A DNA stretch of 44,936 nucleotides. Source: Luteolibacter sp. GTDB taxonomy: Bacteria > Verrucomicrobiota > Verrucomicrobiia > Verrucomicrobiales > Akkermansiaceae. Both the position numbers and the translations under genes were made by a program. Positions 1 through 44,936 of the stretch are shown in pieces (the stretch's first letter is position 1; each line of letters opens with the position of its first letter). The DNA is taken from the NCBI GenBank assembly GCA_030828305.1, contig JAURCU010000008.1:1-44936 (forward strand), given 5' to 3'. The notes beneath the pieces were generated by a model. The model made no database searches and was not told where the DNA came from. It worked only from the letters and a program-made list of their open reading frames with translations.

Positions 1-1257
1 ATTTCCACCGAGCATTTTGGCCATAACCTGGTCTGCCCGGCCTGCAAGGGCAAGCTCAAGGTCGAGACTCCCACCGACAAAGATGCATCGAGTTCCGGCT
101 CCGATCACAAACCGCAGCGCACGGGCTGGCCGGAACGCGACCATGCCAATCCGAATTTCGGCATCAGTCTGGCCATCGCGGTTGCGGCCACCGCCGCCAT
201 CCTTGCCGCCATGATTCCCATCCGCGACACCCGTGTCGGCGGCTTGTTTCTCGACCGTGGTTGGGTCAACTACGCCGAGGCCTTCCTATTCTGCTGGGGC
301 ATCACCATTCTGATGATCAAGCTGCGAATGAATCAGCTGCAGCAAAGAGCGGCCGTGCTCAATCTGTTCCCGCAGTCCTTGGGGCATGAAATCAGCCGCA
401 AGACCGTGGGAGGTTTCATTGACTACATCTACAAGGTGCCCCCTTCGCTCAGAGATAGCCTGATTGTCAATCGCATCCGCAAAGCCCTGGAACTCTTCGA
501 GGCACGCCCCAACAACTCCGAAGTAGCCACTTTCCTGGCCACCCAGTCCGATCTCGATGCCAACCGCTCAAGCGGCTCCTACGCCCTGATCAAGGTATTC
601 CTATGGGCCATTCCCATTCTTGGATTCATCGGCACGGTCATGGGCCTGTCCACCGCGGTGGGAGCGCTTGCGATGGGCGACATGGCCGATCAGGAGGCCC
701 TACGAGAATCGATGAACAAGCTGACCGGTGGCCTGGGGGTCGCCTTCGACACCACACTTCTGGGCCTCATCCTCTCCATCCTCATGAGCTTTCCCCTGGC
801 GGCGGTGCAGAAGCGTGAGGACGAGACGCTTACCATCATCGACGCCTTCTGCAACGAGAAGGTGCTGCCCAAGCTCAACGACAGCCACATGGCGGGCAGC
901 AGCGAGTTGCTCGAACAGGCTGAAAGCATGCCCGCACTGGTCTCCTCCCTGGCCCATGCCCATGAGACTTTCCTCCGCAACCTGAATGAACACACCCTCC
1001 AGCTCAGGGAGAGCGGCGAGCAGTTGCGATCCGGACTCGAGCAACATCAACGCAGGCTCGATGACAGCTTTGAGGGATCGATCAAGAAACTCAGTGATGT
1101 CAGCACCGGCATCTTCAAACGCAGCGACGAAGAGCTCACCAGGACTTTCAAGAACATTGCTGAGGGCATCGACCACATGAACGCTGCACTCGAGAAACTG
1201 GGTGGCAAGCAGGTGCCACTTATGGAAAAAAAGAAAAAGAGGCTGTTCGGACGCTAA
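1..1257 (+). CDS. MotA/TolQ/ExbB-type proton channel with N-terminal zinc-ribbon piece (5' end outside window)
   Basis: The reading frame is open from the first base, so this is the 3' part of a longer gene; the ATG at 211 is internal. The visible N-terminus carries a CPAC motif (VCPACKGKL, about codons 12-20), half of a zinc-ribbon-like module, followed by a polar linker and a first membrane segment around codons 57-75. A second follows at about 88-106. The family hallmark comes next: IPILGFIGTVMGLSTAV and then GVAFDTTLLGLILSILM, the two conserved ExbB/TolQ/MotA helices. The C-terminal 130 residues are polar and probably coiled-coil. By family knowledge it forms the inner-membrane stator that uses the proton gradient. 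It is followed 21 bp later by two ExbD/TolR-like genes, so the three probably form one complex. What it energises is unknown; it is not a standard TonB system because no tonB or OmpA/Pal gene is visible. Confidence 0.85.
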   Translation: MSTEHFGHNLVCPACKGKLKVETPTDKDASSSGSDHKPQRTGWPERDHANPNFGISLAIAVAATAAILAAMIPIRDTRVGGLFLDRGWVNYAEAFLFCWGITILMIKLRMNQLQQRAAVLNLFPQSLGHEISRKTVGGFIDYIYKVPPSLRDSLIVNRIRKALELFEARPNNSEVATFLATQSDLDANRSSGSYALIKVFLWAIPILGFIGTVMGLSTAVGALAMGDMADQEALRESMNKLTGGLGVAFDTTLLGLILSILMSFPLAAVQKREDETLTIIDAFCNEKVLPKLNDSHMAGSSELLEQAESMPALVSSLAHAHETFLRNLNEHTLQLRESGEQLRSGLEQHQRRLDDSFEGSIKKLSDVSTGIFKRSDEELTRTFKNIAEGIDHMNAALEKLGGKQVPLMEKKKKRLFGR

Positions 1258-1278
1258 CCCAAAAATCCGACAATCCCC

Positions 1279-2079
1279 ATGGGTAGAAGACGCATCACGG
1301 ATGACGGAGGGATCTCGCTATTTCCCTTCCTCAGCATTCTTGCGTGCCTGATCGGAGTGCTGACCCTCATGATCAGTGTGATGACCCAAACTCACTCGTC
1401 CGACACGGCTGGTCAGAGCGAGGAAGAAATTGCCCGCGCCAGAAAGCGCAGCAACCTGATCACACTCGCCGAGGGCTTGGAGGCGGAGCTCTCCAAACTG
1501 GATCAAAGGGTCCGCAATGAGCGCGCCAGCGCTACCCAGCTCGAGGAGGTCCGCAGCAAAATCGCCACCCTGCGTGCGCAACTGCAGCAACTCACCACGC
1601 AGGGGCAGGACCCCGCCGAAATCCAGAAGCGCATCGAAGCCCTGCAGGGCGAACTCACCAAACTGCGCACCAGCCCCGAGCCGCTCTCAAAACGAATCCA
1701 ACAGCTGCAAGCCGAGATCAAAGAGCGCAAGGAGGCACCCGAGCCGCCGAAGTCCATCGAGATCCGACCCCGGGCAGACTGGAATCGCCCCTCCCACGTG
1801 TTCTTTGTCGAATGCAACGGCCAGGGCATCACCCTGCTCATCCCCAATGGCAAGCCGGTGACAGTCAACAGTGCAGACATTCCCAAGAGCGGCATCTACA
1901 AGGATTTCCTGGGAAAAATCAAGAAAGTCCGTGACCCGATGATACTCTACCTGATTCGCCGCACCGGATACTCGAATTACCGCTGGGCCGCCCATGAGGC
2001 CATCGAGAAATTCGAACTGCGGACCGGCAAAATTCCGCTGCCCCATGAGGGCAAACTCGACCTCTCCGGGTTTCAGTAA
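1279..2079 (+). CDS. ExbD/TolR-like coiled-coil protein, variant lacking the membrane aspartate
   Basis: This 266-residue protein has a short cytoplasmic N-terminus and one membrane helix (SLFPFLSILACLIGVLTLMI, about residues 13-32). A long Glu/Arg/Gln-rich coiled coil follows (about 50-160), then a periplasmic alpha/beta domain of about 100 residues. The topology and position after an ExbB-type channel match ExbD/TolR. In ExbD and TolR the helix carries a proton-translocating Asp in a P-x-x-D-V/I-L context. Here the matching stretch reads FPFLSIL, with Ser where Asp is expected. I therefore infer a non-protonating partner that would pair with the Asp-bearing protein encoded 2 bp downstream. 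It belongs to the same operon as the channel gene. The coiled coil is longer than in classical ExbD, and the role of the C-terminal domain is not recognised. Confidence 0.7.
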   Translation: MGRRRITDDGGISLFPFLSILACLIGVLTLMISVMTQTHSSDTAGQSEEEIARARKRSNLITLAEGLEAELSKLDQRVRNERASATQLEEVRSKIATLRAQLQQLTTQGQDPAEIQKRIEALQGELTKLRTSPEPLSKRIQQLQAEIKERKEAPEPPKSIEIRPRADWNRPSHVFFVECNGQGITLLIPNGKPVTVNSADIPKSGIYKDFLGKIKKVRDPMILYLIRRTGYSNYRWAAHEAIEKFELRTGKIPLPHEGKLDLSGFQ

Positions 2080-2081
2080 TC

Positions 2082-3191
2082 ATGTCTCGCCGCAACAGAC
2101 CAGCCGATGCAGGAGTCAACCTCGACTCCTTGATGGATGCCATGACCAATGTCGTGGCGGTACTCATACTGGTGCTGTTGCTCGTTCAGGTGGACGTCAG
2201 CAACATGGTCCAGCAGTTTCTGGACGAACTGAAACCCGCCACCCCCGAGGAGGTCGCCGAGGCCCAAGCTCGCGTTGACCTGCTCATCAAGAAGCGCGAC
2301 AACCGTCTGAGCATTCTCAAGACGGCGGCCCCCGATCCGGCAATCCTCGAGGAAGAAAAACAGCGCTTGGCCATGTTGCAACAACAGCTCGAGACGGCCA
2401 AGGCCCGCACCTCGGAGCGCAACAAGGCCCTTGAGCAGGCAGCGAGGCTGCGCAAAGAGCGCGATGCTTTGCAGGCCAGGATCGCCACCCAGGAAAAGCA
2501 GGTGGCGCAATTGGGCAAGCAGCTAGAGGCCACCCCCATCAAGGTTGCGCGCCCCGATATCGTCTCCGTTCCCGCCAGCCGTCCGATTCCAGAGGGTGCC
2601 AACGTGTTCTATTGCTACGTGATCCACAACCGCCTGCATCTGATTGATCCGGTCACCCCGCTTCGACGCTTCGAGCGTGAGTTCAAGATAAACAAGACCA
2701 AAATCAAGCACGAGCGTATCGAGCAGCGCGGCGCGGACCGCTATCGCCACGACACCCGGGCCGTGCTCACGCACTTCAAGAACTTCAACTGGGGGCCCAG
2801 CCAGCCCGGACAAAAAGTCACTCTGGAAAGCACACCTTATTGGTCAAGATTGCACATCCGCATCACCCTCGACCTGGACAAGGGCGGCGTCTCCGCCAAC
2901 CAACTGGAGTCAAAAGACTCGCCCTTTCATCAGGCCTTGCTGGCACTCTCCCGCCAGCCTGGCAGCGTGCTGATGTTTCGGGTGCATACCGACTCTTTCG
3001 AGACCTATCTCAAGGCCCGCGACATTGCCGACATCGTCAAGGTCCCCGCCGGCTGGGAAGTATACTGGGCCAGGCATCACCAGTTCCCCATCATGTCCAT
3101 GGAGGTGAAGCCCTATGGCGAGGCTCCAGTCGACCCGAACGCCAAGCCAAAGCCTCCCAGCCCGCCCACGCTGAAGCCGACGCTGGACTAG
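2082..3191 (+). CDS. ExbD/TolR-like coiled-coil protein with conserved membrane aspartate
   Basis: This 369-residue protein starts 2 bp after the previous stop, so translation is probably coupled. A short polar N-terminus leads into one membrane helix, about residues 14-38 (NLDSLMDAMTNVVAVLILVL). The Asp of LMDAM lies where the essential proton-carrying Asp of ExbD/TolR is found. A coiled coil of about 100 residues follows (55-155). The periplasmic domain of about 200 residues is rich in aromatic and basic residues, and the tail is Pro/Lys-rich. With the preceding two genes it forms a three-gene energy-transducing unit. The soluble domain resembles nothing I can name. It is unlikely to be MotB or ZorB, because no OmpA-like peptidoglycan-binding motif is visible. 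A dispersed repeat starts about 20 bp after the stop. Confidence 0.72.
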   Translation: MSRRNRPADAGVNLDSLMDAMTNVVAVLILVLLLVQVDVSNMVQQFLDELKPATPEEVAEAQARVDLLIKKRDNRLSILKTAAPDPAILEEEKQRLAMLQQQLETAKARTSERNKALEQAARLRKERDALQARIATQEKQVAQLGKQLEATPIKVARPDIVSVPASRPIPEGANVFYCYVIHNRLHLIDPVTPLRRFEREFKINKTKIKHERIEQRGADRYRHDTRAVLTHFKNFNWGPSQPGQKVTLESTPYWSRLHIRITLDLDKGGVSANQLESKDSPFHQALLALSRQPGSVLMFRVHTDSFETYLKARDIADIVKVPAGWEVYWARHHQFPIMSMEVKPYGEAPVDPNAKPKPPSPPTLKPTLD

Positions 3192-3212
3192 GGCACAAGC
3201 AAAAACCAAGGC

Positions 3213-3284
3213 TGCTGGGATTTTGCTTTTCTTCTCGGCAAGAATGCCCCACGGCCAAACTTCAGGCAGGGAAAAAGGAGTTGA
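3213..3284 (+). repeat. Dispersed palindromic repeat, copy 1
   Basis: The head reads GGATTTTGCTTTTC followed by CTCGGCAAGAATGCCCC; the tail is ACTTCAGGCAGGGAAAAAGG then AGTTG. It lies between the converging ends of the ExbD-like operon and a minus-strand PEP-CTERM gene. The arms CTTTTCTTC and GGGAAAAAG can pair. Confidence 0.8.
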
Positions 3285-3409
3285 TGTTCGGCTTCGGCAC
3301 CGGAATTGGCATGGATGCGCCTGAGAATGCTTTGCACCTGCAGCATAAGCCCTCTGGAGCTATTGGACTTGGTCAGGTAGTCACATCGGCTCATGCCTCC
3401 TGATCACGC

Positions 3410-4105
3410 TCAATCACGCTTGTGGCGCAATAGCGTCAGCAAAGCACACCCAAAAGTCATCAACAAGGCCATGCGGGGTTCGGGGACTGCTCCATTGAAG
3501 GTGTCAGTGGCAGTACCGTCATTGTTTGCATCTTGGGTCCAATATTCAGAGCCAAGAATCGTTCCAGAACCATCGTTGAGTTGCAGTATAGCGCTACCAT
3601 TTTTGAGGAAATAGTTGTCGGTTGACGCATTGACAGCGCTGGTGGTCAGGGTAACCGAGTAATAGCCTGCCTGCAGAACCAATGCGGTGATGTCAAAATT
3701 TTCAAGTGTTGAATAAAAACCATCTACCTCTGCCGATGTCAGATTTGACGATCCGAGCAAATTATTGCCGGCAAGGTTTCCGCCCAGCCCACTCCAAACG
3801 GAGAAGGTAATATCCTCGCTTGTCTTGCTTCCGCTCTTTAGCCCAAAACTCCCTCTCTCTACTGTGAGTGAGTAGCCGGAGTTCACAGCAAAATTCCAAA
3901 CCCGCGGAGTGTCAATTGAGACCGGATCGTTGGCGCCAGTGTTGTCGACTGTAATCAAAACACTAACAGCCTGCACGCTGTGGCATAGCAGGAAGAATGT
4001 AGCAAACCCAACGAATGCTGGGAGCCTGAGGGTTTTGTGGGTGAGTTTCAAATTAGGGACAACCCAGTGATGCCTTACAGCAAGAAAGTCAAGCATTCGT
4101 TCCAT
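3410..4105 (-). CDS. PEP-CTERM sorting domain protein
   Basis: The C-terminus has the PEP-CTERM layout: VPEP, then a hydrophobic stretch (MALLMTFGCALLTLL), then the basic end RHKRD. By family knowledge such proteins are exported and processed by an exosortase, usually in exopolysaccharide-producing bacteria. The export signal is the hydrophobic run LPAFVGFATFFLLCHSVQA, followed by a mature domain of about 170 residues with many Ser, Thr, Asn and Gly. The frame is open upstream to 4261, but those residues look non-coding. I chose the ATG at 4105 (MERML); an ATG at 4096 or a later TTG is possible, and no strong ribosome binding site decides. The mature part resembles the choice-of-anchor domains common in this phylum, but no enzyme motif is seen. 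Confidence 0.72.
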   Translation of the reverse strand: MERMLDFLAVRHHWVVPNLKLTHKTLRLPAFVGFATFFLLCHSVQAVSVLITVDNTGANDPVSIDTPRVWNFAVNSGYSLTVERGSFGLKSGSKTSEDITFSVWSGLGGNLAGNNLLGSSNLTSAEVDGFYSTLENFDITALVLQAGYYSVTLTTSAVNASTDNYFLKNGSAILQLNDGSGTILGSEYWTQDANNDGTATDTFNGAVPEPRMALLMTFGCALLTLLRHKRD

Positions 4106-4253
4106 GCATGCCTGGAAGACGAGCTTAATCCAAAAGTGGCGGCCTGAGCGCATTGTGAGTGCCGAATGGGCCAATTCTCCCGCAGATTTGGCATATCCAA
4201 AGCCATGGCCTTCGCCAAACGCTCTGGGTGGAATGAACTCGGCAATTTGGCGG

Positions 4254-4436
4254 GTTCGCATGCCAGCCGCCAGGGAGGCTTTTCAGGCGTTGCCCGATGA
4301 CGAATGGAAATTGATCTGGCGTCCTCAAGATAGCCGCAAGCTGCTCTTCCATCTTAAAGCGCATCCCCACAAGCAACATGACCTCACCAGTGCCGAAGCC
4401 CATGCGCAAACCCTCGCCGTCAGCGCGCCAGGATGA
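4254..4436 (+). pseudogene. Sulfatase C-terminal remnant
   Basis: In one plus-strand frame the translation contains DDEWKLIWRP and, after a short gap, LLFHLKAHPHKQHDL. This matches the C-terminal signature of formylglycine sulfatases, where a YKLI-type strand is followed by an (E)LYDL-x-x-DP-x-E-x-x-NL motif. Nothing upstream resembles the sulfatase catalytic core with its C/S-x-P-S-R motif, and the frame stops at 4436. I read it as a scrap of a decayed sulfatase gene, consistent with a polysaccharide-degrading lineage. It overlaps the upstream part of the minus-strand PEP-CTERM reading frame, which argues for the shorter start of that gene. Confidence 0.5.
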
Positions 4437-4616
4437 TCGAGTGACTCAAGCGTTTCTTTCTGGGCAAAGCGCTCCTCACCGGCCATCCTTGTCAGCCGCA
4501 CGCCAGTAAGCACAATTCCCCAGCATGACGGGGAAAATAAAGAAGTTGACGCATTATTTCGGCCATCCTAGAACGCAAGGAGTTGCATACATGAAAATGC
4601 ATCATTTGATTAACCC

Positions 4617-5321
4617 ATGACTATGAAAAAAATTGCTATTACAATACTGACAGCGCCACTTGTTGGCATCATGACCGCCAGCGCGGGAGAAGAAGTTGTA
4701 CCAGTGACAGCCCCTTCAAGCTGCGCATGCGTTCCTTATTTTGGCATCAGCTATGTTGATGGAGAACAGAGCCTGAACCTCTTTGGGACACCCCAAAGTT
4801 ATGATGTCTCGGGCCTCCGCTTCGTCGGTGGTGTGGACCTTGGTAACGGCTACTCAATTGATGCCCGTTACGAAAAATTGTCCGGCGATTTCCCATTCTC
4901 TGAATCCCAGACTCAAGATACGGACTCCGATGAATTGCGCATCTTGCTCAACCGAGACTTCGAGCTATCGGAGACTCTCAATCTCTTTGGCGGGATCGGC
5001 TATGGCTGGCGGGATGCCTTACTTGACACCCCACTTGGTAGCTTATCCGTCAGCGGAGACGGAGTTCTTGCAAATCTAGGGCTTGAATTCTCGACTGGTC
5101 ATTATTTTGCCAGTCTGGTTTACACTCATTGCTTCACACAAAACATGGACTTCAGCGGCGCCGGTCTCAAGAAAGAAGACTTTGGCTACCTTGAGGCTAC
5201 TGTAGGTTACGATATCACCGAACAACTGGCTGCCACTCTTGCCTACGAATGCAATGTTTACGGCGACCAGTATCTTGAGAAAGATCACGTGATCGCCATT
5301 GGCTTGAATTACAGCTTCTAA
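4617..5321 (+). CDS. Outer-membrane beta-barrel protein
   Basis: This 234-residue protein has a signal peptide (MKKIAITILTAPLVGIMTASAG), with a second ATG two codons after the first. The mature part consists of alternating hydrophobic/aromatic and polar residues: FGISYVDG, SYDVSGLRFVGGVDLG, SIDARYEKL, FGGIGYGWRD, FASLVYTH, ATLAYECN. It ends in VIAIGLNYSF, with the terminal Phe typical of barrel proteins recognised by the BAM machinery. By spacing I infer about eight strands, like small OmpA/OmpW-type barrels. Two adjacent Cys residues (SSCACVPY) follow the signal peptide. No specific substrate can be named. It stands alone and is closed by a strong terminator 30 bp downstream. Confidence 0.75.
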   Translation: MTMKKIAITILTAPLVGIMTASAGEEVVPVTAPSSCACVPYFGISYVDGEQSLNLFGTPQSYDVSGLRFVGGVDLGNGYSIDARYEKLSGDFPFSESQTQDTDSDELRILLNRDFELSETLNLFGGIGYGWRDALLDTPLGSLSVSGDGVLANLGLEFSTGHYFASLVYTHCFTQNMDFSGAGLKKEDFGYLEATVGYDITEQLAATLAYECNVYGDQYLEKDHVIAIGLNYSF

Positions 5322-5351
5322 GCCACAACCCACATTCGTTTTCCAGATTGG

Positions 5352-5384
5352 ATCCACCCTTCGCATGCGAAGGGTGGATTTTTT
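5352..5384 (+). terminator. Rho-independent terminator
   Basis: A perfect 28-base inverted repeat has arms ATCCACCCTTCGCA and TGCGAAGGGTGGAT, with no unpaired loop in the DNA. It runs directly into a T tract. It lies 30 bp after the stop of the barrel-protein gene. Confidence 0.92.
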
Positions 5385-5427
5385 GGTTTACTGATCAGAC
5401 CAGCCAACAAAGGCTGGCCTTGGAAGA

Positions 5428-8400
5428 GTGGTGAAGCAACTTAACGAGGTGCGATTGATCATTCTAGCTTGGCTATATTGCGGGCTGGCATTTGGCCAGA
5501 CTTTGAAAGTGTTTGTCCTGACCGGTCAGTCGAACTCACTGGGGACTCTGGCCGCCACCGATAATACGATGAACGCGGTGGCTGCGGGCGACGATCCGAT
5601 TGATGCGAGGGTGCTGTTTTTTTGGGACAACCGGGCGGATGGGACACCGGCCGGGAATGCGGGACTGGGCAACTCGGCTGGGTGGACGACACTGGGGCCC
5701 CAGACCGGCGGGTACTATCCGGGCAACGACGACCACTGGGGGCCAGAGGTCGGCTTCGCGAGGATGCTGTGGCGTGCCGGCTACCGCGATTTTGCCATCG
5801 TAAAGGCATCGCGAGGCGGCGGTGGAAACAGCTTCTGGGTTAAGGATTCGGCGGACGACCACATGTATGATCACGTGGTGGAGACAGTAAATGCCGCAGT
5901 AGCGGCCCTGCCGGCGGGCTACATCAGTCACGAGCTTGCCGGGCTGCTGTATGTGCAAGGCGAAAGCAATAACGCGATCGAGGCGGACGAGGCCGGGACA
6001 CGCTTCGCGTCCTTGCTGGAAAATCTGAGGGTGGACCTTCCTAATGCGGCAAGCATAAGGGGAATCCTCGGCGAGATTGGCGGGGGATCAACAAATGCGC
6101 GCAACTTGACACGAAGTCGTCAGGCTACCTTGGCCAATTCGGAGGCCGGCATCGGCTACGCCAGTGCGGTGGGAACAACCCAACATGACGGTCTCCACTA
6201 CGATGCAGACAGTATTTTGCTTCTCGGCGAGAGGATGGCGGCGGCGGCGCTCGGAGCAGGGTGTTTCAGTAACGAGCCGCTGCCAGCGTGGGCGGAGGTG
6301 CATGCGTGGTATCTCGCCGATAGCGGCATACGCGGCGCCAGCACGGTAGATCGCTGGGCGGATCTTGCAGATGGCAGCGGCACTCACGACCTGACACGCA
6401 CGGTGAACGGTGGGCCCGGGCGCAAGTCGGTGACGGCCGCGGGTGAGGTGCGCCAGGTGATGGATTTCAGGGGCAGCGCTGATTTGTGGGCTTCGAGCGA
6501 TGAATTCGGCAGCCTGAGCAATGGTCGTAGCGTGGCGGTAATATGCCGGGTGCCTACGGCAATGAACGGCTACCTGTGGGACGGCTCAACTTCGAACGGG
6601 CGGACGAGGGTGCAGGTGCGTGATGGCGACTGGCAGGCAGGCGTGGCGAATTCTTGGGATGTCGCCGAGGGGGTGACTGCCCCGCTCGAAGCGGGGGACT
6701 GGCAGCGGCATGTGTGGACTTTCGATGAGGTCGGCGCCTCGACGGAAATCACCCACTGGATCAACGGCGTGGAGGCGGGAACGGCAAGCGATACGAACTC
6801 GGGCGCTCTCTCGGGTTTCATCGTCGGCTCGAATGGCGGGAGTCCTGTCAAGCATCTCGAGGCGGAGGTAGCGGAGGTGGCAATCTTCAATAAGGTGTTA
6901 GATTTTTCCGAAATCACTGAGCTTGAATCCCTCTGGAATACGCGCTGGGGAACGATCACCGGACCACCCCTATCGATCTCAGTGCTGCAAGAAGATCGCA
7001 TGATCCCGCGCTTTAGCTGGCACGAGATGATGACCTTGACGATCGCCTTGCCAGCACCGGGTTCGACGCTGGAGAAAGTGTCACTGACACTCAAGCCGGG
7101 GACTCGCGAACGCATTCGGGCATTGAGGCTGCGCGGCGCTGGGGGCGTACTTGGGCAGGTGGAAGATCCCGCTACCGACACTCTAAGTCTCACGGTTTCG
7201 CAGGCCCTCGCGCAGGGCTCCAACGAGCTGCGGCTGGAGGTCGAGCCGCATCGCTGGGGCACGCTTGGCGGAGAGATCGACGCCACCCTCGATGAGATAG
7301 TACTCTCTGGAAATGAGGCAGGTTCGGCTGTTCCAACGGACGACGATCCGCTCGGGGCGCTGACGCTGGCGGCCATGCCTTTGGTCTCGGATGTGCGGCG
7401 CAGCGGGGACTACGGGATCGCGACCTATCGAATTCCCGGGATCGCGTGCGATGACCAAGGCGTGCTGCACGCCGTCTTTGATCATCGCTGGAGCGGAGGC
7501 AGCGACCTTCCGGCGGATGTGGATGTGGGCTATGCGCGCAGCGAGGATGGTGGGGCCTCTTGGTCGGGGTTTCAGCCCATCCTCGACTTCGATGCCTCGG
7601 TGCCGGGCTCCTCGGGCAACGGGGTGGGAGACCCGGCGATCCTCTGGGATCCGGCAACCAGGACGCTATGGGTGGCTGCGCTGTGGTCTTTTGGAAACAA
7701 CGGCTACCTTGGCTCGGGCGCGGGGACAAATCCCGTGGACACCGGACAGTATGTGCTCACCAAGAGTGAGGATGGCGGCCTGAGCTGGTCACCGTCCATC
7801 AATGTGACAGTCGATGTGAAGGACGATCCGAACTGGCGACTTATCTTTCAGGGACCGGGTCACGGATTGGCAATGCGCAACGGGACCCTGGTGTTCCCCT
7901 CCCAGTATATCAACTCCTCGGGTGTGGTCCGCATGTGTTCAGTGTATAGCTCGGACCACGGGGCGACATGGGATTTCGGTTCCGGAATTCCCGATAGCTC
8001 GCCGCAAACCAATGAGAACACGGTGTGCGAGCTCGACGACGGACGGCTGCTTTTCTCCGGCAGGACTCCAAGCGGTTCGAATGGTCAGCGGGCTTGGGCC
8101 TACTACACGCCGGGTGGTGCGGCGCCGATGCGCGATGGTTCCTGGACCGATGTCTTCCGACTCGCCTCGGTTCCTGATCCAGTGTGCCAAGGCAGTGTGA
8201 TCCAATGGAAGAGCACCTTGCGCGGCGATCCGCTGGAGATCGTCGCCTTCGTCAATCCGGGCAGCTCGAGCAGCCGTGCGAATCTGACCTTGCGTGCGAG
8301 TGCCGACGGCGGCGCGACTTGGCCGGTCTCGAGACTGCTGTATGGCGGCTCCTCCGCCTACTCATCGGCATGCATCCTACCGGACCGATCTCTTGGAATA

Positions 8401-8832
8401 CTTTTCGAAAAGGACAACTACACCCGGATAACTTTCATGCGGGTTGAGCAAGAGTGGCTTTGGAATGCAGAAGTCGATGGCGATGGCGACGGCATGCCGG
8501 ATGCGTGGGAGGTCTTGCACGGCACCGATCCGGAAGTGGATGACGCCGGGGCGGATGCCGATGGCGATGGCAGCCCGAACCGCGTCGAATACATTGCCGG
8601 GACGGCCCCGCTTGATAGGGCCTCGGTTTTCCGCCTGACCAGCTGGCTAAAGGGGGGTGGCGGCGGAAATCTCTCGTGGTCCACGGTGCCCGGCAGGAGT
8701 TATGCCGTGGAAAACAGCACCAACTTGGAAGAGTGGAACGTGGTCGAACGGCTCAAGGCATCGGGCACAGCACTCAGCCGCTCCGTTCAGCTCGACGCAG
8801 CGACAGGCTTTTATCGGGTGCGAGTGGAGTAG
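5428..8832 (+). CDS. Secreted sialate O-acetylesterase / LamG-like / sialidase multidomain enzyme
   Basis: This 1134-residue exported protein begins with a signal peptide ending near AFGQ. Residues about 25-275 form a SASA/SGNH-type acetylesterase: nucleophile motif LTGQSNS at 31, YVQGESN near 175 and DGLH near 253. Residues about 288-515 look like a LamG/concanavalin-type domain. A beta-rich linker leads to a sialidase domain with the Arg-Ile-Pro motif YRIPGI at about 666 and four Asp boxes: SEDGGASW (705), SEDGGLSW (780), SSDHGATW (841) and SADGGATW (958). A Ca-binding DGDGDG stretch at about 1017 precedes a C-terminal domain ending in FYRVRVE, common in secreted verrucomicrobial proteins. 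I infer removal of O-acetyl groups and release of sialic acid by one polypeptide. The start is GTG at 5428 or 5431; a TTG at 5455 after GAGG is also possible. Confidence 0.85.
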   Translation: MVKQLNEVRLIILAWLYCGLAFGQTLKVFVLTGQSNSLGTLAATDNTMNAVAAGDDPIDARVLFFWDNRADGTPAGNAGLGNSAGWTTLGPQTGGYYPGNDDHWGPEVGFARMLWRAGYRDFAIVKASRGGGGNSFWVKDSADDHMYDHVVETVNAAVAALPAGYISHELAGLLYVQGESNNAIEADEAGTRFASLLENLRVDLPNAASIRGILGEIGGGSTNARNLTRSRQATLANSEAGIGYASAVGTTQHDGLHYDADSILLLGERMAAAALGAGCFSNEPLPAWAEVHAWYLADSGIRGASTVDRWADLADGSGTHDLTRTVNGGPGRKSVTAAGEVRQVMDFRGSADLWASSDEFGSLSNGRSVAVICRVPTAMNGYLWDGSTSNGRTRVQVRDGDWQAGVANSWDVAEGVTAPLEAGDWQRHVWTFDEVGASTEITHWINGVEAGTASDTNSGALSGFIVGSNGGSPVKHLEAEVAEVAIFNKVLDFSEITELESLWNTRWGTITGPPLSISVLQEDRMIPRFSWHEMMTLTIALPAPGSTLEKVSLTLKPGTRERIRALRLRGAGGVLGQVEDPATDTLSLTVSQALAQGSNELRLEVEPHRWGTLGGEIDATLDEIVLSGNEAGSAVPTDDDPLGALTLAAMPLVSDVRRSGDYGIATYRIPGIACDDQGVLHAVFDHRWSGGSDLPADVDVGYARSEDGGASWSGFQPILDFDASVPGSSGNGVGDPAILWDPATRTLWVAALWSFGNNGYLGSGAGTNPVDTGQYVLTKSEDGGLSWSPSINVTVDVKDDPNWRLIFQGPGHGLAMRNGTLVFPSQYINSSGVVRMCSVYSSDHGATWDFGSGIPDSSPQTNENTVCELDDGRLLFSGRTPSGSNGQRAWAYYTPGGAAPMRDGSWTDVFRLASVPDPVCQGSVIQWKSTLRGDPLEIVAFVNPGSSSSRANLTLRASADGGATWPVSRLLYGGSSAYSSACILPDRSLGILFEKDNYTRITFMRVEQEWLWNAEVDGDGDGMPDAWEVLHGTDPEVDDAGADADGDGSPNRVEYIAGTAPLDRASVFRLTSWLKGGGGGNLSWSTVPGRSYAVENSTNLEEWNVVERLKASGTALSRSVQLDAATGFYRVRVE

Positions 8833-8840
8833 CATGAAAA

Positions 8841-8919
8841 ATGGCGGTAATTTGCTTTTTTCACCCTCTGGGAAAATACGCCCTGACACCCCGCCAAAGC
8901 AATGGAATGGGCGGGGTTG
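8841..8919 (+). repeat. Dispersed palindromic repeat, copy 2
   Basis: The head TAATTTGCTTTTTTCACCCT is well conserved. The middle is diverged, and the tail ends GGGCGGGGTTG. It starts 8 bp after the stop of the sialidase-esterase gene. Confidence 0.78.
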
Positions 8920-9280
8920 TTAGGAGCAACCGACACGGACGGCCTGCGCCCCCCTCTGGCCAGATGGCGCATTGGGCCCGAAAAACGAATGCATCCCTTG
9001 CTACAACTCAAACCCACCGATAAGCCCATCAGGCCCGGCCCTCACGAAACCACAAGACAAGCCCAAACATCCATGCTCACCCGACATCAGGCCTGCGCTG
9101 CATTGCTGTAAGTTTTGAATAAAACTGACTGACAACCAATCAGGTATGTGCCTAACTGGTGGGATGAAAGTAGCATTTGCCTCCTTCGTTGGGCTGATGG
9201 ACCACACCATCAGACTCTGTGCGCAAGATACCCTGGTGAAGCGCCTTTCGGCCGACGTTCAGGCTGGGTCCGAGCCATGG
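8920..9280. other. Intergenic region between two inverted repeat copies
   Basis: These 361 bases hold no gene that I can support. Short frames exist on both strands but lack recognisable motifs or a ribosome binding site. The stretch is flanked by a plus-oriented repeat copy on the left and a minus-oriented copy on the right. It probably contains the promoter of the following pseudopilin-like operon. Confidence 0.5.
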
Positions 9281-9352
9281 AACCCCCCTTTCCCCCTCAT
9301 GAAGCGGGCGCCTTGGGGTGTTCATGGCTAAGCTCAGAAAAGCAAATTCCCA
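9281..9352 (-). repeat. Dispersed palindromic repeat, copy 3 (inverted)
   Basis: On the minus strand it reads GGGAATTTGCTTTTCTGAGC at the head and CGCTTCATGAGGGGGAAAGG then GGGGTT at the tail. It is the only complete copy in the opposite orientation. It ends about 10 bp before the start of the first Verru_Chthon A-like gene. Confidence 0.78.
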
Positions 9353-9361
9353 GAGACTTCA

Positions 9362-12300
9362 ATGAAAGTGGAGCATCGTCTCAGCCTGTTGCGGTGGCGG
9401 CGTGGATTAGCTCTTGTTGTCGCCCTTCTCATTCTGGTTTGCCTGATTCCAATCGCGGTTGGGTTACTGAGCTTGTCGAGCGTTGAAACCCGTTCGAATG
9501 CGGGCCTGGAAGCGCAAGCCATAGCAAGAGCCAACGCCCGCCTTGCGCTCATGCTCGCTATCGATGAACTGCAGAAGACACTGGGGCCGGACACTCGGAT
9601 GAGCGCCCGGGCCGAGACACTGGCACTTGATCGCCGCCTTCGGGCAAGGGTAATGCCGGGATCACCCAAGGCATGGTGGGTAGGTGTATCAAGCAGTGAC
9701 CCCGAGGCGGGCCTTCAACAATCAAGCGCCGGAAGCGTTGAAAAGTCCATTTCATGGCTGGTATCAGGATTGGATCCGAACGCCACCCCTGCAGAGCAGA
9801 TCTCTGATTCAAATCCCTTTCGAAGAGCGATCACCATGTATGGTGAAAACAGCATCAATACCCAAATGCAGACGGGCAGCCAGCCCATCGAAGCTGGCCT
9901 CATCGATCTGAGCAACGGAACCGGAGGCTTTGCCTGGATTATCGATGATGAAGGCATGAAGGCGCAGATTGCGGCCAGTCACCCAGACGTGTGCAATCAG
10001 ATGGAAAAGACGGCGGGAAGAGGACTCCTGCCCGGCACCTATGACATAAGCATCCTTGAAGACATGGAAGGCCTTGCGGGAACACCCCCGGACCAGATCC
10101 ATAAAATGATCTCACTCAACGACATCAGCCTTCTCGGAGGATCCGTGAATACCTCACGCGACAAGCGCCTCGGCTACACCACCTTCTCCAGAGGTGTTCT
10201 CTCAGACGTCAAGCACGGCGGACTCAAGAAAGATCTGACAATGGCTTTTGAGCAGGAGGGAAATGACCAGCCCAGCAGCACTTTCCAAGCAGTATTCGGC
10301 AACAGCAGCAGAGGCTTCTCGGAAAAATACATCGTGATGGAACCTGAAAAATTCCAACAATGCTCGGATCTCACCAAGCACGGCTACATTCACTGGGAGA
10401 TGCTCCTGGATTTCTACAATACCAAGAAGCATATTTTAGTCAGGGACGGAATGGAATATCTGGACAGCATCATGATCACCAAGGAGGGGATCTTCAACAG
10501 GGACAACAATCCATTCAAGCTCGGCACTCTGGGCCCGCATGAGATCGGCAACAACCCCTCGACTTCGCCCTTTCATTTTGAAATGCCATACGGCAATTAC
10601 TCCCCGATTCCCCCGGGCAGCAACGGCAAAAAGCGCGACGGCAGCCCATCCAAGACCGAGTATTACAAGCATAGCCCTCCCATTGCTATTCTCATGCGCA
10701 TGCAGCAAAATGCGTGGCTGTCGCGAAGTGGTCAGAGCAACAACCAGAAACTGCGAACCAACGTTCAATTGTGGCATGCCCAATACAACCCCTACAATAT
10801 CGGCATCAACGTCATCGGTGATGGCAGAGCTCATGGCCCGCGCATCATGCACTACCCGCAAGTGTTCTTCAGCCATGAAGGCTTGAAAATCAGTCAGGGC
10901 AACGGCAACGCCATGAGCCTGTCCCGGGCCTCCGGGTTCTCCGGCAAGCGTCAGACACATGTGCCGCACGAGGTGCTGCTGGGGCCCGGCCGCACTCATG
11001 TTTACGCATTCAGAAACCACGGCGCCATCGGCCGCGACAATGACGGTCTGAATTATGATGATGCGGTCAAAGACTTAACCCTGGAGAGCATATACCGCGA
11101 TCACCAACTCATCTCGGCCACGCCTGGCACGCTCACTTTCGATTTTGTGTTGGAACGCCCCTCGATGATGCATGGAGCCAATTCCAATTCAGGCAACGCA
11201 AGTCACGAGGTGACACAGGTCATGTGGGCCCCCTTCGGCTGGGAGGCCATCAATGGAAAGCCCGGAAAGCGAATCCAAAAAGCAGACGTCAGCACCTCCG
11301 AGCTCAATCAAAACACCATGGCTTCCTTCAGCTTCAGGCTGCGTACGGCCCGAGAACCGGCAAGTGCAGGCAGCCCCGCAATCCGACCGCTTGTGGATGC
11401 GAACATTCGCGCCATGATGTGCAATACCAGGTGGGACTCACCCCTCAACTTGCCTTTGCTTGCCGCTTACTCCGCTGATAATGAGGGAGTTGTGGAAGAG
11501 CAAATCATGCAGATGGACACCAGAGACGCTCCAAAGGGATATGCCTACTGGGGCGCAGGTCGTGATCCCGTAGACGGTTACGACAGGGTCATTCTCTTTG
11601 ATGTACCCAGGGAGGATCTCGTTTCCTTGGGGCAGCTCCAGCATGCCAACATTGGCCGCTTCAGCTACGAGCCGACCTACATTGTCGGAAACTCCTATGC
11701 CAACCCGCGCATTCCCAGAGATCAGTGGAGGGCCTCAATTACAGACACCTTCAGCAGTTCTGATCGCGGCTTGGCCGGCTGGAAAATACCCGGCAATTTT
11801 TATCTCTACGACGCTTCTTATCTCGTCAACGAGGTTTTATGGGACAGCTACATCTTCACCACCATCCCACAATTTGCCGACAATCGGGATGCGAGCACTG
11901 ATCTTCAACCAACTGCATCCACTTTCCAGGCATTGCGTGAGGGCAGGCTCCTGCTTCCCAATCCTCGCTTCATTCCCTACGAGCCTGCCGGATCCTCTTT
12001 CGACCGGGCCACCTTGAGCATGACAACCAACGACCCGGAGAGAACCGGAGCTTTCCACCACAATGCGGGGCACCTGATGGTGGATGGCTCATTCAATGTA
12101 AATTCTACCTCGGCAGACGCTTGGGAAGCGTTTCTTTCAGGCACTCACAGGCTTCCCTATCAAAAGCTCGACTCAAATGGCAGAATAACCGGCTTTGAGA
12201 GAAGCGTTGAAGGCGTGCGGTTTCCCCGCGTCTTGGCCTCCTTGGGTAGCCCCATGAAGAAGAGTGCTCTTGACGAGAATTTTTGGACGGGATTTCGTGA

Positions 12301-12829
12301 TCTGAACAAAAATGAGGTGCGCTATCTGGCAGAGGCCATCGTTGATGAAATCAAAAAACGCGGTCCATTCCTCAATATGGGTCAATTTATCAATAGGGCG
12401 CTTGAGAACAATGAGCATGGAGACCGGGGAGTGTTGCAAGCTGCTTTGGACAAAACCATCAACTCAAACCTGGATCCCAATTTTGGCGAACAAGCCACAC
12501 ACCCCAATGTTGCCACCGGAAGTAGTCAGGGCTCTGGCTTTCCGGGGCAGATTCTTCAGGGTGACATCCTTCAGGCTCTCTCCCCCTACATGACTGTCCG
12601 CTCCGACACTTTCACCATCCGGGCCTATGGCGAGTGCAGAAGCCCCAAAGGGAACGGAAAAATACTAGCCCGCGCCTGGTGTGAAGCTACGTTACAGCGC
12701 TATCCTGATGCGATGATGAGCGCATCTGCCGACAAGCCTCCGCTTGAAGAACTCATCAATCCGTCTAGTCCCTTCGGAAGACGCTTTCGCATGATTTCAT
12801 TTCGTTGGCTGAGTCCCGAGGAGGTATGA
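9362..12829 (+). CDS. Verru_Chthon cassette protein A-like giant pseudopilin
   Basis: This 1155-residue protein has a prepilin-like N-terminus: basic MKVEHRLSLLRWRR, then a hydrophobic helix (LALVVALLILVCLIPIAVGL) and a polar region. This is the layout of the Verru_Chthon cassette A family of Verrucomicrobiota. The C-terminal part has FNVNSTSADAWEAF, RGPFLNMGQFINRAL, DTFTIRAYGECR, RAWCEA and a final ISFRWLSPEEV. All recur almost unchanged in the gene at 13764, so the two are paralogues. The FNVNST and RGPFL blocks loosely recall GspK, the large minor pseudopilin of type II secretion; that link is inference. The role is unknown, probably in an envelope-spanning filament or secretion device. 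The next gene starts 22 bp after the stop, so the pair is probably one transcript. The ATG at 9362 directly follows an inverted repeat copy. Confidence 0.78.
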   Translation: MKVEHRLSLLRWRRGLALVVALLILVCLIPIAVGLLSLSSVETRSNAGLEAQAIARANARLALMLAIDELQKTLGPDTRMSARAETLALDRRLRARVMPGSPKAWWVGVSSSDPEAGLQQSSAGSVEKSISWLVSGLDPNATPAEQISDSNPFRRAITMYGENSINTQMQTGSQPIEAGLIDLSNGTGGFAWIIDDEGMKAQIAASHPDVCNQMEKTAGRGLLPGTYDISILEDMEGLAGTPPDQIHKMISLNDISLLGGSVNTSRDKRLGYTTFSRGVLSDVKHGGLKKDLTMAFEQEGNDQPSSTFQAVFGNSSRGFSEKYIVMEPEKFQQCSDLTKHGYIHWEMLLDFYNTKKHILVRDGMEYLDSIMITKEGIFNRDNNPFKLGTLGPHEIGNNPSTSPFHFEMPYGNYSPIPPGSNGKKRDGSPSKTEYYKHSPPIAILMRMQQNAWLSRSGQSNNQKLRTNVQLWHAQYNPYNIGINVIGDGRAHGPRIMHYPQVFFSHEGLKISQGNGNAMSLSRASGFSGKRQTHVPHEVLLGPGRTHVYAFRNHGAIGRDNDGLNYDDAVKDLTLESIYRDHQLISATPGTLTFDFVLERPSMMHGANSNSGNASHEVTQVMWAPFGWEAINGKPGKRIQKADVSTSELNQNTMASFSFRLRTAREPASAGSPAIRPLVDANIRAMMCNTRWDSPLNLPLLAAYSADNEGVVEEQIMQMDTRDAPKGYAYWGAGRDPVDGYDRVILFDVPREDLVSLGQLQHANIGRFSYEPTYIVGNSYANPRIPRDQWRASITDTFSSSDRGLAGWKIPGNFYLYDASYLVNEVLWDSYIFTTIPQFADNRDASTDLQPTASTFQALREGRLLLPNPRFIPYEPAGSSFDRATLSMTTNDPERTGAFHHNAGHLMVDGSFNVNSTSADAWEAFLSGTHRLPYQKLDSNGRITGFERSVEGVRFPRVLASLGSPMKKSALDENFWTGFRDLNKNEVRYLAEAIVDEIKKRGPFLNMGQFINRALENNEHGDRGVLQAALDKTINSNLDPNFGEQATHPNVATGSSQGSGFPGQILQGDILQALSPYMTVRSDTFTIRAYGECRSPKGNGKILARAWCEATLQRYPDAMMSASADKPPLEELINPSSPFGRRFRMISFRWLSPEEV

Positions 12830-12851
12830 ATTTTGGATAACAGCTCCTACC

Positions 12852-13532
12852 ATGCGTTATCTTTTTGTCCCATTTATCACGCTGATCACCGCATTGGTCA
12901 GCCTCCCCACACAGGCGCGCAATATCAGCATCCGAACCATGGCCACGAGCTCAGCCAAGATGCCTGACTTCTTCATCAAAGCCAGCGCCGAGAAGCCCCA
13001 TGAAATGCTGAGATGGCCTACCCGGCAGCCCTCCGAAAGAGTCATGGCCAACTGCGAGAGTTTTTTGCCGCTTTATCAACGACTCCCCGATGGAAGCGGC
13101 AAGCAGCATTTGGCCATTGCCAGGCGCGTTCAAATACCAGCTGGTGCCAGAGAAATTATCCTGCTTGCATGGACTGATGGCAAAGAAGTTCGACTACGCG
13201 CCATTGAGGATAAGTTTGTAGGCGCGAAGTCCAATGAATGGCTATTCATCAACGCCTCGAGCAAGCTCATCGCATTCACGATTGGGGATGACGCTCAACC
13301 CATCACACTGGCAAGTGGGGTTTCTCGGCTCTGCCAAGTATCAAGTCCTCAAAACAAGGGAGCTGCCGCGGTGGGTCGGGCGCAGATAAGAGGAAAACTG
13401 AGAGTATTTTACTCCACCTACTTACCCATCAAGGAGGGACAGCGAACCCTCATGATGTTTACAGACGATGGCGACAAGATCAGAGCCAAATGCATCGTCG
13501 ACGAACTCACCCTCCCTGAAAGCGACCCGTAG
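12852..13532 (+). CDS. Secreted partner protein of the first Verru_Chthon A-like gene
   Basis: This 226-residue protein has a clear signal peptide (MRYLFVPFITLITALVSLPTQA). The mature part has an all-beta look: VQIPAGAREIILLAW, then EWLFINASSKLIAFTIGD, then KLRVFYSTYL. The same order of blocks appears in the 272-residue protein at 17520 (IPEGVRDFYIIISP, LWFNMTGHKIVAKMG, KLPKLYCYYDV). Each of these genes therefore follows a pseudopilin-like gene within 25 bp, and the two pairs look like a tandem duplication. No catalytic motif is visible. I infer a periplasmic or surface protein that works with its large neighbour. Confidence 0.7.
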   Translation: MRYLFVPFITLITALVSLPTQARNISIRTMATSSAKMPDFFIKASAEKPHEMLRWPTRQPSERVMANCESFLPLYQRLPDGSGKQHLAIARRVQIPAGAREIILLAWTDGKEVRLRAIEDKFVGAKSNEWLFINASSKLIAFTIGDDAQPITLASGVSRLCQVSSPQNKGAAAVGRAQIRGKLRVFYSTYLPIKEGQRTLMMFTDDGDKIRAKCIVDELTLPESDP

Positions 13533-13763
13533 AAAAATGTGGAGCTTTGCTGCCGATGGCGATGTCTTGGCAGATAGCATGATGCCGATACAAATCAGGT
13601 GAGGGTGGTCGATGCCTTCGTCAAATGCCGCACCGCGGCCCACGCATTGCCCGGGTGGATAATCGAACTACCCACTTATACATGCAAAGTACTGGCGGCG
13701 AATTGTGTATTTACATAGCGCACACATTACTTTAACTTATTCGGTAGATGGAGATTTAATCTC

Positions 13764-16700
13764 ATGCGGACAATTCACTCCCCAATTCCCAATCCACGCC
13801 GCCAAGGCGCAGGCTTCAGCTTGGTAGTCACAGTAACGATGCTCGTCGTGCTGAGCGTCATTGCCATTGGGCTGCTCACAATGTCCACGATTTCCATCAA
13901 ATCAACGACCATCAACAGCGCGCAGCAGCGAGCTCAGACGAACGCCCGCATGGCCCTTAAAATGGCCATTGCCGAACTTCAGCTCATGACTGGCGCCGAC
14001 ACACGCATCACCGCTCCCGCAGACATCATGGATGAGAGCAACCCCCCCGTTTTGGGTGTTTGGCGGAGCTGGGAGGGCACCGACCATCAAGCCAACGGAT
14101 TGCCCATCGCCCCGACCTACGCCGCCAAGGGGGTTTCGGAAACCAGTGGCGGACGATTTGTCGGCTGGCTGGTGTCCGGCACCACCGCAGCTGGCAATTT
14201 GGGTGTCACGGGTGCCCGGGGTCTCGTATCAACCAGCCCGACTGGAGACACGATTCCACTCCTCGCCAGTGGTTCGCTCAGAGATGATGACCCTAAGCAG
14301 GTCCACGTCATGCCAAGTCTGGTTGAGGACACCGGGCGCTATGCCTGGTGGATCAGCGGCGAAAACCAGAAGGCTCGTCTCGCCCAGGCCTACGAGGCGC
14401 GAAGCAATAATGCAGCCGGGCTGGCTGAAATGGGCAAATCCCACAGCATCACCAACCCCGAAGTGTTCGGGATGACCAATCTACTGGGTGACGAGGAGCC
14501 CCACAACCCAGGCATGGCCGCTTCCAGACCCGCACGCAAAGCGGCGACCCGTCAGTCCATGGCCCTGATCATGGCTGGTAACACGGTGCAACCCCAACTC
14601 AAGTTTCATGACTTCAGCACTTCCTCCAGCGGCTTGCTGACCAACACCGCCACTGGTGGGTGGCGCAAAGACATGTCTCTGCTCACTGAAAAATGGAATG
14701 AAGTCTACGCCCGCTACCCGGGCGGCCAACTCCCACTTTTCCGATTCAGTCCAAATCAGGGTGATACATCACGGGTACCGTTGCCCACCATCAACAATCA
14801 TGGACCAAGAGGGTGCACCCTCTATCCGTGGAGTGAGTATTCGCTGATTCTGGGCTTCAAACAGCCCTGCACGTATCATGCTGCCTCCGCCTCATGGGCA
14901 TCGCTGGCGAGTTATGCCACCGCTTATAAGAATTTCTCTGCCGGAAGCTATGGCCCAACCAGCCCATTCATCTGGGACAAGGTCGCCAAGCAGAGGGCCA
15001 GCTCAGTGCAAAACAGCGAAATATACAACCACAAGCACCGCCAAAGACTTCATCCCCAAATCGCGAGATTCCAATTCCTAGTGTATGCCAACGCGATCGA
15101 GGACCCAAGGCGGCTCAATCAAAACCCCAAGCGCTATCAATTGAGGATGATGTACTTGCCAGTCTTCACCTTGTGGAATCCATACAATGTGACCCTTGAG
15201 CATGAAATTCGGGGCACGCTCAATGCAGGGCAAGGCAGCGGCAAACATCAAAACTTTCTTGGCTTCGGGTTTAGGCGGGGGGCGCCATGCGTCATGGCGC
15301 TCGAAGCAGCAGGCAGCGGCAATGCTCCGCCCAACACAACACCCGACACGCGCTACCGTCTGCTCACCAATGGCAATTTCCAGACCTTGGACTGGCCCAG
15401 CAATTACGCCAATCCCTATGATAACCAGCTCCCCGGAAACTCAGTAAAATTCGGCACAACTGGCACTTGGAATGATTTGCGCACCTGGGGCTGTTGGCTG
15501 CCGGAGGGCACCCTCAGATTCAAGCCCGGGGAAGTGAAGGTCTACTCACCGGCTTTCCGTGATGCCGGATACGGCTTTGGGGGTGGATGCTTCAGGCTCA
15601 GGGAGGGCTTTGACATTGCCGGTGAGGCGGGATCCATCACCACTCGAGGCATGCCGAGCAATCTCACCGCAGACCGAACCTACTGGTTCATGTTTCGCAA
15701 CGACCGTTACACTCAACCCTATCGTGATCGCAGTCCCGGGTATGGGTTCTCCCTGTCATGGGGTGACGGCAGCTCGCACTTTGGTGGATCTGCGCAGCAT
15801 CCATCCGGGATCGGAGATGAGTATCACAACATCACCACTCTGGCATCGGGCGTGGACGGCTCCGACTACTGGCCCAACAACGAGCTCGATCCCATCGCCT
15901 ACTCGGTGGCAGACCTGGAGGGCCGCTGGGTTCCCCTATTCTCCGCAAGCTTCGGCCCACGCATGACACTGGGAATTGGCCCGGGCACACAGCAAAACCG
16001 CCCAACCAAGGGTGTTGCCCAAAACGATGCTTTGGCATCGATGGTGGTGAGTGATCCTGGCAGTGGAGATGCCAAGGACCATCCGGTGAACAACACCTAC
16101 GACTTTGCCTATCATACACTGACCGCCAATTCGACCCTGACTCCTGGCTTCACCGACTCGAAGGGCTTTATCGCCACCGGCTCACAGAGCGGTGACGGAA
16201 TCTCGCGACTGATCATGTCCGAAATTCCATTGCGCCCGATGGCTTCTCTAATTGAGCTTCAAAGCTGGAACCCGAAGGGAACCAATCCCTATCCCCCGCT
16301 CCACATGAACCTGATCGGCAACAGCGATGCCACACCCCTGATCCCTCGCAATCAGGTACTGCCGCCCAGGCTAACCCCCAATTCCCTGGCAAACAATCTG
16401 GTTCACGATGATTCCTACTGCGCCAACCATCTGCTGTTTGACGACTGGTTCTGCTCTTCCATCGCACCACTGCCTTACGGGTTCGGCGGCACTCCGGACA
16501 AGGACACCGCAACCGTCTACCGTGAGTTTGTATCGGGAGATTTGCAACTTACCAACCGCGCCTACCAACCCATCCCCACGGATCGAGGCCTGGGCTTGGA
16601 TGGTGTCAACAAACTGGTTAATGAGGTGGTCAACAGCCCGCAAGGCGATGGCTGGTTGAAAGTCGCTTCCCGACTCGAGGTCGAGGGGATGTTCAACGTG

Positions 16701-17495
16701 AACTCGACTTCGGTGGATGCATGGAAGGCACTGCTCGGCCACGCCAAGAACTTTGACCAGATCGCCATGCATGGCGCCAACGACATTGTTGATGCGGACA
16801 CCACCGACAAGCACCCGGTCACCCGCGGCACGGTTGCCACCGATGTGGAGGCAGGCGCAGCCACTGGATTCGGCGCGCTCTTCGCCAATGCTTCGGAATA
16901 CACCGGACATCGCGGCCTGAGCGATGAGCAGATCGAGGACCTTGCTGATAAAATCGTGGCGCAGGTCCGTCTGCGCGGCCCGTTTCTTTCCCTGTCGGAA
17001 TTCATCAACCGCCAATTAAGTAACAACACCGAGCTTGCTCTTGCCGGCGCGGTTCAAAGCGCCATCAACAACCTTACGGATGATCCGATGGCCAAGTTGC
17101 GCAATCCTGCCAACATGCTCTCAGACAACACCATGCATCCCAACGATCCAAAAATCCGGAATGCAGACTATGAGTTCCCTGAAGCCGCTGTTGGCAGCAG
17201 TGCCTACGGGGCCCCGGGTTGGATTCGCCAAGCTGACATCCTGCGTCCGATCGCACCGATCCTGACCGTTCGCGATGACACCTTCACCATCCGCGCATAC
17301 GGTGACGCATTGGACGCCTACGGCAATGTTGAAGCCCGTGCCTGGTGCGAGGCCGTTGTTAAGAGAACCCGCAATTTCGCGGACGCCACCGAAGAAGCCG
17401 ACTTGATTGATGCTCCTGGCCAGCCGGCAAACATCCGATTTGGCCGTAAATATGAAGTGATCTCGTTTCGCTGGCTGAACGCAACCGAAGTCTGA
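13764..17495 (+). CDS. Verru_Chthon cassette protein A-like giant pseudopilin (second copy)
   Basis: This 1243-residue protein has a prepilin-type N-terminus with a G-F-S processing-like site (RRQGAGFSLVVTVTMLVVL) and a following helix, closer to a class III prepilin signal than its paralogue at 9362. Shared C-terminal blocks are FNVNSTSVDAWKALL, RGPFLSLSEFINRQL, DTFTIRAYGDALD, RAWCEA and the ending ISFRWLNATEV. The central 800 residues are rich in Asn, Gly, Pro and aromatics, with place-holding loops such as YNPYN/WNPYN in both copies. A ribosome binding site (ATGGAGAT) lies about 10 bp before the ATG. The 231-base gap after the first pair is AT-rich just upstream, so this pair probably has its own promoter. 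The function is unknown; presumably it is part of a filament or secretion apparatus. Confidence 0.82.
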   Translation: MRTIHSPIPNPRRQGAGFSLVVTVTMLVVLSVIAIGLLTMSTISIKSTTINSAQQRAQTNARMALKMAIAELQLMTGADTRITAPADIMDESNPPVLGVWRSWEGTDHQANGLPIAPTYAAKGVSETSGGRFVGWLVSGTTAAGNLGVTGARGLVSTSPTGDTIPLLASGSLRDDDPKQVHVMPSLVEDTGRYAWWISGENQKARLAQAYEARSNNAAGLAEMGKSHSITNPEVFGMTNLLGDEEPHNPGMAASRPARKAATRQSMALIMAGNTVQPQLKFHDFSTSSSGLLTNTATGGWRKDMSLLTEKWNEVYARYPGGQLPLFRFSPNQGDTSRVPLPTINNHGPRGCTLYPWSEYSLILGFKQPCTYHAASASWASLASYATAYKNFSAGSYGPTSPFIWDKVAKQRASSVQNSEIYNHKHRQRLHPQIARFQFLVYANAIEDPRRLNQNPKRYQLRMMYLPVFTLWNPYNVTLEHEIRGTLNAGQGSGKHQNFLGFGFRRGAPCVMALEAAGSGNAPPNTTPDTRYRLLTNGNFQTLDWPSNYANPYDNQLPGNSVKFGTTGTWNDLRTWGCWLPEGTLRFKPGEVKVYSPAFRDAGYGFGGGCFRLREGFDIAGEAGSITTRGMPSNLTADRTYWFMFRNDRYTQPYRDRSPGYGFSLSWGDGSSHFGGSAQHPSGIGDEYHNITTLASGVDGSDYWPNNELDPIAYSVADLEGRWVPLFSASFGPRMTLGIGPGTQQNRPTKGVAQNDALASMVVSDPGSGDAKDHPVNNTYDFAYHTLTANSTLTPGFTDSKGFIATGSQSGDGISRLIMSEIPLRPMASLIELQSWNPKGTNPYPPLHMNLIGNSDATPLIPRNQVLPPRLTPNSLANNLVHDDSYCANHLLFDDWFCSSIAPLPYGFGGTPDKDTATVYREFVSGDLQLTNRAYQPIPTDRGLGLDGVNKLVNEVVNSPQGDGWLKVASRLEVEGMFNVNSTSVDAWKALLGHAKNFDQIAMHGANDIVDADTTDKHPVTRGTVATDVEAGAATGFGALFANASEYTGHRGLSDEQIEDLADKIVAQVRLRGPFLSLSEFINRQLSNNTELALAGAVQSAINNLTDDPMAKLRNPANMLSDNTMHPNDPKIRNADYEFPEAAVGSSAYGAPGWIRQADILRPIAPILTVRDDTFTIRAYGDALDAYGNVEARAWCEAVVKRTRNFADATEEADLIDAPGQPANIRFGRKYEVISFRWLNATEV

Positions 17496-17519
17496 AGCCT
17501 TCAAGCAACTTTACTTCCC

Positions 17520-18338
17520 ATGATCGTCCTTCGTGCCACCATACTTGCCACGGTTTCATTTTTGGCATTTGCGCAAAACGCGGATGCCAAGCGTACGTGC
17601 CGCGTGGTTTTTCCTGAAAGACCACGAGACGCCCCAAAGAGCGGCTTCATCTTTGACGGCAAGACAAGCCATGCGGTGAATCTTCCCAGCATGAATCTCT
17701 CTGAGGTGATTGAGCTGCCTGAAGACAATCTCACCATCGCGCTCACACCGCGACAAGTCACTGACCCGAACGGACTAGCTGCAAGCACACCCATGCTCAA
17801 GATTCCTGAAGGGGTTCGTGATTTTTACATCATCATCAGCCCAGACCCGAATCATGGGGATTTCCCGGTGAAGATGAATCTCGTTGAGACTGGGGGAGGA
17901 AAGCTCAACCCGGGCCAGACCTTGTGGTTCAACATGACCGGGCACAAAATCGTGGCTAAAATGGGTGAGGAAGTGGTCACCGTTGAACCCAAAGGCAGAA
18001 AGATCTCGGACGGACCGATGCCGCAAAACGGTTATTACCTCGCACGTATCGCCTATCACGCGAATGGCAACGGGCCTTTGGCCCCGATTACCGAGCAGAA
18101 ATGGTGGCACGACACCAAGAGCAGGCAGCTCGGCTTCATCGTAAGCACAGGTGGCAAATTGCCGAAACTTTATTGCTACTATGATGTGAGGACTACGGAG
18201 GCGGTTAGAAAGGCCATCGCGGAAGCCGACCCGGAGGACCTCAAGCCGGTCATCGAGCCGCTTGCCGAACGTTCGGACCGAGTCCCTGAAGAACTGGCTC
18301 CTGCGCAAGACGAGCAGGCGATTGAACCGGGCCAATGA
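17520..18338 (+). CDS. Secreted partner protein of the second Verru_Chthon A-like gene
   Basis: This 272-residue protein has a signal peptide (MIVLRATILATVSFLAFAQNADA). The mature region is beta-rich with IPEGVRDFYIIISP, LWFNMTGHKIVAKMG and KLPKLYCYYDV, parallel to the blocks of the protein at 12852. The C-terminal 50 residues form an acidic, Pro-rich tail (PEDLKPVIEPLAERS and onward) that the shorter paralogue lacks. The gene starts 24 bp after the pseudopilin-like gene and is probably co-transcribed. No enzymatic motif is seen. Co-occurrence with the large neighbour twice in this window is the main clue to its role. Confidence 0.72.
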   Translation: MIVLRATILATVSFLAFAQNADAKRTCRVVFPERPRDAPKSGFIFDGKTSHAVNLPSMNLSEVIELPEDNLTIALTPRQVTDPNGLAASTPMLKIPEGVRDFYIIISPDPNHGDFPVKMNLVETGGGKLNPGQTLWFNMTGHKIVAKMGEEVVTVEPKGRKISDGPMPQNGYYLARIAYHANGNGPLAPITEQKWWHDTKSRQLGFIVSTGGKLPKLYCYYDVRTTEAVRKAIAEADPEDLKPVIEPLAERSDRVPEELAPAQDEQAIEPGQ

Positions 18339-18723
18339 GATGGCGAATTTGAGTCCTCATGACGTGCCTGATAGGGCTAGGCCGTTTTGACACCGCATCC
18401 TGCAGTTCATCTACCCATGGGAAAAGCCTTGTGGGCGTAGCTGCTCGAATTGCCGGTTTTCCAGTCAACGTTGTGCTTGGGCCGCACGCCGAACTCAATG
18501 GCGCTGCCTGAGCTGGCCAACAATCTGCACTTCAACGCATCTCTGGCATTTCATATCGTCTGGCCTCTGACCATTTAACAGAAAAAATCAGATTTATTAC
18601 TACTCATTTACATTTTTTGCCTGAGGCAGCCATTTCCCAACATACCGCCCCAGAAACGGGAAATGGGGTTGGTTTTCCCATGACCTTGATTAGACGTCGG
18701 CATTTCAGCTCGTCCTTTGCCAG
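18339..18723. other. Intergenic region between convergent genes
   Basis: These 385 bases lie between two convergent genes. A frame around 18420-18510 encodes a short peptide with RIAGFPVNVVLGP, possibly decayed coding sequence that I cannot identify. The right third holds a degenerate copy of the dispersed repeat. No terminator with a clear T tract was found. Confidence 0.4.
18609..18673 (+). repeat. Dispersed palindromic repeat, copy 4 (degenerate)
   Basis: The head ACATTTTTTGCCTGAGGC and the tail CCAGAAACGGGAAATGGGG followed by TTGG keep the order and spacing of the family, but the middle is diverged. It sits 50 bp beyond the 3' end of the minus-strand cyclophilin gene. Confidence 0.5.
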
Positions 18724-20046
18724 CTATTGAGTCGTAAGGGTGAATTTTCCCCGGAAAAGATAACTGCCGGTGGACCCCCTATTGACGGGCCCATCAAACC
18801 AGCCGCCAGACGCATTGTGAAAAGAGAGCACAGGCTGGATTGCGCTCAGAAGGTCTGGTCCTGCCTCACCATCTAAAAAAACTGTGATTTCACGCAAGCT
18901 GATGAATCGGCTGTAGCTTCCACCGGTTTGGTTGATGAATACTCCGTTTGTTGGCACAATGGCATAGGAATCTATGCGGTTGGTTTGGCTGGAAGAATCA
19001 ATTAGCCCTGAGTCATCAGCTGTGGTTCCGTCAGCGTGGATGAACCGCCAAGTTCCTTTACCCGCTCCATCAAAGACAACTTTCAGTGTGCCGCCATTCA
19101 CAGAAAAATCGATGATGGTGCCCCCGGCCAGCACGTTTTGCGGCGCCTCAACAAGAGCAGAGTAATCAACTTGGGTGGAGAGGTAGAAACCTTTTGTTTC
19201 AGCCGCAATGCCATCAATATTGATTTCGTAGTTCGGATTGTTATCCATGGAAAACAACTTGCCGGCCAGGCTCCAATTCTCAAGGTCTGTTCCGTAATAG
19301 AGCGGATAGTCGAATTTGCGCGTGGTCTCCCATTTGAGAGAAAATGAGCCAGCTCCTGGGTCGTGGGCAATTTTCATTGGCAGAGATGTGACCACTGGCA
19401 AACCAAGTGATGGATCGTTGATGTCAAAAGAAGCGAGGTCTGGCCCTGATAGCGAAATGGATTCTATGATCACCGGGGTGTTGGGGATTTCTGCGGACGT
19501 GGGAAATGTTGTGCTGTCCTTGAAGCCATCAATTAGGCTGCGACTGTTTGGGTAGCTTGAATCGTTTATAATAAGTCCGAAAACGGAGTGTTTGTTATCC
19601 AGAAATGTGGGTTCGGATAAATTGATAAAAAACTGGGAGCCGTTTGTGAGTGCTCCGGAATTGGCCATTGAGACTGCGTATTCGACATGGCTGAGGCTTG
19701 GATGAAACTCATCCTGAAAAACATAACCCGGCCCGCCGCCACCGGTTCCCAGGGGATCTCCTCCTTGAATGATGAAATCATGATCAAGACGGTGAAAGCT
19801 TAGGCCATCGTAATAAGGACGGTTTACTTGCAGCTGTCCGGTTTCAGGATCGATCCAAGCACGCTTTCCTGTCGCCAAGCCGATGAAATTGGCAACAGTC
19901 CTGGGAGCCAGTTCATGATGGAGTTGGATGCGGAAAACACCCAGTGAAGAGGCTCCGTGTGAGACCTCAACATCAGCATAAATCTGCGCATGGCTGGTCT
20001 GTGCCATGCCAAGCATCAAAGTAGCAGTGATCAGAAAACGCTTCAT
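18724..20046 (-). CDS. Secreted cyclophilin-type peptidyl-prolyl isomerase with C-terminal extension
   Basis: This 440-residue protein has a signal peptide ([20 protein letters not shown]). Residues about 22-205 form a cyclophilin domain: [57 protein letters not shown] and HSVFG. The FHR and QFFI motifs contain the Arg and Phe residues that line the cyclophilin active site, so activity is plausible. The remaining 230 residues are a beta-rich extension with no motif I recognise; it contains [15 protein letters not shown], similar to the label-like C-terminal domains common in this phylum. The enzyme probably assists folding of exported proteins in the periplasm. It is transcribed alone, and a repeat copy lies directly upstream of its start. 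Confidence 0.88.
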
Positions 20047-20091
20047 TTAGCAATTCTAAGGGTCCGCTGGTCTGATGGGAAAGTGCTGAAT

Positions 20092-20167
20092 GCTAGGTAT
20101 TTGCTTTTTCGCCATCAGCAGGCATGCACTCAACACACCGCTTCGGGAAGAGGAAATGGGGGCTTTG
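20092..20167 (+). repeat. Dispersed palindromic repeat, copy 5
   Basis: The head is TATTTGCTTTTTCGCC; the tail is CCGCTTCGGGAAGAGGAAAT then GGGGG. Its right half overlaps the 3' end of the blh gene and encodes that protein's last twelve residues and stop codon on the minus strand. Confidence 0.78.
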
Positions 20168-21059
20168 AAAAAGAATCCTGAATCTGGAGTAGGATGGCGT
20201 GAGGCAAGGTGAATGCAGAAACCATGAGAAGGTAACTGGCCGTCAGACTTGGGCCCGTTGCCTCCGCGGCACTTGCCAAGTACAACTGATACCAGATTGG
20301 GATGATCAACAGCGAGATCCCGGCGACAATGGCCCATCGCGCGGGTTTCAAAAAAAGATCTCCTTCGACGCAGAAACGTTCGTAAAGGTATCGCCAACTG
20401 TGCACTGCAATAAAATAGGACACCAAGAATAAGCTGGCGGGAAGAATGACAGCAAGCAAAGCAAGCAGGACGGTCTCACCCAATGAGATCAGGCGGCGTT
20501 TTCTCAGGTGAAGAAAAGTCTCCAAGGATAAAGCGATAATACCGACGACCAAGAAGAGTGCTTGCCATTGTTGTTCGAAGAGAAACGGTTTGTGGGAAGA
20601 TTGTGAAACCATTAACTCCATGATTTGGCCTGCTCCCTGAAAGTCGGCCGCAATGGGAAGCGAGACGATCCAAATACCCCGAAATAGTCCAAGGCTGACT
20701 CGGCGAGAATTCATTTTTGGTTCGATCCAGTAGGAATCAGCAATTCCCCAGTGCCAAGCGGTTAGGGAGAGAAACAGAAAAAGCGAAAAGACAGGCAACC
20801 GCTGCCACAGGCAGAGGTAGGCTACTACAATTAAGAGATAGAGGGCGATTTTAAGCCCGGTGGTGAGAGGGTTTCTGCTTTGGTCTTGAAGCCTCCAAAC
20901 GTCATAAGCTCCATGCGGCATCCCGATCAGCACGAAAGATGCGATCCATAGCCAGTGGGACTCAACTCCCACGGCATGGAACAAAATAATCCCGGCCAGC
21001 AGAGCGGCCGGGATTATCAGTGTTGCGTTATTTTTAGTTTTTAAAGTAGACGCTCCCAT
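20130..21059 (-). CDS. blh: Brp/Blh-family beta-carotene 15,15'-dioxygenase (retinal synthesis)
   Basis: This 309-residue, strongly hydrophobic protein has about nine or ten membrane helices. The family's conserved histidines are present: GMPHGAYD (His49), AWHWGIAD (His103), AVHSWRYLY (His220) and LPHAI (His287). These are thought to hold the iron that cleaves beta-carotene into two retinal molecules. The gene lies 36 bp after the rhodopsin gene on the same strand, which strongly supports the role of supplying the chromophore. No carotenoid synthesis genes are in the window. The final residues SKPPFPLPEAVC are encoded by a dispersed repeat copy, so the native C-terminus may have been replaced. 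The upstream ATG at 21059 lies just inside the gap after rhodopsin. Confidence 0.9.
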   Translation of the reverse strand: MGASTLKTKNNATLIIPAALLAGIILFHAVGVESHWLWIASFVLIGMPHGAYDVWRLQDQSRNPLTTGLKIALYLLIVVAYLCLWQRLPVFSLFLFLSLTAWHWGIADSYWIEPKMNSRRVSLGLFRGIWIVSLPIAADFQGAGQIMELMVSQSSHKPFLFEQQWQALFLVVGIIALSLETFLHLRKRRLISLGETVLLALLAVILPASLFLVSYFIAVHSWRYLYERFCVEGDLFLKPARWAIVAGISLLIIPIWYQLYLASAAEATGPSLTASYLLMVSAFTLPHAILLQIQDSFSKPPFPLPEAVC

Positions 21060-21095
21060 TCGGTCGAAGGATAGAGCTCTTCCACTTGATTGAAG

Positions 21096-21872
21096 CTAGT
21101 TGGTCCCAGCATCCATTTCTGCGAGGCCCTGGGCCCCTGCGAAACAAACCAGACCAAAACCAACCTTGTTGATGACATCGGCAACGTTGTAGCAGATTTC
21201 ACGGATGCTCTCACCGTCAGACCCTCCGAGGCTCATAAGGAAACCAATCGGGTAAATGCTCCAACCAACGACAATGAAAAGTCTCATGATATTGGCAGAA
21301 CGAGCAATCGGCGCGGGAGCTTCTTTGATCCGCTGCGAAACAGTGGTGTAGAGGGTTAAAACAATGAACGCCCATGCAGCGCAGCTGATGAGGTAATTGA
21401 TCCACCAAGCGCTCGAGCCAACTGCACTTTCTTCGGCAACCCAGGCGAAGACTAGCATGACAACTGCTGCCCCGACAAGGCTTCGCATGATGCCTTTGCC
21501 CTTCTGGCCAAGGCGAAGAAGCAGCGGGAATTCGAGGACCAAGAGAGGCACGGTGATGAACCAGTCAATGTATCGGTAGGCGGTGGGAAAGGCTGATAAT
21601 TCCTTGCCCTCGATTCGTGCTCCGTCGGCATTGAAAAGGCTGGCAACGCCTTCAACGTAGATTCCGGACATTTTAACGTAGTGGAAACAGGCCACTGCGC
21701 AGATGATGCCTGCCACCACATTTACGGATTGATAGGCTTTTGGTAGTTTTGGGATTGTCAGCCAGAAGAAGACAGCTCCAGCTCCCATGGCTACGATGCC
21801 AACCCAGAACAGGTACATCGTGATTCCTTCAATTGATAGACCCGCTTGCAGGGCCCGCATTGTTTCGCTCAT
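21096..21872 (-). CDS. Proteorhodopsin-type light-driven proton pump
   Basis: This 258-residue seven-helix protein has the helix C motif RYIDWFITVPLLVLEF. It carries the proton acceptor Asp103, Thr107 and the donor Glu114, which is the DTE pattern of outward proton pumps. Leu111 sits at the spectral tuning position (105 in proteorhodopsin), which predicts green absorption. His64 in CFHYVKMSG matches the His that pairs with the acceptor, and Lys236 in DVINKVGFG is the retinal Schiff-base lysine. The frame extends upstream to 22064, but those codons are mostly repeat sequence, so I start at the ATG at 21872 (MSETMRAL), which gives the usual family length. The blh gene follows in the same transcript, so light could drive proton export and ATP synthesis. 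Confidence 0.93.
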   Translation of the reverse strand: MSETMRALQAGLSIEGITMYLFWVGIVAMGAGAVFFWLTIPKLPKAYQSVNVVAGIICAVACFHYVKMSGIYVEGVASLFNADGARIEGKELSAFPTAYRYIDWFITVPLLVLEFPLLLRLGQKGKGIMRSLVGAAVVMLVFAWVAEESAVGSSAWWINYLISCAAWAFIVLTLYTTVSQRIKEAPAPIARSANIMRLFIVVGWSIYPIGFLMSLGGSDGESIREICYNVADVINKVGFGLVCFAGAQGLAEMDAGTN

Positions 21873-22014
21873 ATTATTATATGTTTGGGGTTTTTGATGA
21901 CGCTCTGGTGTGGCATGTGCCCGGCTAACGGATTTGGTGTCAGGGGGGATGACCAAAAGAGAGCAATAGATCATTAGGGCGGCCAGAAACCGATAAGTCA
22001 AACAATCTTTCACG

Positions 22015-22084
22015 TGCCGGGAATTTGCTTTTTCTCCCTCAGGCAGAATACCCTTGGAACCCACGCCCTAAAGAAGGTGGTTGG
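22015..22084 (+). repeat. Dispersed palindromic repeat, copy 6
   Basis: The head is GGGAATTTGCTTTTTCTCCC then TCAGGCAGAATACCC; the tail ends AAAGAAGGTGGTTGG. It lies between the divergent rhodopsin and metallophosphatase genes, 140 bp upstream of the rhodopsin start. Confidence 0.82.
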
Positions 22085-22139
22085 TTGAAAATTTGATGTA
22101 TCCGGCTGGGCAATTGATCAGTATCACTTTGATTCTCAC

Positions 22140-22985
22140 ATGAAGCCCAACCAGCTAGCCGCCATCCTCCTGTTCTGCATGACTGTGATCCCGGGTGTTG
22201 CGGAGCAAACACAGGAGCCCGCCAAGCAACCCTTCACCTTCATCCAGATCTGCGATCCGCAGCTCGGCAAGGGTGGCTACGAGCACGACCTCAAGACCTT
22301 TGAGCAAGCGGTGTTGCAATCCAATGTCCTTGAGCCGGACTTCGTTGTTATCTGTGGCGACCTGGTCTCCCGGCTCAACGAGCAATCGGTCAAGGACATC
22401 AACCGCATTAAAGCAGGCTTCACCATGCCGGCCCATTGTGTGCCGGGAAACCACGACGTGTTTTGGGGGCCGCAGGATAAGCGCAACAACATCAGTCAGC
22501 CGCAATCATTGGCCAACTACCGCAAGGCCTTCGGCAATGACTACTACTCCTTCGAGCACAAGGGTCATGTCTTTCTCTGTGCCAACTCCATGCTCTGGCG
22601 CACTGAGGTGGAGCTAGAAGAAGAGATCAAAAGGCACCACCAATGGGTGAAAGACACGCTTGCCGCTGCATCCAGGAGGGGGCAGTCGGTCTTCGTGGTG
22701 ATGCACCATCCGCTCTACGTCAAGGAACCCGACGAAAAGGATTCCGGCGTCAACCTGCCGCTGGAAAAGCGCAAGGAGTTGCTCGCCTTGTTCGAGAAGC
22801 ACGGCGTGGTGGCGGTGCTGACGGGCCATGCCCACCGCATCATCATCAACAACCATAAGGGCATCCAGATGGTGACGGGAGAAGCGACCAGCACCACCCA
22901 CGGAGCCAAGGTGGGATTTCGACTATGGCACATCGGAGCCAAACGTCCCTACAAGCACGAGTCTGTCGCGCTAGAAGGCTTTTGA
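22140..22985 (+). CDS. Secreted calcineurin-like metallophosphoesterase
   Basis: This 281-residue protein has a signal peptide (MKPNQLAAILLFCMTVIPGVA). The metallophosphatase motifs appear in order: DPQ (Asp39), CGD (about 73), PGNHD (102-106), MHHP (188-191) and GHAH (229-232). Together these make the two-metal centre of the calcineurin-like family. The substrate is unknown; relatives in this phylum act on phosphoesters outside the cytoplasm. The gene stands alone, diverging from rhodopsin and converging with the sialidase gene, with a 31-base gap. Both the length and the set of motifs are complete, so the enzyme is probably active. Confidence 0.88.
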   Translation: MKPNQLAAILLFCMTVIPGVAEQTQEPAKQPFTFIQICDPQLGKGGYEHDLKTFEQAVLQSNVLEPDFVVICGDLVSRLNEQSVKDINRIKAGFTMPAHCVPGNHDVFWGPQDKRNNISQPQSLANYRKAFGNDYYSFEHKGHVFLCANSMLWRTEVELEEEIKRHHQWVKDTLAAASRRGQSVFVVMHHPLYVKEPDEKDSGVNLPLEKRKELLALFEKHGVVAVLTGHAHRIIINNHKGIQMVTGEATSTTHGAKVGFRLWHIGAKRPYKHESVALEGF

Positions 22986-23016
22986 TGGGGAGTGGACCGA
23001 CAGACCTGCCAATGAC

Positions 23017-24222
23017 TCACTGATTGGAGACTTTTTTCCAGTCATCACTGAGTGTCACTTTCGAGGATTTTTTTGCTTTCGCGTCCAATTCTTTCAAAGT
23101 GAACCGAACGCACATGATGTATGGCGCCTCGCCCTTGGTCCAGTGACCATAGGTGACGGTGACAAACGTGCCGTCAGGAAGGACTTCGACGCCAGGATAG
23201 GTCGTATCATGCCCTTTTTTATTGTCCATGATTCGGACGACATATTGGCCCGGATTGCCACTCTCAAGATCATCCCAGGTCCCGACCCAACCGGACCAGT
23301 CACCTGCGTTGGGCATGGGGCCGGTCACCTCTCCGGAGCCCATCACTTGGTTGCCGGGAGAGATGCCGCGGAAGGATATGAAGAGGCGCCCGTCGGGTCC
23401 GTATTGTCCAGTATGGCGGTCGCCGGTGAGTGAGAGCGGAAGCTCACGGGGTTCGCTCCAGCTTTCACCTTCGTCATCGGAAAAGATGATATGGGAATTC
23501 TTGCTACGAGAATTTTCGCGAAGCAGGACTGCGAGTCGTTTGCCGTCCGGTGAACGAATGATTCCTGGTTCGCAGAGATGAATTTTTGAGGACTCTTGAA
23601 TGACTTTAGGCTTCGACCAGGTCAATCCACCGTCGGTGGAATTGGTTTGGAGCAGCTTGAAGTGAACTGGCTTTGCGCGCTTCGCGTCTGGTTCCAGAAA
23701 ACGGCCATCGTCATGAAAAAGGCAAAAGTAATGTCCGGGTTTTCCTCGCACTTCCATGTGGCAACCCATCGCAACGATTCCACCAAAGTCGCCAATTGCT
23801 TCCAGTTCGGTCCAAGTGGCACCCTCATCTTCGGAGACCGACATCCGAATGGGATGTAGGCCGGAGAACATGATGATGCGTTTTTTCCCGCTGGCATCAG
23901 TCATCCGGTGGAGGGTGGGCACCTCTTTCGAGGTAAGCCAGGACTTCGGGGTCGGGAGACGTTCGGACCAAGTCTGGCCACCATCGGTCGATCGCTTATA
24001 AACAATTCCTCCACGGCCATGGCCCTTTGGAAAAACGGTTAAAATGGTCCTTCCGTCATCCAGCAAGCAAGTCGTTGGATGGCCGAGATATTGTCCTACT
24101 TCGTGATCGACCAGCACCTGTCGATAGTAGTCATCGGCAAGATCAATGAAGGGAATTTGGTGAGCCGCTGCCAGAGCCATGCTCAGGATGGTGGCGATCA
24201 TGAGTGAGGTGAAGGATCGCAT
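23017..24222 (-). CDS. Secreted sialidase (BNR/Asp-box) family protein
   Basis: This 401-residue protein has a signal peptide (MRSFTSLMIATILSMALAAA). Four Asp boxes are visible: STDGGQTW, SEDEGATW, STDGGLTW and SDDEGESW. Their spacing fits a six-bladed sialidase propeller. The sialidase Arg motif is not as clear as in the enzyme at 5428; the stretch GHPTTCLLDDGRTILTVFP occupies its place. It may be an exo-alpha-sialidase or a related glycosidase of this fold. It is a single gene, divergent from the PP-loop gene. With the larger enzyme at 5428 it suggests use of sialylated glycans. Confidence 0.8.
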   Translation of the reverse strand: MRSFTSLMIATILSMALAAAHQIPFIDLADDYYRQVLVDHEVGQYLGHPTTCLLDDGRTILTVFPKGHGRGGIVYKRSTDGGQTWSERLPTPKSWLTSKEVPTLHRMTDASGKKRIIMFSGLHPIRMSVSEDEGATWTELEAIGDFGGIVAMGCHMEVRGKPGHYFCLFHDDGRFLEPDAKRAKPVHFKLLQTNSTDGGLTWSKPKVIQESSKIHLCEPGIIRSPDGKRLAVLLRENSRSKNSHIIFSDDEGESWSEPRELPLSLTGDRHTGQYGPDGRLFISFRGISPGNQVMGSGEVTGPMPNAGDWSGWVGTWDDLESGNPGQYVVRIMDNKKGHDTTYPGVEVLPDGTFVTVTYGHWTKGEAPYIMCVRFTLKELDAKAKKSSKVTLSDDWKKVSNQ

Positions 24223-24466
24223 GGAGAGGAATTAGACCTTTTGACAAGAAAAGACAAGTCCACGAAAAAAGATTCCGATGAAAACTGTCTCATCCCGTGG
24301 GCCTTGCATCGCATGGGGTATTGCCCTGTTGGACCATGGGATATCGGTGATTGAGGCGCACGGCTGAATCTCTACAGCAGCCTTTCAAATGAAAATACCG
24401 TTGTTGATAGACCTTGGAATAAGAAAATTCCACAAACATTACGCAGTGATATAATCACCCAGCCCC

Positions 24467-25681
24467 ATGATCATCAGCAAACCAGAAATTACGGAAGAAC
24501 AAGACGATGTCTGCCTGTCGGCGACAATCCGAATTGAACGCAAAGGCATCACACTTCCCGATAGGCTCTGGTTCAAGATTCCCAAGCAGCACGCCGGGAA
24601 TATTCATGCCGGGGCGGACGCCTTTGTTGTCGCGATGCTGCCTTCAGCAATGAATGTTGGTGAAAACATCTTGGTAGAGGGTTCGGTATCCCCCAAGTTG
24701 GCATTCGGACTGGATCACTACCAGCACATGCAGAACCTGTGGTGGCCCGAACTCTTTTCGCGAGTCCGCATCAGCTTTTCCGGATACGAAGCTCGAACTG
24801 CCAGCAGAGAGAAGGCTGTTGGGGTTGCTTTTTCTGGGGGAGTAGACTCTTCATACACGCTCTGGAAACATCTTCCCGAGAATGAAACCACTCCGGGATT
24901 TGCGATCACCCATGCGCTTGTCATCAATGGCTTTGACAAGGATACCGACCTGAATCTCGAGGGTTCTTTTCGAAAGTTACGGCAGACTTATGAGCCGGTG
25001 CTCAAATCCCATGGGGCTGAGTTTGTCTCGTTGAGAACCAACATACGTAGTTTTCGCGAGGCCATCAAAATGCCGGGTACTGGACTTGAGAAAAGCTACG
25101 GAGTTGCCTTGGCTGCTGCAGTGCTTGCCTTGGGTGGTTTTTACTCAAGATTCTATATTCCGGGATCAGCGCGGCTTCCGAGGGATGCGCATCATCCTGA
25201 AGGAACCCATCTTTTGTTAGATTCCTGGCTGAGCAGTGAATCTGTCGATTTCATTCATGATGGTGCGGATGTCACACGGGTGGAAAAGACCCTTGCAATT
25301 TCAGCATGGCCCGCCATGCACCAATGCTTGAGAGTCTGCATTGATAAACCCGCATACAGCCCGTCTACTGGAGTGGTTGAAAACTGCTGCCGATGTGAGA
25401 AGTGCCTACGCACGATGATAGTCCTTGAGGCAATGGGGGAAATTGGCAAGTTCGACACCTTTCCCGATCCCATAGATTTGAATTTGATTCGGAAGCTGAT
25501 CTTCAAGGCCGACTCCGCATACCTCTTCAGTCAGGAGAATCTCGAGCTTGCCAAGCGGGAGAACCGCGCGGATTTGGCTGCTGCCATTCAACACGCGATA
25601 CGCTGCAGTGACTGGAAGCGGTCCAGTGTGCGCAAAAGGATCTCGAAGCGCCTTAGGGGCCGCAGAAGGTCGATTCTGTGA
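24467..25681 (+). CDS. PP-loop (adenine nucleotide alpha hydrolase fold) protein of unknown substrate
   Basis: This 404-residue cytoplasmic protein has an N-terminal domain of about 110 residues, then the PP-loop AFSGGVDSSYTLW (SGGVDS at 123-128). That loop binds the pyrophosphate of ATP in enzymes that adenylate their substrate, such as tRNA thiolases, QueC and asparagine synthetase. Near residue 307 it has NCCRCEKCLRTM, a cluster of four Cys that could bind zinc or a metal cluster, as in QueC. The C-terminus is Arg-rich (RKRISKRLRGRRR). Similar proteins occur near polysaccharide genes, but here the gene is alone. The substrate is not predictable from sequence. It is complete, with ATG at 24467 and a 244-base gap before it. 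Confidence 0.65.
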   Translation: MIISKPEITEEQDDVCLSATIRIERKGITLPDRLWFKIPKQHAGNIHAGADAFVVAMLPSAMNVGENILVEGSVSPKLAFGLDHYQHMQNLWWPELFSRVRISFSGYEARTASREKAVGVAFSGGVDSSYTLWKHLPENETTPGFAITHALVINGFDKDTDLNLEGSFRKLRQTYEPVLKSHGAEFVSLRTNIRSFREAIKMPGTGLEKSYGVALAAAVLALGGFYSRFYIPGSARLPRDAHHPEGTHLLLDSWLSSESVDFIHDGADVTRVEKTLAISAWPAMHQCLRVCIDKPAYSPSTGVVENCCRCEKCLRTMIVLEAMGEIGKFDTFPDPIDLNLIRKLIFKADSAYLFSQENLELAKRENRADLAAAIQHAIRCSDWKRSSVRKRISKRLRGRRRSIL

Positions 25682-26107
25682 TTCAAATTCCGGGGATTAG
25701 TTTCTCACACGCTGGAAGAGCGCCCAGGAGAACCCCGGACCATAAAGGGGCAAATAGGTTGGGATCAAAGCGGCATTGTATCGCACTGCTACCTGCACTT
25801 CTGGAAGCGGTGGTTTTGCTTGCGAACACCTCAACAGGGCCGAGACGCGAGATCTTGAGACGCGAGATCTTGAGACGCGAGATCGTGCCGACCGCTTGGC
25901 GCGCCACCTTGGTCATGACCAGTAATACCAAGTTGAATCTTTCCTGGGTCCTCGCCCAATCCGGGACCCAAACCCGTGGGCAAGACCAACTGGTGCTTGC
26001 GAAGTGTGATGGAGAACTTGGTTACTCCAATGGCGGATGATACAGGCTTTGGGGCCAGAGCGATATTGACAACTGACGCATCAGGATCAATCAGCGCAAG
26101 GAACGCC
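25682..26107. other. Intergenic region with tandem repeat and hairpin
   Basis: These 426 bases separate two genes and contain no gene I can support. They hold three copies of a 15-base unit and, further right, an inverted repeat TGGGTCC / GGACCCA with a 12-base loop near 25950-25972. Short frames on both strands show no known motif. The region may be decayed coding sequence. Confidence 0.45.
25842..25886. repeat. 15-bp tandem repeat, three units
   Basis: Three adjacent units of GAGACGCGAGATCTT are present; the last ends in GT instead of TT. The unit length is a multiple of three, and on the minus strand it reads as a repeated five-residue peptide (LKISR), a hint of former coding sequence. 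Confidence 0.9.
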
Positions 26108-27841
26108 TCAAGGACTCGTTACATCAGGCAAATTCGTTATGACTATGTCATGCCGATAATCTTCATGTTGAATGCTTAGCGTTGCACGATCCACATAGGG
26201 TTGATTTGCATCAAAACGAAACTGGATGATGGCATCAGTTCCATTATTGACCGGCGCTTTTAGCAAATTTAGGTAAGGGTCCGAAGATTGCCAATCTGCT
26301 AGATGATTCACGGTGATGATATCGCCCGTGTTGTAAATGGCCTTCAAGTTGATTGTATAATAGCGGCCTGCGGGACTTTCCGATAGAGAGTAGGTGTTAA
26401 AATCGATCTCCGCAGTGTCTTGGGGCAAGAAATTGAGCATTCGATACCCCGCTCGATTTGGATCTGGTATCCAGTAATCATAACGATAATCAACAATGGC
26501 AGGAGTTATATTCAGCTTTTCAACATCAAAGGTCATTTTTTCTCCCGGATCTGATATATTATAAATCCGGTAGCCTCCGATGGTGAATTCATCTTGATAA
26601 TCCTTGAAGCGATAGTAGCTGGAAAAATCATAATTCATGACATCCGGGTCCGTCCTTAAAAGCCGCCTGAACTCAACGACCTTTGTCGCAATTAGCCCGC
26701 CACTGTGGCCTTCTGCGAACGGAAGACTTGAATCGTAGCCTTCTTTCGTACGATTTTCGATCAACACATACCCATCTATTGAAGGCAAGCGAACTACATT
26801 ATAATGAGGCGACACTGCCGAATAGAGAGGAACTTGGTTCAGACTCGCGCTGACGGTCATAGGTTCAACAAAACCAGCTCTTATTTTGGAGTCGGCACTC
26901 AAATGGGTCGGACGAGTACCCCATTTTGAATATGTATTCGTAAATTTAGTGATCGTTGGATCCTCGTTATAGGCGCCCGTTCCCATCATGGTCGTGCCCG
27001 AAGCATCCTGTCCGTGATCGAGATTGAAAATGTGGTGCCCGAGCTCATGAATGTTCACACCGATGCTTGAGTAATCTGAAAGTGTCCTGGTGAACTTTTC
27101 GATCTTCACACCATCGACATCATGATTGATCAGAATGTTTGCCTCTGCCCCAGCCCCTGAAATCCTGCTGTAAGGTAAGTTAACAACGAATAAAATAGAT
27201 AGCTCTTGGTTACTAATTTTGGCATCGGAATTAACATCATAGGAGGACAGATCCATGTATGGTGAAACTTTATCGAGAGCTTCCGGAATCCACGCTTTAA
27301 CGTCATGCCTATCAACTGTAGGCGCCGCTTCTTCCAGTCGCACATGTATGACGCCATTGTTTGGAATGCCATAGCTTTCAGAAGCCGCTTGCATTTGAAA
27401 AATTCCATTGGATACCTCATTCCAATAATGATTCCCCTCACCTTGCTCCAAGCCGAACATCATCTGGGCCCAGGAATCTTCATTGGAGCGCTCTGGATTG
27501 ACGACGTTAGCCGGGAATTGAGTGTCGGAAAAATCGAGCAGCACGATCAATACAGGTTTTGTGAAATGAGGTGTCTGCTTAAGTCTGTAAAATTTGGAAC
27601 CCACTCCCAATGTATCGGAGAAAACACGACCGCCATCAGGCAATTCGACCAAAGTTTCTCCTTTAGGTAACCAATGCAACAAATCTCGCGAATATTGTAT
27701 GTCTACTTTTGTTTGCTCTGGCTGATCATCAAAAAACACATCAATGCCACGCTCTGTCACGTAAATACGCCCCATGCTAAATGAAGCAAGGTGAGTCATA
27801 GACAGAATGACTGTTAAAAAGAATCGATGTGAGGATTTCAT
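26108..27841 (-). CDS. Secreted M6-like (immune inhibitor A type) metalloprotease
   Basis: This protein of about 577 residues has a signal peptide (MKSSHRFFLTVILSMTHLASFSMG). The zinc motif HELGHHIFNLDH lies at about residues 265-276, with HExxH and a following Asp/His that fits the M6 layout. GTTMMGTGAYNE follows, with the Met-turn-like MMG. A dockerin- or EF-hand-like loop (YDVNSDAKISNQEL) lies at about 200-214. The C-terminal half is beta-rich with many aromatics and may bind a substrate. By family knowledge M6 enzymes are secreted proteases. The frame opens at a TTG at 27850, but I prefer the ATG at 27841. It is a single gene, with a repeat copy directly upstream. Confidence 0.8.
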   Translation of the reverse strand: MKSSHRFFLTVILSMTHLASFSMGRIYVTERGIDVFFDDQPEQTKVDIQYSRDLLHWLPKGETLVELPDGGRVFSDTLGVGSKFYRLKQTPHFTKPVLIVLLDFSDTQFPANVVNPERSNEDSWAQMMFGLEQGEGNHYWNEVSNGIFQMQAASESYGIPNNGVIHVRLEEAAPTVDRHDVKAWIPEALDKVSPYMDLSSYDVNSDAKISNQELSILFVVNLPYSRISGAGAEANILINHDVDGVKIEKFTRTLSDYSSIGVNIHELGHHIFNLDHGQDASGTTMMGTGAYNEDPTITKFTNTYSKWGTRPTHLSADSKIRAGFVEPMTVSASLNQVPLYSAVSPHYNVVRLPSIDGYVLIENRTKEGYDSSLPFAEGHSGGLIATKVVEFRRLLRTDPDVMNYDFSSYYRFKDYQDEFTIGGYRIYNISDPGEKMTFDVEKLNITPAIVDYRYDYWIPDPNRAGYRMLNFLPQDTAEIDFNTYSLSESPAGRYYTINLKAIYNTGDIITVNHLADWQSSDPYLNLLKAPVNNGTDAIIQFRFDANQPYVDRATLSIQHEDYRHDIVITNLPDVTSP

Positions 27842-27864
27842 GAATTTCAATTATCTTGTTAGGT

Positions 27865-27936
27865 ATGATGAATTTCTTTTTTATCCCCGGCGAGAATGCC
27901 AACTAGCACCTGACTTCAGAAGGGTAAAAAGGGTCC
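27865..27936 (+). repeat. Dispersed palindromic repeat, copy 7
   Basis: The head is GAATTTCTTTTTTATCCCC then GGCGAGAATGCC; the tail is ACTTCAGAAGGGTAAAAAGG. The arms CTTTTTTATCCC and GGGTAAAAAG pair well. It lies between two minus-strand genes. Confidence 0.8.
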
Positions 27937-28012
27937 TTCTACATATGTTAGATACACTTTGTGTTATCACTTTAATTTCAGGGGGTCAAGTTCTGGAAAT
28001 TCTCCATGGTGC

Positions 28013-30637
28013 TCACTTGGCCATCTGCGACCGCATCTCTTCACGGAAGGCCTCATCGATACCCAACTGCTTACTACGCTGGCTGATGTCAGCATCCATT
28101 CTGGCCCTGCGCTTACAGATCAGATCGGCATCGGCGAAAGCCTTGCTCCATTCCTTTAGGGCAGCATAGGCGCGGGCGCGGGCGCGCAGGTGGGCCAAGA
28201 GATGATCCTCCCGGCGATTGATGGTTCGGCCCTCCTTGTCTGACTCTCCGGGGTCGAGGTGAGGCGCCAGAACGAGAATCATTTTCTTGGCAGCTTCGGC
28301 TTCTCCCCTGTCGATCATGGCCTGGATCTTCAGTGCATCCTGATGGGCCACGCCATTCTTGAGCATGTTGCCGAAAATATTGCCGATTCTCATGGAGGCA
28401 GGCGTGAGTCCGGACTGCGTTATCAACACCCGTCCCTGCTTGTCGATCAGCACGGCATTGAGCCCACTCTTCATGCTCGGAAGACCCATGCGCCGTACCA
28501 GCGGATGATCCTGGCCGCCTGGCAGCGCCAACATGGTGCAGGGCATTTCCTTCTCGGAGCGATCCTTGAAGATTTCTGAATATGGCTCATCACCAAATAC
28601 GGCGAGAGCCACCTCGACATCGGCACCGGGGCGGTTTGCAGCAAAAGACGCCGCGCTCTGAATGGAACTGAAAGGCGAGGGCGGCAAGCCGTCTTCGCGC
28701 TTTCGGCTCCATGGCGGAGCAGCAGAAAAGAGAATAGCGGTATAATCGGCTTTCAGGTCCTCGGGTATGCGAAAGGCCCTGCCGTCAGCTTGTTTCAGCT
28801 CTGCTTTGAGCATGCGCTGCGCGGGCTCAGGCCTGCCATGCGTGGCGAAGTGGCCCTGACGAAGGTCGTAGATCCAGCCAAAGGTAAAGGGAGGATGAGA
28901 CAGCCAATACTGGTGGTGGCGGTCGAGCAAGAAGGCGCTAAACGCCCACATGGCAGGTTGTTCGGTATGCTCCTTGAGGATGCGATTGCGGATCTGTTCG
29001 TAACGGACTCGGTTTCCTGCATCGAGGCATAACAGAGTGGCCACGGCAAGCGACGGACCATCTGCCTCGTCTTCGCAAAAGGCATCGATTATAGCTGAGG
29101 TGTCGGCATCCCGGGCACGCATGGCCTGCCGTGCGAGACAGAAGCGGGCGACAAGGTCGCCGCCCTCCGGATAGCCTGCCTCGAGCGCTGCTTTCGCTTC
29201 AACAAAAGCGGCTTCAAGATGAGTGGTTTTGAAATCCGTCTTCCACAGGCCCATCAACGCGACGATGAGACGGTCACGTACCATCCACAGGTCGGATGCA
29301 TCCGTGTGCTCGGCGATGACCTTTTGGCAGAGATCGACCGCCTTGGTGTAGTTGGCGAGTTGCTCGGCATACGTCAGCTCGTTGCGAATGATTGCCGAGA
29401 CAAAGCAGGACTGGATGGCGTCGAGCTTCTCTTCGGGTACACTTTTAGCCGTGGGTCGGATCGTCTTGAAGTGGGAACCCTGAACCAGAAAATCACCGGC
29501 GCTGACCGACGAGAGATGGGATAGATAGGCCGGTTGGGTCCAGCTACGCGCGATCAACGAGCCAAGGGTTCCCAGGTAGTTGGGAGCGCCCGTCTCCCGG
29601 TGACGACGAATGCCGCCCATGGCGATGGCCGCCTTTCCGGTGCCACTGACGCGCAAGAGAAAGGGATCACTTCCCGCATAAGCCCTGTAGAATGGATGTG
29701 CCCTGCCTTCCGGCAGATGGATACAGGGCCAGTCGGCCCCAAGACCACGCACTATGGATTCACCGCCATCTTTCAGACCATCGACATTGCAGCTAAGAAT
29801 GGGAATACGGCCCTTGATCTTGTCTTTCTCCTGGTGAGCAGCAGCAACCAGCGCCTTGAGGTGGTCGAAGCCCTCTCCCTCCCTCGACCAAAAGAGGATG
29901 ATGGGTGCATTTCCGAAGGCATCCATGGGGAAGTAAAAGCCCCTGCCATTCGAATTCCTCAGGCTGCCGGCCAAGGTGGCAGCGAAGAACTCGCCTTTAA
30001 AGTGTTCGCGTTGGAACATGATCATCTCCCGATCGGCGCCATAGTGATAATCGATGGCCTGGCGCAGATCGTTGATCAACTCGCTATCGCCAAGCTCAGT
30101 GGCCATGAGGATGGCCGTCTTGATGGCCTCTTTGCCTGCAGGCGTGCCGATATAGCGCTCCACAAAAGGCATCAGGGCATCCCCCCTCTCCTTGGCACTT
30201 GCCCCTTTCTTGGCTAACTCCACCTGGGAAAGCAAAAGGTCGGGCTTGAGGCGAAGCTCCGCAAACTCCTTGGGTGCCTTCACCAACTCTCGACAGGTCT
30301 CGATCACGGCGGCGCGATGCTTGGGATCGTCTTCGAGCTTGATCAACGTTTGCTGGGCACGCAAGAGCAGTTGCAAAAGGGTCCAGCGCTCCGGCTGATC
30401 GCCGGCAGCCTGGATGGCAGCTTCGGCATCGCGGATGACCTTGCGGACCGAAAGCCGTTGCCGGGAAAAAGACTCGCTGCCGTCGATGGATCTCAGTGCT
30501 TCCTCGAGCTTGGGTAGGACCTCGGCGCGCAACGCGGGAGTGCCCGTCAGAGTCGAACCAAGTGCCACAATAAGGACCAGAGTCGGACCTAAGCTCGAAA
30601 GCTGAATCAAGGGAATGCCAGGAAGTTCATTTTTCAC
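28013..30637 (-). CDS. Large exported protein with thioredoxin-like and TPR-like regions
   Basis: This protein of up to 874 residues has a hydrophobic N-terminal segment (TLVLIVALGSTLTGTPALRA) that looks like a signal peptide. A helical region follows (about 45-210). A thioredoxin-like stretch comes next (NAPIILFWSREGEGFDHL, about 240-300), lacking the CxxC redox pair. The middle and C-terminal parts are helical, TPR-like, and a second thioredoxin-like strand set appears near AVLIDKQGRVLITQSG. Without CxxC it is unlikely to be a redox enzyme; a binding or scaffold role is possible. The start is uncertain: the GTG at 30637 lies inside a dispersed repeat copy, and no good internal ATG precedes the signal peptide. 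It stands alone between two repeat copies. Confidence 0.7.
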   Translation of the reverse strand: MKNELPGIPLIQLSSLGPTLVLIVALGSTLTGTPALRAEVLPKLEEALRSIDGSESFSRQRLSVRKVIRDAEAAIQAAGDQPERWTLLQLLLRAQQTLIKLEDDPKHRAAVIETCRELVKAPKEFAELRLKPDLLLSQVELAKKGASAKERGDALMPFVERYIGTPAGKEAIKTAILMATELGDSELINDLRQAIDYHYGADREMIMFQREHFKGEFFAATLAGSLRNSNGRGFYFPMDAFGNAPIILFWSREGEGFDHLKALVAAAHQEKDKIKGRIPILSCNVDGLKDGGESIVRGLGADWPCIHLPEGRAHPFYRAYAGSDPFLLRVSGTGKAAIAMGGIRRHRETGAPNYLGTLGSLIARSWTQPAYLSHLSSVSAGDFLVQGSHFKTIRPTAKSVPEEKLDAIQSCFVSAIIRNELTYAEQLANYTKAVDLCQKVIAEHTDASDLWMVRDRLIVALMGLWKTDFKTTHLEAAFVEAKAALEAGYPEGGDLVARFCLARQAMRARDADTSAIIDAFCEDEADGPSLAVATLLCLDAGNRVRYEQIRNRILKEHTEQPAMWAFSAFLLDRHHQYWLSHPPFTFGWIYDLRQGHFATHGRPEPAQRMLKAELKQADGRAFRIPEDLKADYTAILFSAAPPWSRKREDGLPPSPFSSIQSAASFAANRPGADVEVALAVFGDEPYSEIFKDRSEKEMPCTMLALPGGQDHPLVRRMGLPSMKSGLNAVLIDKQGRVLITQSGLTPASMRIGNIFGNMLKNGVAHQDALKIQAMIDRGEAEAAKKMILVLAPHLDPGESDKEGRTINRREDHLLAHLRARARAYAALKEWSKAFADADLICKRRARMDADISQRSKQLGIDEAFREEMRSQMAK

Positions 30638-30697
30638 CCTCGGAGAAAATACCCCCTGTCCCCCGCTTCAGGAAGCGGTAAAGGGGATTTGCGGGGG
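30612..30697 (+). repeat. Dispersed palindromic repeat, copy 8
   Basis: The head AAGTTCATTTTTCACCCTCG is followed by GAGAAAATACCCC; the tail is CGCTTCAGGAAGCGGTAAA then GGGG. It covers the GTG start codon of the minus-strand gene ending at 30637. Confidence 0.8.
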
Positions 30698-30710
30698 AAA
30701 AGCAAATCCC
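30684..30710. repeat. Perfect 9-bp inverted repeat at repeat copy 8 tail
   Basis: GGGATTTGC and GCAAATCCC enclose a nine-base loop. The right arm reads, on the minus strand, as the head of the same dispersed repeat (GGGATTTGCTTTTC). This looks like an inverted partial second copy joined to copy 8. Confidence 0.7.
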
Positions 30711-30730
30711 ATTCTCCATCAAAGGGCCAC

Positions 30731-30866
30731 TCAATCGGCTAGCAGCTTCAGATTGGCCTCGGCAAAGGCCTGCCCCAAAACAACATTGGCCGGATCGGCT
30801 GGCACCTTCGTCACATGCTCCTAGGTCAACCGATAGTAGTGGCCGGGCGCCTTGGTCTTTTTTGGG
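30731..30866 (-). pseudogene. Decayed coding remnant, unidentified
   Basis: On the minus strand one frame reads GHYYRLT, then an in-frame TAG, then EHVTKVPADPANVVLGQAF and AEANLKLLAD before a stop. The peptide looks like the genuine C-terminus of a protein, but no start is present and I do not recognise the family. It lies between the 3' end of the beta-strand repeat gene and a repeat copy, as do other scraps here. Confidence 0.35.
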
Positions 30867-30895
30867 TGCGGATTTGAAAGCGCATAGTGGTTTGG

Positions 30896-33628
30896 TCAGG
30901 GCGAGCTCTGCGAGGCGGTCACCCTCAGAAAGAGTCGCCGGTTGGCGCCGTTGGTGACCGTGGCGGTTACTTGCACGGCGTCGAGGCCCGGCGCCTCCTG
31001 ATCGTCAGTCACCACCGCGTTGATCGTCGCCGTCACCCCGTTGCCGTCAGTGGCGCCTGAGGCATTCCACGACACTAGATCGCTGGACCACTCATAACCA
31101 CCGGTTACGTCGCTTGCCAGAGTGTTGGTCTGCGTGTGGGCGGCGGTCACGCTGGAGCCGGTCGTGCTGGCGATGGTCAGCCCGGCATTGAAAACGTCGG
31201 GCGCGGTACCAAGGAAGTTCTCCACACCGTTGTCGATGCCATCGCCATCGGGGTCCTGGCCGAAGCCACTCTGGGCACCAACTCCCGGGAAGCCACCGAT
31301 CCACGTGGCGAAGTCGTCGGGCGGGATGCCGGCGGTATAGGTCAGTTCAAGCGATAGCGAGTCGGCGCTGAGCTGGACGCCCCAGGTTCCTGAGCTGCCA
31401 GTCGCCGCGGCGAAGGCACTATCATCGATGACAACCGCGTCGAGGTTGATAACGGTGATGGCGTTCGTCGAGGTTGCCAGCGTGAAGGTGGTATTGGTCT
31501 CCGAGAAGTTCGCCACCGAGAGCGGGCTGACCACGATGGTGATCGGTGTGGCGGCGGTGGCTGGATCGCTCAGACCGGAATCGACGAACTCGATGAACTG
31601 GGCGGTGGTCGTGTCGTAGCCGCTGCCGGTCGTCCCGGTAAAGTCGCTGATTTCCCAAGTGTAGGATGAGTCCCCGACGAAGAGCAGCTTGGAGTCGAAG
31701 CTCAGGGTGCCGACCGAGGCGCCCGGGGCGAGGTTACCAAATATCGTGGTGGACTCGCTGATGGTGCCGGTGCCACCAAGCGTGCCCTCGGGGTTGACGT
31801 TGACCAGTGAGTTGGGGAGCGAGCCGTTCACGAGCAGAGTACCGCTCTCGATCAAGGTGCTCCCGCTGTAGGTCTTGGTGCTGTCGGCAATGGTGACGAC
31901 CTGAGTCGAAGTATCGCCGCGGCCTGCGTCCGCAGGGATGCCGATGCGCACGGAGCCGGTGCCGCTGATGTCGGAGCCAATCGAATGGGTGTCGGTGCGT
32001 GAGAAGGTTAGGGTGCCATTATTGACCACCGTGGTGGTTCCGAGCGAGCCGAAGGCGTCGGCATTGAGACCGGTGCCGTTGACGTCCGCCTCACCCGGCA
32101 CGCCGCCGATCCGAACGGGTGTGTCGGGGCCGATGGTCAGAGTGCCTCCCAGGGTCACGTCATTGGTGATCACCATGCCGCGGTTCGTATCGTTCATCGC
32201 CCCGGTGGCGTCCTGAAGCGTCAGGTTGCCGGCACCCGAAATGGCTCCCTGCAGTTTGAGGGATCGATCATTACCGGTCGCACGGTTGCGGATGAAGTTG
32301 TCGGGGCCGGCCGCCTCAATCGGATTGGTCCAGGTCCAGTTACCCTCAATGCCGGAAAGAGAACCGCTAGTCTCTGCGTCGCCAAGGATGAGGGTGCCGG
32401 TGCCGTGGCTCGTGGCACCGTTGCGGATCGATTGCCACTCGGATCCGTTGATCAGGCGAACGTCTCCCGAAAAATCCGCCCAGGTGCCTGCGGCATTGAA
32501 ACCCGTGCCGCCGCCCGGATAGGTGAAGAACAATCCCCCCCCATCAATCAACAGCTCGCCGGCTCCGGAGAGCTGGCGCAGCTTGACCTTGGCTTTGTAG
32601 TCCAGGGTGTCCGATCGCGAGATGACAAGCGAAGCTCCAGTGGCGATGCTCACCGGGCCCTCGCCGATCTCCCCTGCAGTGGCGCCATCACCGGCGGTCA
32701 GTGTTCCGCCCTCGATTGTCGTTCCGCCTGAATACGCATGATCGGCAGTGAGGGTCAGGGAGCCCGGCCCCTGCTTGGTCAGCAGTCCCGATCCAACCAG
32801 CGGCGCGCCTCCAATGGTATAGGCAAGCCCATCGTTGTTGACCGTGAAGTTGCCTGGTGCCACGAACACGCCGACCGTCACGTTTCCGTTTGCAGCAGTA
32901 TCGTCGAAGGTTGCGAGATCATCGTTGGCAAAAGTGGCTGGCGAGTTATCGAGTAGCTTCCAGTTGCTCGTGGCGGTATCCCAGTTGCCGTCTGTCGCGG
33001 CCGTCCAGACAACCTCTTTTGGCGGTATACCGGCGTTGGTCGAGACCACGAATGAGACGTCGAATGCACCGCCGAAGGGTTGCGCGCCAGCGCTGAACAG
33101 GGCGCCATCGGTGATGGCAACGCCTCCAGCATTGGTCAGCGCCGCCCGAAACGGCGCGTGATCGTTGGTTGCGTTGTTGAAGCTGAAGACATAGACCGTG
33201 TTATCCGAGAGGACTTCACCGCTGAAGTCGAACTGGACCGCCAGGTTGCCCGCCGGCGCCAGGCTTGCCGTGTTGGTGGAGACGGCAACCTCGGTCCCCG
33301 GATCCCAAGTTGAAAAATCGCCGTCTGTGTCGGTGAAAAGCTTCAGGGTGAACGGGCCGACCGGGTCGGCTCCGCCAATTGTGGAGGGTGTGATGATGGT
33401 GATCGACTCCAGTTGATTGTCCTCTCCGAGGGTTCCTGTGGTGAAGGTCTGACCCGCTTCTTGGGCCAAGCCGGCTTGGTTGTTGGGTGGAGTCGTATCG
33501 ATGATATCGACGGCGGATGCGCAAATCGTTCCCAACAACAGGAAGGCCAGAGAGCCTAGGGGGAAACGGGCGTCGGCTGCGAGGGGGGTGACTGAGGCTG
33601 GTAGCAGGGTTTTCATCTTTTGCAGCAT
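30896..33628 (-). CDS. Autotransporter-associated beta-strand repeat (PATR) surface protein
   Basis: This 910-residue exported protein has a signal peptide (LGSLAFLLLGTICASA). An N-terminal choice-of-anchor-like domain (about 40-200) is followed by beta-helix repeats such as GPGSLTLTADHAYSGGTTI followed by EGGTL, and KTYSGSTLIESGTLLVNG near 575-590, typical of the autotransporter-associated repeat. Toward the end comes a Ca-binding stretch (DPDGDGIDNGVENFLGT) and a C-terminal domain (YEWSSDLVSWNASG, LFLRVTASQ) seen on many secreted proteins of this phylum. No beta-barrel translocator is present, so it is not a classical autotransporter. It is probably a long surface or extracellular fibre-like protein. 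The ATG at 33628 follows GGAAAG at a fair distance; an ATG at 33616 is the alternative. Confidence 0.85.
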   Translation of the reverse strand: MLQKMKTLLPASVTPLAADARFPLGSLAFLLLGTICASAVDIIDTTPPNNQAGLAQEAGQTFTTGTLGEDNQLESITIITPSTIGGADPVGPFTLKLFTDTDGDFSTWDPGTEVAVSTNTASLAPAGNLAVQFDFSGEVLSDNTVYVFSFNNATNDHAPFRAALTNAGGVAITDGALFSAGAQPFGGAFDVSFVVSTNAGIPPKEVVWTAATDGNWDTATSNWKLLDNSPATFANDDLATFDDTAANGNVTVGVFVAPGNFTVNNDGLAYTIGGAPLVGSGLLTKQGPGSLTLTADHAYSGGTTIEGGTLTAGDGATAGEIGEGPVSIATGASLVISRSDTLDYKAKVKLRQLSGAGELLIDGGGLFFTYPGGGTGFNAAGTWADFSGDVRLINGSEWQSIRNGATSHGTGTLILGDAETSGSLSGIEGNWTWTNPIEAAGPDNFIRNRATGNDRSLKLQGAISGAGNLTLQDATGAMNDTNRGMVITNDVTLGGTLTIGPDTPVRIGGVPGEADVNGTGLNADAFGSLGTTTVVNNGTLTFSRTDTHSIGSDISGTGSVRIGIPADAGRGDTSTQVVTIADSTKTYSGSTLIESGTLLVNGSLPNSLVNVNPEGTLGGTGTISESTTIFGNLAPGASVGTLSFDSKLLFVGDSSYTWEISDFTGTTGSGYDTTTAQFIEFVDSGLSDPATAATPITIVVSPLSVANFSETNTTFTLATSTNAITVINLDAVVIDDSAFAAATGSSGTWGVQLSADSLSLELTYTAGIPPDDFATWIGGFPGVGAQSGFGQDPDGDGIDNGVENFLGTAPDVFNAGLTIASTTGSSVTAAHTQTNTLASDVTGGYEWSSDLVSWNASGATDGNGVTATINAVVTDDQEAPGLDAVQVTATVTNGANRRLFLRVTASQSSP

Positions 33629-33946
33629 GATTGCTTTCCACTTTGTTGCGGTTGGCGATATTTGGCAATCAGCGGCAACTGGATGGGTCGACAGACCGGA
33701 AACGAACGCTCAGGCGGCGGAGGGACTTGCCACATCAAGCCTGCACGCAGGCAGCGTTGCTTTCGTCAACCGCTTCGGCCCTGCCAGGGGGCGCTATGCA
33801 ATGGGCGAAGCAATGGTGAATTGATTGATGCAGCCACAGCCGTTGGCTGGTGAAGCGGCATGCGTGAAAATGCGGGCGAATTGCCCTTCCTTGGGGCTTT
33901 CGCTACCCTTCTGAATGCCATGAATTTGTTTTTACTCTCGGGGCAA
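33629..33946. other. Intergenic region with partial repeat
   Basis: These 318 bases separate two minus-strand genes. They should hold the promoter of the beta-strand repeat gene. No gene is supported. A truncated dispersed repeat occupies the right end. Confidence 0.5.
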
Positions 33947-33953
33947 CTATTCC
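33911..33953 (+). repeat. Dispersed palindromic repeat, copy 9 (head only)
   Basis: GAATGCCATGAATTTG, TTTTTACTCTCGGGG and CAACTATTCC match the head half of the family; the tail is absent. It overlaps the stop codon of the minus-strand amt gene. Confidence 0.6.
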
Positions 33954-35272
33954 AGGTGATAAGCAGTTTCACCATGCTCAGCTTGGTCCAGACCAGTGTG
34001 TTCGACTTCTTGGTCAACACGTATCCCTGTGGTCATCTTGCAGATAAACACAATGATCACCGTGCCAACTGCAGACCATGCAACGACAGCTGCAAGCGCG
34101 CTCACTTGGGTGACAAGTTGCTCACCCATGTTGAATTCACCTGAACCACCAAAAGCCGAGGTGCCGAACACTGCAACCAACAGTGTACCCATGATGCCGC
34201 CAATACCGTGCACCGCAAAGACATCCAGGGTATCATCGATTTTCATCTTTTGCTTCACCACACCACACATGAAGTAGCAAACAAGGCCAGCCAGAAATCC
34301 GAGCAGGATCGCTCCCAACGGCCCAACGTGACCTGAAGCAGGCGTTATCGTCGCCAATCCCGCAACCATGCCGGTCACGATGCCGACCAAGCCCGGCTTG
34401 CCAGTTTTGATCCACTCAATGGTCATCCAAGTCAAACTCGCAACCGCAGCTGAAATATGAGTGACCAGCATGGTCATCCCTGCAGATTCATTTGCTGCCA
34501 GCTGACTACCCGCATTAAAACCAAACCAGCCGACCCACAACATCGATGCGCCTATCATCACCATGCCCGGGCTATGTGGCACATGCAGTTTCCCGGGAAA
34601 GCCCTCTCGTGGTCCCACAAAGTAAGCCAATAACAGCGCAGAGACACCCGCAGTCGCGTGCACCACGATACCTCCAGCCAAATCAATGGTGCCAAGGTCC
34701 AATAACCAGCCGTTTTCAGACCATACCCAATGAGTCACCGGCGCGTAAACCACTATCAGCCAAAGCGCCGTAAACAGCAAAATAGCAGCAAACTTCATGC
34801 GCTCCACAAACGCTCCCACAATCAATGCTGGGGTAATGATCGCGAAGGTCATTTGAAACATCACAAATACAGTTTCCGGAATATCACCAGAAAGACTCTC
34901 CGGCCCGATCCCCCGCAGGCCAACCTTCGACAGCCCGCCGACCCAACTGGTGCCATCAGCAAACGCCATGCTGTAAAGCACACCGACCCATAGGACCGAA
35001 GCCAGACATGCGATCGCAAAACAATGCATCAGCACAGAGAGCACATTTTGCGCTCGCACCAGGCCACCATAGAATAATGCCAAACCCGGCAATGTCATGA
35101 ACAACACCAACACTGTCGCGGTCAGCATCCAGGCAGTGTTTCCACTGTCAGCGCCAGTAGCCACAGTAACGGCTTGATCGGCTACTTCGATCACAGGGGC
35201 CTCTTGAGCCGATAAAAAGCCTGATGCCAGCAACAGCATCAGAAACGAAATCATACGGAGCACACTCTTCAT
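33947..35272 (-). CDS. amt: Ammonium transporter
   Basis: This 441-residue protein has a signal-peptide-like N-terminus (MKSVLRMISFLMLLLASGFLSA), as many Amt proteins do, then eleven membrane helices. Family motifs are seen: LFYGGLVRAQNVLS, VGAFVERMKF, GGIVVHATAGVSALL (the first pore His), MLWVGWFGFNAGSQL, and DVFAVHGIGGIMGTLL (the second pore His). It imports ammonium or ammonia by the Amt pore. The frame opens at 35326, but the first 18 codons lie partly in a repeat copy, so I use the ATG at 35272. No glnK regulator gene is adjacent, which is unusual. The gene is bracketed by two dispersed repeat copies in the same orientation; the left one overlaps its stop codon. Confidence 0.93.
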   Translation of the reverse strand: MKSVLRMISFLMLLLASGFLSAQEAPVIEVADQAVTVATGADSGNTAWMLTATVLVLFMTLPGLALFYGGLVRAQNVLSVLMHCFAIACLASVLWVGVLYSMAFADGTSWVGGLSKVGLRGIGPESLSGDIPETVFVMFQMTFAIITPALIVGAFVERMKFAAILLFTALWLIVVYAPVTHWVWSENGWLLDLGTIDLAGGIVVHATAGVSALLLAYFVGPREGFPGKLHVPHSPGMVMIGASMLWVGWFGFNAGSQLAANESAGMTMLVTHISAAVASLTWMTIEWIKTGKPGLVGIVTGMVAGLATITPASGHVGPLGAILLGFLAGLVCYFMCGVVKQKMKIDDTLDVFAVHGIGGIMGTLLVAVFGTSAFGGSGEFNMGEQLVTQVSALAAVVAWSAVGTVIIVFICKMTTGIRVDQEVEHTGLDQAEHGETAYHLE

Positions 35273-35325
35273 TGTTAGTTGGGTGGTTAAAACATGCACA
35301 GAAGGGCACTCCGCTCTGTAGAGCA

Positions 35326-35406
35326 AAGATGCCAGGAATTGACTTTTTCACCCTCGGGCAGAATGCCTCCAGCGCGCCGCTTGAGGGAGAAAAAAGGGGG
35401 GGTTGT
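35326..35406 (+). repeat. Dispersed palindromic repeat, copy 10
   Basis: The head is GGAATTGACTTTTTCACCC then TCGGGCAGAATGCC; the tail is CGCTTGAGGGAGAAAAAAGG then GGGG. The arms CTTTTTCACCCTC and GAGGGAGAAAAAAG give the best stem of the family. It lies upstream of amt. Confidence 0.85.
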
Positions 35407-35532
35407 CGAGCCCATCCCTAAGGTTCTGTTTGTAAGTGATGTTGATTGTTACACACGAACCATTAGTGACGTTTTCTTTAATCTACCCTAACTTGGCATA
35501 GCCAAACTTGACCAGACAAAATACACAGGGTG

Positions 35533-35886
35533 ATGGACGCACAAAACAAATCTCTATGGAGTAAGATGGATGGCGCGCAGAAATTCTGCATGATCCTCCA
35601 TGTCGTGATTCTTCTCATGATTTTTCTTACAGGCCTGGGCATAGGGCTGGCAGGCGAGCTTGGTGGTTTTCAAGGGGCAATTCTCGGAGGGGTTGTACTG
35701 GGTTTGGTTTTGTGCCTGGGGTGGCTCATTTACATGATGCCATATATGATTGCATGCATCCGTGGCCTAGCAAACCAAGGGATGATTTTCGTGGCCAACT
35801 TGCTTTTGGGAGGCACAGGGATTGTATGGATAATCTGTCTGATTTTTGCGTTTAGCGGTGATAAAATTCTGGGTAAAAATGAATGA
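35533..35886 (+). CDS. Small membrane protein, superinfection-immunity-like family
   Basis: This 117-residue protein has a short polar N-terminus (MDAQNKSLWSKMDGAQKFCM) and two or three membrane helices. The block MMPYMIACIRGL, NQGMIFVANLLLGGTGIVWI and ICLIFAFSG matches the pattern of the superinfection immunity family (Y-x-x-P-x-I-I-A, N-x-x-x-I-x-x-x-N-L-x-L-G, G-W-I-x-A). Members occur in phages, where they block DNA entry, and widely in bacterial chromosomes with unknown role. No phage genes are near, so a phage-defence role is not shown. GTG at 35530 just precedes the ATG I chose. It is a single gene between two repeat copies. Confidence 0.6.
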   Translation: MDAQNKSLWSKMDGAQKFCMILHVVILLMIFLTGLGIGLAGELGGFQGAILGGVVLGLVLCLGWLIYMMPYMIACIRGLANQGMIFVANLLLGGTGIVWIICLIFAFSGDKILGKNE

Positions 35887-35924
35887 AATCTTCGTTGGCA
35901 CACCATGCGGAAAGCCAAAAACAG

Positions 35925-35974
35925 AGGATGCTGGAAATTTGCTTTTTGCCCTCGGCGACAATCCGCCCGTTAGA
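35925..35974 (+). repeat. Dispersed palindromic repeat, copy 11 (head only)
   Basis: GGATGCTGGAAATTTG is followed by CTTTTTGCCCTCGGCGACAA and then TCCGCCCG. The tail is missing. It ends at the stop codon of the minus-strand hydrolase gene. Confidence 0.7.
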
Positions 35975-37034
35975 AATCCCAGCGGTGCGCAGCGGCAACC
36001 CACTGGTAGCCCCTGCGGCCATTGGCGTGCTTGGCGTCCTTGGGGATGACCACACCTAGGCCAGGCCATGGCAGGTGGAAGCCATAGATTCGCTCGCGGG
36101 TGGCGGCGATTTCAGCGAAGACTTTATTGCGCGTTGCAATGGCGACTTGCGGATGGTGGTCAAAATCGATGAACCAGCTGGGGTTCTCGAACATCAGCAC
36201 GTGGTTGTGGGAAAGGTCGGAAATATGCAAAAGGGTTTCGCCTTCGGATGCGATGCGAAAAATCGCATGGCCGTCCGTGTGGCCGGGAGCGGAGATAATC
36301 GTCATCGCACCATCGAGGATCTGATCGCCGTCTTTGTGGATGACGAGGTTGGGCTGCAGGGTGTCAAAAGAGTTGCGAACGTTCCTGATCATCCCGGGGA
36401 TGTCGTCGGTGCGATGGGATTTGGAGAAGTCGGGCTCTTTGGCGCGCCAGAAGTCGAGCTCCTCACGGAGCACGTGCACGGCAGCGTTGGGAAACAGGAT
36501 TTTACCACCGCTGGCCAGACCACCGATGTGATCAATGTGTGAGTGACTGAGCATGGCATGGGTGACATCCGCGAAGGCGATCCCGATGGAATCCATCGCA
36601 TCGGCAAGCCAACCCCAGGTGGTTCTTTGGTGAGGGCCGAAACCCGCATCCACGAGAATGACTTCCTTATCCTTTCGCAGCAGCAGGATATTGACGTAGA
36701 GCGTCATGTCATCGGGCCGCTCCCCGAGGGCGGTGAGCGCTTTCGACATTTCGGGCCGATCTGCCGGCGGCCGCATTTTACGGCTTACACCTTTGGTGAA
36801 GGTGCCGTAACCGTCGCTGATCGACCACGCTTCGAATTTCCCGATCGAGAACTTGTAGATGTAGGGGTTCGATATCGTCTTTTCCGGAATCGCCTTACCC
36901 TCTGCGTCGGTTGGCGCGTCGGCCGCCACCTGCTTGGCGCAAAGGGCAGGTGCGGTGAGGCCGAGAGTGCCTATGGCCGCGCCTAAACCGCCAATGAAAT
37001 GGCGTCGTGAAGCTTCTGACTGAAGTTTGTCCAT
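35970..37034 (-). CDS. Tat-exported metallo-beta-lactamase-fold hydrolase
   Basis: This 354-residue protein has a twin-arginine signal (SRRHFIGGLGAAIGTLGLT) ending near ALCA. The metallo-beta-lactamase signature HSHIDHIGG lies at about residues 164-172; further metal-ligand candidates are SAPGHTDGHAIF and DLSHNHVL. The enzyme is therefore an exported dinuclear zinc hydrolase. Its substrate cannot be told from the motifs; lactonases, phosphodiesterases and related enzymes share the fold. The frame is open to 37151, but the residues before the Tat signal look non-coding, so I start at the ATG at 37034. The gene lies 61 bp after the nucleotidyltransferase-like gene on the same strand. Its stop codon touches a repeat copy. 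Confidence 0.85.
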   Translation of the reverse strand: MDKLQSEASRRHFIGGLGAAIGTLGLTAPALCAKQVAADAPTDAEGKAIPEKTISNPYIYKFSIGKFEAWSISDGYGTFTKGVSRKMRPPADRPEMSKALTALGERPDDMTLYVNILLLRKDKEVILVDAGFGPHQRTTWGWLADAMDSIGIAFADVTHAMLSHSHIDHIGGLASGGKILFPNAAVHVLREELDFWRAKEPDFSKSHRTDDIPGMIRNVRNSFDTLQPNLVIHKDGDQILDGAMTIISAPGHTDGHAIFRIASEGETLLHISDLSHNHVLMFENPSWFIDFDHHPQVAIATRNKVFAEIAATRERIYGFHLPWPGLGVVIPKDAKHANGRRGYQWVAAAHRWDF

Positions 37035-37095
37035 GAAGATAGAACGCGGGCGCAGAGGCTGAAGTTTCGGGGAAGTATCAAGAAGTCGACGGCAT

Positions 37096-37650
37096 CTAAT
37101 CCCCCAACTCCGCCAATACCTCCTCCAAGCCCTTGAGACGGCATTGGTCACACACCTTTCGAATCGCGCTCAGGTCGGCATCGGGATTGCGGCGGAGCAA
37201 CTCGACGATGTCCACCTTCGACTTGAGCCCGCCCGCATAGAGCTTGAGCGCGACAAGTTGGGCCAGTGGCACAATGCGCAAAGTGCCGGACTCGGTCAGG
37301 GTTGGTGGTTTGGCCGCCAAGGCATCTTGAATCACCACCGGAAAACGGCCGCCGAAGTTCAACACCTGAACCAATCCAAAATCACCGGAGATGTTGAGCA
37401 CACCTCCCAAAGGATCATCCATATCGGGCTCATGCAAAGCCGTCCTAAACCCATCGGCATTCAGACGCTTTTGCAGATCTCGGATTAGTTGCAAATCCGC
37501 ATCAACACCCAGATCAACGTACTGGGTAAAACGTATATAATGATGAGTCGCCAAGGCCAGCGCGCCGATGACCACGGGCTCCATGCCAAGTTTCTGCATG
37601 ATTGCCGCCACCTGCTCCGCGACCGACAGGCTGTCATGCTTACCACTCAT
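37096..37650 (-). CDS. Nucleotidyltransferase-like protein, degenerate active site
   Basis: This 184-residue protein has an AbiEii/MNT-like nucleotidyltransferase start: VIGALALATHHYIRFTQYVD, followed by LGVD, at about residues 27-50. Family members carry R-x-T-x-D-x-D; here the sequence is RFTQYVD, with Tyr where the first Asp should be. A later stretch (LAQLVALKLYAGGLKSKVDI) matches the helix that usually holds K and D contacts. Such proteins are often the toxin half of a toxin-antitoxin pair or act on tRNA ends. The changed motif suggests lost or altered catalysis. Its ATG overlaps by one base the stop of a 35-residue gene, so the two are translationally coupled. Confidence 0.6.
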   Translation of the reverse strand: MSGKHDSLSVAEQVAAIMQKLGMEPVVIGALALATHHYIRFTQYVDLGVDADLQLIRDLQKRLNADGFRTALHEPDMDDPLGGVLNISGDFGLVQVLNFGGRFPVVIQDALAAKPPTLTESGTLRIVPLAQLVALKLYAGGLKSKVDIVELLRRNPDADLSAIRKVCDQCRLKGLEEVLAELGD

Positions 37651-37757
37651 CAGTTCCTGGATCTGGGCTTCTCCAGGCCAAGGCCCTTCAACCTGGCTGC
37701 AAGATCAAGCGCCGCCCTCATCCGTTGCCCAGCGCTCATGTTGCGCGAGCGCGCCAT
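37650..37757 (-). CDS. Small basic protein coupled to the nucleotidyltransferase-like gene
   Basis: This 35-residue frame starts MARSRNMSAGQRMRAALDLA, is rich in Arg and Ala, and could form one amphipathic helix. Its TGA stop shares one base with the next ATG (TGATG), the usual sign of coupling. An in-frame TTG 12 bases upstream could lengthen it by four residues, and a TAG at 37798-37800 closes the frame further up. I do not recognise the family with certainty; the position is that of a small partner or antitoxin. A dispersed repeat ends about 50 bases further upstream, so the gene may have lost its 5' part. Confidence 0.4.
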   Translation of the reverse strand: MARSRNMSAGQRMRAALDLAARLKGLGLEKPRSRN

Positions 37758-37807
37758 TTCCTCACGCAATGCCGATTGCGCGCAGTGACTGGACTTCTAC
37801 CCCAACG

Positions 37808-37882
37808 TGGATGCAGCTTTTTCAGTCTCGGCGAGAATACCCTTAAGACCCCGCTTCAGAAAGGGGAAAAGGGGTTGCCGGT
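37808..37882 (+). repeat. Dispersed palindromic repeat, copy 12
   Basis: The head is ATGCAGCTTTTTCAGTCTCG then GCGAGAATACCC; the tail is CCGCTTCAGAAAGGGGAAAA then GGGGTTGCC. It lies just upstream of the small coupled gene and 8 bases before a transposase scrap. Confidence 0.82.
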
Positions 37883-37889
37883 GGCGTGA

Positions 37890-37986
37890 GCGGGTATCAA
37901 AACGCTCCACATCGATCCGGCCTATCCTTTGCAAAACGGCTATATGGAGAGCATTCACGACAAGTATCGCCGGGAGTGCCTGGCCC
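37890..37986 (+). pseudogene. IS3-family transposase (integrase core) remnant
   Basis: The frame reads AGIKTLHIDPAYPLQNGYM then ESIHDKYRRECL. This matches the IS3 OrfB core motif, where a K-x-L-x-I-x-P-G-x-P-W-x-N-G-Y-x-E-S-F run contains the catalytic Glu. Only about 32 codons remain and no inverted repeats were found. It is a decayed fragment starting 8 bases after repeat copy 12. Confidence 0.75.
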
Positions 37987-38173
37987 TCACATGCCACAGC
38001 CGCAAGATCTCCTGCTCGTCGGGCGGCAGTTTGTTGATGCGCTTCTCGCTATTCTTGTCTTCCCGAGCGGCCCCGTGCTCATCCATTTCCAATCCGTCCG
38101 ATGCGATCATCTTGCTGCCGTGGCATCCGGCCAGCAGTATGGCGATTAAGAATATGAGCAAAGGCCTGAACAC
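37955..38173 (-). CDS. Putative small lipoprotein
   Basis: This frame of about 72 codons begins at GTG (FRPLLIFLIAILLAGC follows). It has a lipobox LAGC after a hydrophobic run, so it could be a lipid-anchored envelope protein. The mature part is polar, with KINKLPPDEQEILRLW-like sequence, and has no known fold. Its 3' end overlaps, on the opposite strand, the IS3 transposase scrap, so its native C-terminus may be lost. The start is weakly supported and no good ribosome binding site is visible. Confidence 0.4.
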   Translation of the reverse strand: MFRPLLIFLIAILLAGCHGSKMIASDGLEMDEHGAAREDKNSEKRINKLPPDEQEILRLWHVRARHSRRYLS

Positions 38174-38344
38174 GCATGATTCACAGAGTTTAGCATCATT
38201 TGCGCCACGACATATTGCACGTTCAGCTGAGGCCAGATGCGGGGCAAGCTTCCGAAATCCATACAAATCTCCTGTACGGCGCATTTTAAATCCCTCTTCG
38301 TCACCCAGGCCAGGGATTGTATGACCTTTGGAGAAAAATCAAAC

Positions 38345-39007
38345 CTAGCGACGGCGACGCAACAAAATCGCCAATCCACCCAGCCCCATCAGCGCGGTAG
38401 AACTTGGCTCAGGCACCACGTTCGTAGAGGTGATCATGGTGAATTCCGCATCCCAGTCTGATGTCGTGCCGTTGGCCCGATAGGATCGTCCTCCCAGATA
38501 CGGATTGCCTGTGGTCAAACGCAAACCCTGAGTGATTAAGTTTCCAGAATTTCCCACGGTTGCCGCACTGGTATCTTTCGCAAAAATAAAGAAATACTCG
38601 GTGCTTTTGTCTAGGGCAATAGTCCCATCAAAAGTCCATGCCAATGCAACACCCGCACCAGTCGTGCTGAAATCTACTGTTGAATTAGACACTCCAACCA
38701 AATTACCAATCGTCGTTGGATTGGCTGATCCATCTACCCCAAAAGCATCATACACATGCAGGTAGGAAACATCTGAGTTGTTTATGCCGGTTGTAGAGTT
38801 TGTCTGCCTCAAGCTGAAGGATGTCAAATACACTGTTTGGGTAATGGATCCATCCGCTGTATCTGCACCAATATTCACCGTCGCACTCTGTCCGAACATC
38901 GGGCCAGCTTGGTTGTTTGCAGGACCAAACGAGGTGATGATGCTGGCCGCATTCGCCATTCCCATGGCTACTGCCATTGTGGTTACGCTGACTATGAAGC
39001 TCTTCAT
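38345..39007 (-). CDS. PEP-CTERM sorting domain protein
   Basis: This 220-residue protein has a signal peptide (MKSFIVSVTTMAVAMGMANA) and ends VPEPSSTALMGLGGLAILL followed by RRRR. The tail is a clean PEP-CTERM sorting signal, presumably cut by an exosortase not present in this window. The mature part (about 21-190) has a choice-of-anchor look: repeated beta strands, DVSYLHVYDAFG, TEYFFIFAKD, GNPYLGGRSYRANG. No catalytic motif is visible. It is a single gene; a repeat copy lies about 160 bases upstream of its start. Confidence 0.85.
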   Translation of the reverse strand: MKSFIVSVTTMAVAMGMANAASIITSFGPANNQAGPMFGQSATVNIGADTADGSITQTVYLTSFSLRQTNSTTGINNSDVSYLHVYDAFGVDGSANPTTIGNLVGVSNSTVDFSTTGAGVALAWTFDGTIALDKSTEYFFIFAKDTSAATVGNSGNLITQGLRLTTGNPYLGGRSYRANGTTSDWDAEFTMITSTNVVPEPSSTALMGLGGLAILLRRRR

Positions 39008-39163
39008 GATTAATGTGTTATGCGAGGGTCGTAATTCCCTTAACCATAAACGTCCATCTAACGAGGAGTGTTTAAGGAATGGAGCAGCAAACTAGCATTG
39101 ATCCAATACACAGGTCAAATGATTTGCTGGTTTCGCGAGAGGTAGTAAATCCAGACCAGTGGA

Positions 39164-39244
39164 ATGAATGCGAGGATTTTGCTTTTCTCCCTTGGCGAGA
39201 ATACCCCAGGGGCCACGGTCAGGAAGGGGAAAAGGGGGTTGGCC
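39164..39244 (+). repeat. Dispersed palindromic repeat, copy 13
   Basis: The head is GGATTTTGCTTTTCTCCC then TTGGCGAGAATACCCC; the tail is CACGGTCAGGAAGGGGAAAA then GGGGGTTGG. The arms CTTTTC(T)CCCTT and AAGGGGAAAAG form an 11-bp stem with one bulge. Its middle is nearly identical to copy 14. Confidence 0.85.
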
Positions 39245-39372
39245 TTCTTGCGGGCCCAGTCGGTTTTGCGCAGGAAGGTGAGGCTGGATTTGATGCTGGG
39301 GTTGCTTTGGAAGCACTCTCAGAAATCAGAAAAAGAGATTCGGTCCGCCATCGCTTCGCAGCCGTGCCGCTA
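39241..39372 (-). pseudogene. VF530/DUF2132-like gene remnant, cut by a repeat
   Basis: On the minus strand one frame reads MADRISFSDF, a TGA, then [13 protein letters not shown] and [13 protein letters not shown], running straight into repeat copy 13. This matches the conserved end of the VF530-type small DNA-binding proteins (C-F-x-x-x-P-S-x-K-S-S-L-x-F-L-R-K-T-x-W-A-R). The natural final residues after W-A-R-x-K are replaced by repeat sequence, and an internal stop adds to the decay. It records a repeat inserted into, or joined to, an old gene. Confidence 0.6.
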
Positions 39373-39415
39373 GCACAAGCCCCTCACGCTGGTTGCCAGC
39401 GTGATTCCATTTCTA

Positions 39416-41989
39416 CTACCGAGCCGGCTTTAACATGAATGACTTGATGGCGATGCCGCGTTGGAAGTGCAATGTGTCCTTGCCGTCGTGCGGTTGCGGC
39501 GAATCCGGATTGCTTCGACTAAACAGCAAGGTGTTCTGCCCCTTCTTGAGCGTGATCGTGACCGGCTCGGTGTTCTGCCACTTTCCGGCTGTGTAAGGAG
39601 ACATCAACGTGGCCTCGGATTCCCCGCCTTGGACGGAGACATGGAGGTTCTGGTTATAATTGACCGTTACCAACCGCGCAGACAATTTGTATTTGCCCGC
39701 TTCCGGGACATCGACGCGGTATTTGAAACGGCTTCCACTTCCTTCGAACTGTGCCGGCCCTGTCGGGTCCTCCTTGGGGCTATTCGCATAGTAATCTTTG
39801 GCGTACACGTCGGCGCCTCGCTCGAAGACGTTGCCGCAGATGTCGTAGAGGCCCCATGGATTTGGCTTCTTCTGTCCCACCGGATGTGGCTTTCCGCCAT
39901 CGTTGCCCTTATACCACGCATAGTCGCCGAGCTTCGTGTGGTCGTCGCCGAAGAACCACGCCGTTGTGCTACCCGCGCGGCAGGCGTATTCCCATTCGGC
40001 TTCAGTCGGAAGTCGGACATCCCTCCCTGTACGATCACTGACCTTCTGACAGAAAGTCCTGGCCTTGCCCGCGGTGATGCCGTTGGGGGTAGTAGCCGGA
40101 TAGTTTGGCTCTCTGGGAGATTCGCCGACTTTGGTTCCCATCATCGCATCGTATTGCTCCTGCGTCACTTCGTACTTACCGAGGTAGAAGCCCTTGGTGA
40201 TGGAGACCTCGTGTTTCGGCAACTCAAAGCATCCAAACCGATTGTCCCAAGTGTTTTCGCCACCCATCACAAAGGTACCCGGCTTGATGTAGACCATTTC
40301 CAGCTTCACTCCATCTCCGAGCTCTAGTGTGAGTTCGCGCGATGTCTGATCGGGTTGGGGCGTCATCGCCGCGCGGACACCCCAATTGGCGTAGGAGTGG
40401 TGGACGTGGTTCTTGTTGCCATCTTTCATGCGCCAGCCGGACTTGCAGAACTTCGCCTCTTGTCCGTATCCACCTCCCCGCACGATCGTTTTGCCGCCAC
40501 CGCTTGGCGTGGAAAAGCGCCCCAGAAAGATTTGCAGGCCGCCGGCAAAGCTCTTCATCGGCAGAACGCATGGGGTGGCGTCGCGCGGGGTGCATGCGGC
40601 AGCCGGAATGGTTATGGAGCCGTCCTTGCCGTAAGTAATCTCTCTGTCGGCGGTCGTGATCGGAGCGGCCATCACCTTTTGCGCCAGGGTGGGACCGATG
40701 GCCTTGTCGATGTCTTGGCTTCGTGTTTTATCGGCTGCGGAGGCTTTGACTTTCTCGATGATGGCGCGCTGGTGACTCAGAGCTACGCCATTCCAGCCTG
40801 CGGGCGGATTGGCAAGATAGGTCCGCGAGGTCCGCTTTTCTCCCAGAAGGTCACCGATCCAGTAGGCCCGCTTGACCTGCACGAATGACTCCCTGTCCTT
40901 GCGGGCTTGCGTCACCGCGAGAAACCAAAGGTCCTTGCTTCCCCACACGCTACCGGCGCCCCAGGCCGGCCCAAGGTTTGGACACCAGCCAGTTGGCGCC
41001 CAACGGACCAGCGCGCCGTGCCTGGGGCTGGGACGAGCGGTGTTCGGAATGCCAAAGGCACGACACATGAAACGGCCCATCGCCGCGCGACGGCCGCAGA
41101 CCCCGCCATTCATGATAATGTTTTGAGCGGGATGCAGGCCGGGCCTATCGAACACCACATGCCCTGAACCATATTTGACGCAGGTGCTGACGATGACCGA
41201 GTAACGCACCGCATCCGGCGTCGCGTAAATGTGGTCGGGACGAAGATTGCGCAGCATTTCACGACCCCAAGCAAGGCCTTCATCCGAATCACCACCGTTG
41301 ACTACCAGCCGAAGCTCCCAGGCCGTGAACTGTCCAAAGGCCGGATCCAGTTCGCCGCCTAGGTAGGCGTTTTGATAGTGTAGGTATCGATTTACCGCGG
41401 CTTTTGTTGCCAGTGCACGGGTCTTTGTGTCCGTGCTTTTCTTCGCGACCGATTCGGCAAACTCCAGACTGACCGCCAGGGCCAAGCGTTGCAGGACACC
41501 CGTCTTCGCCTTGTCGCTTGCCGTTTGGATGTCGGTGTAAATGCGCATCGCCGAGCCGTATTTTCCGCGCCTCGCCCCGTCTGCCACCAGCATCTGCCTC
41601 ATTAGATCCGCATCTGCTAGAAGTTGCTCGATCAACTTTTCCTGCTCCTTGCTCTGCTGGGCGAACTTCGCCAGGCCTTCAGGTGTAGCCTCGTGCAGGA
41701 TCACATACTTCACGAGCTTTGCGTCCAGCTTGCCACTGGCCAAAAACTTCTGCGCTTGTTGCTGCTCCCGGCTCCCAGCGGTTGTTGCTTTCTCCAAGTC
41801 GATCTTTGGGATCTTTGCAGTTAGCTCGGCGCCAAGCTGCTTGAGCATGCCTTGGTATCGCTCGGCCAATGCTCCGGAGGGCTCCACGGCAGATGCTTGT
41901 GACCCCTGACCCGACAGGCAGAACGCGGGTATGACCAGAGCCAAAGTGCAGGCACGCCGAATCTTGGAGATTGAAAAGTGCTTGTTCAC
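39416..41989 (-). CDS. Transglutaminase-like / SUMF1 (formylglycine-generating-enzyme-like) fusion protein
   Basis: This 857-residue exported protein has a signal peptide (LALVIPAFCLSGQGSQASA). A helical region (35-230) is followed by a transglutaminase-like core: GGVCGRRAAMGRFMCRAFGI near 293 and a later His in RHGALVRW. At about 500-530 lies RGGGYGQEAKFCKSGWRM, which resembles the C-terminal block of SUMF1 domains. The main SUMF1 part follows at about 560-745: MVYIKPGTFVMGG, YEVTQEQYDAMMG, RLPTEAEWEYACRAG, GLYDICGNVFERG. The usual GNVWEWCxDW is changed to GNVFERGADVY, so the catalytic Cys pattern is not retained. A beta-rich C-terminal domain (about 755-857) may bind carbohydrate. The GTG start at 41989 is within repeat copy 14. 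I infer a non-catalytic or binding role rather than sulfatase activation. Confidence 0.72.
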   Translation of the reverse strand: MNKHFSISKIRRACTLALVIPAFCLSGQGSQASAVEPSGALAERYQGMLKQLGAELTAKIPKIDLEKATTAGSREQQQAQKFLASGKLDAKLVKYVILHEATPEGLAKFAQQSKEQEKLIEQLLADADLMRQMLVADGARRGKYGSAMRIYTDIQTASDKAKTGVLQRLALAVSLEFAESVAKKSTDTKTRALATKAAVNRYLHYQNAYLGGELDPAFGQFTAWELRLVVNGGDSDEGLAWGREMLRNLRPDHIYATPDAVRYSVIVSTCVKYGSGHVVFDRPGLHPAQNIIMNGGVCGRRAAMGRFMCRAFGIPNTARPSPRHGALVRWAPTGWCPNLGPAWGAGSVWGSKDLWFLAVTQARKDRESFVQVKRAYWIGDLLGEKRTSRTYLANPPAGWNGVALSHQRAIIEKVKASAADKTRSQDIDKAIGPTLAQKVMAAPITTADREITYGKDGSITIPAAACTPRDATPCVLPMKSFAGGLQIFLGRFSTPSGGGKTIVRGGGYGQEAKFCKSGWRMKDGNKNHVHHSYANWGVRAAMTPQPDQTSRELTLELGDGVKLEMVYIKPGTFVMGGENTWDNRFGCFELPKHEVSITKGFYLGKYEVTQEQYDAMMGTKVGESPREPNYPATTPNGITAGKARTFCQKVSDRTGRDVRLPTEAEWEYACRAGSTTAWFFGDDHTKLGDYAWYKGNDGGKPHPVGQKKPNPWGLYDICGNVFERGADVYAKDYYANSPKEDPTGPAQFEGSGSRFKYRVDVPEAGKYKLSARLVTVNYNQNLHVSVQGGESEATLMSPYTAGKWQNTEPVTITLKKGQNTLLFSRSNPDSPQPHDGKDTLHFQRGIAIKSFMLKPAR

Positions 41990-42045
41990 CCTCGGCGAGG
42001 GTACCCCTAGGGGCCACGGTCAGGAAAGGGAAAAGGGGGTTGCCG
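41973..42045 (+). repeat. Dispersed palindromic repeat, copy 14
   Basis: The head is GTGCTTGTTCACCCTCGGCG then AGGGTACCCC; the tail is CACGGTCAGGAAAGGGAAAA then GGGGGTTGCC. It contains the 15-base hairpin ACCCTCG-G-CGAGGGT. It overlaps both the start of the SUMF1-type gene and the 3' end of the next minus-strand gene. Confidence 0.85.
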
Positions 42046-42451
42046 AGATCCGCACCGCGTGCTCAGCGGGGGACGCCGCGTCGGAATCGACAGAGCTGGC
42101 GTCGCCGGAGGGCCACGTGCCCCCACTCGTGGCCCCGCGGCTAGGCGTGGCACCTGTGTTGGTCCTCAGTAAGACGTGGAACAGGCCCGAGGACGTAAAG
42201 TGGAACAGCCCATCCGTGGTGTTGAAGGTAACGGCGAGCCACGCATCGCCCGGGGTCAGATCGCCGCGCGTGACGCTGCACTCAATGACCAACTCGTCCT
42301 CACCACCGAGCTGGGCGGCAGTGATGTCGGCGCCTTCAGGGACACCGTTGTTCGGCGCCGCGATATCGGTCAGGCCCACGATCATGCCAGCAGAGGCCGA
42401 GCGGGCGAGGCCTGCGGCGGCGAGTGTGGCGATCAGGGTCTTAGTCTTCAT
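42020..42451 (-). CDS. Exported PEP-CTERM-type protein with repeat-derived, truncated C-terminus
   Basis: This 143-residue protein has a signal peptide (MKTKTLIATLAAAGLARSASA) and a beta-rich mature part (LVIECSVTRGDLTPGDAWLA, LFHVLLRTNTGATPS). The last residues (ATPFSLS) and the stop codon are encoded by dispersed repeat copy 14. No PEP-CTERM tail follows, unlike the gene just upstream. I infer that the original C-terminus was lost at the repeat. The ATG at 42451 follows AGAGGGA; an upstream in-frame start at 42481 would overlap the preceding gene by four bases. It is probably co-transcribed with the PEP-CTERM gene at 42478. Confidence 0.6.
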   Translation of the reverse strand: MKTKTLIATLAAAGLARSASAGMIVGLTDIAAPNNGVPEGADITAAQLGGEDELVIECSVTRGDLTPGDAWLAVTFNTTDGLFHFTSSGLFHVLLRTNTGATPSRGATSGGTWPSGDASSVDSDAASPAEHAVRISATPFSLS

Positions 42452-42477
42452 GGTGAATCTTTCCCTCTGCGTTGATT

Positions 42478-43323
42478 TCAATCTGTGTGAAGCGAATGGA
42501 TGGGGCGATGGATTGACGAACGTCGGCGACGAGCAAGGAGCATCCCGGCGAGGCCCAACAAGGCCAGTGATGACGGCTCGGGGACGGTGAAGCCGACAAG
42601 AGCCGGGTCAAACCCTGCGCCGTTGGTGATGCGTACGCCGGTCACGGAGCTGAGTTGGCCTTCAGTCAGTCCAAAATCGGCTGAGAAAGAAAGTGCTAGG
42701 CCTTTGACAGCCACATTGCTCGTGCCAGTCGTTTCGGCACCGTTCACACGCTCGAAGTCGATACCAGCAACACCGGCGACGGTCGAATTCACGTTAACAG
42801 TACTACCGACCACGCTGCCACCAAGGCCGTCGATCAATGCCACATCGATGGGGCCATCGTCCGAGCCGACATCAAAGAGAAACACCACGTGGTCGAGGCT
42901 GGTAGGCGATAACGCGAAGCCGAAATCCGCGGCGGTGTCGCTGAGGTTGACGATGCCGGTGTCAAGCCGATTGTCCGTCACCGACAGTTGGTCATCCCCT
43001 GCGGTGAGGTTGGGCGCATTGATTCCCCAGTACGGGGTGAGACCACTCGCCCCAGCGGCGTTGGTCGTGCTCGCCAGCACGAAATTGCTATACATGTCAG
43101 CGCCGACCTTGAAGGAAACAAGCGTTGATTCTCGATCGATGTCGACATCGGCATTTGTCACTGCATTTCCACTCGTGCTGGTCACGTTTCCGTTAAGCGC
43201 ATCATTCCACGTGACTTCTGTAATCGTCGCTGCGCAGGCCTGCTGCGTAGAAATCGCTAGGGCACCCATGGCCAGTGCAGACGCAACTGCCTGTTTCGCG
43301 GTTTTTATTTGTTTGAGTCGCAT
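42478..43323 (-). CDS. PEP-CTERM sorting domain protein
   Basis: This 281-residue protein has a signal peptide (ASALAMGALAISTQQACA) and a C-terminal signal VPEPSSLALLGLAGMLLARR followed by RR and a short tail (SSIHRPIHSLHTD) longer than usual. The mature domain of about 225 residues has many Asp, Asn, Gly and Ser and a choice-of-anchor look (DHVVFLFDVGSDDGPIDVAL). No enzyme motif is visible. The next gene (42020) starts within 27 bases of this gene's end, so they share a transcript. Confidence 0.85.
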   Translation of the reverse strand: MRLKQIKTAKQAVASALAMGALAISTQQACAATITEVTWNDALNGNVTSTSGNAVTNADVDIDRESTLVSFKVGADMYSNFVLASTTNAAGASGLTPYWGINAPNLTAGDDQLSVTDNRLDTGIVNLSDTAADFGFALSPTSLDHVVFLFDVGSDDGPIDVALIDGLGGSVVGSTVNVNSTVAGVAGIDFERVNGAETTGTSNVAVKGLALSFSADFGLTEGQLSSVTGVRITNGAGFDPALVGFTVPEPSSLALLGLAGMLLARRRRSSIHRPIHSLHTD

Positions 43324-43359
43324 TGGGGCCTCTTTAGGAACAGGATGTAGCTTAGGATG

Positions 43360-44367
43360 TCATGAGGAAGTGTGGACGTCGAGCAGGTGATGGACCCGCT
43401 CGGCCAGGGATGCCGTGGGGTCTCCGTGAATCAAGCTCCATCCGGCGTCGGGTTGCGCCCCGGCCATCTCCAACTCCCCGAGGGGCTGCACCACGATGTG
43501 GCCCGCGGACTCCAGCCCGGCGAGGTTGCCCTGCAGACGGGAGTTGCCGTGCTGGCCGTCGGGTCGGACCACCACCACTTTGCGACCGGAAGAGACGGAC
43601 TCGTGGATCATCGACATGCTGTCGGCAGTGACCCCAAGCCACTCGCAGGCGCCCATCATGGCCAGAAGCCCGGGGCCGCCGCGCCCACCGCGAAACCAGC
43701 AGCCCCCGGCGAGCAGGCCGGACTCCCTGGCCATGGCGCGCAGTCGGGCCTCGACCGCTTCCGGGGTGCGCCGCCCGGTGGCGACCCACACTCGCGCTCC
43801 GGCCCTGCGCGCCTGCTGGATGAACCGCTCCAAAAGGGCAACATAGTCCCCGGCCTGCCAGCTCAGGCCTTCGCCATCGCCGCCGATCAGCAGCCCCCAT
43901 GCCGCGCCCGAGGCCTGCGCGGCCTCTCGCGCAGCTTCGGGCGTTACCATCGAGGGAATGAGCTCAAAGCGGTGGAAGGGCGGCTCGGTGGACGGCGGAT
44001 CGTGGCTGGCAATCAGTGAGAAGTTGCCCGGCGCCATTCGGCGCAGCGACCCGAGAAAGACGTTAGGCACGCGCTGCTGCGCGGCGATGGCGGCATTCGG
44101 CCACTGCGTCGCGCCTCCGGCCGAGACCACCAGGTCGAGACGGTCCAGGCAGGGCAGGCCCCGCAGCACCAACTGCGTTGGCAGCCAAAGTCCCCGTCGG
44201 CCCAACCACGACAGCAGCGCCCGCGCCCAGGGAAAGCGCCATTGCAGTTGCCACTCGATGAGGTCAATCTCCTTATCGCGGCCCAGGGCCCTCAGCAGGC
44301 CGCGCGCCTTATTCAGGTGGCCGACCTTGCCGTCCTTGAGCCACAGCACCCGGATGCGCGCACTCAT
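43360..44367 (-). CDS. ELM1/GtrOC-like family protein (mitochondrial fission ELM1 homologue)
   Basis: This 335-residue protein starts MSARIRVLWLKDGKVGHLNK, the N-terminal motif of the ELM1 family, where DGKxGHxxQ is typical. Further family-like blocks are LVVSAGGATQWPNAAIAAQQ, GLLIGGDGEG, WVATGRRTPE and LGVTADSMSMIHESVSSGRK. The fold is like that of GT-B glycosyltransferases, so a nucleotide-sugar substrate is plausible. Bacterial members occur near lipopolysaccharide or capsule genes; the name ELM1 comes from a plant protein and says little here. Its ATG overlaps the stop of the preceding gene (ATGA), so the two are translated together. Confidence 0.82.
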   Translation of the reverse strand: MSARIRVLWLKDGKVGHLNKARGLLRALGRDKEIDLIEWQLQWRFPWARALLSWLGRRGLWLPTQLVLRGLPCLDRLDLVVSAGGATQWPNAAIAAQQRVPNVFLGSLRRMAPGNFSLIASHDPPSTEPPFHRFELIPSMVTPEAAREAAQASGAAWGLLIGGDGEGLSWQAGDYVALLERFIQQARRAGARVWVATGRRTPEAVEARLRAMARESGLLAGGCWFRGGRGGPGLLAMMGACEWLGVTADSMSMIHESVSSGRKVVVVRPDGQHGNSRLQGNLAGLESAGHIVVQPLGELEMAGAQPDAGWSLIHGDPTASLAERVHHLLDVHTSS

Positions 44368-44852
44368 TTCTCGGCATTGTAGGGCGCCATCCACATGTTG
44401 TCGCTGGCGGGCATTCGCCATTTCGAGGGGAACAGGAGGCGACCGACTCCCGCGCGCCATCCGCGACTGCGCAGGAGTGCGTTCCAGCAGTCGGCGTTGA
44501 GCACCCTCGCGCCATCGGCCTCGTGCGCGGGGAGGTCAGGCTCCTTGCACCGTCCGTGACGGATAGCGGCGCGGCTATTTTTGATCCCGTCACTAAACCA
44601 ATCGTAGACCTTGCGATGCTTGCGGCACTTCCTGCACTCTTGGCCACGGGCGTTCTCCCAGGTGTGCTCGTTCATCAACGAGGACTGGTCTGGGGCATTG
44701 ATCAGGTAGCGCATACCGCAGGCCGCGCACTCCCCCACCCGCCACGAGCGATCCGATAACATGCCAGAGCGGTGAGAACCTTGGCCACGCAGGGGGCACG
44801 CCCGCGCAGGGAGGCCAGCCTCGCAGGGTACAGTCTCGTGATTATCGGACAT
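44364..44852 (-). CDS. Zinc-ribbon protein, possibly a shortened methyltransferase, coupled to the ELM1-like gene
   Basis: This 162-residue protein has an N-terminal CPLRGQGSHRSG and ECAACGMRYLIN, the spacing of the CPLCGx(n)CxxCG ribbon that begins many small-molecule methyltransferases, but with Arg in place of one Cys. A Cys/His-rich stretch follows (QECRKCRKHRKVYDWF). No SAM-binding glycine motif (GxGxG) is seen, and the frame ends in SKWRMPASDNMWMAPYNAEK. It may be an internally deleted methyltransferase or a distinct zinc protein. The stop TGA overlaps the ATG of the ELM1-like gene, so the two should be expressed together. A partial repeat lies about 60 bases upstream, at the window edge. 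Confidence 0.45.
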   Translation of the reverse strand: MSDNHETVPCEAGLPARACPLRGQGSHRSGMLSDRSWRVGECAACGMRYLINAPDQSSLMNEHTWENARGQECRKCRKHRKVYDWFSDGIKNSRAAIRHGRCKEPDLPAHEADGARVLNADCWNALLRSRGWRAGVGRLLFPSKWRMPASDNMWMAPYNAEK

Positions 44853-44911
44853 GAACGCAGAGATTGTCGGCCAACGCCTCTGCAGGGAAGAAAATTCCCC
44901 ACCCTACCCGC

Positions 44912-44936
44912 ACGGCAAATCCTTTTCCCCTCCTGA
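44912..44936 (-). repeat. Dispersed palindromic repeat, copy 15 (partial, inverted, at window edge)
   Basis: On the minus strand it reads TCAGGAGGGGAAAAGG then ATTTGCC, matching the tail of the family. The head would lie beyond the window. Confidence 0.55.

Follow-up and report, generated by a model that had tools for sequence, protein, structure and literature searches.

An ExbB-type channel with two unequal ExbD/TolR-like partners as a candidate single-site motor of the 5:2 class

Can an ion-driven motor of the 5:2 class run when only one of its two axle chains carries an ion site? In the solved motors of this class (MotAB, PomAB, ExbBD and TolQR), which place five channel subunits around two partner helices, the axle is a homodimer that contributes two Asp residues, and alternation between the two is assumed in rotary models. 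The question is raised by three consecutive genes, here called A, B and C, at the start of the window, which is the whole 44,936-nucleotide stretch analysed and corresponds to contig C170 from base 1, part of a draft genome of 2.39 Mb. An earlier note had described positions 1-3191 as a channel gene with two unequal ExbD-like partners. We found this trio to be real: three ORFs lie there on the + strand, separated by gaps of a few bases, and A scores above the cut-off for PF01618. The partners are unequal as claimed, but the first gene downstream of A is the Ser partner (B) and not the Asp partner. The contig starts inside gene A, and the 5' end of A is therefore missing. The features of the locus are as follows.

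1..1257, + strand: gene A, a MotA/TolQ/ExbB-type channel matching PF01618, read as 418 aa with about 14 N-terminal residues missing
34..45, + strand: CPAC, the second CxxC of an N-terminal four-Cys zinc ribbon whose first CPxC precedes the contig start
574..675, + strand: pore helix of A with KVFLWAIPILGFIGTV, placed by hydropathy, alignment with PomA and diagnostic columns; Val199 is type-diagnostic
724..813, + strand: pore helix of A with AFDTTLLGL, placed by alignment with PomA and diagnostic columns; Thr251 becomes Ala in the sister type
868..1254, + strand: C-terminal helical cytoplasmic tail of A, resembling the ZorA tail in a weak and compositional way
1279..2079, + strand: gene B, an ExbD/TolR-like partner of 266 aa with Ser19 at the proton site
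1318..1395, + strand: membrane helix of B, LFPFLSILACLIG, with FPFLSIL and the Ser19 codon at 1333-1335
1408..1731, + strand: coiled-coil stalk of B (model helices 48-151, pLDDT 60-78)
1771..2076, + strand: periplasmic TolR/ExbD-like domain of B, from comparison with TolR 5by4 by Foldseek and VIA-align
2082..3191, + strand: gene C, an ExbD/TolR-like partner of 369 aa that keeps the membrane Asp
2121..2222, + strand: membrane helix of C, LDSLMDAMTNVV, with DSLMDAM, Asp15 at 2124-2126 and Asp19 at 2136-2138
2244..2531, + strand: coiled-coil stalk of C (model helices 55-80 and 86-150)
2583..3089, + strand: periplasmic TolR-like domain of C with an inserted segment, from VIA-align comparison with TolR 5by4

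Gene A belongs to the MotA/TolQ/ExbB channel family, since it matches PF01618 (MotA_ExbB) with 41 bits against a cut-off of 22.9 in the profile search and with 44.6 bits in the genome search. The named relatives of the window are Akkermansiaceae and Verrucomicrobiaceae, and the nearest for gene A are Verrucomicrobiaceae E54 and Haloferula rosea. The CPAC motif noticed earlier in front of the channel helices is present, but it belongs to a four-Cys ribbon whose first half is cut off by the contig start. In the alignment, nearly all full-length relatives of A carry the complete MxxxCPxC...CPxC ribbon, and the ribbon of A gave sub-threshold matches to Zn_ribbon_4 and to the LysW ribbon.

The three genes were found to form a strict cassette. 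B occurs in 52 of the 145 sampled genomes of the family, and all 52 of these also contain A and C, which is the strict co-occurrence that had been proposed as support for the trio. Three further genomes have a partial set consisting of fragments at contig ends, and one compact genus of the same family in the sample (g18) gave no match to the cassette. In one genome (G319; loci L198 and L199) C lies on a different contig from A-B; a copy of one transposase fragment is found close to each break, and all three genes are kept. The gene order A-B-C is shared by 20 relatives of the order, and 80 named loci are alike in this layout apart from broken contigs and a few exceptions. No recurring neighbour family was detected around A-B-C among 20 loci. 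The upstream genes, which had been expected to reveal the target of the system, gave none, as the contig begins inside A and the relatives lack a common neighbour. A literature search on this cassette family in Planctomycetes/Verrucomicrobia found nothing.

One channel gene in strict association with two partner genes is the arrangement that characterises AglRQS-type systems. The AglRQS gliding motor of Myxococcus xanthus likewise combines one channel with two different MotB/TolR-like partners, a likeness of architecture; however, both of its partners are described as having a conserved Asp (PMC9389320), whereas the cassette has Ser in one partner, with matching changes at pore residues of A and C. 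The present genome also contains eight other PF01618 channels and ten PF02472 matches. At three of its loci (C75, C115 and C157), two ExbD-like genes stand in a row beside a channel gene as in the cassette, but with Asp in both partners. Loci with one ExbB-type channel and two partners are thus ordinary in this genome, and it is the Ser in one partner that is unusual.

B and C are built alike: a short N-terminal stretch of basic character leads into a single membrane helix, which is followed by a coiled coil and then a periplasmic domain. Profile-profile alignment with hhalign (probability 98.9, E 1e-17) indicates that they are paralogues, and it pairs B Ser19 with C Asp19 and B Phe15 with C Asp15. 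The earlier reading of a membrane Asp in one partner (LMDAM) and a Ser at the same place in the other (FPFLSIL) is confirmed by this alignment. There is no acidic residue in the membrane helix of B, so no other acid of the Ser partner takes the proton site, and a membrane Asp is found in C (Asp19) and not in B (Ser19). Both residues fall on the ExbD Asp in local alignments against four ordinary ExbDs of the same genome, although these matches are non-significant (E 0.14 and 0.069). Asp19 of C is invariant among the aligned relatives. A further acid in C, Asp15, precedes Asp19 by one helical turn; the earlier account did not mention it.

Beyond the membrane, the long coiled coils that had been proposed are present, but the periplasmic domains are not unrecognised, as Foldseek and VIA-align place both with TolR/ExbD. 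PF02472 (ExbD/TolR) gave no match in B or C up to E 1, nor up to E 10 in the genome search. The AlphaFold2 models of B and C have mean pLDDT values of 77 and 85, respectively, with the periplasmic domains mostly above 90. For the B domain, Escherichia coli TolR (5by4) is the top VIA-align row with a moderate Z of 7.7, and the ExbD entries follow at Z 6.2-6.7 (8pek Z 6.7, 8p9r Z 6.3). For the C domain, TolR 5by4 is again the top row with a moderate Z of 6.4 (rmsd 2.5 over 87 residues), and the next rows reach 4.6. Foldseek assigned TolR (5by4) a probability of 0.99 for B and 0.54 for C. On the models, the periplasmic domains of both partners are most likely of TolR/ExbD type by fold. The cassette is therefore like TolQR and ExbBD in its PF01618 channel and in partners with one membrane helix and a periplasmic domain of this type; those systems differ in having a homodimeric partner with two Asp residues, no ribbon and no long coiled coil, and their PF02472 profile misses B and C. 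We also observed that many C proteins of the Prosthecobacter type (L051 10241-11788 and relatives) have an extra periplasmic insert of about 130 residues, present in both of the cassette types described next.

The type found in the window (S-type) has FPF[LM]SIL in B, DSLMDA in C, and KVFLWAIP and FDTTLLGL in A. A sister type (D-type) has [IV]PFLDIL in B, VALMDT in C, and [KR]AFLWAIP and FDATLLGL in A, so that a sister-type B such as IPFLDIL places an Asp exactly in the Ser column. Some near-duplicates being included, position 19 of B (97 sequences) is Ser in 74/74 S-type and Asp in 23/23 D-type sequences, position 15 of C is Asp in 72/72 and Val in 21/21, and position 251 of A is Thr in 74/74 and Ala in 20/20. 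B Ser19 thus occurs with C Asp15 plus Asp19 and A Thr251, and B Asp19 with C Val15 and A Ala251. When counted on 85 cassettes thinned for redundancy, B19, C15 and A251 were discordant in none (0/85). Val199 or Ala199 in A follows the type nearly without exception. Only nine columns in 1053 residues are fixed differences between the types (A R86H, E93N, V199A and T251A; B S19D and A22C; C D15V, S16A and A20T); every one of them lies in a membrane part, and the periplasmic domains contain none.

The pore helices of A also align with those of the MotAB/PomAB stators, whose partner domain is OmpA-like where those of B and C are TolR-like, and no flagellar context was seen around the cassette. Thr212, Thr251 and Thr252 of A align with Thr158, Thr185 and Thr186 of PomA (numbering from alignment chain offsets), and in PomAB these three residues line the ion cavity near the partner Asp (PMC10374538). 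Since Thr251 is the equivalent of PomA Thr185, the A residue that switches with type has its counterpart in the ion-site lining of a relative of known structure.

The Asp/Ser asymmetry holds as a site alignment, but it is not conserved across the family, as the sister type has Asp in both partners and B of the wider group also carries Asp. Elsewhere in the phylum, in other classes (L180-L186), the genes encode a GYF-domain protein, A, a B protein with LFSFQDI (Asp), a C protein with SLELLLDTMCNTFGG (Glu at -4) and a Gly-rich protein. This cassette is recurrent, includes a partner with LLLDTMCNTFGG, and is preceded by a long protein. Two genomes (G205 and G260) have, in an alignment made by eye, SSFMAVL in B with Ala at the site and DSFLDIL in C with Asp at -4 and 0. 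From these motifs, the pair appears to be a second lineage in which one partner has no acid. The small SSFMAVL/DSFLDIL pair lies between a channel gene upstream and fabZ/lpxA-like genes downstream (L190 4081-5259 and L191 4044-5227). Judged from these alignments, the -4 acid of C is found widely across the family and is missing from the D-type. We considered Asp15 of C as simple compensation for the Asp lost in B; this fails, because C of the wider group has Glu or Asp at -4 while B keeps its Asp.

We also compared the history of the membrane and periplasmic parts. In the tree of the channel core, the D-type fits a single clade nested among S-types (AU p 0.56). In the tree of the C periplasmic domain, in contrast, the D-type needs nine changes and a single clade is rejected (AU p 1e-36), and in that of the B periplasmic domain it needs six changes and a single clade is again rejected (p 8e-5). 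This indicates that the membrane parts of the three proteins change together, and that these segments stay associated when the periplasmic domains combined with them change. For example, the C proteins of L110 (S-type) and L142 (D-type) are 85% identical over the protein and mostly 84-100% identical beyond the membrane part, yet the membrane segments differ in type in all three proteins, and a similar B periplasmic sequence is flanked on both sides by dissimilar membrane segments. At the DNA level, fourfold sites between L110 and the D-type loci L142 and L124 are near saturation. The pattern fits an exchange of membrane parts. Thus, the trees suggest that the membrane parts of A, B and C travel together and the periplasmic domains are exchanged or retained, which is our principal ground for placing the helices of B and C in a single A pore. 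On well-supported branches there are five independent switches in the C tree and three in the B tree, all in the expected direction; a sign test on these independent pairs gave p 0.06 and 0.25, respectively, and five or three pairs cannot reach 0.05. Because A, B and C are linked, part of the covariation is accounted for by their being inherited together or exchanged as a block.

Based on these comparisons, we lean towards the reading that A, B and C make up one inner-membrane ion-driven motor of the 5:2 class, in which an A pentamer would surround one B and one C (A5:B1:C1) and the single ion site of the S-type would be Asp19 of C, assisted by Asp15. That the pore-site residues of all three proteins change together argues that the helices of B and C sit in the same A channel, and one pore with one B and one C would give a single-site 5:1:1 motor in the window. 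This reading is supported, at the level of sequence, by the strict cassette, the paralogy of B and C with equal architecture, the covariation without exceptions, the nine membrane-only columns, the trees, and the match of Thr251 to PomA Thr185. In the S-type, only C would offer a carboxylate at the classical site, with a second one turn below, and B would offer Ser19. Ion flow past Asp19, Asp15 and the threonines of A would turn or shift a B-C axle, whose coiled-coil stalks would hold a pair of TolR-type domains out in the periplasm; the likely contact of these domains there is the cell wall or a partner in the outer membrane. The sister D-type would work with one Asp on each partner. We infer the obligate B-C heterodimer proposed in the earlier note, together with the 5:1:1 stoichiometry, ion conduction, rotation and a periplasmic target.

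Alternatively, the working motor may be A5C2, a C homodimer with two Asp19 residues in the pore, and B a paralogous accessory that sits outside the pore or in a non-conducting complex and regulates assembly. C alone has everything that a 5:2 motor needs, B has no Asp, and in the Ton system of E. coli an extra helix, that of TonB, packs outside ExbB (PMC12215075). We nevertheless think this unlikely, as each change at the Ser/Asp site of B is matched by changes at pore residues of A and C, the B of the sister type carries Asp at the pore site, and a helix outside the pore leaves the invariance of Ser19 in all 74 S-type sequences unexplained.

The S/D switch might instead be mainly a change of coupling ion, with Na+ for the S-type, whose Thr212, Thr251 and Thr252 correspond to the PomA triad, and H+ for the D-type with Ala251. 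All Na+ stators keep the three Thr residues, and H+-driven MotA and related stators have Ala at 158 and 185 (PMC10374538), so the alignment of A agrees with this proposal. A has Thr at all three positions that mark Na+ stators, a feature that is non-diagnostic here. The Thr-Thr pair recurs in several ordinary ExbB channels encoded in this genome, which makes the case for Na+ coupling weak, as the pair does not discriminate outside flagellar stators. In addition, Thr212 is common to both types and the A190 position is Leu here, a hydrophobic, H+-like state. An ion switch is therefore quite improbable as the main meaning of the change.

If the single-site 5:1:1 motor is correct, the window may hold a natural rotary motor with one ion-binding partner that takes five 72-degree steps per turn and not ten 36-degree steps. 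In this family, bacteria would repeatedly have swapped the single-site module for one with two sites while the periplasmic domains stayed the same, by simultaneous changes at a few pore residues of the three proteins. We regard this extended reading as possible but doubtful. According to a review of 5:2 motors, a motor whose partner chains are no longer equivalent should take five 72-degree steps, or limping pairs of steps, in place of ten 36-degree ones; the review treats heterodimer formation by AglQ and AglS as an open question (PMC9389320). The present family makes both the heterodimer question and the step prediction testable. Natural one-site and two-site versions that are nine membrane columns apart would allow a direct test of whether one site suffices, and also of step-size doubling and of the roles of Asp15 in C and Thr251 in A.

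The cassette is very unlikely to be a Zorya-type anti-phage system. Like ZorA, A is a channel with a long helical cytoplasmic tail, and it weakly matches ZorA models (PADLOC E 1e-11; NCBIfam ZorA_2 27.1 bits); however, the latter score compares with a ZorA cut-off of 100, and no family recurred beside the cassette in 20 loci, as a conserved ZorC/ZorD or ZorE effector would. The cassette also has two partners, both ending in a TolR fold, whereas Zorya has a single ZorB. That B has lost its function and decays, or that its Ser is drift, is scarcely credible: Ser cannot carry a proton as Asp does, but FPF[LM]SIL ranks with the best-conserved stretches of B, and cassettes that keep A and C keep B too.

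Several other genes were observed in the window. A PEP-CTERM protein is encoded downstream of the trio on the - strand (3413-4261; NF038129 E 1.6e-6, below the cut-off). Two very long + strand ORFs (9362-12826, 1155 aa; 13764-17492, 1243 aa) begin with N-terminal hydrophobic, prepilin-like segments, and each is followed by a small protein; no NCBIfam match was obtained. An 810-aa protein on the - strand (39419-41848) gave PvdO and GldK profile matches below the cut-offs and has a formylglycine-enzyme-like domain. Finally, the + strand gene at 5428-8832 encodes a 1134-aa protein that combines a sialic-acid acetylesterase domain (SASA) with sialidase BNR repeats and a TSP3 repeat.
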